Shown: positions 1 to 64,000 of the stretch, in pieces
Layout of the letters: every line of letters starts with the position of its first letter
How positions within the stretch are numbered: the first letter of the stretch is position 1
DNA from: Paludibacteraceae bacterium
GTDB lineage: Bacteria; Bacteroidota; Bacteroidia; Bacteroidales; Paludibacteraceae
Assembly: GCA_017454915.1 (NCBI GenBank)
Contig: JAFTCC010000021.1
Coordinates: forward strand, 1-64,000
Length of the DNA stretch: 64,000 nt
Reading direction: 5' to 3'
The notes under the pieces: generated by a model
Databases searched by the model: none
Seen by the model: only the letters and a program-made list of their open reading frames with translations
Told to the model about the DNA's origin: nothing
Translations under genes and position numbers: made by a program

Positions 1-1
1 C

Positions 2-3000
2 GCAACGGGCGAGACAGTCATAGGCGCGAGCATCTCCGAGGTGGGCACCACCAACGGCACCATCACCGACTTTGACGGCAACTTTGAACTGCAGGTTCAA
101 AAGGGCGCGCAGCTTGAAATCTCCTACGTGGGCTTCAAGACTGTTAAAATCGCGGCGACACCCAACATGTCCGTTGCGCTCGAAGAAGACAAGGCGCTCC
201 TTGAAGAAGTCGTTGTCATCGGTTACGGCTCAGTCAAAAAGAACGACGCCACAGGTTCAGTGACCGCCATCAAGCCTGACGACATGAACAAGGGTCTGAA
301 CACCAACGCGCAGGACATGCTGTCAGGCAAAATCGCCGGTGTGGCAGTTACATCTGACGGCGGCACCCCCGGCGGCTCGTCAACAATCCGAATTCGCGGC
401 GGCTCGTCATTGAACGCCAACAACAACCCCTTGATAGTCATTGACGGACTGGCGATGGACAACAACGGCATCAAAGGCGCCGCTAATGCTCTCTCAATGA
501 TAAACCCGTCAGATATTGAGACTTTCACGGTGCTGAAAGATGCCTCGGCGACCGCCATCTACGGCTCACGAGCTTCAAACGGCGTTATCATCACCACCAC
601 CAAGAAGGGCACTGCCGGTAGTAAGCCCAAATTCTCATACGAAGGCAACGTTTCGATGGGTAACCTCGTAAACCGCCTTGAGACACTGACAGGAGACGAA
701 CTCCGCGAACATGTCAACAACTCGATTGCTCAGGCTGACATCGTGCGCCAAAAATCACTCCGCCGTAACCTCAACTACTTCGGCAACTACAACACCGACT
801 GGCAGAATTACATCTATCGCCCTGCAATAAGCACCGACCACAATTTCTCTGTTATGGGCGGCACGAAAAATATGCCTTACCGCGCTTCATTGGGTTATAC
901 GCTCAACAATGGTACGATCCACACCTCTCAGATGCAGCGTGTTACGGCATCAATTAACTTGAACCCCTCGTTCCTCGACAAGCACCTGACCTTTAACCTC
1001 AACGCCAAAGGCATGTACATCTACAACCGCTATGCTGACGGCAGTGTTGTAGGTTCGGCCCTGTCGATGGATCCGACGCAGCCCGTCTATGGCGGCTCGC
1101 ACGATGCCACCAATGCCAAAAAGGTGTTTGACGGCGAAGGCTCATACATCCGCGACGGTGTCGAATACCCGTATCACGAAGTTGAGGGTGACATTATCCA
1201 AACGTGGTTCAGCAACTACTATCAACGCATTGCTACTGCAGAATATCACGACGGCAATTGGCCATATACCAAAAACAGCCAGACTACCGCCAACCCCGTG
1301 GCTACACTCCGCCAAAAAAACGACCGCGCACATTCGGGCGCTTTCGTGGGCAACCTTGAGGCAGACTACAAGATTCACGGATTTGAAGATCTCCGCCTGC
1401 ACGCCAACTTTGGTGCGGACTACAGCTATGGTAAGCAGACCACTTCCATAGACAATACCTCATACAGCAACTACTACTATGGCTGGGAAGGCTGGTCAGA
1501 AGAGAAAAAATACAACCTGCAGTTTAACGCATACGCGCAATACTATAAGGACTTTAACGAGAATCACCATTTCGATGTTATGCTCGGCTACGAGTGGCAG
1601 CATTTCCACCGCCAAGGTTCAAGTGATGGCTGGGGCTCATATCCGCTCAACTCGCTGACCACGGATGATGACGGCAACGTCATTCCCAACCCGCTTGCTG
1701 GACAGATGGCAAAAAACACCCGAAGCACTAATGAGTATGAAACGGAAAGTTATCTTGTTTCATTCTTTGGACGTTTGAACTACATCGCCCTCAACCGCTA
1801 CATGATTACCGCTACAGTCCGCGCCGACGGCTCATCACGATTCAAAAAGAACAGGCGCTGGGGCGTGTTCCCGTCAGTGGCTCTCGGCTGGAAGATTAAG
1901 GAAGAGGCCTTCCTGCGTGACGTTTACTGGCTCTCAGACCTCAAACTCCGTCTTGGCTATGGTATCACCGGTCAGCAGGAAATCACAAGCAACGACTATC
2001 CTTACATCACCATGTACAACATAAGCAAGGAACATGCTTATTATCCCATTGGCTCTGATGTTAACATCGTTTATGATGAGGACGGCAATCCACTTACAGA
2101 CGCTGACGGCAATCCCATGTATTTGAGCTATCGTCCGGGTGCTATTTCAGAAGACCTCACTTGGGAGAAGACCACGACCTACAATGCCGGCCTTGACTTC
2201 GGCTTCCTCAAAGGTAGAATCACCGGCAGCGTGGATTACTACTACCGCAAAACAGACGACTTGATTAACTATGTTGACGTGCCCGTTGGTGCCAACTTCT
2301 CAAACCGCGTACTCAAAAACATCGGTTCGCTGACTAACCAAGGCGTGGAAGTTTCGCTCAATGCGGTGGCCATTGACAAACCCGCTCACCGCAGCAAGTT
2401 CAAATGGGACATGGGACTCAACTTCACATGGAACCAAAACAGAATCACCAGCCTCAACATAGGCGAGGGCGACAGTTTCGTTCGTACTGGCGGTATTAGT
2501 TCAGGACTTGGCGATGGTTATATCCAAGCCCACAAAAAAGGCTATGCCGCATCCGTGTTCCATTACTATGAAACGGCAGCAGGCTTTGACGCATCAGGCA
2601 ACAAGGTTTACTACGCAATAGATACTAACAAGGACGGCGACGTAACTGATGAAGACCGCGTGATGAACAACAACATAGTGCCCATGGCTCCATATACTCT
2701 CGGTTTCCAGAGCAAATGGCAGTTCTTCAATTTCGACATCTCGTTCTCGCTTCGCGCAAGCATCGGCAACTATGTGTATAATGACGTACTTGCAGGGAGT
2801 GTCTATAGCGCGGCCGACGCCAACTTGTGCAGCTCACAAAACGGCGGTTACCATGGCGTACTCAAAGACGCTTACAACGCATATTACAACGACAAAATTC
2901 AGCCCGACAAGATGCTGATGCGCAAATGGGATGCAGCTAAGGGCGCATACGTTGACAGCGACACCCCGTTCAACCAGTACGCTCTCACAGACATATTTAT

Positions 3001-3214
3001 TGAGAACGCTTCCTTCATCCGTTGCGACAATATCACAGTGGGGTACACGTTTGACAAGAACCCCAATGTCAAGGCCCGCATATATGCCACTGTGCAGAAC
3101 CCGTTCGTTATCACTGGCTATTCAGGACTTGACCCCGAACACTTCGGAGGTATTGACAACAACATTTATCCACGCTGCACGACTTCGTTAATAGGCTTGA
3201 GCCTCCAGTTCTAA
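2..3214 (+). CDS. SusC/RagA-family TonB-linked outer-membrane receptor (5' truncated)
   Basis: Imports glycans or other oligomers across the outer membrane together with its SusD lid, powered by TonB. The reading frame is already open at base 2, so the signal peptide and the start of the N-terminal carboxypeptidase-regulatory-like domain lie outside the window. Seen: the end of that domain (ISYVGFKTVKI), the LEEVVVIGYGSVKK linker found before SusC plugs, the plug with PLIVIDGL and the family signature DASATAIYGSRASNGVI, then a long beta-barrel ending in an aromatic residue (GLSLQF), as barrel proteins do. About 1,070 residues are present, close to the full family length. SusD follows 60 bases downstream. 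The substrate cannot be read from the sequence. Confidence 0.95.
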   Translation, partial: ATGETVIGASISEVGTTNGTITDFDGNFELQVQKGAQLEISYVGFKTVKIAATPNMSVALEEDKALLEEVVVIGYGSVKKNDATGSVTAIKPDDMNKGLNTNAQDMLSGKIAGVAVTSDGGTPGGSSTIRIRGGSSLNANNNPLIVIDGLAMDNNGIKGAANALSMINPSDIETFTVLKDASATAIYGSRASNGVIITTTKKGTAGSKPKFSYEGNVSMGNLVNRLETLTGDELREHVNNSIAQADIVRQKSLRRNLNYFGNYNTDWQNYIYRPAISTDHNFSVMGGTKNMPYRASLGYTLNNGTIHTSQMQRVTASINLNPSFLDKHLTFNLNAKGMYIYNRYADGSVVGSALSMDPTQPVYGGSHDATNAKKVFDGEGSYIRDGVEYPYHEVEGDIIQTWFSNYYQRIATAEYHDGNWPYTKNSQTTANPVATLRQKNDRAHSGAFVGNLEADYKIHGFEDLRLHANFGADYSYGKQTTSIDNTSYSNYYYGWEGWSEEKKYNLQFNAYAQYYKDFNENHHFDVMLGYEWQHFHRQGSSDGWGSYPLNSLTTDDDGNVIPNPLAGQMAKNTRSTNEYETESYLVSFFGRLNYIALNRYMITATVRADGSSRFKKNRRWGVFPSVALGWKIKEEAFLRDVYWLSDLKLRLGYGITGQQEITSNDYPYITMYNISKEHAYYPIGSDVNIVYDEDGNPLTDADGNPMYLSYRPGAISEDLTWEKTTTYNAGLDFGFLKGRITGSVDYYYRKTDDLINYVDVPVGANFSNRVLKNIGSLTNQGVEVSLNAVAIDKPAHRSKFKWDMGLNFTWNQNRITSLNIGEGDSFVRTGGISSGLGDGYIQAHKKGYAASVFHYYETAAGFDASGNKVYYAIDTNKDGDVTDEDRVMNNNIVPMAPYTLGFQSKWQFFNFDISFSLRASIGNYVYNDVLAGSVYSAADANLCSSQNGGYHGVLKDAYNAYYNDKIQPDKMLMRKWDAAKGAYVDSDTPFNQYALTDIFIENASFIRCDNITVGYTFDKNPNVKARIYATVQNPFVITGYSGLDPEHFGGIDNNIYPRCTTSLIGLSLQF

Positions 3215-3274
3215 ATCTTATACAGAGATAGATGTGAATAGTTATAGTTCAACAATTTAAAGTAACAAGAACAT

Positions 3275-4939
3275 ATGAAAAACATATTTAAATACCTATT
3301 GGTGTTAGGCATTGCGGTGGTAGGCTTCAACTCCTGTGTTGATGACCTTAATGTAACGCCCAAGGACCCCAACAGCATACAGTATTTCGAGCAAAACGGA
3401 ATATTCACCAAAATTTATTCCACACTTGCGCTCACTGGTCAGCAGGGGCCTGCCGGCAATGGCGACGTGGCCGGACTTGACGAGGGCGTATCGGCTTTCG
3501 TGCGAATGATATGGGAGCTTAACGAGTTTCCTACCGACGAAGGTTGGTGGATTTGGGACGGCGACGCAGGCCTGCCTGACATCCGTGTCATTTCATGGAC
3601 AAGCCAAAACCCGTTGATTTCAGGCATTTACTACCGCCTGTATTTTGACATCTCAATGTGCAACCATTTCCTTGAGAACGCTACAGAAGATGGTGATGGT
3701 GCAGCACAAATAGCAGAGGTGCGCTTTATCCGCGCCCTTAACTACTATTACCTGCTTGACATGTTTGGCAGCGTGCCGTTTGCTGAAGTTGTAAGCGAGG
3801 CACCGAAGCCCCAATACACCCGCCAGCAACTCTACGACTGGCTTGTCAACGAGTTCATAGAACTTGAAACACTTCTGCCGGAACAGCGCAAATCCGATTA
3901 CCGTGTTGACCGCGTGGCTGCCAAGATGCTGCTTGCCCGCCTTTACCTCAACGCCGAGGTTTATACCGGTACTGCGCAATGGCAACTGGCCAGCGACAAG
4001 GCAAAAGAAGTCATGAACTCACAGTATAAACTGCACACCACCAGCGGCGGCGGCATTTACAGCCCATATCAGGAACTCTTTATGGGTGACAATCACAAGT
4101 ATATAGGTGGAGCTAACGGCGAAGGCATCCTCAACATCTATCAGGATGGCGTTATGTGCCAAAGTTGGGGCGGAGCGCGCTTCATGTGCTCGGCTTTCCG
4201 CGACAAAAACTTCAACTCGTTCGGCATATCTGACACATGGTCATGCTTCCGCACAAGCCCCGAGTTCCTTGTCAAATGGGCCGACAATGGCAACATCAAT
4301 TCCATTAAAAACATGAAGGGCGACGAGTTCTCATTCCCCAAACAGTTGGGCGATGACCGCGCGATACTCTATAACCGCAACTCTGACACCGACACCTATT
4401 CCCTCAAAGGCAGCATGCAAAACGGCAAGTTCTATGAGTGCTGGTCAGTACTTAAATACACTGGCCGCTACAGCACACTGCCTGTTACTCCGTCTGCTGC
4501 CGAAATCAAGGCTAACGCCGGACATGACCCCGACTGGCCTGACACCGACCTGCCGTTTATCCGTGTGGCAGAAGCCTACATGACATACGCCGAGGCGCAG
4601 TTCCGTTTGGGCAATGCCGCAGAAGCAAAGTCTGCAGTCAAAGCTCTGCGCGACCGCGCACATAACACGAAAGAATTTGAGGTAACGGAAGAGTTTCTGC
4701 TCGACGAGTGGTGCCGCGAGTTCTATTGTGAAGGACGCCGCCGTACCGACCTTGTCCGCTTCGGACGCTTCGCCGGACCTCAAGCTGACCAGTATCAATA
4801 CCACTGGGAAGGACGTGGCAATAAGAAGTCGTTGGCGGACGGTGGCGCATGGGAACCGCTTGACGCGAAGTACAATGTATTCCCACTGCCGCAGACTGAC
4901 GTAATCACACAAGGCCTTACCCAAACCGAAGGATATTAA
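3275..4939 (+). CDS. SusD/RagB-family nutrient-binding outer-membrane lipoprotein
   Basis: Surface lipoprotein that caps the SusC barrel and binds the incoming oligomer. 554 residues. The signal peptide ends in a lipobox with the lipidated Cys at residue 21 (VVGFNSC). The central TPR-like helices include RFIRALNYYYLLDMFGSVPF, and the C-terminal signature REFYCEGRRRTDLVRFGRF is typical of SusD. It pairs with the SusC gene just upstream and precedes a SusE/F-like lipoprotein, a common order for a small polysaccharide-utilisation locus. No glycoside hydrolase or sensor regulator lies beside it, so the ligand is unknown. Confidence 0.96.
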   Translation: MKNIFKYLLVLGIAVVGFNSCVDDLNVTPKDPNSIQYFEQNGIFTKIYSTLALTGQQGPAGNGDVAGLDEGVSAFVRMIWELNEFPTDEGWWIWDGDAGLPDIRVISWTSQNPLISGIYYRLYFDISMCNHFLENATEDGDGAAQIAEVRFIRALNYYYLLDMFGSVPFAEVVSEAPKPQYTRQQLYDWLVNEFIELETLLPEQRKSDYRVDRVAAKMLLARLYLNAEVYTGTAQWQLASDKAKEVMNSQYKLHTTSGGGIYSPYQELFMGDNHKYIGGANGEGILNIYQDGVMCQSWGGARFMCSAFRDKNFNSFGISDTWSCFRTSPEFLVKWADNGNINSIKNMKGDEFSFPKQLGDDRAILYNRNSDTDTYSLKGSMQNGKFYECWSVLKYTGRYSTLPVTPSAAEIKANAGHDPDWPDTDLPFIRVAEAYMTYAEAQFRLGNAAEAKSAVKALRDRAHNTKEFEVTEEFLLDEWCREFYCEGRRRTDLVRFGRFAGPQADQYQYHWEGRGNKKSLADGGAWEPLDAKYNVFPLPQTDVITQGLTQTEGY

Positions 4940-4940
4940 A

Positions 4941-4972
4941 ATTGAGAAATTGAGAAATTGATAAATTGAAAC
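4941..4972 (+). repeat. Imperfect 8-base tandem repeat between susD and the SusE-like gene
   Basis: Four units of ATTGAGAA, the last two degenerate (ATTGATAA, ATTGAAAC), begin just after the susD stop. The AT-rich spacer to the next start is 113 bases. No hairpin with a T-tract is visible, so the transcript probably continues into the SusE-like gene. Confidence 0.7.
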
Positions 4973-5052
4973 AATACATCTTTGATAAAAGTAATGTCTT
5001 AACTTCTTAACTTCTAAAATACGTTTAACCCAATTTAATTAATTAAATTTTT

Positions 5053-5991
5053 ATGAAACAGTTAAAATTCATTTTCGCATCGGCTCTCGTAGCCGCAGTT
5101 CTCGTGTTTGCAGCCTGCAAAAACGACGACAAAGACAAAGACGAACCCGTTAATCCGTCAACAGAAGTTTCCGTAGATCCTAACCCGTCAGCTGATCAGT
5201 ATCCGTACTATGAGTCAGACTGCCCGGAAGGTTACATCCGCCTGTTCGCATATGTACCTAATGGCGTTTGTGAAGAAGGCTTCGTATTCCGTGGCCCTCT
5301 CTATGACGGTGACGCATGGGATATGTTCACTCCTTTCACACCCGTATCTGAAATCGCCGAAATCAAAAACAACAATCTTCCTAACTGGTATGTTGCCGTT
5401 ATCAAGATGAAAGGCGGCGTTGAGGCTGAGGGTGAAACAGACCTTCAGTATTCAGGTAAGGCTTGCCAACTTAAGGACGGCACCGTTGACGGCAGCTGGA
5501 CAACACAGTGGGCTGAATGGTCAATCATCGAATTTGGCAACTATGCCGAAAACGAGGTTCATAACACTAACGGAAACCTCCAAATCCTTGACCAACAGCT
5601 CGAATCCTACATCCGCATCGACTCATGGCAGGACGTACCTTGCGAGGTTAAAACTTACCACACCTACAATGTAACCTTCAAGGTTCCGGCAATGTGCCAA
5701 CCATTTGACATCGAGGTTGTTGGCGGCTTTGAAGAAGGCGGATGGGGCAGCGCTCCTGTGGCTCTCACACTCGCTGGCGAAAACACCTACACAGCTACCT
5801 TCGAAGCTTGGGAAGGCTGCCAGTTCAAACTCCGTGAAGCCGGCACTTGGGACAACGAAATCATCCAACTTACTGTAATGGGTGACGACAATAATCCTAA
5901 AGGCGCAGACAACGTTGTTTGTGGTTCAGAAGTGGAAATCGTTGTTGACTACTCCGACGTAACCCTCTTTGGTTGGAAAGCCTGCCAATAA
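5053..5991 (+). CDS. SusE/SusF-like outer-membrane lipoprotein
   Basis: 312-residue lipoprotein that probably adds surface glycan-binding capacity to the SusC/SusD complex. The signal peptide ends in a lipobox with Cys at residue 22 (LVFAAC), followed by an acidic and lysine-rich spacer (KNDDKDKDE). The body looks all-beta, with Trp-rich segments (DGSWTTQWAEW, ESYIRIDSWQD). The last 100 residues resemble a starch-binding-type beta-sandwich (FDIEVVGGFEEGGWG, FKLREAGTWDNE). It is third in the SusC-SusD-lipoprotein order and ends before a strong terminator. Role inferred from position and architecture; no catalytic motif is seen. Confidence 0.75.
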   Translation: MKQLKFIFASALVAAVLVFAACKNDDKDKDEPVNPSTEVSVDPNPSADQYPYYESDCPEGYIRLFAYVPNGVCEEGFVFRGPLYDGDAWDMFTPFTPVSEIAEIKNNNLPNWYVAVIKMKGGVEAEGETDLQYSGKACQLKDGTVDGSWTTQWAEWSIIEFGNYAENEVHNTNGNLQILDQQLESYIRIDSWQDVPCEVKTYHTYNVTFKVPAMCQPFDIEVVGGFEEGGWGSAPVALTLAGENTYTATFEAWEGCQFKLREAGTWDNEIIQLTVMGDDNNPKGADNVVCGSEVEIVVDYSDVTLFGWKACQ

Positions 5992-6040
5992 GCCACAATC
6001 TAAGTCCGCTTTAAGACATATAGCGGACATAATCAACAAT

Positions 6041-6070
6041 AAAAGCCTCGGTTCTCAAACCGAGGCTTTT
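6041..6070. terminator. Bidirectional rho-independent terminator
   Basis: A perfect 13-base stem, 6041-6053 with 6058-6070, closes a 4-base loop. The arms start with AAAA and end with TTTT, so it can stop transcripts from the SusE-like gene (+) and from the converging isomerase-like gene (-). Confidence 0.9.
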
Positions 6071-6140
6071 ATTGTCATGGAATGTTATGAATTATATTGT
6101 TATGCCGGCAATATGTTAGCAATATATTGTGCGTTATTGC

Positions 6141-7337
6141 CTATGTGGTGAGAAGTTGTCGGATGAGCTGCTTGTGGTGTCCCGGAATGATGATGTGGTG
6201 GTTGCCTACCGGATTGGTGAGCATTGACATCGTATATTCCGGTTCGTTGAGGCGGATGAGCTGTTGTGTGCGGCAAAGCCCGGGCTTGTCATCGCTTTCA
6301 ACGAGTTCTCCTTCAGCGAGGAAATATCTTGACGCGTCGCCTGCGAATTTGAATATCGTTACGGGACCGTTTTTCATGTATCCGCAGATGCCAACGCCAA
6401 TGCCTGACTCGAAGTGAGTGTCGAGTTTATAGTTATCGAGCATGTTAAACGGAATTGTGCAGTGTGCGAATAGTATTTCTCCGGTTTCAGGGTCTATTCT
6501 CGCAGGGTTGGCTTGGAAGCCTGACACTCCAAATAGTGCTCTAACCACAGCCATGCTGACCATTGCCGGTATGTCGCCCTCGCAACCTGCGATGTATCCT
6601 TCGCTATTGAGTTGCGCGGCAGCAAGGCATCCGGTGTTTTCAACGGTTTTGAGCAGGTCAAAGCAGCGGAGCGTATAGCCGTTGAGTTGATGGCGTTCGA
6701 GAATGACTTTCAGAGCGTTGTAAATGCGCCATGCGTCAGGCATGGAGTGCGCAATGCTTTCGGGGGCGTTGATTTCAACAGGCGCGTTATCGGACATGGA
6801 AGGCACAAGGTCAACGAGCTCTTTCATCGGGATATCAATAAGTTTAAGTCCGAAGTATTCCCGCAGCAACGGTCTGTCGGCATTGCTTGATATTAGCCAA
6901 TCAGACGGGTTGCCGATGACACCGAGGCGCATGAGGGCTAACTTGCGTTTTGCCTCTACGAGGCTTACGAGCTCGTTCATGCGTTTCCTGATGTACTGGG
7001 GTTTGCCGTGGATGATTTCTCCGTACAGACCGTGTTGACGCAGGAATGAAAGTATTTCCATTGATGCTGCCAATGAGTTGCTCATGCCTGATGTGAGCAG
7101 ATAGAAAGGCCTGTCGCTCGCATCGCTTAATTTGGGCTGCAGTTTGCGGAATATGTTTTCCGTTCCTCCTGTTCTTACGTAGATAAGGTTAAGACTGTGC
7201 GAACCGTATGTGGAGTAGTCGTTGTCGTAAAACTCGTAATCAACGCCAAGGCTGCCGAGAAAATCAGACGTCATTTTTGCGACCGCGCTTGGGTCGTGGA
7301 GTTCTGACGTGATTGTGAAAATTCCAATTTTTGCCAT
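6141..7337 (-). CDS. L-fucose/L-arabinose isomerase-fold family protein
   Basis: 398-residue soluble protein that I place in the fucose/arabinose isomerase-like superfamily. Seen: an N-terminal Rossmann-like segment (MAKIGIFTITSE), a central GNPSDWLISS stretch, a C-terminal stretch with a redox-poor core (LAAAQLNSEGYIAGCEGDIP), and the segment HCTIPFNMLDNYKLDTHFES, the type of Glu/His-rich strand that lines the metal site in these enzymes. It is shorter than classical FucI (about 590 residues) or AraA (about 500). No kinase, aldolase or transporter for a deoxy-sugar is adjacent, so substrate and even activity are open. It stands alone between terminators and a convergent gene set. Confidence 0.6.
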   Translation of the reverse strand: MAKIGIFTITSELHDPSAVAKMTSDFLGSLGVDYEFYDNDYSTYGSHSLNLIYVRTGGTENIFRKLQPKLSDASDRPFYLLTSGMSNSLAASMEILSFLRQHGLYGEIIHGKPQYIRKRMNELVSLVEAKRKLALMRLGVIGNPSDWLISSNADRPLLREYFGLKLIDIPMKELVDLVPSMSDNAPVEINAPESIAHSMPDAWRIYNALKVILERHQLNGYTLRCFDLLKTVENTGCLAAAQLNSEGYIAGCEGDIPAMVSMAVVRALFGVSGFQANPARIDPETGEILFAHCTIPFNMLDNYKLDTHFESGIGVGICGYMKNGPVTIFKFAGDASRYFLAEGELVESDDKPGLCRTQQLIRLNEPEYTMSMLTNPVGNHHIIIPGHHKQLIRQLLTT

Positions 7338-7365
7338 AGTATTAGTTTTTTATTTTTATCTCCTT

Positions 7366-7373
7366 CAAATTTA
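7366..7373 (-). promoter_or_regulatory. Possible -7 element for the isomerase-like gene
   Basis: On the minus strand this reads TAAATTTG, matching the Bacteroidota TAnnTTTG consensus, 29 bases before the start codon. The -33 partner is weak (TTTC at a short spacing), so support is moderate. Confidence 0.4.
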
Positions 7374-7450
7374 AGAAGAAATTTTGATAGAAAACGCTTT
7401 TTGGTTCTTTATTTATGTCTGTTGGTCACCTTATTTGGTCATTTGGTCAC

Positions 7451-8146
7451 TCAGAACCTGTATCCGATGTAGTAGTTGAAGCCAAAACTTGCGTTTTTGT
7501 TCACGCCATAGCCTGGGATGTACCAAGGCAGTACGTTAGCTTTTTTCCCTCTTGTGCAAAGTATGCGCTCCCTTATTCCCCAGCCCATGGTGAAGCCTTT
7601 GTAGATGTTAACTTGGAGGCTTGCGTTGACTTCGACCCACACGTCAGTTCTGACTTGGCCGTTGAAGTCTATTCTTGAGTCACCCCAGTATACGTCGTGT
7701 AGTGATAAATCATTAGTGTCATATTTTTGTGTTCCGAATCCGACGCGCGCGCCTATTAGTATTAAGTTGAGCCACACCGACTTGTGCTCGGGCTTGAAAC
7801 AGTTGATGTCAAGGCCGATACGTCCGAATGCGCCTTTGCCGCTATATGTGGCTCCGTTGCCAACCTTGTGTTTGGCAGAGGCAAATCCGCCTTCGATGGT
7901 AGGGAAAAAGCGCCGTTTGAGGTTGAAGTTGAGTGCGGCTTCAAAACTGAGGCGGTCTGCTCCTGATACTGCCATTTCGTATATGGTGTTGCCAATGTCC
8001 ACTTTGATGTTACCGCCTTGCCATGTGGGTATGGTGTCTAACGGACGCACTTCGCCTTCTTCGCGCTTTGCGGCGTTGGCGGGTAGAAAGAATGCCAAGG
8101 CGAGAAGACTAATGAAGATATATGTTAATGTGCGTTTCGTCGGCAT
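7451..8146 (-). CDS. Outer-membrane beta-barrel protein, DUF6048-like
   Basis: 231 residues with a cleavable signal peptide (FISLLALAFFLPANAA) and a body of alternating amphipathic strands ending in an aromatic residue (YYIGYRF), as expected of a small outer-membrane barrel. Segments such as GLDINCFKP and GARVGFGTQKYD look like the Bacteroidota family I know as DUF6048; that assignment is from memory. Its start overlaps the end of the upstream lipoprotein gene by 38 bases, so the two are probably translationally coupled and functionally linked in the envelope. Function unknown. Confidence 0.7.
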   Translation of the reverse strand: MPTKRTLTYIFISLLALAFFLPANAAKREEGEVRPLDTIPTWQGGNIKVDIGNTIYEMAVSGADRLSFEAALNFNLKRRFFPTIEGGFASAKHKVGNGATYSGKGAFGRIGLDINCFKPEHKSVWLNLILIGARVGFGTQKYDTNDLSLHDVYWGDSRIDFNGQVRTDVWVEVNASLQVNIYKGFTMGWGIRERILCTRGKKANVLPWYIPGYGVNKNASFGFNYYIGYRF

Positions 8147-8621
8147 TAGTGATGTTCTGGTTTATGATATGCAGCGAGTCGGTGAAATGGGTGGTGCTGA
8201 CGGCTGAGTGAAGTTGGTGGTTGATGTAGCATCCGCATTCAAGCGACACGAAATGCTGCTCGTTGTCGTAAGTGATTGTAAGTGTGTCTGTCGTTAAAAT
8301 ATGCCTGCCGGTGTTCTCGTCATCATGCCTGATGAAAATTTCGTAACAGCTGATGGTATCTGTTTTGCTGACAGGTAAATTGAAATTAGCTCTTGAAGTC
8401 CGATATAAGACAGAGTCCATCTTTAGCCCCTTGACAGACATGGAATCGGGGGTGAACGATCGAGGTTCTGCTATGGTGCCGTCGGCGTTAGTGTCCACAA
8501 TGTAAAGTGCCACTCCAAGGTCCTTACGCAGGTCTTTTCTGCATTCAGAGTCTTGTGAGTCGCATGCCGCTAATGTTAGCAGTGCGAACAGTGATAGTAG
8601 TATGCGGAACTTCGCTTTCAA
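8109..8621 (-). CDS. Small lipoprotein, DUF6452-like, with TTG start
   Basis: 170 residues. The signal peptide ends in a lipobox (LLTLAAC), so this is a predicted lipoprotein; the rest is a compact beta-rich domain. It resembles the Bacteroidota family DUF6452, which in my memory sits beside DUF6048 genes, as here. The only start that keeps the signal peptide is a TTG (8619-8621); no in-frame ATG or GTG lies between it and the upstream stop. A 10-base tandem repeat sits 7 bases upstream in the translation-initiation region. The gene overlaps the next one by 38 bases. Confidence 0.7.
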   Translation of the reverse strand: MKAKFRILLSLFALLTLAACDSQDSECRKDLRKDLGVALYIVDTNADGTIAEPRSFTPDSMSVKGLKMDSVLYRTSRANFNLPVSKTDTISCYEIFIRHDDENTGRHILTTDTLTITYDNEQHFVSLECGCYINHQLHSAVSTTHFTDSLHIINQNITNADETHINIYLH

Positions 8622-8627
8622 GTGTCT

Positions 8628-8674
8628 CTGGTTTTCTGGTTTTTTCTGGTTTTTTCTGGTTTTTTCTAGTTTTT
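8628..8674. repeat. 10-base tandem repeat (CTGGTTTTTT) upstream of the lipoprotein gene
   Basis: About four and a half units: an 8-base version, three perfect CTGGTTTTTT units (8636-8665) and a final CTAGTTTTT. It fills most of the 75-base space between the two minus-strand genes and ends 7 bases from the TTG start of the lipoprotein gene. Confidence 0.85.
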
Positions 8675-8696
8675 ATAGTTATTCTCAACTTCTACT

Positions 8697-9209
8697 TTAG
8701 AATAGTTGCTGAACTTCAGCCCTGAGTACCAAATTTGCCCGTTCGGTGGCTGTCTCTCCGTTGTTGTGGTAGGTCTGTATAAGTATTTCAGCCAATTTTA
8801 TGGCAGGTTCTTCGGGTTTCACGTACGCTGCGCACGTGTTGACAAGTCCGAGCATGCTTTCTTTTGTCGCGTTTATGTTTGCCCAGAGTTCGCCCGAAAC
8901 GTATATTTGTTGTGCAGCATTATGGTCAAATTCCTGCCTGATGTTTTTCAAAAGCATGCCTTGCAGTTGCAGGCAGTTGAGATTTGTGAGGTCAATGTTT
9001 AATAACATTTGTTCGGGTTGTGTCCGGTCAAGCACGAGCGCAAGTCTTTCGTAAGCTCGCAGCCTTATGGGGGTTATTACGCCGAGCGATTCGCGCCTGA
9101 GCATGAATGTCCTGCGGCGGTCTTCGTCCTTCATCTGCTTATGGAGCACAAGGTATGCAGCAAGCAGCACAATGGCAGAGGGTAGGGTGTATTTGAGTAT
9201 TTCTAACAT
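8697..9209 (-). CDS. Membrane-anchored hypothetical protein
   Basis: 170 residues with one N-terminal membrane segment (residues about 8-22, LPSAIVLLAAYLVL) followed by a charged linker (KQMKDEDRRR) and a helical soluble domain. I do not recognise an enzymatic motif. Its start overlaps the end of the glycosyltransferase gene by 7 bases, so it is almost certainly in the same operon. Bacteroidales often carry a similar gene after a dolichol-phosphate-mannose-synthase-like transferase. Function unknown. Confidence 0.65.
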   Translation of the reverse strand: MLEILKYTLPSAIVLLAAYLVLHKQMKDEDRRRTFMLRRESLGVITPIRLRAYERLALVLDRTQPEQMLLNIDLTNLNCLQLQGMLLKNIRQEFDHNAAQQIYVSGELWANINATKESMLGLVNTCAAYVKPEEPAIKLAEILIQTYHNNGETATERANLVLRAEVQQLF

Positions 9210-10171
9210 GATTTTTTCGCAATTTGATAGTTATTTCTTTCTGGTGAGTTGCGAATGATGAGTTCAGCAAGGAATCCTGTGACGAACAATAGTGTGCCAA
9301 GTATCATGGCGAGTATTGAGAGGTGAAAATATGCGTTATCTGCAACCAGCATGCCATATTCATGGTGGTTGAGCGCTATGATTTTCTGAATACCGACAAC
9401 ACTGATAGAAATAACGCCGAGCACAAACATCAAACTGCCAATAAGTCCGAAGAAATGCATGGGCTGCTTTCCGAATTTAAGCAGGAACCACAGCGTTAGC
9501 AGGTCAAGGTATCCGTTGACGAAGCGGTTGATGCCAAATTTGGAGGAACCGAACTCGCGCTTGCGGTGGTTGACAACCTTTTCTCCTATTTTTGTGAAGC
9601 CCGCATTTTTTGCCAGGAAAGGAATGTACCTGTGCATTTCACCAAACACTTCGATGTTTTTTATCACGTCTTTTTTGTATGCCTTCAGGCCACAGTTCAT
9701 GTCGTGTAGTTTTAGCCCTGTGATAGCCCGTGCAGTGGCGTTGTATAGTTTAGAAGGCAGATTTTTTGTTAGTGCATTGTCGAGGCGGTGCTTTTTCCAG
9801 CCCGACACGAGGTCGTAGCCGTCTTCTGTGATCATCCTGTAGAGTTCAGGGATTTCCTCAGGGTCATCCTGCAGGTCGGCGTCCATGGTGATTACCACGT
9901 CACCCTCGGCGGCTTCGAAACCGCAATATAGCGCGGGCGACTTTCCATAATTGTGCCTGAACTGTATGTAGCGGACGTGTTCGCTGGTGTCGGCAAGTTT
10001 TTCTATCTCCTGCTGGGAATTGTCGGTGCTGCCGTCGTTTACAAACCAGATGTCCCAGCTGATGCCCATCTTGGCGACCACTCTCTCTACCCATTCATAG
10101 AGTTTCGGCAGAGATTCTGCTTCGTTGTAGAGCGGGACTATTATAGAAAGGTTGGGGGTGGAATTTGCCAT
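9203..10171 (-). CDS. Family 2 glycosyltransferase, polyprenyl-phosphate type (GtrB/ArnC-like)
   Basis: 322 residues. The N-terminal GT-A domain (LSIIVPLYNEAESLPKLYEW) has the nucleotide/metal motif DADLQDDP; two C-terminal hydrophobic segments (FFGLIGSLMFVLGVISISVV and ILAMILGTLLFVTGFLAELI) anchor it in the inner membrane. This layout is that of enzymes moving a sugar from a nucleotide donor to undecaprenyl phosphate for lipopolysaccharide or protein glycosylation. It starts immediately after the DUF4199 stop codon and overlaps the next gene, so all three are probably cotranslated. Confidence 0.9.
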   Translation of the reverse strand: MANSTPNLSIIVPLYNEAESLPKLYEWVERVVAKMGISWDIWFVNDGSTDNSQQEIEKLADTSEHVRYIQFRHNYGKSPALYCGFEAAEGDVVITMDADLQDDPEEIPELYRMITEDGYDLVSGWKKHRLDNALTKNLPSKLYNATARAITGLKLHDMNCGLKAYKKDVIKNIEVFGEMHRYIPFLAKNAGFTKIGEKVVNHRKREFGSSKFGINRFVNGYLDLLTLWFLLKFGKQPMHFFGLIGSLMFVLGVISISVVGIQKIIALNHHEYGMLVADNAYFHLSILAMILGTLLFVTGFLAELIIRNSPERNNYQIAKKSC

Positions 10172-10756
10172 TTATTGTTCAGAATTTTCAGAGTTATTAG
10201 TGGTGTCAGGTTCAATTGAATTGTCCGACGAGTTGTTATTTGCTTGTGTCCGTCTTGTTGTCAAAGCCATCGGCAAGGCAAGTAATATGCCCAACAAGGT
10301 GTCAACCCAAATGTATTGGAACACAAAGTTTACGGGCTGCTGAAGCTGCTCTATCGAGTTGTTAAGTTGCAGCGTAATGTCCTCTGGCAGACTTAGCGTT
10401 TTAAGCGCTTCGAGCGATTGAGAAAACAATGTTGATAGATATTCCGGTTTCCACAATATCAGCGCGAGTCTAAATCCGGCGGTGAGGATTGACGCGAAGA
10501 AGAAAGTTGAAATGATTATACCAGCGCCTTCGCCATACGTTAAGTTTCCGCCGTTGATTATGTCGCGGTAAAAACGTGTAATATAGTAGGTTAGAATAAT
10601 TATCCAGATAGTGCAGATATTACTTAATACAGAGCACAGCGTGATAACCCATGCGGTTTCAACCCACATTGTGGTAACAAAACTAAGCAGCAGGTTGATG
10701 CAGAAAAACACTGCAAGCATCAACCCCTGCCGCATACTATATTGGTAAATGGACAA
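10172..10756 (-). CDS. DUF4199-type inner-membrane protein
   Basis: 194 residues with four predicted membrane helices (GLMLAVFFCINLLLSF, ICTIWIIILTYYI, AGIIISTFFFASIL, YIWVDTLLGILLALPMAL) and an Asn/Ser-rich tail. It resembles DUF4199, often found beside this type of glycosyltransferase. Start uncertain: the called start is TTG (10754-10756), with a stop three codons upstream; the next in-frame ATG (10733-10735) would remove seven residues just before the first helix. A sequence matching TAnnTTTG overlaps the TTG. The glycosyltransferase gene begins directly after its stop. Confidence 0.7.
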   Translation of the reverse strand: MSIYQYSMRQGLMLAVFFCINLLLSFVTTMWVETAWVITLCSVLSNICTIWIIILTYYITRFYRDIINGGNLTYGEGAGIIISTFFFASILTAGFRLALILWKPEYLSTLFSQSLEALKTLSLPEDITLQLNNSIEQLQQPVNFVFQYIWVDTLLGILLALPMALTTRRTQANNNSSDNSIEPDTTNNSENSEQ

Positions 10757-10841
10757 AGCTATTTATTGTACTGACTTCAATTGTCTTTCGCTTTTTGTGG
10801 ACACGTCTTGTCGAGTCCCCACACGCGTTTACGACCACTGT

Positions 10842-11888
10842 TTATTTGTTTCCGAACCAGAAGCCCAGACCGATGACCCAGCTGAAGTTTTTGCCGTACT
10901 CAAAGTGCTTGATATCGTCAAAGTTGAGGAAAGGCTGCACGAAGAAGTTCATAGCCGCATAGTTGAACTGCAGGTCAGCTTGCAGGCGCAGGTTTAAGTT
11001 GTTTACGGCAAATTTGCGCTCATAGTTGGTGTACATGCTCCTCCATGGCGTGAAACCGACAGTAGGAGTAAGTGTGAGCACATCGTTGAGATAAACATCG
11101 TACGAAACCTCTATGTATGTTGAGAATGCGTGTTTGAGTTCAGCGCCCTTAAGACCTTGCCTAACGAGCATATCGGGGTGTTCATCATCAATAGGCACCA
11201 TTTTGGCGTCTTCGCCTTCGAGATGTGTGATGGCTTTACCGTCTTTTTTGTAGTATCCGTCAGTTCCGGCAAGTATGGTGTTCCAGCTGATGGTCAATGG
11301 TATTTCGTCCGACACGCGATATTGCGCGGTAATTTCCAATTGGTTGCCCGACCAGCCGTCAATGTCAACCTCTTCTATTTCTTTACCGTCTTCACTTAGG
11401 ACTTCTTCCTCGAGCGGTTCGTTGCCCATTTCGTACCATGGGCGGTCAAAGTAGTGGTAGTGGGTCAATGTCATAGAAAAACCGCGGACATTGAATCCGA
11501 CATATACGTCAAGTTCAGGGTTGAAGCTTGCTCCGTATTTTCCGCCGAAGCCGAAGTATTTTTGTGTCCATTCGTCAGCCTCATTTATGCCACCGAGGTT
11601 ACCCCATGCGCCGAGGGTGAACCCTGCGTTGTAGCCTTCCCAGCCGATTTCCACGCTGGGTTGAAAGCTCAAACCGCCGCTATTCAAGCCGCGCCAGATG
11701 TATTGGCTGACAACTTCTCCGCCCACGCTCCAACGGAAACCTGGCTTGAAACTGTCCTCTTCAGTTTGCGTCTGAGACGGGGTTTGCTCAGGGGCTTTTG
11801 ATGCTTCTTCTTTTTCAACGAGTTCTTGCGCTGATATCATTGACGCAAAGAAAAACACGGATAGCAAAATGCTGTAAAATCTTTTCAT
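10842..11888 (-). CDS. Outer-membrane porin-like protein (TorF-type)
   Basis: 348 residues. Signal peptide (SVFFFASMISAQE), a Glu/Pro/Gln-rich spacer, then a beta-barrel beginning with the family-like WSVGGEVVSQYIWRGL and built of short amphipathic strands (FTLGAWGNLGG, VYVGFNVRGFSMTL), ending in an aromatic strand (WVIGLGFWFGNK). Similar Bacteroidota proteins are annotated as putative TorF porins or hypothetical barrel proteins; the transported compound is not known. It has its own likely promoter overlapping the end of the helicase gene. Confidence 0.65.
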   Translation of the reverse strand: MKRFYSILLSVFFFASMISAQELVEKEEASKAPEQTPSQTQTEEDSFKPGFRWSVGGEVVSQYIWRGLNSGGLSFQPSVEIGWEGYNAGFTLGAWGNLGGINEADEWTQKYFGFGGKYGASFNPELDVYVGFNVRGFSMTLTHYHYFDRPWYEMGNEPLEEEVLSEDGKEIEEVDIDGWSGNQLEITAQYRVSDEIPLTISWNTILAGTDGYYKKDGKAITHLEGEDAKMVPIDDEHPDMLVRQGLKGAELKHAFSTYIEVSYDVYLNDVLTLTPTVGFTPWRSMYTNYERKFAVNNLNLRLQADLQFNYAAMNFFVQPFLNFDDIKHFEYGKNFSWVIGLGFWFGNK

Positions 11889-11935
11889 CTTTAATGAGTA
11901 GTTAATGTAAGTTTAATAACTATTTTATTGGCGTT

Positions 11936-11951
11936 TAACTTTGCAAAGTTA
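11936..11951. promoter_or_regulatory. Face-to-face -7 elements (16-base palindrome)
   Basis: TAACTTTG followed directly by its reverse complement CAAAGTTA forms a perfect palindrome. The minus-strand copy (11944-11951) sits 56 bases before the porin-like gene and is its likely -7 element. It overlaps the helicase stop codon. The plus-strand copy would point into the helicase gene. The -33 element is not clear on either side. Confidence 0.5.
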
Positions 11952-13835
11952 CATATTTTTTTTCATATTCTTTCTTTTTTTGTTTTCGGTTTTGCCTTCA
12001 TTCCTTGTTTTTATGTAAATGGAGTGTACAGCCATGTCAGGAATACGCGCGTTTTTCTTTGCTTTTGCGTACGCATCGGTGTCAGGAGTGAGCGACATTT
12101 GTTTCATTATGCTTATCTTCTGCCACAATGTGGTGTGTATCTCTGTCGCGTATCTTATGAAATCTTCGGCGTCTTCCTTGTTTTTGCACCGGCAAGGCAT
12201 TGCGCTTATGTCGGCCGCGATGCTTCGCAGTTTAGGCGAGAAGTAGTCAGCCGCTGCGCTGATGCGTGATTTGAGGCGTTCGGTGTATTCGTCCGAACCG
12301 GTTATGATGCGGAAGAGTTCGCTTTGAAATTTTTCTCCTATGGGTGCAAGCTGTGCCGTGATTTCAGATAGGTTGTAGAGAAAATTTTCACTATCAGGGC
12401 TGAATGACTTTTTCCGTTTAACCATAGACATGAGGGTACCGATTTGTTGGTTTACGCTTCGCAGGTCAAACGTGTCATACAACACTTTGAGCAGATATTC
12501 TCTTTTTGCGTCGGGCAGCATCTTGCCGATTGTTTCAATATCTGGCTGTGATAAAGTGTAGTTGATGATATCGTAGTCCTGTTGCATGTGTGCGTTGTAG
12601 AGAGAAGATGTCAGTACTATGCCTTCAAGTGTCCTGCACCTGCTGAGCGCCACATATACTTGTCCGCTGGCAAATGAGCGTCCGGCATCGATGATAACCT
12701 TGTCAAAAGTCAGCCCTTGGCTTTTGTGTATTGTGATGGCCCATGCCAGCCTGACAGGGAACTGAGTGAAACTGCCGAGTGTCTTTTGGGTTATTTCGCC
12801 AGTAGTGGGGTCTTCGCTGAAACTTATGTTTTCCCATTTTTGCGGTTCCACTTCTATTTCACAGTCGTCGCATGTTACGGTTATGGTTTGTTGCTCTGTG
12901 TCATAACCGGTTATTATGCCCAACTTGCCGTTGTAGTACAGGTGATTAGAATCGTTCTTGACGAACATCACCCTCGCGCCTTTTTTGATTTTCAGTATCT
13001 CATCGGTCGGGAACGATTTTTCGTCGAATTTTCCGTTTACTGATGCTTTGAATAGTATTGCTTTACCTTTAAGACCGTTTATTTGCTGTTCATTGATGTC
13101 ATCTGCGGTTTTGTTGTGTGTGGTCAGTGTGATGTGGAAGTCCTTCTCGCTGTTTTTGTATTCGGGCAGGTATCTGCTCATAAGCAGTTTCCATCCCTGC
13201 TGTGTAAGTCTGTTTTCGCGGACTTCATTGAGCAGCTTGACGAATTGCTCGTCCTGCTGCCTGAATATGTGGTCAAACTCAATGTATATCGGAGTTATTT
13301 GCTGCATGACTTTACTGTGAAAAAAGTAAGGTCCGGCATAATATTTCTCGAGCGTGCCTTGCTCTGCACCACCTTTCATCACGGGCGCGAGCTGGTAGAG
13401 GTCGCCGATGAAAATTACCTGCACACCACCAAAAGGTAAAGATGGTCTTCTCCTGTAGTGTCTGAGCACTGCGTCGATGGCGTCAAGCAAGTCGGCGCGC
13501 ACCATGCTTATTTCGTCAATTACGAGCAGTTCAAGCCGCTGAAACAAATGCCTTCGCTCTGTCCTCAGATGCGATGCCTGTTCCGCAAAAAGCATATTGT
13601 AGGCTTCGGGTGTGGGCGGGAAAACGTGCGTGGGCAGTTGAAAAAATGAATGGATGGTAACTCCGCCGGCATTGATTGCTGCAACACCGGTGGGCGCCAC
13701 GATGGCGATATTTTTGTCGGTGGTATTATAGAGGTTTCTCAAAAACGTTGTCTTTCCGCTGCCCGCTTTGCCCGTGATGAAAAGCGGTCGGCTTGTGAAA
13801 CGTGCGTAATGCTCAGCAAGTTGGTATGCGTCCAT
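11949..13835 (-). CDS. Pif1/RecD-like superfamily 1 DNA helicase
   Basis: 628 residues. N-terminal AAA/SF1 core: Walker A GKAGSGKT (residues 22-29), the Pif1-type APTGVAAINAGGVTIHSFF segment, Walker B with LLVIDEISMV, and QVIFIGDLYQLAP (motif III). The second half has the UvrD-like C-terminal motif AWAITIHKSQGLTFDKV and VYVALSRCR. The last 150 residues are helical and end in a very basic tail. It unwinds DNA from 5' to 3' in known relatives; a specific role (fork restart, G-quadruplexes) is inference. It is 22 bases from the flippase gene and may share its transcript. Confidence 0.88.
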   Translation of the reverse strand: MDAYQLAEHYARFTSRPLFITGKAGSGKTTFLRNLYNTTDKNIAIVAPTGVAAINAGGVTIHSFFQLPTHVFPPTPEAYNMLFAEQASHLRTERRHLFQRLELLVIDEISMVRADLLDAIDAVLRHYRRRPSLPFGGVQVIFIGDLYQLAPVMKGGAEQGTLEKYYAGPYFFHSKVMQQITPIYIEFDHIFRQQDEQFVKLLNEVRENRLTQQGWKLLMSRYLPEYKNSEKDFHITLTTHNKTADDINEQQINGLKGKAILFKASVNGKFDEKSFPTDEILKIKKGARVMFVKNDSNHLYYNGKLGIITGYDTEQQTITVTCDDCEIEVEPQKWENISFSEDPTTGEITQKTLGSFTQFPVRLAWAITIHKSQGLTFDKVIIDAGRSFASGQVYVALSRCRTLEGIVLTSSLYNAHMQQDYDIINYTLSQPDIETIGKMLPDAKREYLLKVLYDTFDLRSVNQQIGTLMSMVKRKKSFSPDSENFLYNLSEITAQLAPIGEKFQSELFRIITGSDEYTERLKSRISAAADYFSPKLRSIAADISAMPCRCKNKEDAEDFIRYATEIHTTLWQKISIMKQMSLTPDTDAYAKAKKNARIPDMAVHSIYIKTRNEGKTENKKRKNMKKNM

Positions 13836-13857
13836 TGTCTGATAATATTTTCTGCCT

Positions 13858-15156
13858 TTATAATAATATGCGCCAAAGTATGGCTGTTACCGCAGTGATG
13901 CCAATGGCTGGAAGCAGGTCTGCAATTTGGCTCGTGATGCTGTAAGCGGTTTTATGGTGTACGGCAATCATTTGAGCGACAGTGCCAAGCATCGATGCAA
14001 TGACATAGCCTGCAAGCAACGCCTCTATGCCATATTGGAGCGTGAGGGCTGCTGACAACGCAATGGCAGACTTGCGAAGTACCTCTAACCAAAAAGTGAT
14101 GCGCGACATGCCTTTGACGTTGAGCGCGTTAGTACACAACAATGACACGACGGCTGTGATGTTCGCCAAACATATAAGCTGAAAATAAGGTACTGATGGC
14201 AGCCATTGTTCACCAAACAGCAGGCGGCATGCTGGTTCAGCGATTATTATTACTAGCATCATTACTGGCATCGCTACCATATTTACTGATTTCATCAGGT
14301 GCCGCATTGTCACAGTGAAATGCCCCTCGTGGTGCTGTTGCTCGGCAAGCAAGTTGTAGGTGGTAGCTTCAAAAATCGCCAGCATAGTGAAGTTGGCATT
14401 GTCAGCCTGCCTGTGGGAATGGGTGTATTGTCCGGCTTGCGAAATGTGGAAGAACTTGGCTACAATAAACAGATATATGTTGCTGAACACGGCGTTGAGC
14501 AGTGCAGCAAGTGTGATGTGGCTGCTGAAGCGCATCGTCGAATAAAGTAGCTGTAATGAAGGTCTCGTAATAGTGAATAGAGGACCTGCCGCGAGAAAAC
14601 CCGCCATTCGCGCAGCGTGGTATGACATCTGTTGTGCCACCAAAGCCCATACGCCTGCGTGGTTGAAGGCGGCAACCATTGCCACTACGGCGCTGAACAC
14701 ATTTGCGCCGAGATTGACGCACGCTATGCGGTCGAAGCGGAAAGACATTTGAAGCCGTGTATGCGGAACGATATAGAATGCGTTGAGTATCAGACTGATG
14801 AACAATACTCGGATTATCATCGTTAATTCGGGCATGTCCATGTAACGTGCGATATACGGCGCAGTGATGAATGCTGCTGCGTAGAGTAGGAAAGATATTA
14901 GGATATTAGCAAAAAAAATAGTGGTAAAGTGAGTGTTATCAGCATTTCGGGTACGTGCGAGCGCTTTGCCCAAACCACTGTCAACAAGCACGTATGATAT
15001 GGCAGCGAAGAACATCACCCCCCCCATCAAACCGAAGTCGGTGGGGGTTAAGAGGCGTGCAAGCAGTATGCTGACAATGAAGTTGAGTGCTGCCTGACCC
15101 AAACGGTCAACAGAACTCCACAGCAATGTGCGGCGTATTTTACTACTCAATGCCAT
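13858..15156 (-). CDS. Polysaccharide flippase, MOP superfamily (Wzx/MurJ-like)
   Basis: 432 residues, about a dozen predicted membrane helices (FIVSILLARLLTPTDFGLMG at the N-terminus is typical of the polysaccharide biosynthesis protein family). It would move a lipid-linked saccharide across the inner membrane for capsule, O-antigen or glycoprotein assembly. No glycan synthesis cluster is attached, though the glycosyltransferase operon is 4 kb away on the same strand. A TACCTTTG promoter element sits just upstream. Confidence 0.85.
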   Translation of the reverse strand: MALSSKIRRTLLWSSVDRLGQAALNFIVSILLARLLTPTDFGLMGGVMFFAAISYVLVDSGLGKALARTRNADNTHFTTIFFANILISFLLYAAAFITAPYIARYMDMPELTMIIRVLFISLILNAFYIVPHTRLQMSFRFDRIACVNLGANVFSAVVAMVAAFNHAGVWALVAQQMSYHAARMAGFLAAGPLFTITRPSLQLLYSTMRFSSHITLAALLNAVFSNIYLFIVAKFFHISQAGQYTHSHRQADNANFTMLAIFEATTYNLLAEQQHHEGHFTVTMRHLMKSVNMVAMPVMMLVIIIAEPACRLLFGEQWLPSVPYFQLICLANITAVVSLLCTNALNVKGMSRITFWLEVLRKSAIALSAALTLQYGIEALLAGYVIASMLGTVAQMIAVHHKTAYSITSQIADLLPAIGITAVTAILWRILL

Positions 15157-15163
15157 AGTAATG

Positions 15164-15171
15164 CAAAGGTA
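15164..15171 (-). promoter_or_regulatory. -7 promoter element for the flippase gene
   Basis: Reads TACCTTTG on the minus strand, 7 bases before the flippase start. The very short distance implies a short or absent leader, or that an upstream element is also used. Confidence 0.5.
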
Positions 15172-15256
15172 TGAAAAAAAACGTTAACATGGCTATGTTT
15201 CATCTGCTAAAAGTTATGGTTCAGGCACAAAATAAAACTATCTATCCTGATAAAAA

Positions 15257-15287
15257 TTGCAGGAATAAAACAAAAAAATTAACTTTG
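15257..15287 (+). promoter_or_regulatory. Promoter of the amylase gene
   Basis: TTG (15257-15259) and TAACTTTG (15280-15287) are separated by 20 bases, the spacing of the Bacteroidota housekeeping promoter. The start codon follows 24 bases further. Confidence 0.75.
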
Positions 15288-15310
15288 TGGTTGCATAAAA
15301 TATATTAACC

Positions 15311-18295
15311 ATGAAAAAAATCTTATCTCTTTTAGTATTTTCATTGGCTTGTCAGATGTTGTTTGCGACAACTTTTTTTCCGTCGCGCACTGACTTTCGC
15401 GATGAAACTATTTATTTTGTTATGACCACCCGTTTCTACGATGGCGATCCGAGTAACAACACCCAGTGTTGGGACAACCAGAGCCGTAATGCAGGCGATC
15501 CTGCATGGCGTGGTGACTTCAAGGGGCTAATTGAAAAGCTGGATTACATTAAGGCGCTTGGTTTTACCGCCATTTGGATTACGCCGATAGTGGAAAACGC
15601 GTCGGGCTATGACTACCACGGCTATCATGCGTCAAACTTCTCGAAGGTGGACCACCGCTACGAGAGCGAGGGCGTGACGCTGAAAACGCTGGTTGACGCT
15701 GTTCACGCTCACGGCATGAAACTGATAGTTGACATCGTGCTCAACCACACCGGCAACTTCGGCGAGGAGAACCTCTGCAAGCTGTTCAACCGCGACTGGA
15801 GCGCCGACCAGAGCAGCATAGACGACTGCATGGTGCCTTATACGCAAAGCGAGGGCGGCAAGCTGCCCGACAACTACCTGAGCCTGCCGGGCGGCCAGCA
15901 GTATTCGGCGCGGCTGAGCCAGATGAAGAACACCACGGGCGTGAACTACGACGTGAACAACTACTGGCACCACTACGGGCAGTTCAACTGGGACGACCCG
16001 TCGCGCTGGTGGGCGCAGATAGCGGGCGACTGCGTGGACCTGAACACCGAAAACCCGCATGTGTATAACTATCTGATAAGCTGCTACAAAAACTTCATAG
16101 AACTCGGCGTTGACGGTTTCCGCATCGACACCGGCGGCCACCTGCCGCGCCTGACGCTCAATAAGGCGTTCCTGCCGGCCTTCAAGGCCCTCGGCGAGCA
16201 ATATGCCGCCAAACGCGGAGGCTTCCCGTTCTATATGTTCACCGAGGTCTGCGCCCGCTACACCGACATCTGGTACCGCGGACAGGCCAACCTGAGCCCG
16301 CTCTACTACACATGGGCTGAGTCGAAAGACTACGCATGGGACGACAGTGAGGCATCGTGGAGCACCATAGTTGCCATGGAAGGCGACATGTGCAAATCGC
16401 ACACCAACTGGGCATCGGTCTATCAGCAGGCCGCTGACGACAACTCCACGAGTGGACAGCCCACGAGCCAGAACGCGCTGCTCGACGGCAACGACTACCA
16501 CAAACCTGACTATTCGAAGTCGTCGGGCCTGGCGGTCATCGACTTCACCATGCACCACTGCTTCCGCAGCATTGGCGAGGCGTGGGGCGTGGCCAAACCC
16601 GAGAACGACAAATACTACAACGACGCCACATGGAACGTGGTATATGTTGACAGCCACGACTACGCGCCCAACGGAGCCCCCGAGGACCAGCGCTTTGCGC
16701 AGGGCACCACGGCCTGGGCCGAGAACCTCGACCTGATGTTCACATACCGCGGAATACCGTGCGTATATTACGGCTCGGAAATCGAGTTCAAAAAAGGGAT
16801 GCCGATAGACAAAGGCCCCAACGAGGCGCTGCGCAACACCGGCCGCGCCTACTACGGCGGCTACATCAAAGGCGATGTTACCGTTACCGACTTTGCGGAG
16901 TTCAGCAACGCCAGCGGCAACATCAGCAGCACGCTGCGCGCCCCGCTGTCGCAGCACATTCAGCGCCTCAACAAAATCCGCATGGCAGTGCCTGCCTTGC
17001 GCAAAGGACAATACAGCCGCACGGGATGCTCCGGGAGCTACGCCTTCAAAAAACGATATACTGACGACACCGTTGACAGTTACGCTCTCGTGTGCATCTC
17101 GGGCGACGCCACCTTCTCTGGCGTGCCCAACGGCACCTACACCGACTGCATCACCGGCGATGTGAAGACCGTAACCGACGGCACGCTGAAGGCCACATGC
17201 CCGGGCAAGGGCAATATGCGCGTGTATGTGCTTTCAACAGCCAAGACCCCGGCTCCCGGCAAGATAGGCGAGGACGGCAAGTTCCTCTACAGCACCACGG
17301 CTGCCAACATACCCGACCCGACATGGGACGGCACAGAGGAGGAACTGACCGAAGACGAGGGCGGGCAGGAAGAACCCGGTGAGGTGATAGAGCCTTGCCT
17401 AAACGGCAGCAACGAGGTGGCGGTGTTCTTCACACGCCCTGACGGCTGGGGAAAGACTATGCACGTTCATATCTGGAATGGTGGCACCAATTTGACTGGC
17501 TCGTGGCCCGGACCTGCAGCAACAAAGTTGGGCAATGACAAATACAAATTCACTGTACCATCATCGGCTGGCACACCTGCCTCAGGCTGGCAGATAATAT
17601 GGAATGACGGAAGCGGAAATCAAACTGCTGACCTGACATACAAAAACCATTTCATGTACACCAAGAGCGGTCCGGAAAGCGAAATTACAGCATTGTGCGA
17701 GGGAGGTGATGTTGATCCAAGTCAAGGACCTGACCCGTCAGAAGAGCCGCAACCTCAAGAGGCATGCATTGAGAGTCAGGACCAAGTGGTGGCTTTCTTT
17801 ACCGCTGACAATGGCTGGAGCAATATACATGCCTACTCATGGGCTGACGGACAAGGTGAGTTTCTTGGCGGATGGCCTGGAACAGTGGCAGAAAAAGTTG
17901 GAGAGTCTCTCTATAAGATAGAGTTCCCTGCCTCGGCTGGCACACCGGCTGACAACTGGATGATAATATGGAATAACGGTAACAATGGTGCAGGTCAAAC
18001 CAGCGACCTCAAGTTCCAAAACCACGCATTGTATGACGTTAACGGAGTTAAGAGTGAGGTAACCACGCTGTGCAGCGACATCACAGCTCTAAATAACACG
18101 AAGGACGCGCTATTAAGTGTATGGGCTGTTGACCACACACTTATGATATTGAGCGACATGGAGTGCACCCTCAGCGTGTACAGTAGCGATGGGCGACTTG
18201 TGCATACTGTTCATGCCCGCGAAGGTTTGACACGCATTGACGGCATGCCGTCAGGCCTCTATCTCGTCGGCGGCCATAAAGTCGCAGTCTGGTAA
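15311..18295 (+). CDS. Secreted GH13 alpha-amylase with two starch-binding modules and a T9SS-like tail
   Basis: 994 residues. Signal peptide (1-19), then a GH13 barrel: DIVLNH (141-146), nucleophile Asp273 in GFRID, acid/base Glu312 in FTEV, and Asp450 in DSHD; all three catalytic residues are present. Two related modules of about 95 residues (from about 695 and 815) share GSWPGP/GGWPGT, SAGTPA and IIWN(D/N)G, like family 26 starch-binding modules. The end (LSVYSSDGRLVHTV, MPSGLYLVGG) resembles a type IX secretion sorting domain, so the enzyme is probably exported to the surface. It would cut alpha-1,4 glucan. The catalytic part is clearly richer in G+C than the ends and the neighbours. Confidence 0.92.
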   Translation: MKKILSLLVFSLACQMLFATTFFPSRTDFRDETIYFVMTTRFYDGDPSNNTQCWDNQSRNAGDPAWRGDFKGLIEKLDYIKALGFTAIWITPIVENASGYDYHGYHASNFSKVDHRYESEGVTLKTLVDAVHAHGMKLIVDIVLNHTGNFGEENLCKLFNRDWSADQSSIDDCMVPYTQSEGGKLPDNYLSLPGGQQYSARLSQMKNTTGVNYDVNNYWHHYGQFNWDDPSRWWAQIAGDCVDLNTENPHVYNYLISCYKNFIELGVDGFRIDTGGHLPRLTLNKAFLPAFKALGEQYAAKRGGFPFYMFTEVCARYTDIWYRGQANLSPLYYTWAESKDYAWDDSEASWSTIVAMEGDMCKSHTNWASVYQQAADDNSTSGQPTSQNALLDGNDYHKPDYSKSSGLAVIDFTMHHCFRSIGEAWGVAKPENDKYYNDATWNVVYVDSHDYAPNGAPEDQRFAQGTTAWAENLDLMFTYRGIPCVYYGSEIEFKKGMPIDKGPNEALRNTGRAYYGGYIKGDVTVTDFAEFSNASGNISSTLRAPLSQHIQRLNKIRMAVPALRKGQYSRTGCSGSYAFKKRYTDDTVDSYALVCISGDATFSGVPNGTYTDCITGDVKTVTDGTLKATCPGKGNMRVYVLSTAKTPAPGKIGEDGKFLYSTTAANIPDPTWDGTEEELTEDEGGQEEPGEVIEPCLNGSNEVAVFFTRPDGWGKTMHVHIWNGGTNLTGSWPGPAATKLGNDKYKFTVPSSAGTPASGWQIIWNDGSGNQTADLTYKNHFMYTKSGPESEITALCEGGDVDPSQGPDPSEEPQPQEACIESQDQVVAFFTADNGWSNIHAYSWADGQGEFLGGWPGTVAEKVGESLYKIEFPASAGTPADNWMIIWNNGNNGAGQTSDLKFQNHALYDVNGVKSEVTTLCSDITALNNTKDALLSVWAVDHTLMILSDMECTLSVYSSDGRLVHTVHAREGLTRIDGMPSGLYLVGGHKVAVW

Positions 18296-18319
18296 ATTAG
18301 AAAAAGTATTGTGTTTTTG

Positions 18320-18354
18320 GTGGAGGCTCAACGATTGTTGGGCCTCCACTTTTT
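18320..18354 (+). terminator. Terminator after the amylase gene
   Basis: Stem 18320-18327 with 18342-18349 (GTGGAGGC/GCCTCCAC), extended inside by TCAA/TTGG pairs, followed by five T residues. Confidence 0.85.
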
Positions 18355-18661
18355 GCGTAGTGGTGTCGGTATAATGACGCGTCGGTGCAGTGATAGTGAC
18401 ATACAAATCAACAGGAGATAGTAATGTCAAATTCAATTGTTGGCAAACAGAGTCTATTGCATCAAGACTACAGGCTTTCAACGTGTCGAAGAGCATTTTT
18501 TTTCACTGCTATCCTGGCATTATTATTCAATCAAAAAACGGATGCGTTGTAAGGACGCATCCGTTTTTTGTACCTTATAAATCTAATGTTATAGTCTTGT
18601 GAAAGTGAGGCCTCCGTAATGGAACGAATTGCCTTTGACGGTGCTTTGTAGGCAAGGAATT
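18355..18661. other. Intergenic region with no gene recognised
   Basis: Lies between the amylase terminator and the stop of the convergent zinc-ribbon gene. Apart from the second terminator (18533-18569) I see no conserved gene. The short open frames here lack a plausible start signal and any recognisable sequence. Confidence 0.6.
18533..18569. terminator. Bidirectional rho-independent terminator
   Basis: Perfect 15-base stem 18533-18547 with 18555-18569 (AAAAAACGGATGCGT and its complement), 7-base loop, A-rich on one side and T-rich on the other. It serves the minus-strand zinc-ribbon gene run and backs up the amylase terminator. Confidence 0.92.
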
Positions 18662-19504
18662 TTATTTTGCTGCGGCTTTTTTACGGGTTTTCTTTTCGGC
18701 TTTTGGTTCTTCGGCTGCTTTTTCTGGTGCAATGCCAAGCACTTCGTCGTGGAGTTCTTTGTCAACGAGTATTCTGCCGCAGTATTCGCAGACGATAACT
18801 TTTTTGCGCTGGCGAATGTCCAGTTGTCTTTGTGCAGGGATTTTGTTGAAGCAACCTCCGCATGCGTCGCGGTCAATGGTTACGACAGCAAGTCCGTTCC
18901 TGGCGTTCTTACGTATGCGTCGGAAAGCGGTGAGCAGGTAGTCATCGTTGAATTGTTCTTCGATGGCGTTGCTTTCAGCGCGCAGTTTGTCTTCGTCGGC
19001 TTTTGTTTCCGCTATGATGGTCTGCAGTTCGGCTTTCTTTGCCTCAAGATCTTCCTTGCGGTTTGCGATGAGGGTTTGAGTCTCTTCTTTATCTTGTGCC
19101 TTTGCCTGAAGACTTTCGTTGATGTCGTTTATGTGTTTTTTCGCAGCCTCGATAACCAGACCACTATACTCAATCTGCTTGTTGAGGTCATCGTATTCGC
19201 GGCTGTTGTGGACATTGTTCTGTCTTTCTTGGTCACGCTCTATTTCGGCTTGTGCAGTTTCAATTTCGTGCTGAAACTTTGTGAGCGCAGCTTTCATGTG
19301 AGCTGTTTCTTCGGCTATTTTGTCAAGCCTGGTCTGTTTTCCGGCGAGCTCGTCTTCCATGTCCTGAACTTCAAGCGGAAGTTCGCCACGGAGGTTTCTT
19401 ATCCTGTCGATTTCAGTACTTACGGTTTGCAGTTTGAAGAGTAGGCGTAGTTTTTCTTCTACTGTGAGTTCTCTTGCTTCTTTTTCTGCTTTTTTTGTTG
19501 CCAT
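18662..19504 (-). CDS. C4-type zinc-ribbon protein with long coiled coil
   Basis: 280 residues. Residues about 15-200 are a continuous charged heptad-rich coiled coil (EIDRIRNLRGELPLEVQDME, KKAELQTIIAETKADEDK). It is followed by a zinc ribbon with two CxxC pairs (CGGC and CEYC) and a basic Lys/Ala tail. This matches the Bacteroidota/Chlamydia zinc-ribbon family (CT398-type), whose role is not settled; nucleic acid or sigma-factor binding has been suggested for relatives. Directly downstream of the Nif3-like gene (14-base gap), a conserved pairing. Confidence 0.85.
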   Translation of the reverse strand: MATKKAEKEARELTVEEKLRLLFKLQTVSTEIDRIRNLRGELPLEVQDMEDELAGKQTRLDKIAEETAHMKAALTKFQHEIETAQAEIERDQERQNNVHNSREYDDLNKQIEYSGLVIEAAKKHINDINESLQAKAQDKEETQTLIANRKEDLEAKKAELQTIIAETKADEDKLRAESNAIEEQFNDDYLLTAFRRIRKNARNGLAVVTIDRDACGGCFNKIPAQRQLDIRQRKKVIVCEYCGRILVDKELHDEVLGIAPEKAAEEPKAEKKTRKKAAAK

Positions 19505-19518
19505 GTCTTATTATTTTA

Positions 19519-20304
19519 TTATTTGAAATATCTTGGTGGAACTTCTGAATTGGCTATATGGAGTGCAAAGTTACGATTTTTTTGTGAAATTACGTCAAAA
19601 AGTATTTGTTTTATGAAAATTTCTGTTTCGTAATGCCCTGCGTCGATGAGCAGAATTTTGTTTTCTGCGTCTCTGTAGTCGTGGTGTTTGATGTCGCTTG
19701 TTATAAATGCGTCAAGCTGTTGCGCAGTTGCTTCTGCAGCCATAAACGCCCCGGCTCCGCTGCATATTCCGACAGTTGTGACAAGTTTGTTTGTGTCGCC
19801 ACCGAAGATGATTTGCTGAACGTTAAGTCTTTGTTTTGTGAGTTCGACAAGTTGACCTGCTGTTAGCGCCTGCGGCAATCTTGCTGCTATTCCTCCTCCG
19901 GCTTCTGGATGTGCTTGAAGGGGGCAAAGAATGCGGCTTTCAAGCAGTCCGAGTTTGTCTGCAAGCAGTTTGTTGATGCCGTTCGGCGCATTGTCTATAG
20001 TGGTATGGGCGGAATATATTGCTATGTCGTGTCGTATCGCGATACGCAGCATACGTGTTACCTCTTCGTCGTCCGAGATGCATTTGGGCGGCCGGAACAA
20101 GATAGGGTGGTGTGTGACTATAGCTTGGCAGCCCAGTGCTATAGCTTCATTAAGCACGGCAGGTGTCACCTCAAGCGCAACAAGCACATCTGTAACAGTC
20201 TGCCCGCGGTTGCCGCATTGCAAACCAGAATTGTCCCATTCTTCCTGATAATGGAGTGGGAACTTGTCCTCTATCGCCAAACAGAGTTCTTGAAGTGTTG
20301 GCAT
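19519..20304 (-). CDS. Nif3-like dinuclear metal-centre protein
   Basis: 261 residues, the short YbgI-like form without the PII-like insertion found in longer relatives. Metal-ligand motifs are visible: VTHHPILFRPPK, YSAHTTIDNAPNGI and LLIDAGHYETE. The family forms hexameric rings with two metals per subunit; it is often named GTP cyclohydrolase I type 2 homologue, but the physiological reaction is unknown. Placed between the DUF5606 and zinc-ribbon genes with gaps of 12 and 14 bases, so one operon is likely. Confidence 0.9.
   Translation of the reverse strand: MPTLQELCLAIEDKFPLHYQEEWDNSGLQCGNRGQTVTDVLVALEVTPAVLNEAIALGCQAIVTHHPILFRPPKCISDDEEVTRMLRIAIRHDIAIYSAHTTIDNAPNGINKLLADKLGLLESRILCPLQAHPEAGGGIAARLPQALTAGQLVELTKQRLNVQQIIFGGDTNKLVTTVGICSGAGAFMAAEATAQQLDAFITSDIKHHDYRDAENKILLIDAGHYETEIFIKQILFDVISQKNRNFALHIANSEVPPRYFK
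19566..19573 (-). promoter_or_regulatory. Possible internal promoter for the zinc-ribbon gene
   Basis: TAACTTTG on the minus strand inside the 3' end of the Nif3-like gene, with a TTTG at a slightly long spacing (22 bases). It could give the zinc-ribbon gene extra transcription. Confidence 0.4.
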
Positions 20305-20316
20305 GGTGGTGTGTTA

Positions 20317-20745
20317 TTATTTTTGTGCCTCTTCCGCTTCCTTTTCTTCTTTTTCTTGGAAGTCTGTGATGCCGGCGTTAACGAGTAAGTCGTACCACTT
20401 GATTAGTTTTTTTATGTCAGTGGGGTATATGCGGTCTTTGTCGCATTCTGGCAACACGGTCTCAAGGTAGTCGTAAAGTTCTTTTGATGTGGCTTTCTTA
20501 ATGTCAATTCCGGCGGTTTTTGCATTGTGTTTTTTTACCATGTTGGTCAGTATATCGCGAAGCGGAACGTCATCGGAATAAGAATACATGGCAACATCGG
20601 CAAGCGAGATTACTTTGTCGCGTGAATATACAGGCATTCGTTTCCCGTCTTTTGCGAGTTCTTCAACGATGAGCATGTTGTTGCCTTGGCTTACGAGTTT
20701 GAAAAGTCCGGGTTTACCGGAAATGGAAAGGATTTCTTTGAGCAT
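20317..20745 (-). CDS. DUF5606 family protein
   Basis: 142 residues. The N-terminal half (LKEILSISGKPGLFKLVSQG, PVYSRDKVISLADVAMYS) is the Bacteroidota-specific DUF5606 domain, with a small beta-barrel-like segment followed by a helical part and an acidic Glu/Lys tail. Function unknown. First gene of the DUF5606-Nif3-zinc-ribbon run. Confidence 0.85.
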   Translation of the reverse strand: MLKEILSISGKPGLFKLVSQGNNMLIVEELAKDGKRMPVYSRDKVISLADVAMYSYSDDVPLRDILTNMVKKHNAKTAGIDIKKATSKELYDYLETVLPECDKDRIYPTDIKKLIKWYDLLVNAGITDFQEKEEKEAEEAQK

Positions 20746-20853
20746 GTTATTTGTTTGTTAGCGGCACATATGAAACGTCGTTGACTTTGTAATAACGTGT
20801 GAAAGTGCCAGGGTTTATGTTTTTTTTGAATGATTTTGGTTTTGGTTGTCTTT

Positions 20854-21654
20854 TTACTGGTAATTGGGCACGTGTGTTGTGTACACTGGCGTAATTGACG
20901 GGTGTGTAGCAAGCAGGTTTTTGAGCGGTTCGCAGTCGGATTTGAGTATGAGTTCGTATGCGATTTGCCCCATTTGCAGTGCGCCTTTTTCGTTAAGGTG
21001 CGTGTCGTCTTTCTTTCCGTCAGGAATGTCGGAGTACACTCCAGGCTGAACGTGCATAAAGTACTTTGTTGACTCTTGGTCTCCGATTTCTCGTAGCCAT
21101 TCAGTGCTTGCCGTGTTCATGTCAAGCAGTGTTGTTTTTGTGAATGCTGCAACTTCTTTCATGGCATCGACGTATCCCCCATGTGTCTGCACGGGCTCTC
21201 CGTTAGTGTCAAATTTCCGTCTTGCAATTGATGTGGCGAGCACAGGTATGGCTCCTTCGGCTTTAGTCTCCTTGATCATTTTGAGCAGGTTGGTGCGGTA
21301 TTCGTCTATTGAGGCGTATCGGGCAGGGTCGTTGCGCTTGGAGTCGTTGTGACCAAACTGTATGATGACAATGTCGCCCCTGCGCAATTGTTTCTGCACC
21401 ATCTGCCAGCGTCCTTCGGCAAGGAAAGAATGAGTTGACCTGCCGTTTCGTGCGAAGTTGGCAATGGTGGCTTTGCTGTTATCAATGTATGTGGGGAACA
21501 ATTGTCCCCAGCCACGTTCGGGTGACTCGACGAGTTTCTCTTTGTCTGCCATGGTGGAGTCTCCGACCATATAGATGGTTGTCGTTCTCTTTCGCATTGA
21601 TGTGAGGGCTAATCCGACAGCTGCGATAATAATTAAGGTGATTAGTTTTTTCAT
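20854..21654 (-). CDS. Rhamnogalacturonan acetylesterase-like SGNH hydrolase
   Basis: 266 residues with a hydrophobic N-terminus (signal peptide or anchor, residues 4-19). SGNH blocks: GDSTMAD (Ser33 nucleophile), NGRSTHSF (block II Gly), GHNDSKRND (block III Asn) and DDTHLN (Asp217, His219). The layout matches the RhgT/RGAE family that removes acetyl groups from pectin rhamnogalacturonan. It is 25 bases downstream of uvrA on the same strand, an odd operon partner. A pectate lyase lies elsewhere in the window. Confidence 0.88.
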   Translation of the reverse strand: MKKLITLIIIAAVGLALTSMRKRTTTIYMVGDSTMADKEKLVESPERGWGQLFPTYIDNSKATIANFARNGRSTHSFLAEGRWQMVQKQLRRGDIVIIQFGHNDSKRNDPARYASIDEYRTNLLKMIKETKAEGAIPVLATSIARRKFDTNGEPVQTHGGYVDAMKEVAAFTKTTLLDMNTASTEWLREIGDQESTKYFMHVQPGVYSDIPDGKKDDTHLNEKGALQMGQIAYELILKSDCEPLKNLLATHPSITPVYTTHVPNYQ

Positions 21655-21679
21655 GTTATGTATGTTATTTATTCATATT

Positions 21680-24505
21680 CTAATTCCACGTTGCAGGGTT
21701 TCTTAAAGCTTTTGCGGTGAGGCTTTCTGTGTTTTGTATGAGCTGCTCTGGTGTTCCGGCAAATACGAGCGCTCCTCCATTGTCTCCTCCTCCTGGGCCA
21801 AGGTCTATCACATAGTCGGCGTTTTTTATTACTTCAAGGTTGTGCTCCACTATAACCGCTGTGTGCCCTTTGGCTATCAAGGCGTTGATGGCTTTCATCA
21901 GTGTGTTGATGTCGTGTGTGTGGAGTCCTGTAGTAGGTTCGTCGAAGATGAACATTGTTGGCTGTTCGTTCTCGTTGGCGAGGAATGCCGCGAGTTTGAG
22001 CCTTTGTGCCTCTCCTCCGCTCAGTGTGCTGCTGCTCTGCCCCAGTTTAATGTAGCCGATGCCGACGTCCTGCAGTGGCTTGAGGCGTTGTACGATGCGT
22101 TTTTCTGTCGACCCGGATGAGGCGGAGAAGAATTCGACGGCTTGGTTGATTGTCATTTCGAGCACATCGTAGATTGACATTCCCTTGTATGTGACGTCAA
22201 GTATGTCTTGCTTGAAGCGTTTCCCGTGGCAATGCTCGCACGTCATTGTCAGGTCAGCCATAAACTGCATTGGTATGGTGATGGTTCCTTCTCCTTCGCA
22301 TTCTTCGCATCGTCCGCCAGGCGTGTTGAATGAGAACATCATTGGTGTGAAGCCCATTTGTTTGGCGAGTTGCTGTTGCGCAAAGAGTGTTCTGATGTGG
22401 TCGTATGCCTTTATGTATGTTACGGGGTTGGAGCGTGTTGACCTGCTGAGCATGCTTTGATCTACGAGTTCGACATTTCTTATCCTGTTGAGTTGCCCCT
22501 CAACTGCTGATACTGCTCCTGTTTTGTCGGCTCCGTAGCCGTAGTATTTTTTGAGCGCAGGGTAGAGTATTTGCTTGATGAGGCTTGACTTGCCGGAGCC
22601 TGATGGCCCGCTAACAACGGTAATGACGCCCAGCGGTATTTTGACGGTGATGTTCTTCAGGTTGTTTTCGCAAGCGCCTTTTATGGTTATTGCGTCTTTC
22701 CATTGTCGGCGGAATGCTGGTTTGTCAACAGTCATGCTGCCGCACATGTATGCGAGCGTGTAAGACTGAGGGTACTGCTGTTTGATCTGCTCGTGATTGA
22801 ATTTCTTCAGTTTAGCCATGTCTTCCGCAAGCACGAGTTTCCCTCCAGCTCTTCCGGCGTCGGGACCGATGTCTATTATGTAGTCGGCTGCGGCTATTAT
22901 TTCAGGGTCGTGTTCTACGACTACCACAGTGTTGCCTATGTCCCTGAGCTGTCGGAATACTTTGATGAGGCGTTGCGTGTCGCTTTGGTGTAGTCCGATG
23001 CTTGGTTCGTCGAGTACGTAGAGTGAGCCGACGAGGCTGCTGCCCAGCGCGGTGGCAAGGCTTATGCGCTGGCTTTCGCCGCCTGACAGTGTATTGCTCT
23101 GGCGGTTTAGGGTGAGGTAGCCGAGTCCGACGTCAAGCAGGAACTGTAGTCTTGAGTTTATCTCGCGCAGTAGCCGTTTTGCTGTAATTTGCTGGTTTGC
23201 GTCAAGATTGAGTTGCCCGAACCATGCGGCAAGCTGGCTAACTGGCATGGTCACTAACTCGCTGATGCTTTTACCTCCGACTTTCACGTATTGTGCCTCT
23301 TTTCGCAGTTTTGAGCCGAGGCAGTCAGGGCACGTTGTCCTGCCGCGGTATCTTGACAGCATGACGCGGTACTGAATTTTTGCATACTGCTGGCTTTCGA
23401 GCATGCGGAAGAAGTCGTTAAGCCCGTGAAAGTACTGGTTGCCAGTCCAGATGAGTTGTTTCTGCTCTGGTGTGAGCTGGTAGAAAGGTGTGTGTACAGG
23501 AAAGTCGAACTTGTGTGCGTGTGTAAGCAGTTCTTCGAGCCATAGACCCATTTTTTCGCCTCTCCAGCAGGCTATGGCTTGTTGGCTGAGGCTGAGGCTT
23601 TTGTCGGGCACGACAAGGTCTGGGTCTATTCCTATGATATTACCGAATCCGGAGCATGTGGGGCATGCGCCGAGGGGGTTGTTGAAGTCAAAGAGATGTG
23701 CTGTCGGTTGTTGGAATATGATGCCGTCCGCCTCAAATCGAGTGGAGAAATTAATGTCTTTGTCGTCTGTTTCACCTATTATTCTCAGTGTGCAGTTGCC
23801 TTTGCCCTCATATAGGGCTGTTTCCACGGAGTCTGTGAATCGGTTGGCTGTTGATTTGTTGCCGTCAGACACTATTCTGTCAACGACAAGCCAAAGGTCG
23901 TGAATGTCGGGCAGTTCTTTGCCGTCAATCAGGTCGCTAATCAGTAGAGTGGTGCCGTTGCTAATCAGCCTGATGAACCCTTGGCTTTGCCAGATGAAGA
24001 GTTGCGCTCCCATAGTTCTGTCTGGAGGCAGCTGCACTTTGACGAGCAGTAGTATTTTGGTGCCTAATGGCTGGTCCATAGCGCAGTTGACAATGTCCTG
24101 TGCGGTGTGCTGCTTTACGATTTGCCCCGAAACAGGCGATACGGTAACTCCTACTCGAGAAAAGAGGAGTTTCATGTAGTCGTAAATTTCGGTGCTTGTT
24201 CCTACGGTAGAGCGCGGGTTGCGTGTTGATGTCTTTTGCTGTATGGCTATAGCTGGCGGTATTCCGCTGATGGAGTCCACTTCTGGTTTCTGCATTCTTC
24301 CGAGGAACTGGCGGGCGTATGATGATAAGCTTTGAACGTAACGTCGTTGTCCTTCGGCATAGAGCGTGTCGAATGCGAGGCTTGACTTCCCGCTTCCGCT
24401 GAGTCCTGTGATTACGACAAAGCGGTTTCGGGGTATGTCAACATCAATGCCCTTGAGGTTGTGAAGTCGGGCTCCTTTTATATGTATAGCAGCAAGGTCT
24501 TGCAT
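21680..24505 (-). CDS. uvrA: Excinuclease ABC subunit A (UvrA or a UvrA2-type paralogue)
   Basis: About 941 residues, two ABC ATPase modules. Walker A GLSGSGKSSLAF and GPSGSGKSSLIK; ABC signatures NTLSGGESQRISLA and STLSGGEAQRLKLA; Walker B LYVLDEPSIGL and MFIFDEPTTGL. It recognises bulky DNA lesions and loads UvrB for nucleotide excision repair. I chose ATG 24503-24505 because GGAG lies 5-8 bases upstream; an ATG four codons earlier (24515-24517) is possible. The zinc module near residue 250 shows only one CxxC pair (ACPTC); the later one (CEEC/CEHC) is complete. Bacteroidota often have two UvrA proteins, so this may not be the main one. Confidence 0.92.
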   Translation of the reverse strand: MQDLAAIHIKGARLHNLKGIDVDIPRNRFVVITGLSGSGKSSLAFDTLYAEGQRRYVQSLSSYARQFLGRMQKPEVDSISGIPPAIAIQQKTSTRNPRSTVGTSTEIYDYMKLLFSRVGVTVSPVSGQIVKQHTAQDIVNCAMDQPLGTKILLLVKVQLPPDRTMGAQLFIWQSQGFIRLISNGTTLLISDLIDGKELPDIHDLWLVVDRIVSDGNKSTANRFTDSVETALYEGKGNCTLRIIGETDDKDINFSTRFEADGIIFQQPTAHLFDFNNPLGACPTCSGFGNIIGIDPDLVVPDKSLSLSQQAIACWRGEKMGLWLEELLTHAHKFDFPVHTPFYQLTPEQKQLIWTGNQYFHGLNDFFRMLESQQYAKIQYRVMLSRYRGRTTCPDCLGSKLRKEAQYVKVGGKSISELVTMPVSQLAAWFGQLNLDANQQITAKRLLREINSRLQFLLDVGLGYLTLNRQSNTLSGGESQRISLATALGSSLVGSLYVLDEPSIGLHQSDTQRLIKVFRQLRDIGNTVVVVEHDPEIIAAADYIIDIGPDAGRAGGKLVLAEDMAKLKKFNHEQIKQQYPQSYTLAYMCGSMTVDKPAFRRQWKDAITIKGACENNLKNITVKIPLGVITVVSGPSGSGKSSLIKQILYPALKKYYGYGADKTGAVSAVEGQLNRIRNVELVDQSMLSRSTRSNPVTYIKAYDHIRTLFAQQQLAKQMGFTPMMFSFNTPGGRCEECEGEGTITIPMQFMADLTMTCEHCHGKRFKQDILDVTYKGMSIYDVLEMTINQAVEFFSASSGSTEKRIVQRLKPLQDVGIGYIKLGQSSSTLSGGEAQRLKLAAFLANENEQPTMFIFDEPTTGLHTHDINTLMKAINALIAKGHTAVIVEHNLEVIKNADYVIDLGPGGGDNGGALVFAGTPEQLIQNTESLTAKALRNPATWN

Positions 24506-24576
24506 TATGCTCCACAAAAAAACTGTTCACTGGCGCGCTCGATACAACATATTTTCCGCGCAGCCCAAATAGTTTA

Positions 24577-24607
24577 CAAAATTACGCTTTTTTGCTGAAA
24601 CAGCAAA
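24577..24607 (-). promoter_or_regulatory. Promoter of uvrA
   Basis: On the minus strand, TTTG (24604-24607) and TAATTTTG (24577-24584) are 19 bases apart, a good Bacteroidota promoter, about 70 bases before the start codon. Confidence 0.65.
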
Positions 24608-24762
24608 ATACCAGCCTTTCATGGTTAATGTTTTGGCGGACTATCTGTCAAGGTAAAGACGTTCAGTGTTAGATTTAGGTCGTGTTTTTTGTCTTGTTCG
24701 CTGCTCAGTGTCTATGTGCATAGTTAATTTTTATCATATAGGCATGATATTTTCTCATGAAT

Positions 24763-24793
24763 TTTGTGAATTCAAAAATTATTCTTACCTTTG
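24763..24793 (+). promoter_or_regulatory. Promoter of tRNA-Leu
   Basis: TTTG (24763-24766) and TACCTTTG (24786-24793), 19 bases apart, followed by the tRNA 19 bases downstream. Confidence 0.75.
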
Positions 24794-24812
24794 CATTGTT
24801 TTAGAGGTACCT

Positions 24813-24895
24813 TGCCCAGATGGCGGAATAGGTAGACGCGCTGGTCTCAAACACCAGTGGGGCAACCCATCTCGGTTCGATCCCGAGTCTGGGTA
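24813..24895 (+). tRNA. tRNA-Leu (anticodon CAA)
   Basis: Class II tRNA of 83 bases: acceptor arm GCCCAGA/TCTGGGT (first pair G-U), D-arm with GGTAGAC, anticodon stem CTGGT/ACCAG around loop CTCAAAC giving anticodon CAA, a long variable arm (TGGGGCAACCCAT), and T-arm with GGTTCGATCC. The CCA end is not encoded. It reads UUG codons. It lies just before ispE. Confidence 0.95.
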
Positions 24896-24965
24896 CTTAA
24901 TTAGCCAAGTGTTGTTGTTAAGACATGCTTGGCTTTTTTATTATACTATTAGTTTAGATTATAGT

Positions 24966-25739
24966 ATGTCATACATTTGTTATCCGAATGCTAAAATAAA
25001 CCTTGGCTTGTTTGTGACTTCGCGTCGCCCTGATGGCTACCACAATCTCTTGTCGGTGTTTTATCCTGTTGAATCGCTTCATGACGAACTTGTGATAGAG
25101 CGTGATGAGGCGAATTCAGGTTATAGCTTTGAGCAGAAAGGAATAGTTGTTGACGCTCCGCCAGCAGATAATCTTGTTGTCAGGGCTTATGAACTGATGC
25201 GTAAGGAGTATGGAATAGGTGGTGTTCGTATCTCATTGACGAAGTGCATCCCTTTTGGGGCCGGTTTGGGCGGGGGAAGCGCTGATGCGGCGTTTGTTGT
25301 TAAGTCGCTTAATGAGCTGTTCTCTCTCGGTCTTGCCGATGCGCAACTTGCATCGCTTGTAGTGCGGTTAGGCGCAGACTGCCCTTTCTTTGTGTATAAC
25401 AAGCCGATGCTTGCAGAGGGCATAGGTGATGTGCTTTCGCCAGTCAACTTAGACTTGAGCGGCTACCGCATCGAGGTTGTGAAACCTGATGTGAGCGTGA
25501 GCACGGCTGAGGCTTACCGTGGTATTACGCCTATGCCTGCTCCCTGCGACCCCAAGTGGGTAGTGGAGAATGAGCCAGTGGAACGGTGGCGTGAGTATTT
25601 GCGCAACGACTTTGAGGATGTCGTGTTCCGATTGTTTCCCCAAGTTGGTGAACTGAAACAGGATATGTATGCCCGTGGGGCGGTATATGCTTCTATGTCG
25701 GGCTCTGGCTCCGCTGTATATGGCATATTTCGTAAGTAA
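24966..25739 (+). CDS. ispE: 4-diphosphocytidyl-2-C-methyl-D-erythritol kinase
   Basis: 257 residues. GHMP-kinase enzyme of the non-mevalonate isoprenoid pathway; it phosphorylates CDP-methylerythritol with ATP. Seen: NAKINLGL with Lys10, the glycine-rich ATP loop PFGAGLGGGSADAA (from residue 96), GADCPFF, and the C-terminal SMSGSGSAVYG. I start at ATG 24966: the open frame reaches further upstream, but that part is the tRNA gene. The leader between tRNA and start is 70 bases, so the two may be cotranscribed. Confidence 0.95.
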   Translation: MSYICYPNAKINLGLFVTSRRPDGYHNLLSVFYPVESLHDELVIERDEANSGYSFEQKGIVVDAPPADNLVVRAYELMRKEYGIGGVRISLTKCIPFGAGLGGGSADAAFVVKSLNELFSLGLADAQLASLVVRLGADCPFFVYNKPMLAEGIGDVLSPVNLDLSGYRIEVVKPDVSVSTAEAYRGITPMPAPCDPKWVVENEPVERWREYLRNDFEDVVFRLFPQVGELKQDMYARGAVYASMSGSGSAVYGIFRK

Positions 25740-25819
25740 GTGCTGTTTCGAGGGGGGTGCCGATGGAGTACGCAAAATGCGTTAGAAAGCATTTTAGAGG
25801 CAAAATTTTGGAAAAGCGC

Positions 25820-25850
25820 TTCGCAGTATCGGAAAAAATATGTAACTTTG
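25820..25850 (+). promoter_or_regulatory. Promoter of gyrA
   Basis: TAACTTTG (25843-25850) with a weak -33 (TTCG, 25820-25823) at 19 bases; the start codon is 33 bases downstream. Confidence 0.6.
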
Positions 25851-25882
25851 CAGTAGAAAATAAAACTGCATAAACAATAAAA

Positions 25883-28483
25883 ATGGAAAACGAAAACAAC
25901 ACTGATTTCCTGGAAACGGGAAAGATTATTAAAGTTGACATAGACGAGCAGATGCGCTCGTCGTACATCGACTATTCGATGTCAGTCATAGTAGCCCGTG
26001 CGCTGCCAGAGGTCCGCGATGGTTTGAAGCCTGTTAATCGCCGCGTTCTGTTTGGCATGAGCCAAGCGCACAACACGTCGGATAAACCGACTAAAAAGAG
26101 TGCGCGCATTGTGGGTGATGTGATGGGTAAGTACCACCCTCATGGCGACAGCAGTATTTACGGTACCTTGGTTAGGCTTGCCCAACCGTGGAACATGCGC
26201 TACTGTCTTGCTGAGGGTCAGGGCAACTTCGGCAACATAGACGGTGATGGCCCTGCTGCAATGCGTTACACCGAGGTGCGTCTGACGAAAATCGCGGAGG
26301 AGATGCTGCGTGACATAGACAAAGACACTGTTGACATGGTTGACAACTTCGACAACTCTGAGAAGGAGCCAGTCGTTCTGCCAACTCGTATACCGAACCT
26401 GCTCGTAAACGGCGCGTCAGGCATCGCCGTGGGTATGGCAACGAATATGCCCACGCACAACCTTTCGGAAGTTGTTGACGGCATAGTGGCGTACATAGAC
26501 GATCCGGACATCACAATAGAAGGCTTGATGCAGTACATCAAGGCTCCTGACTTTCCGACAGGTGGCATAATATATGGTTATCAGGGTGTTCGCGACGCCT
26601 ACAACACCGGACGTGGACGTATCGTGATACGCTCGCGCTGCGAAATTGAAATGGACAATGACGGCCGCGAACGCATTATAATAAAGGAGATACCATACCA
26701 GGTCGTTAAAAGCGAACTGGTGAAGAGCATAGCCGACCTTGTGAGAGACAAGCGCTTGGACGGCATAAGCGACATTTCGGACCACACGTCTAAGAAGGAG
26801 GGCTTGAGCATCGTGATAGAGATAAAACGCGATGCTAATGCCAACGTGGTACTGAATAAACTCTACAAGATGACAGCTCTGCAGTCGTCTTTCTCGGTAA
26901 ACAATATAGCGCTCGTGAAAGGGCGTCCGAAACTGCTGAACCTCCATGACCTTGTGAGCAATTTTGTTGAACACCGCATGGATGTCGTAACCCGGCGCAC
27001 TCAATTTGAATTGCGAAAAGCCCAAGAGCGAATGCATATACTTGACGGTTTGATAATAGCCGTTGACAATATAGACGAGGTTATCCACATAATCCGCAGC
27101 AGCCGTGCGGCCGATGAGGCTCGGCAGAGGCTCATGGAGCGGTTTGGCATGACCGACATTCAGAGCCGTTATGTAGTTGACTTGCGTCTCCGCGCTTTGA
27201 CAGGGCTTGCTATAGAAGACTTGAAACGTGAGTATGAGGAGGTCAAGGCACGTATTGAATATCTTACTAATGTGCTTGCTGACGAAAAACTGCGATATGA
27301 CATCGTAAAGCAGGAAATGCTCGAAATAAAGGAGCAATATGGCGATGAGCGCAAGACGCAAATCGTGATGTCTGCGGGAGAATTCACAGACATAGACTTC
27401 ATTGCAGACGACGAAGTTGTTATAACCGTCAGCCACATGGGCTACATCAAGAGCACGCCTCTTGCTGAATTCCGTGCCCAAGGCCGAGGCGGCAAAGGCA
27501 GCAAAGGCTCGGGAACAAGGGACACCGATTTCATAGAGTACATTTACCCCGCCACAAGGCACAATACGTTGCTCATCTTCACTCAGCGCGGTAGGTGCTA
27601 TTGGCTCAAAGTGTACGAACTTCCCGAAGACGGTAAAAACAGCAAAGGACGCTATATCAACAACCTGCTTAACCTTGAGGCCGGAGACAGCATCAACGCA
27701 CTCATACCAATTCAAAACCTCAACGACTCGGACTTTGTCAACAGTCACTATGTTGTATTCGCCACAAAACAAGGCATAATCAAAAAAACTGTGCTTGAGG
27801 CGTATTCAAGACCCCGCGCTGCCGGTGTAAACGCCATCATCATACGTGATGACGACAGAGTGGTTGACGTTTGCCTGACTGACGGTAACTCTGACGTGGT
27901 CATCGCCAACCGTCTTGGTAGGGCGATAAGGTTTAACGAAAACACCGTGAGAAGCATGGGCAGAATGTCAACGGGAGTGCGTGCGATGAACCTTAGGGAA
28001 GAGGGCAATGAAGTTGTTGGCATGGTTTGTGTACCACAGAATTCAGGACAGACCATCATGGTGGTGTCGGCAAATGGGTTCGGTAAGCGCACCAACCTTG
28101 ACGAAACAGACGAAAATGGAAATGTAGTTCCTGTTTACCGCATCACAAATAGAGGCGGTCAGGGCGTGAAAACAATCAACGTGACTGAAAAAACAGGCGA
28201 ACTCATCGCCATCAAGGCTGTTAACGATGATAACGACCTCATGATTATTAACCGCTCTGGCATAACACTCCGCCTCCGTGTGGCCGACGTGCGTGTGATG
28301 GGCCGACTGACGCAAGGAGTCAAACTCATCGACCTGCGTAAAGACACTATAGCAAGTGTGTGCTGCGTCAGCACAGAACCCGATGAGGAGGCAGCCCAAG
28401 TGGAGCAGAATGGTGAGGAACTGCCGGCTGAACCCGTCAGCGACGAACCAGAAGAGATTTTGCCTGACGAAACGGTTGAATAA
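25883..28483 (+). CDS. gyrA: DNA gyrase subunit A
   Basis: 866 residues. The A subunit cuts and rejoins DNA during ATP-driven negative supercoiling with GyrB. N-terminal winged-helix domain with catalytic Tyr129 in AAMRYTEVRL; coiled-coil tower; C-terminal beta-pinwheel with the GyrA-box QGRGGKGSKG, which separates gyrase from topoisomerase IV; and an acidic tail (EEAAQVEQNGEELPAE). In the quinolone region HPHGDSSIYG, Ser90 corresponds to E. coli Ser83 but Gly94 sits where E. coli has Asp87. Confidence 0.97.
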   Translation: MENENNTDFLETGKIIKVDIDEQMRSSYIDYSMSVIVARALPEVRDGLKPVNRRVLFGMSQAHNTSDKPTKKSARIVGDVMGKYHPHGDSSIYGTLVRLAQPWNMRYCLAEGQGNFGNIDGDGPAAMRYTEVRLTKIAEEMLRDIDKDTVDMVDNFDNSEKEPVVLPTRIPNLLVNGASGIAVGMATNMPTHNLSEVVDGIVAYIDDPDITIEGLMQYIKAPDFPTGGIIYGYQGVRDAYNTGRGRIVIRSRCEIEMDNDGRERIIIKEIPYQVVKSELVKSIADLVRDKRLDGISDISDHTSKKEGLSIVIEIKRDANANVVLNKLYKMTALQSSFSVNNIALVKGRPKLLNLHDLVSNFVEHRMDVVTRRTQFELRKAQERMHILDGLIIAVDNIDEVIHIIRSSRAADEARQRLMERFGMTDIQSRYVVDLRLRALTGLAIEDLKREYEEVKARIEYLTNVLADEKLRYDIVKQEMLEIKEQYGDERKTQIVMSAGEFTDIDFIADDEVVITVSHMGYIKSTPLAEFRAQGRGGKGSKGSGTRDTDFIEYIYPATRHNTLLIFTQRGRCYWLKVYELPEDGKNSKGRYINNLLNLEAGDSINALIPIQNLNDSDFVNSHYVVFATKQGIIKKTVLEAYSRPRAAGVNAIIIRDDDRVVDVCLTDGNSDVVIANRLGRAIRFNENTVRSMGRMSTGVRAMNLREEGNEVVGMVCVPQNSGQTIMVVSANGFGKRTNLDETDENGNVVPVYRITNRGGQGVKTINVTEKTGELIAIKAVNDDNDLMIINRSGITLRLRVADVRVMGRLTQGVKLIDLRKDTIASVCCVSTEPDEEAAQVEQNGEELPAEPVSDEPEEILPDETVE

Positions 28484-28523
28484 AGCCAATAGACAACTAA
28501 ATTTAACTAAAATAACGGAAGTC

Positions 28524-29777
28524 ATGAAAAAGACATTCTTAACATTGCTTGCAGTGGCAATGCTGCTGCCGGCAGTTGCCCAAAAGGCCAACGTGAGCAA
28601 GGCTCGCAACAAAACGCTTTCAGAGGAACCTGACTTTGCCGCCGCGCGCGAGGCGATACTGCCAGCCCTGACTAACGACGAAACCAAGGACGATCCCAAG
28701 ACATGGGAGGTAGCTGCCCAAATTGGCGAAATCGAAGGGCAAACTCTTGAGAGTCAAATATACATGGGCGGCGATGTGATGGCTATCGCGCAATCCATAG
28801 GAAAGGCACAGTATGAGTCAGCGGGCTATTTCACACAGGCCGCAACGCTGGCCGCCGTACCTAACGCCAAAGGTAAGCCGACCAATGCCGGAACACTTAA
28901 AAAATCTCAAAACGCACTGCTAGGATACTATACGGCACCTAACAACTATATTATTCAATATGGTAACAAACTCTTTGAGTCAAGGGACTATGAAGGTGCG
29001 TACAACGCTTTTATGAGATGGGCTACTATACCAGATCTGCCGTTCATGCAAGAACCTAAACTTTTGGCAAAAATGCCTAAGGACACGCTTAACTATCAAA
29101 TTAAATATTACGCTGCAAGAGCCAAATTTCTTGATGACAAGCATGCCGAGGCAATCAAAATTTGTGAGTCAATAAAAGACGGACTGTATGACCAGGAAGG
29201 TGTGCTTCAACTGATTACCGAGTCATACCGCCAGATGGGTGACACGGCGCAGTTCCTCGCCAATCTTGAGAGCGGCATGAAACGTTTCCCGAAAAGCCAA
29301 TGGTTTATCGGCACAATGATTAACCACTATGTTTTCGGTGGCAAATCAAAAGAGGCGCTTGAACTTGTTGACCGAATAATTGCCGAAGAGCCGCAAAACG
29401 GACAATACCGTTTCGTGAAAGGCAATCTGCTTAACAACCTTGAGCGTTTTGACGAAGCTTTCGCAAGTTATCAGGAAGCCCTCGATCTTAACGTCTCAAA
29501 AGAATTGGAACCTGAAGTGTATAGCGGCATCGGACGCTCTTTCTTCAACCATGCCGTAAAACTCAACGATGAGGCAACGTATGAAAAGGACATGAACCGC
29601 GTCAACCAACTTGATGCCGAGGCCAAAGACCTTTACAAAAAAGCGCTTGAGTATTTTGAGAAAGTGCGCGAACTCAATCCCAAGGACAAAGATAATCTCC
29701 GCACACTTCGCCAACTCTATTATCGCTTCCAGATGCACGATAAGTATGAACAAATTGGTGCCGAACTCGCCAACTAA
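28524..29777 (+). CDS. Secreted or periplasmic TPR-repeat protein
   Basis: 417 residues. I start at ATG 28524 because it opens a clear signal peptide (MKKTFLTLLAVAMLLPAVAQ); the frame upstream overlaps gyrA. The body is helical with several TPR-like units (KLFESRDYEGAYNAFMRWAT, KGNLLNNLERFDEAFASYQE, DLYKKALEYFEKVRELNP), suited to protein-protein contacts in the envelope. It starts 40 bases after gyrA and ends at a strong terminator, so it may be read from the gyrA promoter. Specific function unknown. Confidence 0.85.
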   Translation: MKKTFLTLLAVAMLLPAVAQKANVSKARNKTLSEEPDFAAAREAILPALTNDETKDDPKTWEVAAQIGEIEGQTLESQIYMGGDVMAIAQSIGKAQYESAGYFTQAATLAAVPNAKGKPTNAGTLKKSQNALLGYYTAPNNYIIQYGNKLFESRDYEGAYNAFMRWATIPDLPFMQEPKLLAKMPKDTLNYQIKYYAARAKFLDDKHAEAIKICESIKDGLYDQEGVLQLITESYRQMGDTAQFLANLESGMKRFPKSQWFIGTMINHYVFGGKSKEALELVDRIIAEEPQNGQYRFVKGNLLNNLERFDEAFASYQEALDLNVSKELEPEVYSGIGRSFFNHAVKLNDEATYEKDMNRVNQLDAEAKDLYKKALEYFEKVRELNPKDKDNLRTLRQLYYRFQMHDKYEQIGAELAN

Positions 29778-29807
29778 TCCATTTTATTTAAAGGTTAAAC
29801 AAAAGAG

Positions 29808-29839
29808 AGTGCTTTCCGGCAGGGAAGCACTTTTTTTTT
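29808..29839 (+). terminator. Terminator after the TPR gene
   Basis: Stem 29808-29817 with 29822-29831 (AGTGCTTTCC/GGGAAGCACT, one G-U pair), 4-base loop, nine T residues. Confidence 0.92.
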
Positions 29840-29951
29840 GCTGTTTAATGCTTTGCCACTCTTTCGGAAATTGAAAATGGTAAAACGTAAATTGAAATTT
29901 CAAATTGTAATTGTGCCGTAGTGTTTGTCAATAAAAATTTTTCTCTAATCC

Positions 29952-29983
29952 TTTGGTAGTTAAAAAAATAATTCGTAACTTTG
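29952..29983 (+). promoter_or_regulatory. Promoter of the str/S10/spc/alpha supercluster
   Basis: TTTG (29952-29955) and TAACTTTG (29976-29983) are 20 bases apart, a near-ideal Bacteroidota promoter, 73 bases before rpsL. Confidence 0.85.
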
Positions 29984-30055
29984 CAGTCCATTTGGTGCAT
30001 TTGTGCCCAAAGTATGTAAAGTCAACAAAATTAAGTATTTAAATCAAAAAACAAA

Positions 30056-30436
<381 letters not shown>

Positions 30437-30606
30437 ACACATTATAATAAAGGATGCTGGCTATACATATATTATGTAGCTGATATTTTAGAGTTGACAG
30501 GTTGAGTAAACCGCCAAAAGTCGGTTGAAGCAACAGCAACCACAAATAATCCTTAAACAAAACTTTTATCCAACCACACTCTGGATAGTAAAAACGAAAA
30601 ACAACA
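30437..30606 (+). promoter_or_regulatory. Long structured spacer between rpsL and rpsG
   Basis: 170 bases without a gene. Holds a hairpin at 30460-30480 (GCT-ACATA paired with TATGT-AGC) and a smaller one at 30523-30541 (GGTTG/CAACC). In E. coli the same spacer carries the S7 binding site that regulates the str operon; whether it does so here is inference. No T-tract follows, so it is not a simple terminator. Confidence 0.4.
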
Positions 30607-31083
30607 ATGAGAAAAGCTAAACCAAAAAAACGTATCATCCTTCCGGATCCCGTTTTCAATGAATCAATGGTCACCAAGTTTGTGAACCACCTTATGCTCG
30701 ACGGCAAAAAATCAATCGCTTTTAGGATATTTTATGATAGCCTCGATGTCATCGCATCTAAGATGAAAGACGTAGAACTCACCCCTCTTGAGATATTCAA
30801 GAAAGGTCTTGACAATGTCACACCTCTCGTGGAGGTTAAGTCGCGCCGTATCGGTGGTGCCACTTTCCAAGTGCCTACCGAAATCCGTCCTGACCGCAAA
30901 GAGTCAATCTCGATGAAGAACATCATCATCTTCGCTCGCAAGCGCGGAGGACGTTCAATGGCAGAAAAGCTCGCTGCTGAAATCATGGACGCATATAATA
31001 ACCAAGGAGGAGCATTCAAACGTAAAGAGGATATGCACCGCATGGCAGAGGCCAACCGTGCATTCGCGCACTTCAGATTCTAA
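30607..31083 (+). CDS. rpsG: 30S ribosomal protein S7
   Basis: 158 residues. Primary binder of the 16S rRNA 3' major domain, organising the head of the small subunit. N-terminal basic tail, core ([20 protein letters not shown]) and the EIRPDR motif are typical. Seventeen bases before fusA. Confidence 0.98.
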
Positions 31084-31100
31084 TCTCGAGACTAATCTAA

Positions 31101-33218
31101 ATGGCAAAACAAGACTTACATCTTACACGTAATATCGGTATCATGGCTCACATCGATGCCGGTAAGACTACTACATCTGAACGTATTCTGTTTTACACCG
31201 GCTTGACTCACAAAATTGGTGAGGTTCACGATGGTGCAGCAACCATGGACTGGATGGAGCAGGAACAAGAGCGTGGTATAACAATCACATCTGCCGCAAC
31301 CACCACCTACTGGAACTATGCCGGTAAAAAGTATAAAATCAACCTTATTGACACTCCGGGGCACGTAGACTTCACGGTCGAGGTGGAACGCTCTTTGCGT
31401 ATTCTTGACGGCGCTATCGCTACATTCTGCGCTGTCGGCGGTGTTGAACCCCAGTCAGAAACTGTTTGGCGCCAAGCTGATAAGTATAATGTGCCCAGAA
31501 TAGGGTATGTGAACAAAATGGACCGCTCTGGAGCTGACTTTTTTGAGGTCGTAAGGCAAGTTAAAGAAGTGCTCGGAGCTCATCCGTGCCCCATTCAGAT
31601 TCCTATCGGCGCAGAAGAAACTTTCAAAGGCGTGATTGACCTTATCAAAATGAAAGCTATTCTTTGGCACGACGAGTCAATGGGCGCTGAATACTCTGAA
31701 GAGGAAATCCCCGAATCACTTCTTGCCGAAGCTAATGAGTGGCGCGACAAGATGCTTGAGGCTATCGCCGAATTCGATGACGCTGTGATGGAAAAGTATT
31801 TTGACGATCCCTCAACCATTTCTGAAGAAGAAATCCGCAGTGCCATAAGAAAAGGCACTTTGAGCATGGCAATTAACCCCATGCTTTGCGGCTCGTCATT
31901 CAAGAATAAAGGCGTGCAAACATTGCTTGACGCAGTGTGCGCCTTCCTGCCATCGCCGCTTGACACACCCGAAATAATAGGAGCGGACCAAGCCGACCCC
32001 GAAAAACAGATTATCCGTCATCCTGACGAGAATGAGCCCTTGTGCGCACTCGCATTTAAGATTGCAACAGACCCATACGTCGGACGTCTGTGCTTCTTCC
32101 GCGTTTATTCAGGCAAACTTGAGGCTGGATCATATATTTATAATCCACGCTCTGGAAAAAAAGAACGCATCTCCCGTATATTCCAAATGCACTCTAACCA
32201 CCAAAACCCGGTTGAGGTGATTGGTGCAGGCGATATAGGCGCAGGTGTGGGCTTCAAGGATATCCGCACTGGTGATACGCTCACTGACGAAGCTCATCCG
32301 CTCGTTCTTGAGTCTATCGACTTCCCCGATCCCGTTATAGGCATTTCTGTAGAACCTAAAACTCAGAAAGACCTTGACCGCCTCGGATTCGGATTGTCTA
32401 AACTGGCAGAAGAAGACCCGACCTTTACCGTCAAGACTGACGAGCAAACAGGACAAACTGTTATTAGCGGTATGGGTGAACTTCACCTTGAGATTATCAT
32501 TGACCGCCTCAAACGCGAGTTTAAGGTTGAATGTAACCAAGGTAGGCCGCAAGTTGCGTACCGTGAAGCTATCACTCAACCCGTGGAACTCCGCGAAGTA
32601 TATAAGAAACAATCTGGTGGCCGTGGTAAATTCGCTGACATCATCGTTCGCGTTGAACCTGCCGATCCTGATTTTGACGGACAACTTCAGTTTGTTGACG
32701 TTGTCAAAGGCGGTAATGTGCCTAAAGAATACATACCTTCTGTGCAGAAGGGCTTCCAGATGGCGATGAAATCTGGTATCCTGGCTGGCTATCCGCTTGA
32801 CAAACTCAAAGTTACACTGCTTGATGGTTCGTTCCATCCTGTTGACTCAGACCAACTCTCGTTTGAGGTTTGCGCCCAGATAGCATTCAAAAATGCTTGC
32901 GCAAAGGCTAAACCCGTGCTCATGGAGCCGATTATGAAAATGGAAGTCGTAACTCCTGAGGAAAACATGGGCGACGTAATAGGCGACCTCAACAAGCGCC
33001 GCGGTCAAGTAGAAGGCATGGAAACCAGTCGCACAGGTGCAAGAATCGTCAAAGCTAAAGTGCCGCTCGCAGAAACATTCGGTTATGTTACAGCGCTGCG
33101 CACCATTACTTCAGGACGCGCTACCTCATCAATGGAATTCAGCCATTATGCCGAGGTATCTTCGTCAATCGCCAAATCAGTGCTTGAAGAAGTTAAAGGA
33201 CGTGTCGATTTATTGTAA
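31101..33218 (+). CDS. fusA: Elongation factor G
   Basis: 705 residues. GTPase that drives tRNA-mRNA translocation and, with RRF, ribosome recycling. GTPase motifs: [13 protein letters not shown] (P-loop), [16 protein letters not shown], and NKMD. Domains II-V follow in the usual order. As in most Bacteroidota, no tuf gene follows it; S10 does. Confidence 0.98.
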
Positions 33219-33229
33219 ATAATAAAACA

Positions 33230-33276
33230 CTCAATTCCGCAGGTTAGCAAATGACTCTTAACTTGCGGAATTTGAG
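33230..33276 (+). promoter_or_regulatory. Strong stem-loop between fusA and rpsJ
   Basis: A 17-pair stem with one bulged base: 33230-33246 pairs with 33258-33276 around an 11-base loop. There is no T-tract after it, so it is unlikely to be an efficient terminator. It could be an RNA processing site or an autoregulatory leader of the S10 part of the cluster. Confidence 0.6.
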
Positions 33277-33308
33277 CTTAATATCAATAACATTTTAACA
33301 ACTTTATT

Positions 33309-33611
33309 ATGAGTCAGAAAATTAGAATCAAACTCAAGTCCTACGACCACAACCTCGTGGACAAATCAGCCGAAAAAATCGTGAAGTCAGTTAAAGCTAC
33401 TGGTGTAATAGTTAGCGGTCCAATTCCGCTTCCCACACACAAGCGCATCTTCACAGTAAACCGCTCAACTTTCGTGAATAAAAAATCACGCGAGCAGTTC
33501 CAATTGTCGGCTTACAAACGTCTGATAGACATCTATAACCCCAACACTAACACCATCGACGCCCTGATGAAACTCGAAATACCATCTGGCGTTGAGGTAT
33601 CAATCAAATAA
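33309..33611 (+). CDS. rpsJ: 30S ribosomal protein S10
   Basis: 100 residues. Small-subunit head protein, also the partner of NusB in antitermination in other bacteria. Conserved [15 protein letters not shown] loop. Follows the strong stem-loop after fusA by 32 bases. Confidence 0.98.
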
Positions 33612-33639
33612 TTATTAACATCCCAAAATTTAATTTGAA

Positions 33640-34257
33640 ATGCCAGGATTATTAGGAAAAAAAATCGGAATGACATCCGTTTTCAGTGCCGATGGCAAGA
33701 ACGTGCCATGCACTGTTATCGAAGTAGGTCCTTGCGTTGTTACCCAGATTAAGACCCTCGAGAAGGACGGCTATGAAGCTGTGCAAATCGGTTTCCAGGA
33801 AAAAACCGAGAAACACACCAACAAGGCTGAAGCCGGACACTTCAAGGCTGCAGGAGTAACCCCGCAAAGGCACTTGGCCGAGTTCAAAGGATTTGACAAA
33901 GACCTTAAATTAGGTGACAAAATCACCGTTGAGTTGTTTGAGGAGAACTCCTTTGTTGACGTTATCGGCACATCAAAAGGTAAAGGTTTCCAAGGTGTTG
34001 TAAAACGCCACGGCTTTGGTGGTGTCGGACAAAAGACACACGGTCAGGATGACCGCCAGAGGGCTCCAGGTTCACTCGGAGCATCATCTTATCCTTCACG
34101 CGTATTCAAAGGAATGCGTATGGCAGGACGCATGGGTGGTGACCGCGTAACTGTGCAAAACCTCCAAGTTCTTAAAGTATTGCCAGAACATAACCTTCTG
34201 CTCGTCAAAGGCTCTGTTCCAGGCGCTAAAAATTCATTAGTTATCGTCAACAAGTAA
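33640..34257 (+). CDS. rplC: 50S ribosomal protein L3
   Basis: 205 residues. Early assembly protein near the peptidyl-transferase centre. Contains the long loop with [20 protein letters not shown]. One base separates its stop from the rplD start. Confidence 0.98.
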
Positions 34258-34258
34258 T

Positions 34259-34888
34259 ATGGAACTCAGCGTATATAACATAAAAGGCGAAGACACTGGA
34301 AGAAAAGTACAGTTGAATGATGCCATCTTTGCTGTAGCCCCGAACGAGCATGCCATGTATCTCGACGTTAAGCAGTACTTGGCTAACCAGCGTCAGGGCA
34401 CGCACAAATCAAAACAGCGTAGCGAAATCGCTGGCAGTACCCGCAAACTCGGACGCCAGAAAGGCGGCGGTGGCGCACGTCCCGGCGATATTAAATCACC
34501 TGTTCGCGTTGGCGGCGGACGTGTCTTCGGACCAGTACCCCGCGACTACAGCTTCAAACTGAACAAAAAACTTAAAGCACTTGCGCGCAAATCAGCTCTC
34601 TCATGCAAGGCGCAGGAAAACAATGTCATTGTTCTTGATACACTTGAATTTGCAGAACCTAAGACCAAAGAATTCATTGCTGTATTAAATAACCTTAAAA
34701 TCAATGGCAAAAAGGCCCTGTTTATTTTGCCAAGTGTAAATAAAAACGTAATTTTGTCGGCTCGTAATCTGCAACGCACAAATGTGGCACTCGCAACAGA
34801 ATTAAGCACTTATGTAATTCTGAATGCGAATGTTGTTGTGTTAACTGTTGACGCAGTAGAAGCCCTCGGTCAAACCTTTAAGGCTTAA
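34259..34888 (+). CDS. rplD: 50S ribosomal protein L4
   Basis: 209 residues. Its extended loop ([15 protein letters not shown]) lines the exit tunnel together with L22. In E. coli L4 also represses the S10 operon; no such leader match is evident here beyond the hairpin before rpsJ. Confidence 0.98.
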
Positions 34889-34894
34889 ATCATC

Positions 34895-35185
34895 ATGGCA
34901 ATCGAACTCAAACCCATAGTAACAGAGAAAATGAACAAGCTTGGCGAGAAACTCAATCGCTACGCTTTCCGCGTAGACAAGTCCGCCAACAAAGTTGAAA
35001 TCAAAAAATCTGTTGAGCAAATCTACGGCGTAACTGTAGTGTCTGTCAACACAAGCATTCAACCATCTAAAAACAAACGCCGCTACACTCGCAGCGGTGT
35101 GATTAGTGGACGCACCGAGTCTTTCAAAAAGGCTATCGTTACACTTAAAGAAGGTGATAAAATCGATTTTTATAGCAATATCTAA
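34895..35185 (+). CDS. rplW: 50S ribosomal protein L23
   Basis: 96 residues. Sits at the tunnel exit, docking site for trigger factor and SRP. Typical IVTEKMNKLGE start and KVEIKKSVEQIYGV strand. Confidence 0.97.
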   Translation: MAIELKPIVTEKMNKLGEKLNRYAFRVDKSANKVEIKKSVEQIYGVTVVSVNTSIQPSKNKRRYTRSGVISGRTESFKKAIVTLKEGDKIDFYSNI

Positions 35186-35194
35186 TTTTTAACA

Positions 35195-36019
35195 ATGGCT
35201 GTACGTAAATTAAAGCCCACAACACCGGGGCAAAGGCACAAGATTATTGGCACGTTCGACACAATTACGGCGAGCAGGCCAGAAAAATCTCTGGTGTTCG
35301 GATTGAAAAAGACCGGCGGTCGCAACAACGATGGTAAAATGACCATGCGTATGATCGGCGGCGGACACAAGAGAAAATACCGCGTAATTGACTTCAAACG
35401 CAACAAAGACGGTGTTCCGGCAGTAGTTAAGACAATCGAGTATGACCCTAACCGCTCTGCTCGCATAGCTCTTCTTTTCTATGCTGACGGTGAAAAACGT
35501 TACATTCTTGCTCCCAACGGACTGCAAGTAGGTCAAACAGTTCTTTCAGGTGCAGAAGCCGCTCCTGAAGTTGGTAATGCGCTTCCGCTGCAGAACATTC
35601 CGCTTGGCGCTATCATCCACAACATCGAACTCCGTCCAGGACAAGGTGCTGCTATGGTTCGCTCGGCAGGCGTGTTCGCCCAGCTCACATCACGTGAAGA
35701 CAAGTATGCTATCATCAAACTTCCTTCAGGCGAAATCCGCAAAGTGCTCTGCGCTTGCCGCGCAACAGTTGGCGCTGTAGGCAATTCAGACCACTCTCTC
35801 GAACACTCTGGCAAAGCAGGACGCACACGCTGGCTCGGAAGAAGACCGAGAGTACGCGGCGTTGTTATGAACCCTGTTGATCACCCGATGGGTGGTGGTG
35901 AAGGACGCCAGTCAGGCGGACATCCGCGCTCACGCAAAGGCTTGCTGGCTAAAGGCCTCAAAACACGCAAACCAAAAAAGCAATCCAGCAAGTACATCAT
36001 TGAAAGAAAACGGAAATAA
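35195..36019 (+). CDS. rplB: 50S ribosomal protein L2
   Basis: 274 residues. Needed for subunit joining and peptidyl transfer. The C-terminal [20 protein letters not shown] carries the conserved His near the active centre. Confidence 0.98.
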
Positions 36020-36036
36020 TAAACTAATATTCTACT

Positions 36037-36303
36037 ATGAGCCGTTCATTAAAAAAAGGTCCCTATATCGCTTTGTCGCTTGAGAAAAAAGTGCTTGCCA
36101 TGAACGAGAGCGGAAAGAAATCCGTTATCAAGACTTGGTCAAGGGCTTCAATGATTTCCCCCGACTTCGTAGGGCACACCATAGCAGTCCACAATGGAAA
36201 TAAATTTATACCAGTGTACATTACCGAAAACATGGTAGGTCACAAACTTGGTGAGTTCGCTCCAACCCGCACTTTCCGCGGACACTCGGGCAACAAAAAA
36301 TAA
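36037..36303 (+). CDS. rpsS: 30S ribosomal protein S19
   Basis: 88 residues. Binds the small-subunit head with S13. SRSLKKGPY start and [17 protein letters not shown] are conserved. Confidence 0.97.
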
Positions 36304-36343
36304 TCCATTGATAATTATTAACTAAAAAATCATTCTACACACA

Positions 36344-36772
36344 ATGGGTGCAAGAAAAAGAATAGCAGCCGAAAAACGCAAAGAAGCAAACAAGTCTCTT
36401 TACTTCGCAAAACTCAATTCGGTTCCCACGTCTCCGCGCAAGATGCGCCTCGTGGCGGACATGATTAGAGGCATGGAAGTGAACAAGGCATTGGGAGCAC
36501 TTCGTTTCTCGAAAAAAGAAGCTTCGATAAGACTCGAAAAGCTTCTCAAATCCGCAATCGCCAACTGGGAACAGAAAACTGGGCTTAAGGCGGATGAAAA
36601 CAATGTATTGTATGTAACCAAAATCGCTGTCGACTCGGCAACTATGCTCAAACGTCTGCGCACCGCTCCTCAAGGACGCGGATACCGTATTCGCAAACGC
36701 TCTAACCACGTTACCTTGTTTGTTGACACGAAAGGCAATCAAGAAACTCAACAAGAACCTCAAAACAATTAA
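36344..36772 (+). CDS. rplV: 50S ribosomal protein L22
   Basis: 142 residues. Lines the exit tunnel with its beta-hairpin ([16 protein letters not shown]). It has an extra C-terminal tail ([15 protein letters not shown]), Gln/Asn-rich, longer than the about 110 residues of E. coli L22. Confidence 0.97.
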
Positions 36773-36777
36773 GCTCG

Positions 36778-37509
36778 ATGGGACAAAAAATCAATCCAAT
36801 TAGTAATCGCCTCGGCATTATTCGCGGTTGGGACTCCAACTGGTTCGGAGGCAAAAACTACGGAGATACTTTGCTCGAAGACGCCAAAATCCGCAAATAT
36901 CTAAATGCCCGTCTTGCGAATGCGTATATCTCACGTATTGTTATTGAACGCACTCTCAAAATCGTAACCATCACGGTTTGCACTGCTCGTCCTGGCCAAA
37001 TCATAGGCAAGGGTGGGGCTGAGGTTGAAAAACTCAAAAGCGAACTCAAGAAAATTACTGACAAAGAGGTGCAAATTGAAATCTCTGAAGTTAAAAGGCC
37101 CGAACTTGACGCTACAATCGTTGCAAAACAGATTGCACGTCAGCTTGAAGGCAAAATCGCTTACAGACGCGCTATCAAGAACGCTATCGCTTCCACAATG
37201 CGCCTTAACGCAGAAGGAATAAAGATACAGGTTTCTGGCCGTCTTAACGGAGCCGAAATCGCTCGTTCAGAGATGTATAAAGAGGGACGTACACCGCTTC
37301 ACACTCTCCGTGCGGACATTGACTACTGCCATGCGGAAGCAATCACCAAAGTTGGTGTGATTGGTATCAAAGTTTGGATTTGCCGCGGCGAAGTTTACGG
37401 TAAGCGCGATCTCGCTCCCAACTTCCAGACCGCCAAGGGTGAAGACCGTCAGCGTGGCTCACGCCGTGAGGCAGGCAACGGACGCGGATTCAAGCGCAAC
37501 AGGAAATAA
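36778..37509 (+). CDS. rpsC: 30S ribosomal protein S3
   Basis: 243 residues. KH domain ([19 protein letters not shown]) plus C-terminal domain; part of the mRNA entry channel with S4 and S5. Five bases after rplV. Confidence 0.98.
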
Positions 37510-37537
37510 GTTTTAATTACAAACTAGACTATCAATT

Positions 37538-37969
37538 ATGTTACAACCTAGAAGAACAAAGTACAGAAGACAGCAAAAAGGCCGCATTAAAGGCGAAGCT
37601 CAACGCGGCAATCAGCTTGCTTTCGGCTCTTTCGGCATAAAATCACTCGGAACGATTTGGCTCACAGGACGCCAGATTGAGGCTGCCCGTGTTGCTGTAA
37701 CACGTTACATGCAGCGTCAAGGTCAAGTGTGGATACGCGTCTTCCCCGACAAACCAATAACTAAAAAGCCTCTCGACGTCCGTATGGGTAAAGGTAAAGG
37801 CGCTCCGGAGGGATTCGTAGTTCCATTGGCACCTGGACGCATTATCATCGAAATTGACGGCGTTCCGTTCAATGTTGCTAAAGAAGCCTTGAGGCTTGCC
37901 GCACAGAAACTGCCAATCACAACTAAATTCGTGGTTCGTCGTGATTACGACTACTCACAAAATGCATAA
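37538..37969 (+). CDS. rplP: 50S ribosomal protein L16
   Basis: 143 residues. Contacts A-site tRNA. The [16 protein letters not shown] start and [10 protein letters not shown] loop are conserved. Six bases before rpmC. Confidence 0.97.
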
Positions 37970-37975
37970 TGAGTT

Positions 37976-38161
37976 ATGAAAAATAGTGAAATAAAAGAAT
38001 TAACCACCAAGGAGCTGCAAGAGCGACTTGAAGGAGTAGTAGCAGAGCTGCATAACCTCAAATTACAACACTCCATTTCACCACTTCCCAACCCGATGGT
38101 TATACGTGAAAAACGTCGCGACATCGCGCGCATCAAGACCGAACTGGGTAACAGGGACTAA
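37976..38161 (+). CDS. rpmC: 50S ribosomal protein L29
   Basis: 61 residues, two antiparallel helices. Located at the tunnel exit beside L23. Conserved LTTKELQERL and REKRRDIARIKT. Confidence 0.96.
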   Translation: MKNSEIKELTTKELQERLEGVVAELHNLKLQHSISPLPNPMVIREKRRDIARIKTELGNRD

Positions 38162-38173
38162 AAACTTTACATA

Positions 38174-38434
38174 ATGGAAAATTCAAGAAATCTTAGAAAA
38201 GAAAGAACTGGTGTCGTTTCCAGCGTTGCCATGGATAAAACCATCACGGTAACTGTTAAATGGAAAGAGAAACACCCATTGTACGGTAAATTCGTCAACA
38301 AGACGAAGAAGTTCCATGCTCACGACGAGAAAAATGAGTGCCGTATCGGCGATACAGTGCGCATTATGGAAACTCGTCCGCTAAGCAAAACAAAAAGATG
38401 GAGATTAACCGAAATTATTGAAAGGGCTAAATAA
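38174..38434 (+). CDS. rpsQ: 30S ribosomal protein S17
   Basis: 86 residues, OB fold. Conserved [19 protein letters not shown] and [11 protein letters not shown]. Its stop and the rplN start share one base (TAATG), implying coupled translation. Confidence 0.97.
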
Positions 38435-38799
38435 TGATACAGCAAGAAACCAGACTAACTGTTGCAGATAACAGCGGAGCTAAAGAGGCTCTCTGCATAC
38501 GCGTGTTGGGCGGCACAAGCAAACGCTATGCCACACTCGGCGACATCATTGTTGTTGCTGTTAAAAGCGTTATCCCCTCAAGCGACATGAAGAAGGGCAC
38601 AGTATCTCGTGCCGTTGTCGTTCGCGTCAAGAAAGAAGTTCGTCGCCCCGACGGTTCTTATATCCGTTTTGACGACAACGCATGCGTACTTCTCACCAAT
38701 GCTGGCGAACTGCGCGGCAGCCGCATCTTCGGCCCCATCGCCCGTGAGTTGAGGGCAACCAACATGAAAATCGTTTCACTTGCACCAGAGGTGCTCTAA
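38434..38799 (+). CDS. rplN: 50S ribosomal protein L14
   Basis: 121 residues. Forms an intersubunit bridge with 16S helix 44. [18 protein letters not shown] start is diagnostic. First of the spc-type gene order L14-L24-L5. Confidence 0.98.
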
Positions 38800-38820
38800 A
38801 TTTTTACAAAAACATTTTAT

Positions 38821-39132
38821 ATGGCTAAGTTACACATCAAAAAAGGTGACACCGTGTTTGTTAATGCCGGTGCCAACAAGGGTAAAACTGGTCGTGTTCT
38901 GCAAGTCCTCGTTGACAAACAAAGGGCTGTGGTTGAAGGTGTGAACCTTATATCTAAAGCCACCAAGCCCAACGCCAAAAACCCACAGGGCGGATTCGTG
39001 AAGAAAGAAGCCCCGATTCACATCTCTAACCTCAACCCCGTTGAAAACGGTATCCCAGTAAGAATAGGCCGTGTTCGCAACGCTAAAGGCAAACTCGTCC
39101 GCGTCTCCAAAAAAACAGGTAAAGAAATCTAA
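38821..39132 (+). CDS. rplX: 50S ribosomal protein L24
   Basis: 103 residues. Assembly initiator with a KOW motif ([20 protein letters not shown]). Two bases separate its stop from rplE. Confidence 0.97.
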
Positions 39133-39134
39133 AA

Positions 39135-39683
39135 ATGAATACAGCAAGTCTAAAACAGGAATATCAGGAGCGCATCGTTCCTGCCCTGATGAAAGAGTTT
39201 GGGTATAAAACTGTTATGCAGTGCCCCAAACTTACAAAAATTGTCCTCAACCAAGGGTTGGGTATCGCTGTTGCTGACAAGAAATTTATTGAAGTAGCCC
39301 TTAACGAAATGACTGCTATTGCCGGTCAGAAAGCTGTGGCTACCGTGTCGCGTAAGGATATAGCCAACTTCAAACTGCGTAAACAAATGCCTATTGGCGT
39401 GCGTGTTACACTGCGTGGTCAGCGTATGTACGAGTTCCTTGAAAGACTCGTTCGCGTTGCCCTGCCTCGTATTCGTGACTTCAAAGGCATTGAACGTAAA
39501 TTGGACGGACGCGGTAACTACACTCTCGGAATACAAGAGCAAATCATATTCCCCGAAATCAATATCGACAACATCATCAAATTGCTCGGTATGAACATCA
39601 CTTTCGTTACCACTGCTCCTACTGACGAAGAAGGCTTCGCTCTGCTGCGTGAGTTCGGACTTCCCTTCAAGAAAAATAATTAA
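39135..39683 (+). CDS. rplE: 50S ribosomal protein L5
   Basis: 182 residues. Binds 5S rRNA in the central protuberance. Conserved [10 protein letters not shown] and [17 protein letters not shown]. Confidence 0.98.
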
Positions 39684-39709
39684 GAATTAACCCAAAAATC
39701 AGATAAGCA

Positions 39710-39979
39710 ATGGCAAAAGAATCGATGAAAGCCCGTGAGGTTAAACGCGCAAGACTTGTTGCAAAATATGCCGCAAAACGCGCTCAACTCCTCAAAGAAG
39801 GCAACTACGAAGCTCTCCAGCTTATTCCTAAAAACGCAAGCCCGGTTAGATTGCACAACCGCTGCAAAATCACAGGACGCCCCAAGGGTTACATGAGGCA
39901 GTTCGGCCTTTCAAGGATTCAATTCCGCGAAATGGCTTCTAAAGGGCTTATCCCAGGAGTAAGAAAGGCTAGCTGGTAA
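39710..39979 (+). CDS. rpsN: 30S ribosomal protein S14 (zinc-free type)
   Basis: 89 residues. Long form with a single Cys, so it lacks the four-Cys zinc ribbon of the short S14 type. C-terminal [19 protein letters not shown] is conserved. A 64-base hairpin-bearing spacer follows. Confidence 0.97.
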
Positions 39980-39980
39980 T

Positions 39981-40028
39981 AAATTAAAAATTCACAATAA
40001 ATATTGTCCCGGCAGTCGGGATTAATTT
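39981..40028 (+). promoter_or_regulatory. Hairpin between rpsN and rpsH
   Basis: Inner stem TCCCG/CGGGA (40007-40011 with 40017-40021) and outer stem AAATTA/TAATTT (39981-39986 with 40023-40028). No T-tract. S8 regulates the spc genes in E. coli by binding mRNA; a similar role here is only a guess. Confidence 0.4.
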
Positions 40029-40043
40029 AATTCTTAAAATAAA

Positions 40044-40439
40044 ATGACTGATCCAATTGCAGATTATCTAACAAGGTTGCGCAACGCCATCAAAGCTGGC
40101 CACAGAGTGGTTGAAGTTCCGGCTTCCAACCTTAAGAAAGAGATGACAAGGATATTATTCGAGAAAGGATATATCCTCAATTACAAGTTCATCGAAGACG
40201 GACCACAAGGTGCAATAAAAATAGCACTGAAGTATGACCCCGTCAACAAAGTTAACGCTATCAAAGGACTGGAGCGCATATCTACCCCAGGTTTGCGCCG
40301 TTATGTCGGATACCGCGAAATGCCACGTGTGCTTAACGGACTTGGTATCGCCATACTCTCCACATCAAAAGGCGTTATGACTAATAAAGAGGCTCTCCAA
40401 GAGAAACTTGGCGGCGAAGTTTTGTGTTACGTTTATTAA
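40044..40439 (+). CDS. rpsH: 30S ribosomal protein S8
   Basis: 131 residues. Binds the 16S central domain and is the spc-operon repressor in E. coli. [14 protein letters not shown] start and [12 protein letters not shown] are typical. Confidence 0.98.
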
Positions 40440-40443
40440 AAAT

Positions 40444-40450
40444 AAGGAGG
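40444..40450 (+). promoter_or_regulatory. Canonical Shine-Dalgarno sequence before rplF
   Basis: AAGGAGG, 7 bases before the rplF ATG. Other genes of the cluster show only A-rich leaders, as usual in Bacteroidota. Confidence 0.8.
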
Positions 40451-40457
40451 AGTAATT

Positions 40458-41009
40458 ATGTCAAGAATAGGTAAACTTCCAGTACATATCCCCGCTGGCG
40501 TAACAGTTAAATGCGAAAATAATGTCATAACCGTTAAAGGTCCTAAAGGCGAACTCAAACAAGAAGTGAATCCTCTCATTTCAGTTGAACTTGAGGGTGA
40601 TGTGCTTCACGTTAAACGTCCGAACGACGAAAGGGAAGCCCGCGCTATGCACGGACTTTATAGGGCCCTGATTCACAATATGGTTGTTGGCGTTTCTGAA
40701 GGATACAAAAAAACTTTGGAACTTGTCGGCGTCGGCTATCGTGCTTCTAACAACGGCAATGTGCTTGAACTTGCCCTTGGTTACACTCACACAATCTATG
40801 TGGTACTTCCCAAAGAAATAAAAGTGGAAACCAAGAGTGAAAGAAACCAAAACCCGCTTATCATACTTGAGAGCTGCGACAAGCAACTCATCGGACAAGT
40901 ATGCGCTAAACTGCGCTCACTGCGCAAACCTGAACCATACAAAGGCAAGGGTGTTAAATTTGAGGGCGAGGTTCTCCGCCGCAAGGCCGGTAAGTCAGCA
41001 GGTAAATAA
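40458..41009 (+). CDS. rplF: 50S ribosomal protein L6
   Basis: 183 residues, two related domains. Near the factor-binding site. MSRIGKLPVHIPAGV start and KPEPYKGKGVKFEGE are conserved. It is the only gene in the cluster preceded by a full AAGGAGG. Confidence 0.98.
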   Translation: MSRIGKLPVHIPAGVTVKCENNVITVKGPKGELKQEVNPLISVELEGDVLHVKRPNDEREARAMHGLYRALIHNMVVGVSEGYKKTLELVGVGYRASNNGNVLELALGYTHTIYVVLPKEIKVETKSERNQNPLIILESCDKQLIGQVCAKLRSLRKPEPYKGKGVKFEGEVLRRKAGKSAGK

Positions 41010-41029
41010 TCATTAAAAATTTGTGAATC

Positions 41030-41374
41030 ATGAACCAGAAAATAGTAAGAAGGCTTAAAATTAAGAAGCACATCCGCACGAAAGTGAACGGAACAGCAGA
41101 AAGGCCGAGACTCACTGTATTCCGCAGTGATAATCACATCTATGCTCAGATTGTTGATGACCAACTCGGTAAGACGCTTGCTGCAGCATCTTCATTAAAT
41201 ATAAAAGATAAAGTAACAAAAATGGAACAGGCTGCCCAAGTTGGTAAGCTCATAGCTTCAAAAGCACAAGAAGCTGGTGTGTCCAAAGTGGTTTTTGACC
41301 GCAATGGTTATCTTTATCATGGACGTGTAAAACAACTGGCTGACGCCGCGCGCGAGGCCGGACTTAACTTCTAA
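41030..41374 (+). CDS. rplR: 50S ribosomal protein L18
   Basis: 114 residues. 5S rRNA binder. Conserved [20 protein letters not shown]. Stop and rpsE start share one base (TAATG). Confidence 0.97.
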
Positions 41375-41892
41375 TGGCTACGAATATGAACAGAGTAAAA
41401 ACAACAAATGACTTGGATTTGAAAGACAGGCTTGTAGCTGTCAACCGCGTCACCAAAGTAACAAAGGGCGGACGCACTTTCACCTTTGCAGCCATAGTAG
41501 TAGTTGGCGACGGTAATGGCGTCATCGGATATGGTCTCGGCAAAGCAGGTGAAGTTCAGGCAGCCATCGCGAAAGGCACAGAAGCCGCAAAAAAGAACCT
41601 CATTCGCATACCGGTGCTCAACGGAACAATACCCCACGAGCAAATTGCCAAATTTGGCGGCGCAAGAGTTTTCCTTGCTCCCGCTTCACAAGGTACAGGC
41701 GTAAAGGCTGGTGGTGCAATGCGTGCCGTGTTGGAGAGCGCTGGCATCACAGACGTGCTTGCTAAGTCGAAAGGCTCGTCAAACCCCCACAATCTCGTTA
41801 AAGCTACTATCTCTGCTCTCTCTGAACTCAGGGACGCTCACATGGTGGCTCAAAACAGAGGCGTGTCACTCGAAACAGTTTTTAACGGATAA
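41374..41892 (+). CDS. rpsE: 30S ribosomal protein S5
   Basis: 172 residues. mRNA entry and decoding accuracy. Double-stranded-RNA-binding-like N-domain ([27 protein letters not shown]). Translationally coupled to rplR. Confidence 0.98.
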
Positions 41893-41905
41893 AAAGCATA
41901 TTAAG

Positions 41906-42079
41906 ATGGCTACTATCAAAATTCAAAAAGTGAGAAGCACCATCAAGTGCTCAAAAAACCAAAAACTCACCATGCAGGCGCTTGGATTGCGCAAAATTGA
42001 CGACGTGGTTGAACACGAGGCTACTCCGCAAATTCTCGGAATGGTCGCTAAAGTAAACCACTTGGTAAAAGTATTTTAA
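41906..42079 (+). CDS. rpmD: 50S ribosomal protein L30
   Basis: 57 residues. ATG at 41906 gives the family start (MATIKIQKVRSTIKC); the upstream open frame overlaps rpsE and is not used. TMQALGLRKIDD is conserved. Confidence 0.95.
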   Translation: MATIKIQKVRSTIKCSKNQKLTMQALGLRKIDDVVEHEATPQILGMVAKVNHLVKVF

Positions 42080-42088
42080 TAATCAATT

Positions 42089-42128
42089 AAGGGAAGTCCG
42101 GCTGCTAACGCTGCCGGCTCCTCCCCTT
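42089..42128 (+). promoter_or_regulatory. Hairpin between rpmD and rplO
   Basis: Inner stem CCGGC/GCCGG (42098-42102 with 42113-42117) and outer AAGGG/CCCTT (42089-42093 with 42124-42128). No T-tract directly after it. It may tune expression of the downstream genes or protect an mRNA end. Confidence 0.45.
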
Positions 42129-42146
42129 GCTTAATAAAAAAACAAT

Positions 42147-42593
42147 ATGGAGTTACATAATCTCAAACCCGCTCTTGGTTCCACCAAAACCCGCAAACGT
42201 ATCGGCCGCGGTGCCGGTTCAGGTCTTGGAGGTACTTCTACCCGCGGTCATAAAGGCGCAAAGTCGCGTTCTGGCTATAAGAAGAAAATAGGTTTCGAAG
42301 GCGGTCAAATGCCTATCCATCGCCGCTTGCCTAAGTTTGGTTTCAAAAACATAAATAGAGTAGAGTATAAGGCTATCAACCTTGACGTTCTCCAGCATCT
42401 TGCTGAAACGGCTAACCTCACCTCAATTTCTGTTTCTGATCTGCGCGAAGCCGGTTTCGTAAGCAAAACCGCTTTAGTTAAAATCCTTGGTCGTGGCACT
42501 CTGACTGCCAAAATCGAGGTTAAGGCTCACGCCTTCTCAAAATCTGCCCAAGAAGCCATAGAAGCTGCTGGCGGACAAATCGTTAAACTTTAA
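42147..42593 (+). CDS. rplO: 50S ribosomal protein L15
   Basis: 148 residues. Late assembly protein with a glycine/arginine-rich N-terminal extension (RIGRGAGSGLGGTSTRGHKG). Followed by secY after 18 bases, the usual spc order. Confidence 0.98.
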   Translation: MELHNLKPALGSTKTRKRIGRGAGSGLGGTSTRGHKGAKSRSGYKKKIGFEGGQMPIHRRLPKFGFKNINRVEYKAINLDVLQHLAETANLTSISVSDLREAGFVSKTALVKILGRGTLTAKIEVKAHAFSKSAQEAIEAAGGQIVKL

Positions 42594-42611
42594 TATTATT
42601 AAGGAATACTC

Positions 42612-43949
42612 ATGAAGTTTATTCAAGCGATAAAAAACATCTGGCGGATAGAAGACCTGCGCTATAGGTTGTTCATCACGACTTTGTTCGTGCTCATCTA
42701 CCGCTTCGGTTCTTTTGTCGTGCTACCGGGTATTGATCCCGATGCACTTACCGAACTGAAAAGCCAGACAGCTGGTGGCCTTATGGCACTGATAGACATG
42801 TTCTCTGGTGGAGCGTTCTCTAATGCATCGATTTTTGCGCTCGGTATAATGCCATACATCTCCGCTTCAATCGTGATCCAGCTTCTCACCATTGCTGTTC
42901 CTTATTTCCAGAAAATGCAACAGGAAGGTGAGAGTGGCCGTACCAAGATGAACCAAATTGTGCGCTATCTGACGGTGGTAATTCTCCTTATTCAAGGTCC
43001 GTCTTACCTCGTTAACCTCGGCGTGCAAATGGCTCAGACTGGCTCTCCGATGCCTGACGGATTCTGGTTCAGGTTCTCATCAACCATCATTCTTTGCGCA
43101 GGTTCGATGTTTGTAATGTGGCTTGGAGAACGCATAACCGATAAAGGTGTAGGCAACGGCATATCATTCATAATTTTGATAGGTATCATAGCCCGTCTCC
43201 CGGGTGCCCTTATCAAGGAGTTCGCTTCGCGTCTTGGCGATGCAGGCGGCGGTTTGATAATGTTCCTCGTGGAGTTGTTCTTCCTCCTTGTGGTTGTTGC
43301 CTTGTCAGTTTTGCTCGTACAAGGAACCAGAAGAGTGCCTATCCAATATGCCAAACAACAGCGCGGCAACATGCAATATGGTGGTGGGCGCAGTTTCTTG
43401 CCCCTCAAGGTCAATGCAGCTAACGTTATGCCTATCATCTTTGCGCAGGCCATAATGTTTATACCTATCACCATCGTGGGATTCGCTAATGCTGAATCAG
43501 CAACTGGTTTCATCAGAGCTTTTATGGACAACAATGGTTTCTGGTATAACTTCGTGTTCGCTCTGCTGATTATCCTGTTTACCTATTTCTACACTGCCAT
43601 AATTATTAACCCACAGCAAATGGCAGAACACCTCAAACAGAACAATGGTTTCATCCCCGGCGTTAAGCCAGGCAAGAAAACCGCAGAGTTCATTGACACG
43701 ATCATGTCGCGTATAACTCTTCCCGGCTCAATCTTCCTTGCCATGGTAGCTGTACTCCCAGCTATCGCCCGCCTCTTGGGTGTTAGTCAAGAGTTTGCAC
43801 AGTTCTTCGGCGGAACTTCATTGCTCATTCTTGTTGGTGTAATACTGGACACGCTGGCTCAAATAGAGGCAAGACTTAACGAGCGCAATTACGACGGTTT
43901 TCTTGAATCTGGAAGAATAATGGGACGCTCTACTGCGGCCATCTACTAA
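42612..43949 (+). CDS. secY: Protein translocase subunit SecY
   Basis: 445 residues, ten predicted membrane helices. Forms the protein-conducting channel of the inner membrane with SecE and SecG. Conserved plug region (GGLMALIDMFSGGAFSNASI) and cytoplasmic loop (GVKPGKKTAEFID). Confidence 0.97.
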   Translation: MKFIQAIKNIWRIEDLRYRLFITTLFVLIYRFGSFVVLPGIDPDALTELKSQTAGGLMALIDMFSGGAFSNASIFALGIMPYISASIVIQLLTIAVPYFQKMQQEGESGRTKMNQIVRYLTVVILLIQGPSYLVNLGVQMAQTGSPMPDGFWFRFSSTIILCAGSMFVMWLGERITDKGVGNGISFIILIGIIARLPGALIKEFASRLGDAGGGLIMFLVELFFLLVVVALSVLLVQGTRRVPIQYAKQQRGNMQYGGGRSFLPLKVNAANVMPIIFAQAIMFIPITIVGFANAESATGFIRAFMDNNGFWYNFVFALLIILFTYFYTAIIINPQQMAEHLKQNNGFIPGVKPGKKTAEFIDTIMSRITLPGSIFLAMVAVLPAIARLLGVSQEFAQFFGGTSLLILVGVILDTLAQIEARLNERNYDGFLESGRIMGRSTAAIY

Positions 43950-43959
43950 TTCAGTTAGT

Positions 43960-44745
43960 ATGATAACGCTAAAAACAGAAGAGCAAATCCAGCGTATTAA
44001 AGAAAGCAACCGAATTCTCGGAATCACCCTGGCTGAAGTGGCGAAAGCCATTCAGCCGGGTGTTTCTACGCTTCAGCTGGATAAAATTGCCGAACAATGC
44101 ATAAGAGACCACGGAGCAATACCTGGCTGTTTGGGTTATGAGGGTTTTCCTGCCACTCTTTGCACATCTGTTAATGATGTTGTGGTGCATGGAATACCTT
44201 CTGATAAAGTTGTTCTTAAAGATGGTGACATTATCACTATCGACACAACGGTACTTAAAGATGGCTTCTATGGAGATTTCGCCTACACATTTCCTGTGGG
44301 CAACATTTCTGCCGAAGCCCGCAAACTCCTTACCGTAACAAAAGAATCGCTTTATAAAGGAATAGCCCAAGCTGTTGCTGGTCATCGTTTAGGTGACGTG
44401 TCAAATGCCATTCAAGTCCACAATGAATCTAACGGTTACTCTGTTTTGAGGGAACTTGCTGGTCATGGGATAGGAAGGGAGATGCATGAAGATCCTCAAG
44501 TTGACAATTATGGTATGCGCGGCAATGGCAAAAAATTAGTGCCTGGCATGGTAATTTGCATTGAGCCGATGGTCTGTCAGGGTGAACGATACGTTAATTT
44601 TGATGATGACGGATGGACTGTCCGCACTGCTGACCATAAACTTTCAGCACATTATGAGCATTGTGTGGTGATACGTAAAGGCCAGGCAGAAATCCTATCT
44701 TCATACGATTTAATTAAAGAAGTTCTCAAAGAACGTTTCATATAA
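43960..44745 (+). CDS. map: Type I methionine aminopeptidase
   Basis: 261 residues. Removes the initiator Met from new proteins. Pita-bread fold with metal ligands in TIDTTVLKDGFYGDFAYTF region (Asp, Asp), GHGIGREMHE (His), IEPM (Glu) and the late HCVVI region. Ten bases after secY. Confidence 0.96.
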   Translation: MITLKTEEQIQRIKESNRILGITLAEVAKAIQPGVSTLQLDKIAEQCIRDHGAIPGCLGYEGFPATLCTSVNDVVVHGIPSDKVVLKDGDIITIDTTVLKDGFYGDFAYTFPVGNISAEARKLLTVTKESLYKGIAQAVAGHRLGDVSNAIQVHNESNGYSVLRELAGHGIGREMHEDPQVDNYGMRGNGKKLVPGMVICIEPMVCQGERYVNFDDDGWTVRTADHKLSAHYEHCVVIRKGQAEILSSYDLIKEVLKERFI

Positions 44746-44766
44746 CAAAAAAAAATCGTAACTTTG
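44736..44766 (+). promoter_or_regulatory. Internal promoter before infA
   Basis: TAACTTTG (44759-44766) with TTTC (44736-44739) 19 bases upstream, in the 93-base gap between map and infA. It would let the infA-to-rplQ part be transcribed on its own. Confidence 0.65.
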
Positions 44767-44838
44767 CAAAAAAATTGGCGATACGCATTCCCCGTTCGCC
44801 TGTTTTTGTCGTGAGATAATTGATAACCAGTAAGATAT

Positions 44839-45057
44839 ATGGCAAAACAGCAAGCAATAGAACTTGACGGCACCGTAGTTGAGGCGTTGAGTAATGCTAT
44901 GTTTAGAGTTGAACTTGAAAATGGGCATCAAATAACCGCCCATATTTCTGGCAAAATGCGACTTCATTATATCAAAATCCTTACGGGTGACAAGGTCCGT
45001 GTAGAAATGTCCCCCTACGATTTGTCGAAAGGCCGCATCTCGTTCCGTTATAAGTAA
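44839..45057 (+). CDS. infA: Translation initiation factor IF-1
   Basis: 72 residues, S1/OB fold. Binds the 30S A site during initiation. Conserved [17 protein letters not shown] start and [17 protein letters not shown]. Confidence 0.97.
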
Positions 45058-45124
45058 TAGATTTTAGGTGTATTGCCGGCTTTTGCCGTATTATTGTCAA
45101 AACTTCTTAAACTCCTATACGAAA

Positions 45125-45241
45125 ATGAAAGTAAGAGCATCAGTAAAAAAGCGCAACGACGACTGCAAGATAGTTCGTCGCAAAGGGCGTCTTTATGTAA
45201 TCAACAAAAAAAGTCCAAAAATGAAAATGCGTCAAGGCTAA
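45125..45241 (+). CDS. rpmJ: 50S ribosomal protein L36 (zinc-free type)
   Basis: 38 residues ([17 protein letters not shown] to KMKMRQG). Only one Cys remains of the three Cys plus His that bind zinc in the C+ form, so this is the C- variant usual in Bacteroidota. Confidence 0.95.
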
Positions 45242-45285
45242 TCCTCGGCGTTAAGTAAAACCAATTAAATTTTTATTACCAAATT

Positions 45286-45666
45286 ATGGCTATTAGAATT
45301 GTCGGAGTAGATTTGCCCCAAAACAAGCATGGGGAGGTCGGTTTGACCTACATCTACGGAATAGGCCGCAGTAGTGCAAGAAAAATCCTCGCCGAGGCAG
45401 GTGTAGAACCCTCGGTAAAAGTGCAGGATTGGACTGACGACCAAGCAGCTAAAATTCGTGAAATCATCGGCACGCAGTACAAGGTTGAAGGTGATTTGCG
45501 TTCGGAAGTTCAGTTGAATATCAAACGTCTGATGGATATCGGATGCTATCGTGGTATTCGCCATCGTCTTGGACTTCCCGTTCGCGGACAGTCAACCAAA
45601 AACAATGCCCGTACCCGCAAAGGTAAGAAGAAAACAGTGGCTAACAAGAAGAAAGCAACTAAGTAA
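45286..45666 (+). CDS. rpsM: 30S ribosomal protein S13
   Basis: 126 residues. Head protein contacting L5 and P-site t[23 protein letters not shown] start and [20 protein letters not shown] are typical. Confidence 0.98.
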
Positions 45667-45695
45667 TTAACGAATTTTAGAAAATTATTATCATT

Positions 45696-46085
45696 ATGGC
45701 AAAGAAAACTGTTTCAGCCAAAAAACGTGTTGTAAAAGTCGACGGTGTAGGTCAGCTGCACGTGTACTCTTCTTTCAATAACGTAATAGTAACGCTCGCC
45801 AACGGTGAAGGCCAAGTTATTTCATGGTCTTCTGCAGGTAAAATGGGTTTCCGTGGTTCTAAAAAGAACACCCCTTATGCCGCACAGATGGCAGCTCAAG
45901 ACTGCGCTAAGGTAGCTTATGACCTCGGTTTGCGCAAAGTTAAAGCATACGTTAAAGGTCCAGGCAATGGCCGTGAATCAGCTATTCGCACCTGCCACGG
46001 AGCCGGTATTGAAGTTGTCGAAATAATTGACGTTACGCCAATGCCGCACAATGGCTGCAGACCTCCCAAACGCAGAAGAGTATAA
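45696..46085 (+). CDS. rpsK: 30S ribosomal protein S11
   Basis: 129 residues. Platform protein near the E site. Conserved [18 protein letters not shown] and [17 protein letters not shown]. Confidence 0.98.
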
Positions 46086-46115
46086 TTCATTATTAATCAT
46101 TAAGACTTTAACAAT

Positions 46116-46721
46116 ATGGCAAGATATATTGGTCCAAAATCAAAAATCGCCCGCCGTTTTGGAGAACCCATCTTCGGACCGGACAAAGTTCTCTCAAAGA
46201 AAAACTACGCACCCGGGCAACACGGCATCAACCGCCGCAAGAAAAATTCTGAATACGGCACGCAGTTGGCTGAAAAGCAGAAAGCAAAATACACTTATGG
46301 TGTTCTTGAACGTCAATTCCGTATCACTTTTGAGCATGCGCAACGTTCCAAAGGTATCACTGGTGAAATCCTTCTCCAACTCCTTGAGTCACGCCTTGAC
46401 AACATCGTTTATCGCCTTGGCATAGCTCCTACACGTGCAGCTGCTCGTCAACTCGTTAGCCACCGTCACATTACTGTTGATGGTAAAGTGGTTAACATAC
46501 CTTCATGCCGCATCAAACCCGGTCAGGTTGTTGCTGTCCGCGAACGCTCTAAATCTCTCGAAAACATTGCCGAAAGCCTTGCTGGTTTTAATCACAGCAA
46601 ATATCCTTGGCTCGAATGGAATGAGGCCGAGAAATCAGGAAAATATCTGCAACTTCCCGTACGCGAAGAAATTCCTGAAAATATCAAAGAACAACTTATC
46701 GTTGAATTGTATTCCAAATAA
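46116..46721 (+). CDS. rpsD: 30S ribosomal protein S4
   Basis: 201 residues. Initiates 16S 5'-domain assembly; S4 RNA-binding domain ([36 protein letters not shown]). Eleven bases before rpoA. Confidence 0.98.
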
Positions 46722-46732
46722 AAACTGAATTC

Positions 46733-47725
46733 ATGGCAATTTTAGCATTTCAAAAACCGGAAGAAGTATTCCTGTTGGAATCGACTCCAACCAAGGGTAG
46801 GTTCGAATTCCGCCCCCTAGAGCAGGGTTACGGTACCACCATCGGTAACGCTCTTCGTCGTGTACTTTTAGGCTCATTGGAAGGATTTGCCATTACTGCG
46901 ATTAAAATCCCTGGTGTTGACCACGAATTTGCCACAATTCCTGGCGTAATTACTGATGTGACCAACATCATATTGAATCTCAAGCAAGTCCGTTTCAAAC
47001 AAACCGTTGAAGGAATTGACTCTGAAACAATAACAGTCTCAGTGTCAAACGCCAATGAATTCAAAGCAGGCGAACTCAACAAATCACTCAAGCATTTTAC
47101 CGTTCTCAATCCTGAACAACTCATTTGCGAGATGGACCTGTCAGCAAATTTCCAACTCGAACTGACCATCAACAAAGGTCGTGGTTGGACACCGGCAGAG
47201 GAGAACGCAAAACCCGACGATGTAATAGGTGTGATTCCGATTGACTCAATCTACACTCCTATCGTCAATGTTAAGTATTCTGTTGAGGACTACCGTGTGG
47301 AGGGCATTACGAACTACGAGAAACTAACGATAGAAATCGTTACCGACGGTTCCATCTCCCCCAAAGACGCATTGAAAGAGGCTGCCAATATCCTTATTTA
47401 TCACTTCATGCTCTTCTCTGACGAGAAAATGCAACTTGAAGTGCAAGAAGGTACTGGCGAAGCTGAATACGACGAGGAAAGCCTTAAAATGAGGCAACTC
47501 CTTAAGACTAAACTCGTTGATATGGATCTTTCAGTCCGTGCACTCAACTGCCTTAAGGCTGCAGATGTGGAGACTATGGGACAACTTGTTTCATACCATC
47601 GCAATGACCTGCTCAAGTTCCGCAACTTCGGTAAGAAGTCGCTCACCGAACTTGATGAAATACTTGAAAAGCACAACTTGTCGTTCGGCATGGATGTGTC
47701 AAAATACAAACTCGATAAAGAATAA
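46733..47725 (+). CDS. rpoA: RNA polymerase alpha subunit
   Basis: 330 residues. N-terminal dimerisation domain ([20 protein letters not shown]) and C-terminal helix-hairpin-helix domain ([37 protein letters not shown]) joined by an acidic linker. It scaffolds polymerase assembly and contacts UP elements and activators. Confidence 0.98.
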
Positions 47726-47730
47726 ATAAA

Positions 47731-48237
47731 ATGAGACATAATAAATCTTTCAATCACCTCGGCCGTACAGCTTCGCACCGTTCCGCAATGCTTTCTAACA
47801 TGGCTTGCTCGCTGCTGTTGCACAAACGCATTTCAACCACAGTAGCCAAAGCCAAAGCTCTGCGCCAATATCTGGAGCCACTGATGACAAAGGCCAAAAA
47901 TGACTCTACTGCAAACCGCCGTCTTGTGTTTGCTCATCTCAAACAAAAAGAAGTTATCAAAGTACTCTTTGGTGAAATTGCTGAGAAAATAGCAAATCGT
48001 CCCGGAGGTTATACCCGCATACTTAAAACAGGTTTCCGTCTTGGTGATGGTGCTGATATGTGCATCATTGAACTTGTTGATTACAATGAGAACATGCTCA
48101 CCAACAAACCAGCTAAGAAATCAACTCGCACTCGCCGTTCTTCAAAGAAAGCCGCTCCCACTGCTGAAGCAGCAGAAAAAAAAGCAGCAGAAAAGCAAGA
48201 AGCAGCACCTGCTGCTGAAGCTCCTGCCGCAGAATAA
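47731..48237 (+). CDS. rplQ: 50S ribosomal protein L17 with Ala/Glu/Lys-rich tail
   Basis: 168 residues. The first 120 are the normal L17 fold ([40 protein letters not shown]). The rest is a low-complexity tail of Lys/Arg then Ala/Glu ([20 protein letters not shown]) absent from E. coli L17; such tails occur in other Bacteroidota. Last gene of the supercluster. Confidence 0.97.
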
Positions 48238-48255
48238 GAACTTGGTGAACACCAT

Positions 48256-48286
48256 AAAAAAGCCATGCAATCCGCATGGCTTTTTT
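48256..48286 (+). terminator. Terminator of the ribosomal supercluster
   Basis: Perfect 13-base stem 48256-48268 with 48274-48286 (AAAAAAGCCATGC and complement), 5-base loop, T-tract. Works in both directions but only plus-strand genes flank it. Confidence 0.93.
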
Positions 48287-48355
48287 TATGATTTCTTTAA
48301 TCGAATGCGTAAAGCTGTTTTATTGCATCTTTGTGGCAATACTATTATCTCAAAA

Positions 48356-48387
48356 TTTCGTCTTATCGCAGAAAAAGCGTAACTTTG
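48356..48387 (+). promoter_or_regulatory. Promoter of the CstA-type gene
   Basis: TTTC (48356-48359) and TAACTTTG (48380-48387), 20 bases apart; the start codon follows after 57 bases. Confidence 0.65.
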
Positions 48388-48444
48388 TATCAGAAATGTT
48401 ATTCACGTCAGTTCGTGCAAAAAATATACTAAATAAGTTGTAAT

Positions 48445-49950
48445 ATGTTAACATTTATAGTATCAATTGTTTTGCTTGTCGTAGGTTTTCTGACCTATGG
48501 AACGCTTGTTGAGCGTGTATTTGGTGTAGAGCCATCTCGCGAAACTCCTGCGTTAAGCCGTGCTGATGGTGTGGACTTTGTTCCCATGTCAGCTTGGCGC
48601 GTGTTTTTGGTTCAGTTTCTTAATATTGCTGGACTAGGTCCTATTTTCGGTGCTATTATGGGCATATTCTATGGTCCGTCGGCTTTCCTGTGGATAGTGT
48701 TCGGAACGATTTTCGCCGGCGGTGTTCATGACTATCTTTCTGGCATGATATCGCTTCGCAAGGGTGGTGTAAGCCTGCCAGAAATGGTTGGCGACGAGTT
48801 GGGCACGGCAGTCAGGCAGTTTATGCGTGTTTTGTCATTGGTGCTGTTGATTTTGCTTACCACTACATTTATGACAGGGCCAGCGGCATTGCTTCACGGA
48901 CTGTGGGATTCGGTCAGTATTAAAACATGGCTTTTAATCATTTTTGCGTACTATATGCTTGCCACGCTTCTGCCTGTTGACAAACTCATAGGCAGGTTTT
49001 ATCCTTTGTTTGGCGCGATTCTGCTGTTTATGGGCTTAGGCATAATGGTCGTAATGTTTGGCAGTCATGCATCTTCGATGCCCGAGTTGACAGATGGTTT
49101 GCAAAACCGTCAAACCAACGGAATGCCGCTGTTCCCTATGATGTTTGTGTCTATCGCTTGCGGTGCGATAAGCGGTTTTCATGGCACTCAATCTCCTCTT
49201 ATGGCCCGTTGCGTAACTAATGAACGTCAGGGCCGTTGGATATTCTATGGAGCAATGGTGGTTGAGGGCATTCTTGCGCTTATATGGGCTGCAGCTGCAG
49301 GCACTTTCTTCGCTGACCCGGAAAAGGGATTATATGGCATCGATGGCTTGCAAGCTTTTGCTGCGGAACATCAGGGTGAAAACATCGCCGCACTGGTTAT
49401 TGACCGCATTTCACGCTCATGGCTTGGTGCTGTAGGTGGTATTTTGGCTATAATCGGGGTAATTGCGGCGCCAATCACTTCTGGCGACACGGCATTGAGG
49501 AGCGCAAGGCTCATAGTTGCCGATTTCCTTAAACTTGACCAAAAAGTCATTTACAAAAGACTATATATTTCCTTGCCTCTTTTTTTGATGGTCTATGCCA
49601 TGACATTTGTCAATTTTGATGTCGTATGGCGTTATTTCTCTTGGACCAACCAGACTCTTGCTGTGTTCACGTTGTGGATGGGCACAGTGTGGCTATATAA
49701 AAAATGCAAAATCGCATCGTCTGGTGTTACAGAGTCCAAATCAAGTCGTCTTTTGTCCTACGGTTATTTGATAGCATTGTTGCCTGCATTGTTTATGACC
49801 ATGGTGTGCAGCAGTTACATATTTATTGCTCCCGAGGGCTTCAACTTTGCTCCCGAGCACAGGTGGATAGCCTATACTATTGCAGCCGTTGCAACTTGCG
49901 TATGTCTGTTGCTCTTTTGCAGGTGGGCGTTGAATTATGATAAGAAATAG
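48445..49950 (+). CDS. CstA-family carbon starvation protein (short form)
   Basis: 501 residues with about a dozen membrane helices. Conserved GPIFGAIMGIFYGPSAFLWI and GAISGFHGTQSPLMARC, as in CstA. E. coli CstA (about 700 residues) imports pyruvate or peptides; this is the shorter Bacteroidota form, so the substrate (probably pyruvate or a peptide) is inferred. Own promoter; nadB follows 45 bases downstream. Confidence 0.88.
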   Translation: MLTFIVSIVLLVVGFLTYGTLVERVFGVEPSRETPALSRADGVDFVPMSAWRVFLVQFLNIAGLGPIFGAIMGIFYGPSAFLWIVFGTIFAGGVHDYLSGMISLRKGGVSLPEMVGDELGTAVRQFMRVLSLVLLILLTTTFMTGPAALLHGLWDSVSIKTWLLIIFAYYMLATLLPVDKLIGRFYPLFGAILLFMGLGIMVVMFGSHASSMPELTDGLQNRQTNGMPLFPMMFVSIACGAISGFHGTQSPLMARCVTNERQGRWIFYGAMVVEGILALIWAAAAGTFFADPEKGLYGIDGLQAFAAEHQGENIAALVIDRISRSWLGAVGGILAIIGVIAAPITSGDTALRSARLIVADFLKLDQKVIYKRLYISLPLFLMVYAMTFVNFDVVWRYFSWTNQTLAVFTLWMGTVWLYKKCKIASSGVTESKSSRLLSYGYLIALLPALFMTMVCSSYIFIAPEGFNFAPEHRWIAYTIAAVATCVCLLLFCRWALNYDKK

Positions 49951-49995
49951 AAATTCGCTGTCTTATAAGATTTTTTCTTAAAATATTATACATCA

Positions 49996-51567
49996 ATGAC
50001 AAAAAAATATGATTTTCTTGTAATCGGCGGTGGTATCGCCGGAATGAGCTTTGCTCTTAAGGTTGCTCATAAGGGCAAAGTTGCGCTTGTGTGTAAGTCA
50101 ACCCTTGATGAGGCTAACACCCGTTTTGCTCAAGGCGGTGTCGCTTCGGTAACCAATTTGGCGGTAGATGACTTTGAAAAGCACATTAACGATACTATGG
50201 TAGCCGGAGACTACATTTCTGATCCCGAAGCCGTTCGTAAAGTGGTAACGGAGGCTCCTGAACAGATTCGTCAGCTTGTGGAATGGGGTGTTAATTTCGA
50301 CCGCAAGGAGGACGGCACTTTTGACCTGCACCGCGAGGGCGGGCACAGCGAGTTCCGCATCCTGCACCATGCCGATGACACAGGTGCTGAAATCCAGCGC
50401 GGACTGATGGCAGCAGTTCGCAAGCATCCCAATATTGAAGTTCTTGAAAATCATTTTGCGGTAGAGATTATCACCCAACACCATCTTGGCGTTAGGGTAA
50501 CAAGGCGCACTCCCGATCTTGAGTGCTACGGGGCTTACATTCTAAATCCCGACACACAGAAGATAGATACCTATTTGTCTAAAGTGACGTTGATGGCGAC
50601 AGGCGGTACTGGTGCTGTTTATCTGACCACAACCAATCCTAACATTGCCACAGGTGATGGCATTGCAATGGTTTATCGCGCTAAGGGCAGGGTGCAGGAT
50701 ATGGAATTTGTTCAGTTCCATCCCACTGCGCTCTACAATCCGCAAGAGACGCATCCTGCTTACCTCATCACAGAGGCGATGCGTGGCTATGGCGGCATAC
50801 TCCGTCTGCCCAATGGCGAAGAGTTTATGCAGAAATACGACGAGAGGCTTTCGCTCGCTCCGCGCGACATCGTGGCGAGGGCAATTGACAATGAGATGAA
50901 AATCCATGCGCTTGATCATGTGTGTCTTGATGTTACGCACAAGGATCCAGAAGAGACAAAACACCATTTCCCCAATATCTACGCCAAGTGCCTTTCTATC
51001 GGCATAGATATCACCAAAGATTACATACCTGTTGTTCCGTGCGCCCACTATATGTGCGGTGGCATCAAGGTTGACCTTGATGCGCAGAGCACCATACACA
51101 GGCTTTATGCAGTTGGTGAGTGCTCATGCACAGGTCTTCACGGCGGCAACAGGCTTGCCTCTAACTCACTGATTGAGGCTGTGGTTTACGCCGAGGCTGC
51201 CGCGCAGCATTCACTCAAACACATTGATGAGTATAATTTCAACGAGCGTGTGCCGGAATGGAATGATGAGGGTACTATGACCAATGAGGAGAAAGTGCTC
51301 ATCAGTCAGGATATGAAAGAGGTAGAGCAGGTGATGTCAACCTATGTTGGCATCGTGCGCAGTGACTTACGCCTTCGTCGTGCTCTTGAAAGGCTCGACC
51401 TGCTCTACGAAGAAACTGAGGATCTTTTCAAGCGTGTGAAGGCTACTGCCGACATCTGCCAACTGCGCAATATGATTAACGTGGGCTACATCATCACACG
51501 CCAAGCCCTCGAGCGCAAAGAAAGCCGCGGACTCCACTACACCATTGACCATCCACACGCTAAATGA
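49996..51567 (+). CDS. nadB: L-aspartate oxidase
   Basis: 523 residues. FAD enzyme making iminoaspartate for NAD synthesis; it can use oxygen or fumarate. N-terminal dinucleotide fold (VIGGGIAGMSFAL), RFAQGGVASV, active-site region (HHADDTGAEIQRGL, REGGHSEFRI), FVQFHPTALY, and GLHGGNRLASNSLIEAVVYA near the FAD. nadA and nadC are not in the window. Confidence 0.95.
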   Translation: MTKKYDFLVIGGGIAGMSFALKVAHKGKVALVCKSTLDEANTRFAQGGVASVTNLAVDDFEKHINDTMVAGDYISDPEAVRKVVTEAPEQIRQLVEWGVNFDRKEDGTFDLHREGGHSEFRILHHADDTGAEIQRGLMAAVRKHPNIEVLENHFAVEIITQHHLGVRVTRRTPDLECYGAYILNPDTQKIDTYLSKVTLMATGGTGAVYLTTTNPNIATGDGIAMVYRAKGRVQDMEFVQFHPTALYNPQETHPAYLITEAMRGYGGILRLPNGEEFMQKYDERLSLAPRDIVARAIDNEMKIHALDHVCLDVTHKDPEETKHHFPNIYAKCLSIGIDITKDYIPVVPCAHYMCGGIKVDLDAQSTIHRLYAVGECSCTGLHGGNRLASNSLIEAVVYAEAAAQHSLKHIDEYNFNERVPEWNDEGTMTNEEKVLISQDMKEVEQVMSTYVGIVRSDLRLRRALERLDLLYEETEDLFKRVKATADICQLRNMINVGYIITRQALERKESRGLHYTIDHPHAK

Positions 51568-51670
51568 CAGTCTGAATGCTTGTCGTGGTGAGGTAGTTGC
51601 TGCAGGGGTCAAAACAAAGTGGCGTTTTGTTTGCCGCAGATAGTACAGCATTTTTCAATTCCGATAATCA

Positions 51671-52705
51671 ATGAAAATCTACCGCCTGCTTAAATTTGCC
51701 AGCATTTTGCGAAACCCGCGTGTACGTCTGTTGGGTTTGTGGTTGATGTATGTGCTTAGGCGACGTTGCATAGGAGTATATGTTGACAGTGTGTATGCCT
51801 GCAACTACCGTTGTCGGATGTGCTATTTCAGCGATGAGGCAGAGCGTAAAACACGGCGCGGTAAGTTGACGGCTGACGACCTTGAGGCGATGGGCAAAGC
51901 CTTGCTACCGCATGCGCTGAAACTTCAGATTGGTTGCGGTGCCGAGCCGACGATGGACTATGAGGGTATGAAGAGGCTTATTGAAATGGGCAAAAGATAT
52001 GGAGTGCCTTACATTTCGATAACGACCAATGGAGCCCTGCTCAACAAAAGCCTACTCATTGATATGGTTTCGTCTGGGCTTGATGAGATCACGCTGTCAC
52101 TTCACGGAATTCGTGAAGAAACATACGAGTTCATGATGGGTGCGAACGGCAAGCACGGGCATTTTCGGGAGCTCGTTCGCCAGATTGAGGAGGCGAAGAA
52201 AGAATATCCTAATTTCAGACTGCGCATAAACTACACGATGAACGCAGATAACGTTCTTGAACTTAAGGAATGGGACACGCTTTTTGGCGGCATTGATGTT
52301 AACGTGGTGCAGTTGAGGGTAGGGCAGCGGATCGGGAATTCGGCGTACAGCAATTTTGATTTGGCTGATGTGCGTAAAGCCATGCCCCAAGTGGTCGTTC
52401 CGTTAGTGGAACGACTGCGTGCGAAGGGTGTCACGGTGATTGCACCAGAGGTAAATAATCTTGACCGCATAGTTGAGGGCGCTGATGAGGACAATGCCAC
52501 AGCGTTGTTTAACACTTTTGCGTACTGCAACGTAAGTCCCACTAATCACTGGCAGGACGATTTTGACTACCATAAGGAAACGTTTGTTGATTATTGCCAA
52601 CGACATAAAATTGGACGCTTGTTGCTGCGCGTAGCACTAAATCCGAATCTGAAACCCGATATAGAGAACTCGTTTCTTATGAAGCCCGCTAATTATAAAC
52701 TATAA
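51671..52705 (+). CDS. Radical SAM protein
   Basis: 344 residues. The 4Fe-4S motif is C-x3-C-x2-C in ACNYRCRMCYF (near residue 42). It is followed by SAM-domain features (LKLQIGCGAEPTMDY, ISITTNGALL, LDEITLSLHGI). The C-terminal part has few Cys (one in FAYCNVSP), so there is no obvious complete SPASM auxiliary cluster domain. A hydrophobic N-terminus precedes the motif. Substrate unknown; neither nadB nor the pectate lyase suggests one. Confidence 0.85.
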   Translation: MKIYRLLKFASILRNPRVRLLGLWLMYVLRRRCIGVYVDSVYACNYRCRMCYFSDEAERKTRRGKLTADDLEAMGKALLPHALKLQIGCGAEPTMDYEGMKRLIEMGKRYGVPYISITTNGALLNKSLLIDMVSSGLDEITLSLHGIREETYEFMMGANGKHGHFRELVRQIEEAKKEYPNFRLRINYTMNADNVLELKEWDTLFGGIDVNVVQLRVGQRIGNSAYSNFDLADVRKAMPQVVVPLVERLRAKGVTVIAPEVNNLDRIVEGADEDNATALFNTFAYCNVSPTNHWQDDFDYHKETFVDYCQRHKIGRLLLRVALNPNLKPDIENSFLMKPANYKL

Positions 52706-52757
52706 AAAACAGTATTATACCATCTTAAAGAATTATAACAAGCTAAATGATGATATC

Positions 52758-54878
52758 ATGAACAACAAGATTATTTTTGCTTTTTTGCTTTTTGTGCTGC
52801 CTGTGGTTATGTTTGGTCAGGTTTACATAGTCAGTGCCGGCGGTTGGCACGAGTCTGCTTACACGACTTTCACGATAGGAGATTATGAAAATGTAAATGT
52901 TTATGCAGTGCCCGAGTCTGGTGAGGCTGTGAAACTTGATAAAGAATTGGTAAGAACTTATGACGGGTATGTTCGCGCTGATGCTGTTGGTCTTACGCCT
53001 GGCAAATGGACACTTCGCATAGTGCCAGTGTCGTCTGGTGATGAGCAAGTGTCTGCAGCCGTTGAGACTAACTTGATTGATGTTACGGCTTTTGACCGCT
53101 CAGGTTTTGCCCACCACCAGTGGACAGGTGGTGTTGGTGCATATAAGGATAATGGCACGCTGAAGGACAATGCCATAGTGCTCTACCTGACGCGCAAAAC
53201 GGCAAAAACGATGAGTGCGGTGATTGCAGGCGCAAAGCAAAACCCATGTGTTGGCATTCAGCACATTATCGACGGATATCAGAAAGGAGTAGAGACGCGT
53301 CCGCTGGTTGTTCGTGTATTGGGCACCATATATTTGAGCGATTTGGATTCGCTTGGCAGTTCAGAGGAGGGCTTGCAGATTAAAGGCCGCAAAGGATATT
53401 CTCCCATCAATATGACGATAGAGGGCATAGGCGATGACGCCACGTTCAAAGGTTTCGGGCTGCTGATACGTAATTCCACGAGTGTTGAAGTACGTAATCT
53501 TGGTTTCATGCGCGCAATGGACGATGGCGTGTCAATGGATACAGAGAACTCGCATATTTGGCTTCACAACTGCGACTTCTTCTATGGTAAGCAAGGCAGC
53601 GGCGACCACATCAAGGGCGACGGTTCTGCCGACACTAAAGCGCAGTCTACGATGGTGACGGTATCATACAACCACTTCTTTGACACCGGCAAGACCTTCC
53701 TGTGTGGTCAGGGTACCGAATCTGCTGACAAATATGTTACCTATCACCACAACTGGTTTGACCATTCAGACTCTCGCCATCCTCGTGTGCGCACTATGTC
53801 TGTGCATGTGTATAACAACTATTATGATGGCAACGCAAAGTATGGAATAGGCGCAACGATGGGCGCATCGATTTTCGCAGAGGCTAATTATTTCCGCAAC
53901 ACCAAAAAGCCAATGCTGATTTCGATGCAAGGCACTGACACCAAGATGGGTGCAGACGAAACCAACGCTCCTACTTTCTCTAATGAAGACGGTGGGATAA
54001 TTAAGGCTTTTAACAATGTGCTGACGGGCAGTTATACTTATGCTCCGTATAATCGTACCAATTACATACATTTTGACGCATACGAGGTGGCTTCACGTGC
54101 CGAGCAAGTTCCGTCAAATGTGGTCTGCAAAAAGGGCGGAACAAGCTACAACAATTTTGACACTGATGGCTCAATAATGTATTCTTATTTGGCTGATGCC
54201 GCGTCCGACGTTCCCTCTGTTGTTACTGGCGAGCGCGGTGCCGGGCGGCTGGGGCATGGCGATTTCAAATGGTCGTTTCCCAATAGTGAAGACACCAATT
54301 ACGAGCTCATAACAGCCCTGTCGTCTGCTATTGACGACTATTCCCCGTCGGCAACGGGCATACTTGGCGGTGATGATTTTGAACCGGCAGTCATTGATGA
54401 GCCTCAGCCTGGCAGTGGTGGCTACGAGTGCTACTTCACAGGCGGTAAACCGTCATCTAACTTCTATACAGTAGTAGGCAGCTATAGCACCGGCAAGGGG
54501 ACGGCGACAGTTAATGGTGTGGTATATGACACAGCGCTGAAGATGGAGTCATCCACGATAATCACTTTCACAACCAGCGAGTCATTGACGCTCTATCTTG
54601 TATTTGCCGAAGGCGAAACGGGCAACATCAAGGTTGACAGCAAGAAATATACGTCAGACACCAATGTGCTGACCATCGATCTTGAGGCTGGCACGCACAC
54701 TATCCTTAAAGGCGACAGCCGCAATTTGTTCTACATAAATTTGTTAGGAGGTTCCGGAACAGGTCTTGAACGCGTGTCCTTGCCGCGCGAGGCTGCCGTG
54801 AAGGTGTATGAAAACGGAATTATATATATCGTTCGTGACGGGGTAAAATACACCGTTGGTGGTGCCAAGGTAAGGTGA
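52758..54878 (+). CDS. Secreted pectate lyase, PL1 family, with C-terminal binding domain
   Basis: 706 residues. Signal peptide (residues about 1-20, FLLFVLPVVMFGQ). After an N-terminal beta domain comes the parallel beta-helix: FGLLIRNSTSVEVRNLGFMR, WLHNCDFFYGKQGSGDH, VSYNHFFDTGKTFLCGQ and the catalytic SRHPRVR with Arg340 and Arg345. It cleaves polygalacturonate by beta-elimination. Residues about 545-670 form a beta-sandwich (YECYFTGGKPSSNFYTVV) like modules common in Bacteroidales pectin enzymes. The end (VKVYENGIIYIVRDGVKYTV) is like a type IX sorting tail. Partner of the acetylesterase in pectin use, though 31 kb away. Confidence 0.9.
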   Translation: MNNKIIFAFLLFVLPVVMFGQVYIVSAGGWHESAYTTFTIGDYENVNVYAVPESGEAVKLDKELVRTYDGYVRADAVGLTPGKWTLRIVPVSSGDEQVSAAVETNLIDVTAFDRSGFAHHQWTGGVGAYKDNGTLKDNAIVLYLTRKTAKTMSAVIAGAKQNPCVGIQHIIDGYQKGVETRPLVVRVLGTIYLSDLDSLGSSEEGLQIKGRKGYSPINMTIEGIGDDATFKGFGLLIRNSTSVEVRNLGFMRAMDDGVSMDTENSHIWLHNCDFFYGKQGSGDHIKGDGSADTKAQSTMVTVSYNHFFDTGKTFLCGQGTESADKYVTYHHNWFDHSDSRHPRVRTMSVHVYNNYYDGNAKYGIGATMGASIFAEANYFRNTKKPMLISMQGTDTKMGADETNAPTFSNEDGGIIKAFNNVLTGSYTYAPYNRTNYIHFDAYEVASRAEQVPSNVVCKKGGTSYNNFDTDGSIMYSYLADAASDVPSVVTGERGAGRLGHGDFKWSFPNSEDTNYELITALSSAIDDYSPSATGILGGDDFEPAVIDEPQPGSGGYECYFTGGKPSSNFYTVVGSYSTGKGTATVNGVVYDTALKMESSTIITFTTSESLTLYLVFAEGETGNIKVDSKKYTSDTNVLTIDLEAGTHTILKGDSRNLFYINLLGGSGTGLERVSLPREAAVKVYENGIIYIVRDGVKYTVGGAKVR

Positions 54879-54917
54879 CAAGGCAGATAACATTCGTTTT
54901 TCATCAAGTAAAAAATA

Positions 54918-54946
54918 AGGATACCTTTGGCAGGTATCCTGATTTT
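54918..54946 (+). terminator. Terminator after the pectate lyase gene
   Basis: Stem 54918-54926 with 54932-54940 (AGGATACCT/AGGTATCCT), 5-base loop, short T-rich tail. Confidence 0.8.
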
Positions 54947-54968
54947 AGTTTAATGCTTATCAGATTGA

Positions 54969-55133
54969 TTAGAGGCTGATTGCTTCAGATGGGCAAACAG
55001 ATGCGCAAGTTCCGCATTCGGTGCAAGCATCAGGGTCAATAGAATAGATGTCGCCTTCTGAAATAGCTCCAACTGGGCATTCGTCAATACATGTTCCGCA
55101 AGCAAGGCAAGCGTCAGAAATTTTGTAAGCCAT
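54969..55133 (-). CDS. Small 2[4Fe-4S] ferredoxin
   Basis: 54 residues, read directly from the sequence. Two clusters of the pattern C-x2-C-x2-C-x3-CP: CLACGTCIDECP and CTECGTCASVCP. It carries electrons in anaerobic metabolism, for example with pyruvate:ferredoxin oxidoreductase. The gene stands alone, with its own promoter. Confidence 0.95.
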   Translation of the reverse strand: MAYKISDACLACGTCIDECPVGAISEGDIYSIDPDACTECGTCASVCPSEAISL

Positions 55134-55188
55134 GGTGATAATTGTTTTAGATGAGTTGTTAGTTTATTGTTAGATTAGATTAGTGTTG

Positions 55189-55220
55189 CAAAAGTAAAGT
55201 TTTTTTTTGAGATTTGCAAG
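55189..55220 (-). promoter_or_regulatory. Promoter of the ferredoxin gene
   Basis: On the minus strand, CTTG (55217-55220) and TACTTTTG (55189-55196), 20 bases apart, about 55 bases before the start codon. Confidence 0.6.
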
Positions 55221-55233
55221 CATAATAACAAAA

Positions 55234-55276
55234 AACTCATCAAAATCCTCTTTACGAAGGGTCTGACGAGTTTTAT
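55234..55276 (-). terminator. Terminator of the rpmB-rpmG-DUF4295 run
   Basis: AAAACTCATC and GACGAGTTTT pair with one mismatch, with a long internal loop. Read on the minus strand it ends in T residues, 20 bases after the DUF4295 stop. Confidence 0.65.
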
Positions 55277-55295
55277 GTTTATTTGATTAGAAGCT

Positions 55296-55448
55296 TTATT
55301 TAGCGAGATAAGCTTTCAAGTCGTCGTTATGCACGATTTTCTCCTCGAATACGTAAGCACCGGATTTGGGAGATTTCACCATTTTGATTACTTTTGAGAA
55401 AGACCGGCCAGCACCTTGTTGCAGTGTAGCCACAACTTTTTTTGCCAT
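55296..55448 (-). CDS. DUF4295 family small basic protein
   Basis: 50 residues (MAKKVVATLQQGAGRSFS to DDLKAYLAK). A Bacteroidota-specific family always found with L28 and L33; I believe it matches the ribosomal protein described in Flavobacterium as bL38, from memory. Ten bases after rpmG. The ftsY gene that usually follows is absent. Confidence 0.9.
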   Translation of the reverse strand: MAKKVVATLQQGAGRSFSKVIKMVKSPKSGAYVFEEKIVHNDDLKAYLAK

Positions 55449-55458
55449 AGTAGTTTAA

Positions 55459-55647
55459 TTATTTGATTTCTTTGTGAATGGTGTAGCGTTTCAGTATGGG
55501 GTTGTATTTTTTCAACTCCAGACGCTCTGGGGTGTTTTTGCGGTTTTTGGTTGTTATGTAGCGTGATGTGCCGGGCATGCCGCTTGCCTTGTGTTCGGTG
55601 CACTCAAGAATAACTTGCACGCGTGCGTCTTTAGTTTTCTTTGCCAT
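55459..55647 (-). CDS. rpmG: 50S ribosomal protein L33 (zinc-free type)
   Basis: 62 residues. Conserved [15 protein letters not shown] and [20 protein letters not shown]. Only one Cys, so the zinc-free form. Between rpmB and the DUF4295 gene. Confidence 0.96.
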
Positions 55648-55669
55648 AATGCGTTCAAATTTTTAGTGG

Positions 55670-55936
55670 TTATGCATAAAGTAAGGCTTCTTGTGCGGCA
55701 CTTTTGAAAGGTGCATAAAGTCCGGCACGGCGCAATGCTGCGTCAAGCCCGATTTTGTTGATTGTGCGAAGTCCTGCTGCTGAAACTTTGAGAACAATCC
55801 AGCAGTCTTGCTCTACCCAGTAGAATTTTTTACGGAACAGGTTAACGTCAAATGTACGTTTAGTATGGCGTTTTGAGTGCGACACGTTGCAACCCACCAT
55901 TGCCCTTTTACCTGTAATCTGACAAACTTTTGACAT
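55670..55936 (-). CDS. rpmB: 50S ribosomal protein L28
   Basis: 88 residues. Conserved [20 protein letters not shown] and [14 protein letters not shown]. First gene of its small operon; own promoter 63 bases upstream. Confidence 0.96.
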
Positions 55937-55998
55937 TTCAGTATCTTGTTTTTTGTTAATAATCTGTTAGTTAATTCCTTGTCGTCGTAATCGGTTTG

Positions 55999-56029
55999 CA
56001 AAGGTACGGAATTTTTTTTATTTGACAAT
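55999..56029 (-). promoter_or_regulatory. Promoter of rpmB-rpmG-DUF4295
   Basis: On the minus strand, ATTG (56026-56029) and TACCTTTG (55999-56006), 19 bases apart. Confidence 0.7.
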
Positions 56030-56254
56030 GAGTTAACTGATTTTTTCTTAATTTTTTGCGCAATTTAATTCCCCCGGTGTTATGCGTGCTGTTTACTTCT
56101 TGTCGGTTCGGGGCAAAGGCTATGCTATAGGTAGTAAAAATGTGGTTTAACCCAAAATCGTTCATTACTACTGCGGTCGGTCTAATGAACCGATTTGCGT
56201 TAACAAAAGAATGCTATTTGCCTATTATGTGTGAATTGCCGTTATTAAAAACAG
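56030..56254. other. Intergenic region between the rpmB promoter and the groEL terminator
   Basis: No gene, tRNA or repeat recognised. The open frame at 55971-56165 on the minus strand overlaps the rpmB promoter and has no conserved sequence. Confidence 0.6.
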
Positions 56255-56288
56255 CAAGGGCTTCAGTTTGTCGTTGCTGAAGCCCTTG
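56255..56288 (-). terminator. Terminator of groES-groEL
   Basis: Perfect 12-base stem 56255-56266 with 56277-56288 (CAAGGGCTTCAG and complement), 10-base loop; the minus-strand tail is CTGTTTTTAATAA. Confidence 0.9.
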
Positions 56289-56332
56289 TGTTTACTGTTT
56301 TTATTGTCTTGTTGGTCGATAGGCGTTGACGA

Positions 56333-57970
<1,638 letters not shown>

Positions 57971-58013
57971 TTATTGTGGTTATGAGTTAAAATTTTTGGT
58001 GTCTTCGGATTAT

Positions 58014-58289
58014 TTACGCTATGACTGCCAAAACGTCGGATTGACGCATGATAAGGAACTTTTCTCCGTCGAGTTCGACTTCTGTGCCTGAGTATTTTCC
58101 GTACAGCACGTTGTCACCGGCTTTGAGGACCATTTCTTCGTCTTTAGTCCCGTGTCCAACTGCGAGCACTTCGCCTTTGAGGGGTTTCTCTTTTGCGTTG
58201 TCGGGAATGATGATGCCACCGACTGTTTTTTCTTCTGCCGGAGCGGGCTTAATGAGCACGCGGTCGGCTAAGGGTTTGATGTTAAGCAT
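58014..58289 (-). CDS. groS: Co-chaperonin GroES (Hsp10)
   Basis: 91 residues. Lid of the GroEL chamber. [22 protein letters not shown] and the mobile loop [13 protein letters not shown] are typical. No TAnnTTTG element is clear upstream; a TGACA/TGTCA repeat is. Confidence 0.97.
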
Positions 58290-58362
58290 TGTTTATTGTT
58301 TTTAGTTAAATATTTTTTCATTACGCTTAATAATGTCTAATATCATGCCAAAGTGCAGGTTG

Positions 58363-58388
58363 TGACAAAATGTCAGTAGGATATGACA
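58363..58388. promoter_or_regulatory. TGACA/TGTCA repeat cluster upstream of groES
   Basis: Three 5-base elements (TGACA 58363-58367, TGTCA 58371-58375, TGACA 58384-58388) 74-99 bases before the groES start. The first two form an inverted repeat. It could be the heat-shock control site, as no standard promoter and no CIRCE element are visible. Confidence 0.4.
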
Positions 58389-58500
58389 ATAATGCTAAAA
58401 GTTTGTTTGTATTGAGCGGGAAAAAGTTAACTCTAAAACAAATTCTAATGAACAATCTGTGATTATTTTTGCTTTATTTCGTAAAAAAATGTGTTGCGGT

Positions 58501-58532
58501 TTTGGCTGTTTGAATAAAATGTGTTACATTTG
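58501..58532 (+). promoter_or_regulatory. Promoter of the structured RNA at 58.5 kb
   Basis: TTTG (58501-58504) and TACATTTG (58525-58532), 20 bases apart, the same spacing as the rpsL promoter. Confidence 0.75.
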
Positions 58533-58538
58533 CATTGT

Positions 58539-58754
58539 CCGACGGAGAAATGTCGGCGGCATCATCCTTATGAGAAGGGTTCGGTGATTAGGAACTGGCA
58601 GACTCAACAAATTTATTTTCAGAGGGGTGTAACCTTTAGCCAATGGCGGGCTGCGCCTTCGGGTATGGCAGATTACAAAGGCTTGAGGTAGCCCTAATCC
58701 TATTATTACAGAGTTATTGCTCACGTAAATAAGCCGAGTCCTTCTCTTTTTTTT
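58539..58754 (+). ncRNA. Free-standing structured RNA, possibly 6S-like
   Basis: About 215 bases between a good promoter and a T-tract, with no plausible open frame on the plus strand. 5' hairpin CCGAC/GTCGG (58539-58543 with 58552-58556); a 13-pair closing stem 58572-58584 with 58734-58746 (two G-U pairs); an inner stem GATTAGG/CCTAATC (58586-58592 with 58693-58699); terminal stem-loops in between; and a long unpaired 3' side (58700-58733). A long irregular rod with a large asymmetric bubble and a terminator formed by the closing stem suits 6S RNA. tmRNA, SRP RNA and RNase P RNA motifs are absent. It may be the Bacteroidales-1 RNA motif; that link is from memory. Confidence 0.55.
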
Positions 58755-58799
58755 GCAAACTATTAAAAACAAGGTCGCAAACTTTTTAATGGTCAACAA

Positions 58800-59200
58800 T
58801 TAGACTTGTAGGGACACGACATGTAGTGTCCTTGGTTTTGGCTCACGAATGGCACGGATTTTAACGAATGGGTTTAGTTTTGGTTTGGTGGTTTTTGGTT
58901 CACTAATTAAACGAATTGGACGAATGGGTTGTGGGGTTCCGTGGGTTTCACCCACGGCTAATTTTGTGCCGCCCCTACGGGGCTAAATAAAATTGATGCT
59001 TGCGCTGAAAACCGCGTTAGCGGTGACACAATGTTAGCCGTGGGTGAGTGAGCGTCAGCGAACATAACCCACGGTACGCATCGCACACCACATTCAAGCC
59101 GCGTTAGCGGCGGCACACCATTCCCGTTTTCTGTACAGCCCCTATGGGGCTAAAATCCTGGCCCCCTAAGTCCTTAGATGAAAAGCCAAAGTCCCTTTAT
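58800..59200. repeat. REP-like array of short palindromes
   Basis: About 400 bases with no gene. Contains GGACAC/GTGTCC (58813-58831), CCGTGGGT/ACCCACGG around TTC (58940-58958), GCCCC/GGGGC, two GCCGCGTTAGCGGC-type hairpins (near 59012 and 59099), a larger CCGTGGGT/ACCCACGG hairpin (near 59039-59075) and AGCCCC/GGGGCT (near 59141). The same sequence elements recur within the array. Such arrays are usual for REP/BIME sequences; no transposase is nearby. Confidence 0.6.
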
Positions 59201-59246
59201 GTCCTTAGAAACGAAAGCCGTAGATATAGATAGTCAGTCTCAATAA

Positions 59247-59276
59247 TTGCTGTTTGAAAAACTTTTATTAACTTTG
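59247..59276 (+). promoter_or_regulatory. Promoter of the structured leader and BspA-like gene
   Basis: TTG (59247-59249) and TAACTTTG (59269-59276), 19 bases apart. No other TAnnTTTG is seen between here and the BspA-like start. Confidence 0.65.
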
Positions 59277-59282
59277 CGGTGT

Positions 59283-59549
59283 CGGAAGGCAATTCCGGCA
59301 AAAGACATATTTAATGGCGTTTATTGACGCTGTTTTGCGACTCATGAAAACTTCGCAACTTTTCAAATCTCGGTCGCAACAGTAGCATTAGACGTCCTTC
59401 GTGGGTATATTGTATCCTGATGCCACACAATCAAAGGTGTGGGTGGGATATTTTATATCACAGCGTGGGGCATCAGGTGTTTTCTACCGAGATTTGGGCA
59501 ATGCGAAGGCCTTCATGAGCGTGAAAACAATGTGTTTCACGCTTTTTTT
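59283..59549 (+). ncRNA. Highly structured leader or small RNA with its own terminator
   Basis: About 265 bases from promoter to T-tract. Helices: CGGAA/TTCCG (59283-59287, 59293-59297); GCGT/ACGC (59317-59320, 59327-59330); TTGCGA/TCGCAA (59335-59340, 59353-59358); a perfect 10-pair helix AAATCTCGGT/ACCGAGATTT (59365-59374, 59486-59495); CCTGATGCC/GGCATCAGG (59416-59424, 59469-59477). CCTTCG (59396-59401) can pair with CGAAGG (59504-59509), crossing the 10-pair helix: a possible pseudoknot. CTTCGCA (59351-59357) could pair with the same site instead, so two exclusive folds exist. I do not recognise a known riboswitch. Confidence 0.6.
59518..59549 (+). terminator. Intrinsic terminator inside the BspA-like leader
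   Basis: Nine-pair stem AGCGTGAAA/TTTCACGCT (59518-59526 with 59535-59543), 8-base loop, seven T residues. It lies between the promoter and the start codon, so read-through is needed to express the gene. Confidence 0.85.
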
Positions 59550-59551
59550 GT

Positions 59552-59617
59552 GCACGCTAACGGCGTGCCATGAAAACTACAACAAACAAATTAACAAACA
59601 ATATAAATTCTACAACA
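59552..59617 (+). promoter_or_regulatory. Post-terminator leader of the BspA-like gene
   Basis: Hairpin GCACGC/GCGTGC (59552-59557, 59563-59568), then an A-rich, unstructured stretch up to the ATG. No separate promoter element is visible. Confidence 0.5.
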
Positions 59618-62600
59618 ATGAAAACAAAACTTTTAACTTTTTTGCTTGCGTTTTGGGCGAGCATAGGTGTGGCATTTGCTGATGCCAGCGGCACTTGCGG
59701 CGACAACCTTACATACAGTTATGACTCCTCTACTGGAACCCTAACCATCACAGGATCAGGAGCAATGAAGGATTGGTCATATTATACGCAGGTTCCGTGG
59801 TATTCATATCGCCGCGAAATAAAGACAGTAAATCTGCCTAATGAAGTTACGAGCATAGGAGATTATGCTTTCGAAGGCTGTTTGAGTCTTACGAGCGTGA
59901 TCATCCCTAACAGCGTTACGAGCATAGGGGATAGGGCTTTCTGTGGCTGCAGTGGTTTTACGAGTGTGACCATCCCCGAGAGCGTGACGAGCATCGGAGA
60001 TTTTGCTTTTAGGTACTGCAGTCGCCTTTCGAGCGTGACCATCCCCAACAGCGTGACGAGCATAGGAAATTCAGCTTTCACGGATTGCGATGGGCTTACG
60101 AGCGTGAATATAACAGATATAGCAGTTTGGTGCGGAATAAGTTTTGGGAATGCAGGGTCGAATCCTTTATCCTCTGCTCATAATTTATATCTGAATGGCA
60201 CTAAAGTTACGGATTTGATAATTCCCAACAGCGTGACGAGCATAGGAAATTATGCTTTCTGGAATTGTACCAGCCTTACGAGCGTAACTATTCCCAACAG
60301 CGTGACGAGCATTGGAAGTGAGGCTTTCCAAGGCTGCACAGGTCTTACGAGCGTAACCATCGGCAACAGCGTGACGAGCATAGGCAGTTATGCTTTCTCT
60401 AGCTGCACTGGCCTTACGAGCGTGACCATCCCCAACAGCGTGACCAGCATAGGAGAGCGGGCTTTCCAAGGCTGCACAGGTCTGACGAGCGTGACCATCC
60501 CCAACAGCGTGACGAGCATTGGAAGTTCTGCGTTCTATAATGTTACGAATATCGTTTATAATGGTAGCGCGACAGGTTCTCCTTGGGGAGCACGGAACGT
60601 GAACGGTTATGTTGACGGTTATCTTGTGTATAGCGATGCGAGCAAGACACAATTACTTGCATGTTCTGCCGCAGCAATTGGTTTAATCACCATCCCCGAG
60701 AGCGTGACGAGCATTGGAAATAGTGCTTTCTATGGCTGCAATAATCTTCAATATATAGTGTATGGTGGTTCTGCAATTGGCAGTCCGTGGGGAGCTAACT
60801 GTAGCGTTTGTGCAGCAAAAGAGGGTTTATTATTATTTAGCGATGTAGAAAAAACGCAGCTCGTCAAATGTCTAACAGAAGCAACAGGTGATATTACCAT
60901 CCCCGAGAGCGTGACGAGTATCGGAGATAATGCTTTCTATGAATGCAGTGGTCTTACGAGCGTGACCATCCCAAACAGCGTGACGAGTATCGGAGATAAT
61001 GCTTTCTCTGGCTGCACTGGTCTTACGAGTGTGACCATCGGCAACAGCGTGACAAGCATAGGAAATAGTGCTTTCTCTGAATGCAGTGGGCTTACGAGCG
61101 TAACCATCGGCAACAGCGTGACGAGCATTGGAAATAGTGCTTTCTATGGCTGCAGCGGTCTGACGAGTGTGACCATCCCAAACAGCGTGACAAGCATTGG
61201 AGAGGGGGCTTTCGCAGGCTGCAGTGGTCTTACAAGCGTGGTTTGGAATGCGAAAGATTGTACTGATACTCCTCCCTTCGATAACTCCACCCAAATAACA
61301 TCTTTCGTATTTGGAAGTGCGGTAGAGCATATTCCTGCTAATTTGTGCTATGGTATGACAGGTCTTACAAGTATTGTCGTCCCCGAGAGCGTGACGAGTA
61401 TCGGAAATGATGCTTTCTATAATGTTACGAATATAGTTTATAATGGTAGCGCAACAGGTTCTCCTTGGGGAGCACGGAGCGTGAACGGTTATGTTGACGG
61501 TTATCTTGTGTATAGCGATGCGAGTAAGACACAATTACTTGCATGCTCTGCCGCAGCAACTGGTTTAATCACCATCCCCGAGAGCGTGACGAGTATCGGA
61601 GATTATGCTTTCCGTGACTGCACAGGTCTTACGAGTGTGACCATCCCCAATGGCGTGAAGAGCATAGGAGGTAGTGCCTTCAATGGCTGCGATGGTCTTA
61701 CAAGCGTGGTATGGAACGCAAAGAATTGTGCTGATTTTACTTCTTCATCAAATTCTCCCTTCTATAGCATACGCACCCAAATAACATCATTCGAGATTGG
61801 AAGTGTGGTAGAGCATATTCCTGGTTATTTATGCTACGGTATGAAAGGTCTTACGAGTGTTACCATCCCCAACAGCGTGACGAGCATTGGTAACTATGCT
61901 TTCTATGGCTGCACAGGTCTTACGAGCGTGACCATACCCAACAGCGTGACGAGCATAGGATATGATGCTTTCGCTGGCTGCAGTGGTCTTACGAGCGTGA
62001 CCATCCCAAACAGCGTGACGAGCATAGGAAGTTATGCTTTCTCTAGCTGCACTGGTCTTACGAGCGTGACCATCGGCAACAGCGTGACGAGCATAGGAAA
62101 TAGTGCTTTCTCTGAATGCAGTGGGCTTACGAGCGTAACCATCGGCAACAGCGTGACGAGCATAGGAAATTCAGCTTTCACGGATTGCGATGGGCTTACG
62201 AGCGTGAATATAACAGATATAGCAGCTTGGTGCGGAATAAGTTTTGGGAATGCAGGGTCGAATCCTTTATCCTCTGCTCATAATTTATATCTGAATGGCA
62301 CTAAAGTTACGGATTTGATAATTCCCAATGGAGTTACTGGCATAGGAAATTTTGCTTTCTGGAATTGTAACAGCCTTACGAGCGTGACCATCCCCAACAG
62401 CGTGACGAGCATTGGAAGTTCTGCGTTCTCGGGCTGTACTGGCTTGACTAACGTGAAAATAAACGATATTTCAGTTTGGTGCGGAATAAGTTTTTCGGAT
62501 GACGCTTCGAATCCTTTATCCTCTGCTCATAATTTATATCTGAATGGCACTAAAGTTACGGATTTGATAATTCCCGATGGAGTTATGAGCATTAGAAATT

Positions 62601-64000
62601 ATGCTTTCTATGACTGCACAGGGCTTACGAGCGTGGTTATAGGCAACAGCGTGACGACCATTGGAAATAATGCTTTCTCTAAGTGCAGTGGTTTGACGAG
62701 CGTGACGATACACAACAGCGTGACGAGCATAGGAGATTGGGCTTTCTGGAGCTGCAGTGGTCTTACGAGCGTAATCATCCCCGATGGCGTGACGAGAATA
62801 GGGAATTGGGCTTTCAATAGCTGCAGTGGTTTGACTAGTGTGACCATCCCAAACAGCGTGACGAGCATAGGAACTTATTCGTTTTCCGGTTGCAGCGGAC
62901 TCCAGAATATATTTTTACAAAGTGCCATACCTCCTTACATAAGAACAAAATATGAAAGTTGCGGCAAAGAGTATTTCACATCTACCACAATTCCGATTTA
63001 TGTTCCATTTCAGAGTGTGGATGAATACTTATCATCAAACTGCTGGGGGCGTTATAATATCCAGAGTTCACTCGCTGTTGAAAAGGTGTTGGCACCTACA
63101 AGCGTCGTTATGACATTAGACGATATGTATAGTGCTAATGATGATGTAGATATTGTTTCCGTTGGCGTTGACGGCGGCGAGATGATTGAGGGCAATACGA
63201 TGGAGTACATAGGATTGGAGCCGGAAAGCGAATATGCGGATGTTCCTATTGCGATATTGCTATCGTCAGGCGATGTGGTTAAGACTTCGGTGTCATTCAC
63301 CACTACAGCCTTGACGCTCAATACACTTCCTTCCAAGGCGGTGTCAAGCAATACGGCGATACTGCTTGCCGAGACCAACATGTCCGACTCGGAGGTGAGC
63401 TGTGGTTTCGAGTGGAAGCGCAACGACGCGCCTGACGACATGGCAGGCACAATGGTTTACTGCCCGGTGGCAAACGGCATGATGGCTGGCAGGCTCAAGG
63501 GACTGAAAGATGATGTCTATTACAAGTACCGCGCATTCTACAAGTCGTCAGCCGACAATATGCACTACGGCAGCTGGCAGTACATATTCACCGGCGACAA
63601 CGCTGTTGAGTTTGACCCCGTGCTTTACACCTATGCAGCCTCTTCTGTGAGCGAGAGTGGTGCCACGCTGCGCGGTTATGCGCTTGCCGGCTCTGATGAC
63701 TTCACGGAGCAGGGCTTTGAGTACTGGATTGACAGCCGTGTGGACAACCAGCAAGAGGCCGCGTCCGCCCAGATGCGCGCGCCGGTGGCTAACGCTGAAC
63801 ATCATAGGGTTCAGGCGACGGGCATAGCTATGAAGGTCGGCATCACCGGACTTGACGAGGGCACGGTTTACAAGTATCGCACCTATGCCAAGATAGGACA
63901 GCAGACGGTTTACGGAGCGGAGATGTCGTTCACGACAAAGGGCGTGTGGATTGAACCCACCGCACTTGAGGGCGTGGTGGACGCTGACGAGGCTTCATTA
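59618..64000 (+). CDS. BspA-like leucine-rich repeat surface protein (3' end beyond window)
   Basis: 1,461 codons, open to the right edge. Signal peptide (KLLTFLLAFWASIGVAFA), then a cap (TCGDNLTYSYDSSTGTLTIT) and 30 LRR_5/TpLRR units of 23 residues built on LTSVTIPNSVTSIGxxAFxxC. Insert modules recur: SVNITDIAVWCGISFG-type (three times), NGSATGSPWGARNVNGY-type (three times, one diverged) and VVWNAKDCTD-type (twice). From about residue 1100 come fibronectin-III-like domains (VVKTSVSFTTTALT, GTVYKYRTYAKIGQQTVYG). Related proteins are cell-surface adhesins in Bacteroidales and trichomonads; a sorting tail would be past the edge. The frame was followed at several points across the repeats without a break. 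Confidence 0.9.
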   Translation, partial: MKTKLLTFLLAFWASIGVAFADASGTCGDNLTYSYDSSTGTLTITGSGAMKDWSYYTQVPWYSYRREIKTVNLPNEVTSIGDYAFEGCLSLTSVIIPNSVTSIGDRAFCGCSGFTSVTIPESVTSIGDFAFRYCSRLSSVTIPNSVTSIGNSAFTDCDGLTSVNITDIAVWCGISFGNAGSNPLSSAHNLYLNGTKVTDLIIPNSVTSIGNYAFWNCTSLTSVTIPNSVTSIGSEAFQGCTGLTSVTIGNSVTSIGSYAFSSCTGLTSVTIPNSVTSIGERAFQGCTGLTSVTIPNSVTSIGSSAFYNVTNIVYNGSATGSPWGARNVNGYVDGYLVYSDASKTQLLACSAAAIGLITIPESVTSIGNSAFYGCNNLQYIVYGGSAIGSPWGANCSVCAAKEGLLLFSDVEKTQLVKCLTEATGDITIPESVTSIGDNAFYECSGLTSVTIPNSVTSIGDNAFSGCTGLTSVTIGNSVTSIGNSAFSECSGLTSVTIGNSVTSIGNSAFYGCSGLTSVTIPNSVTSIGEGAFAGCSGLTSVVWNAKDCTDTPPFDNSTQITSFVFGSAVEHIPANLCYGMTGLTSIVVPESVTSIGNDAFYNVTNIVYNGSATGSPWGARSVNGYVDGYLVYSDASKTQLLACSAAATGLITIPESVTSIGDYAFRDCTGLTSVTIPNGVKSIGGSAFNGCDGLTSVVWNAKNCADFTSSSNSPFYSIRTQITSFEIGSVVEHIPGYLCYGMKGLTSVTIPNSVTSIGNYAFYGCTGLTSVTIPNSVTSIGYDAFAGCSGLTSVTIPNSVTSIGSYAFSSCTGLTSVTIGNSVTSIGNSAFSECSGLTSVTIGNSVTSIGNSAFTDCDGLTSVNITDIAAWCGISFGNAGSNPLSSAHNLYLNGTKVTDLIIPNGVTGIGNFAFWNCNSLTSVTIPNSVTSIGSSAFSGCTGLTNVKINDISVWCGISFSDDASNPLSSAHNLYLNGTKVTDLIIPDGVMSIRNYAFYDCTGLTSVVIGNSVTTIGNNAFSKCSGLTSVTIHNSVTSIGDWAFWSCSGLTSVIIPDGVTRIGNWAFNSCSGLTSVTIPNSVTSIGTYSFSGCSGLQNIFLQSAIPPYIRTKYESCGKEYFTSTTIPIYVPFQSVDEYLSSNCWGRYNIQSSLAVEKVLAPTSVVMTLDDMYSANDDVDIVSVGVDGGEMIEGNTMEYIGLEPESEYADVPIAILLSSGDVVKTSVSFTTTALTLNTLPSKAVSSNTAILLAETNMSDSEVSCGFEWKRNDAPDDMAGTMVYCPVANGMMAGRLKGLKDDVYYKYRAFYKSSADNMHYGSWQYIFTGDNAVEFDPVLYTYAASSVSESGATLRGYALAGSDDFTEQGFEYWIDSRVDNQQEAASAQMRAPVANAEHHRVQATGIAMKVGITGLDEGTVYKYRTYAKIGQQTVYGAEMSFTTKGVWIEPTALEGVVDADEASL
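60045..60227 (+). repeat. Long near-identical internal repeat of the BspA-like gene, copy 1
   Basis: Bases 60061-60227 match 62161-62327 exactly 2,100 bases away with a single difference (T at 60126, C at 62226). A third, shorter copy shares the last part (62507-62575). All spacings keep the reading frame. Confidence 0.9.
60540..60710 (+). repeat. Second internal repeat module of the BspA-like gene, copy 1
   Basis: Matches 61422-61592 at an offset of 882 bases with few differences; a diverged third version is at 60747-60920. It encodes the VTNIVYNGSATGSPWGAR module. Confidence 0.85.

Follow-up and report, generated by a model that had tools for sequence, protein, structure and literature searches.

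Related regulatory leaders

Transcription-attenuating riboswitches lie in 5′ leaders, where a conserved pseudoknotted domain is combined with mutually exclusive helices around an intrinsic terminator, and they can occur in many copies per genome. The c-di-GMP riboswitches control multiple genes and are often found ahead of surface genes, and the NusG paralogues UpxY and LoaP mediate antitermination at structured leaders that precede surface or secondary-metabolite genes. The element described here, at 59,247–59,617 of a 64,000-nucleotide stretch of Paludibacteraceae DNA (the window), lies ahead of a gene for a BspA-type surface protein. Judged from its sequence and that of its relatives, it appears to be a structured, cis-acting RNA that attenuates transcription in the manner of a riboswitch or a protein-gated attenuator, a reading to which we assign a probability of about 0.78.

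The element shares with attenuating riboswitches the 5′ leader position, the conserved pseudoknotted domain, the mutually exclusive helices around the terminator and the many copies per genome, but it has neither an Rfam match nor a common downstream pathway, and it is predicted to dock along the entire loop of a hairpin. At the gathering thresholds of Rfam 15, no family matched the element in the window or at 20 further loci; at an E-value threshold, the best match in the window was rli42, whose 18.5 bits fall short of the cut-off (80), and a scan of all 4227 families gave no match of the T-box model to the leader. The preliminary description had recognised no TPP, cobalamin, FMN, SAM, THF or c-di-GMP consensus in the leader. 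No account of the element was found in the literature searched, most subscription journals and all supplements being outside that search.

Like the c-di-GMP riboswitches, the element is one RNA class placed before many diverse surface-related genes, but it does not match their Rfam families, and GGDEF proteins are absent from all five carrier genomes tested, which counts against c-di-GMP as the signal. A DAC-domain protein is present in five of five carrier genomes tested, which permits c-di-AMP without being specific support for it. Leaders of the UpxY/LoaP type resemble the element in their position before such genes and in their antitermination logic, whereas here the terminator sits inside the element. 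Four of the five carrier genomes (G000 and three others, the window's genome included) encode one NusG-family protein and the fifth (G248) encodes two; the four thus have no dedicated NusG paralogue.

Two further RNAs invite comparison. Bacteroidales-1, or 6S RNA (RF01693), is likewise a structured RNA of Bacteroidales that carries a promoter and a terminator of its own, but it corresponds to a separate neighbouring gene at 58,582–58,745 (+ strand), and the element itself does not match it. That interval is likely a 6S RNA gene despite a score slightly below the gathering cut-off (53.2 bits against 60, E = 3.9e-8); it is situated between groES and the leader, with a promoter-like box and a U-run of its own. 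HMP2_1881 is a 108-bp Bacteroidetes candidate from the human microbiome, located near radical-SAM genes (PMC8040213). Compared by description only, it shares with the element its Bacteroidetes origin and, for some of the present copies, the proximity to radical-SAM genes; it might be a fragment of the element's family, or unrelated.

The traits of a riboswitch found here are the leader position, a conserved, structured, aptamer-like domain and, in predicted folds, alternative partners for both terminator arms supported by covariation. The structured leader class is new and of a known general kind; the term riboswitch proper is not claimable without a ligand.

Organization of the leader

All parts of the leader lie on the + strand, between a promoter at about 59,246 and a U-run ending at 59,549, as judged by sequence inspection. 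The promoter (59,246–59,276) is of the Bacteroidales type, with a −33-like aTTG at 59,246–59,249, 19 intervening nucleotides and the −7 box TAACTTTG at 59,269–59,276, and it predicts an RNA start at ~59,281–59,284. A 5′ hairpin, TCGGAA/TTCCGG (59,280–59,308), is variable in sequence among aligned copies and runs into the block that is most conserved in the covariance model R1, GACATA..GGCGTTTATTG (59,304–59,326). At four other loci (L080, L092, L072 and L069), GACATA is directly preceded by small hairpins in tandem, of the GTCGCTnnCCGACGTAAAACAG type, and such hairpins take the place of the window's 5′ hairpin in many Paludibacteraceae copies.

The long hairpin P2 is built from a lower helix (5′ arm 59,316–59,326) and an upper helix (5′ arm 59,329–59,341, partner 59,373–59,386), the 3′ arms of both occupying 59,373–59,397; the upper helix contains seven exact pairs between TTGCGAC (59,335–59,341) and GTCGCAA (59,373–59,379). 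Three strands of the P2 loop have partners more than 100 nucleotides downstream. The Ha strand CTCATGAA (59,341–59,348) is complementary to 59,512–59,519; the apical kissing strand CTTCGCA (59,351–59,357) to 59,502–59,508, including the crossing pairing of TTCGCA (59,352–59,357) with TGCGAA (59,502–59,507); and the Hc strand CAAATCTCGG (59,364–59,373) forms an exact 10-pair inverted repeat with CCGAGATTTG (59,487–59,496).

Between P2 and these partners lies a middle domain (59,403–59,459), in which P4 (GGGTATA/TATATC) encloses a variable P5/P5a arm. The P5 5′ arm CCTGATGCC (59,416–59,424) forms an exact 9-pair helix with GGCATCAGG (59,469–59,477). The latter belongs to a beta segment, AGCGTGGGGCATCAGG (59,462–59,477), which may pair upstream as P5 or, through GCGTGGG, with the 3′ arm of the terminator as P7. 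The Hd 5′ arm TGTTTTC (59,478–59,484) pairs with GAAAACA (59,523–59,529), overlapping the 5′ arm of the terminator. The docking strand (59,487–59,519) comprises the 3′ strands of Hc and Ha and, between them, the tentative P6 hairpin (GGGC/GGCC), which carries the kissing loop TGCGAAG (59,502–59,508). The intrinsic terminator, GCGTGAAA...TTTCACGC followed by seven T residues, occupies 59,519–59,549.

The promoter, the 10-pair and 9-pair helices, the crossing 6-pair and the 7-pair interactions and the terminator were thus all recovered at or near the places where the preliminary description had put them. It had also seen no second promoter ahead of the ATG, and a scan of the stretch from 59,550 to the ATG revealed no TAnnTTTG box. 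The gene itself (59,618–64,000, + strand, from the list of open reading frames) encodes a secreted BspA-type leucine-rich-repeat protein and extends beyond the window end; related downstream proteins match Pfam LRR_5. The placement of the leader before a giant adhesin-like gene stands, with two refinements: 59,618 is a likelier start codon than the upstream in-frame ATG at 59,570, and the leader is not unique.

Upstream, at 58,948–59,154, the intergenic region holds short palindromic repeats, GCCGCGTTAGCGG and AGCCCCTA(C/T)GGGGCTAAA, with 30-nucleotide inverted arms at 58,948–58,977 and 59,018–59,047; they look like REP-type intergenic repeats.

Copies and downstream genes

At the DNA level, the genome that contains the window holds further copies, which align with the leader all the way from promoter to terminator at ~66–80% identity. 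Searched with R1, a covariance model built from the 5′ hairpin of the leader, this genome carries eight copies, the window leader included; matches occur in 247 of 358 Paludibacteraceae genomes and in 63 of 393 genomes sampled evenly across Bacteroidales, and the number per genome reaches 20 once many more candidates are scored. The scan of Bacteroidales proposed earlier thus did find copies ahead of other surface-protein genes. Matches of a pattern scan fall nearly all in Paludibacteraceae and uncultured Bacteroidales of gut and rumen. The element pattern had no match in the viral collection IMG/VR, and blastn of the window copy against plasmid and phage collections returned none. Within the genus, unrelated genes are preceded by similar leaders that share the promoter, which suggests a portable module.

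Some loci deserve separate mention. Near the end of contig C38 of the window's own genome (L008, 1501–1529), 29 nucleotides match the promoter alone, at 93%, the rest of the element being missing. At L038 (7304–7512), a second copy lies on the opposite strand ~2 kb from a full one; it is truncated, lacking the 3′ docking part, and is possibly a decaying copy. In another family, one copy (L103) lies within ~0.6 kb of two neighbouring tRNA genes.

Of 161 copies, 101 have an exact TAnnTTTG ahead of the core, compared with 6.4% of background 120-nucleotide windows, and 147 of 164 copies carry a T-rich tail close to their last stem. Downstream sequence could be read for 152 copies; in 147 of these the following gene is co-oriented, and in the other 5 it points the opposite way. 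The start codon lies a median of 39 nucleotides beyond the U-run; gene calling relied on a simple script, and individual distances may therefore be inexact. A further promoter rarely fits in between.

These figures bear on whether the element might instead be a family of independent small-RNA genes, each yielding a terminated, trans-acting RNA of ~265 nucleotides, with leaky transcription accounting for expression of the downstream gene. Its own promoter and the strong terminator in most copies would suit such a gene, as would the few copies without a co-oriented gene (L036, L085, L086, L156 and L200) and a possible 5′–3′ closing helix, P1. That 147 of 152 copies directly precede a co-oriented gene, mostly with no room for a further promoter, nevertheless weakens this idea, which the preliminary description had offered as its alternative, and we regard it as unlikely.

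The downstream genes are diverse: 143 proteins fall into 72 families, mutually unrelated at E < 1e-5. BspA-type repeat proteins account for ~30% of them and make up most of the largest cluster (n = 43; LRR_5). Other products include Cys-rich peptide precursors, glycosyltransferases, outer-membrane proteins and lipoproteins, along with defence-type genes encoding restriction-modification enzymes and PADLOC defence families. TIGR04117 (Cys-Xaa-Xaa-Xaa repeat radical-SAM target) is matched by nine downstream proteins. By a crude test, signal peptides are present in 86 of 147 downstream proteins and in 114 of 437 control genes. This diversity is too great to point to any ligand. As observations on individual loci, TIGR04117 peptides are encoded downstream of at least nine copies, and in two genera (L037 and L044) the element lies ahead of an orthologous operon that encodes a radical-SAM protein together with a Cys-rich SRREFF peptide.

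Covariation supports pairing of the P2 loop with a downstream strand

Covarying columns were identified in 164 copies, and each helix was scored in 84 divergent copies by a swap test, in which partner strands are exchanged between copies and the loss of pairing is expressed as z. Covariation is strongest in the columns of Ha and the kissing helix, which connect the P2 loop to the segment preceding the terminator; P2 and Hd come next. The docking helices have the highest swap scores (Ha 33.7, Hc 26.9, kissing helix 16.8). P2 scores 13.8 in its upper and 7.1 in its lower part, and P3 3.5; Hd reaches 11.9, P5a 11.7, the local terminator 9.1, P5 8.4, P4 8.2 and P7 7.2, and four wrong-partner controls lie between −1.9 and 0.7. 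Changes on both sides were seen in 7 of 7 pairs of Ha and 6 of 7 of the kissing helix. Pairing is retained in 98.3% of cells for the kissing helix, 97% for P7 and 96.9% for lower P2. The covariation that the preliminary description had expected in the 10-pair (Hc) and 6-pair (kissing) helices is thus present. The structure is also more than chance: the leader RNA folds with z = −6.7, none of 100 shuffles being equally stable, and its main helices are held by covariation in relatives.

Across the 84 divergent copies, a pseudoknotted structure of 52 pairs is paired in 92.3% of cells. Two-sided compensated cells number 628, compared with 206 in shuffles, which leave relatedness in, and 81–171 in slid controls; the slid and wrong-partner controls carry the same relatedness because they use the identical sequences.

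G-U pairs number 733 and A-C mismatches 55, and therefore the conserved molecule is the plus-strand RNA, the strand that reads into the gene. The same asymmetry largely refutes a dispersed DNA element beside accessory genes, whether an invertible repeat, an attC-like recombination site or a MITE. Many copies beside unrelated genes, and leaders alike down to the promoter before unrelated genes, are what such an element might leave, but the orientation of promoter and terminator relative to the gene is kept and the plasmid, phage and viral collections lack matches; we consider this explanation very improbable. The invertible segment suggested earlier for the 10-base repeat is rejected, as the repeat varies among copies with compensating changes and the plus strand carries the G-U pairs.

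The remaining helices are less certain. P1, in which the GACATA block may pair with the 3′ arm of the terminator (z = 4.7), is a weakly supported closing helix. For P6 the swap test gave no separate sign of covariation (z = 1.7, 84 copies), although by eye its arms alternate among GGGC/GGCC, AGGT/ACCT and GGGT/ACCC. A helix between the 5′ GACATA and the sequence past the U-run was appealing by eye and failed the swap test (z = 1.1).

Applied to seven copies, RNAalifold recovered P2 and not the docking helices. When pseudoknots are disallowed in folding, the docked duplex is more stable than P2 by a median of 15.5 kcal/mol over the 84 copies, and most docking pairs are present in the optimal fold of 79. 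The local terminator hairpin is weak in 9 of the 84.

A proposed fold-switching attenuator

In the proposed mechanism, transcription would begin at ~59,282 and P2 could form first. The segment at 59,487–59,519 is complementary to the apical loop of P2 in three blocks (Ha, the kissing helix and Hc), and the 3′ part may therefore dock onto P2 or invade it. Both terminator arms are contested: the 5′ arm GCGTGAAAAC overlaps Hd, formed with TGTTTTC, and abuts Ha, and the 3′ arm may pair locally, as the terminator, or with the upstream GCGTGGG, as P7, from which GCGTGGG could in turn be removed by P5 pairing. The winning pairing would decide between a terminated leader of ~265 nucleotides and read-through into the surface-protein gene. 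The leader thus probably determines whether transcription runs on into the gene. In the folding model, a docked duplex that is favoured while P2 is transcribed first would have the layout of a kinetic attenuator; docking and P2 might also coexist as one pseudoknot with no switch. We infer that a signal drives the switching between folds and is sensed through docking rather than through P5/P7.

Two sets of copies are at odds with this scheme. The nine with a weak local hairpin do not fit a simple local-terminator model, and in them P7 would have to act as the terminator stem; the five without a co-oriented gene count against attenuation itself. A fold that governs mRNA stability or translation, instead of transcription termination, would be in keeping with a highly structured element that remains in the 5′ UTR of the read-through transcript. 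The T-rich tail near the last stem in most copies and the overlap of covarying helices with the terminator arms, rather than the start codon, speak against it, and its probability is low, level with that of the independent small RNA. The best-supported reading is the one first suggested, in which the leader switches folds and thereby attenuates transcription of the surface-protein gene, given the conservation, the covariation, the crossing pairing, the terminator, the lack of promoter room and the many copies.

Implications

The arrangement, if correct, would be of structural interest irrespective of its trigger, with three consecutive helices between one loop and a downstream strand, and competition for both terminator arms. 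A wider proposal, to which we give slightly less than even odds, is that these leaders form an uncatalogued, order-wide class of riboswitch type, whose hallmark would be a downstream strand that reads out the full length of a hairpin loop. By sensing one signal, such a class would give gut Bacteroidales a single portable RNA control over adhesins, defence genes and modified peptides, at ~20 sites per genome at most. If so, many rumen and gut Bacteroidales would govern adhesins, peptide products and defence genes through a single RNA missing from Rfam, and a shared signal or factor for surface remodelling would be exposed, which could be sought with reporter and in vitro assays.
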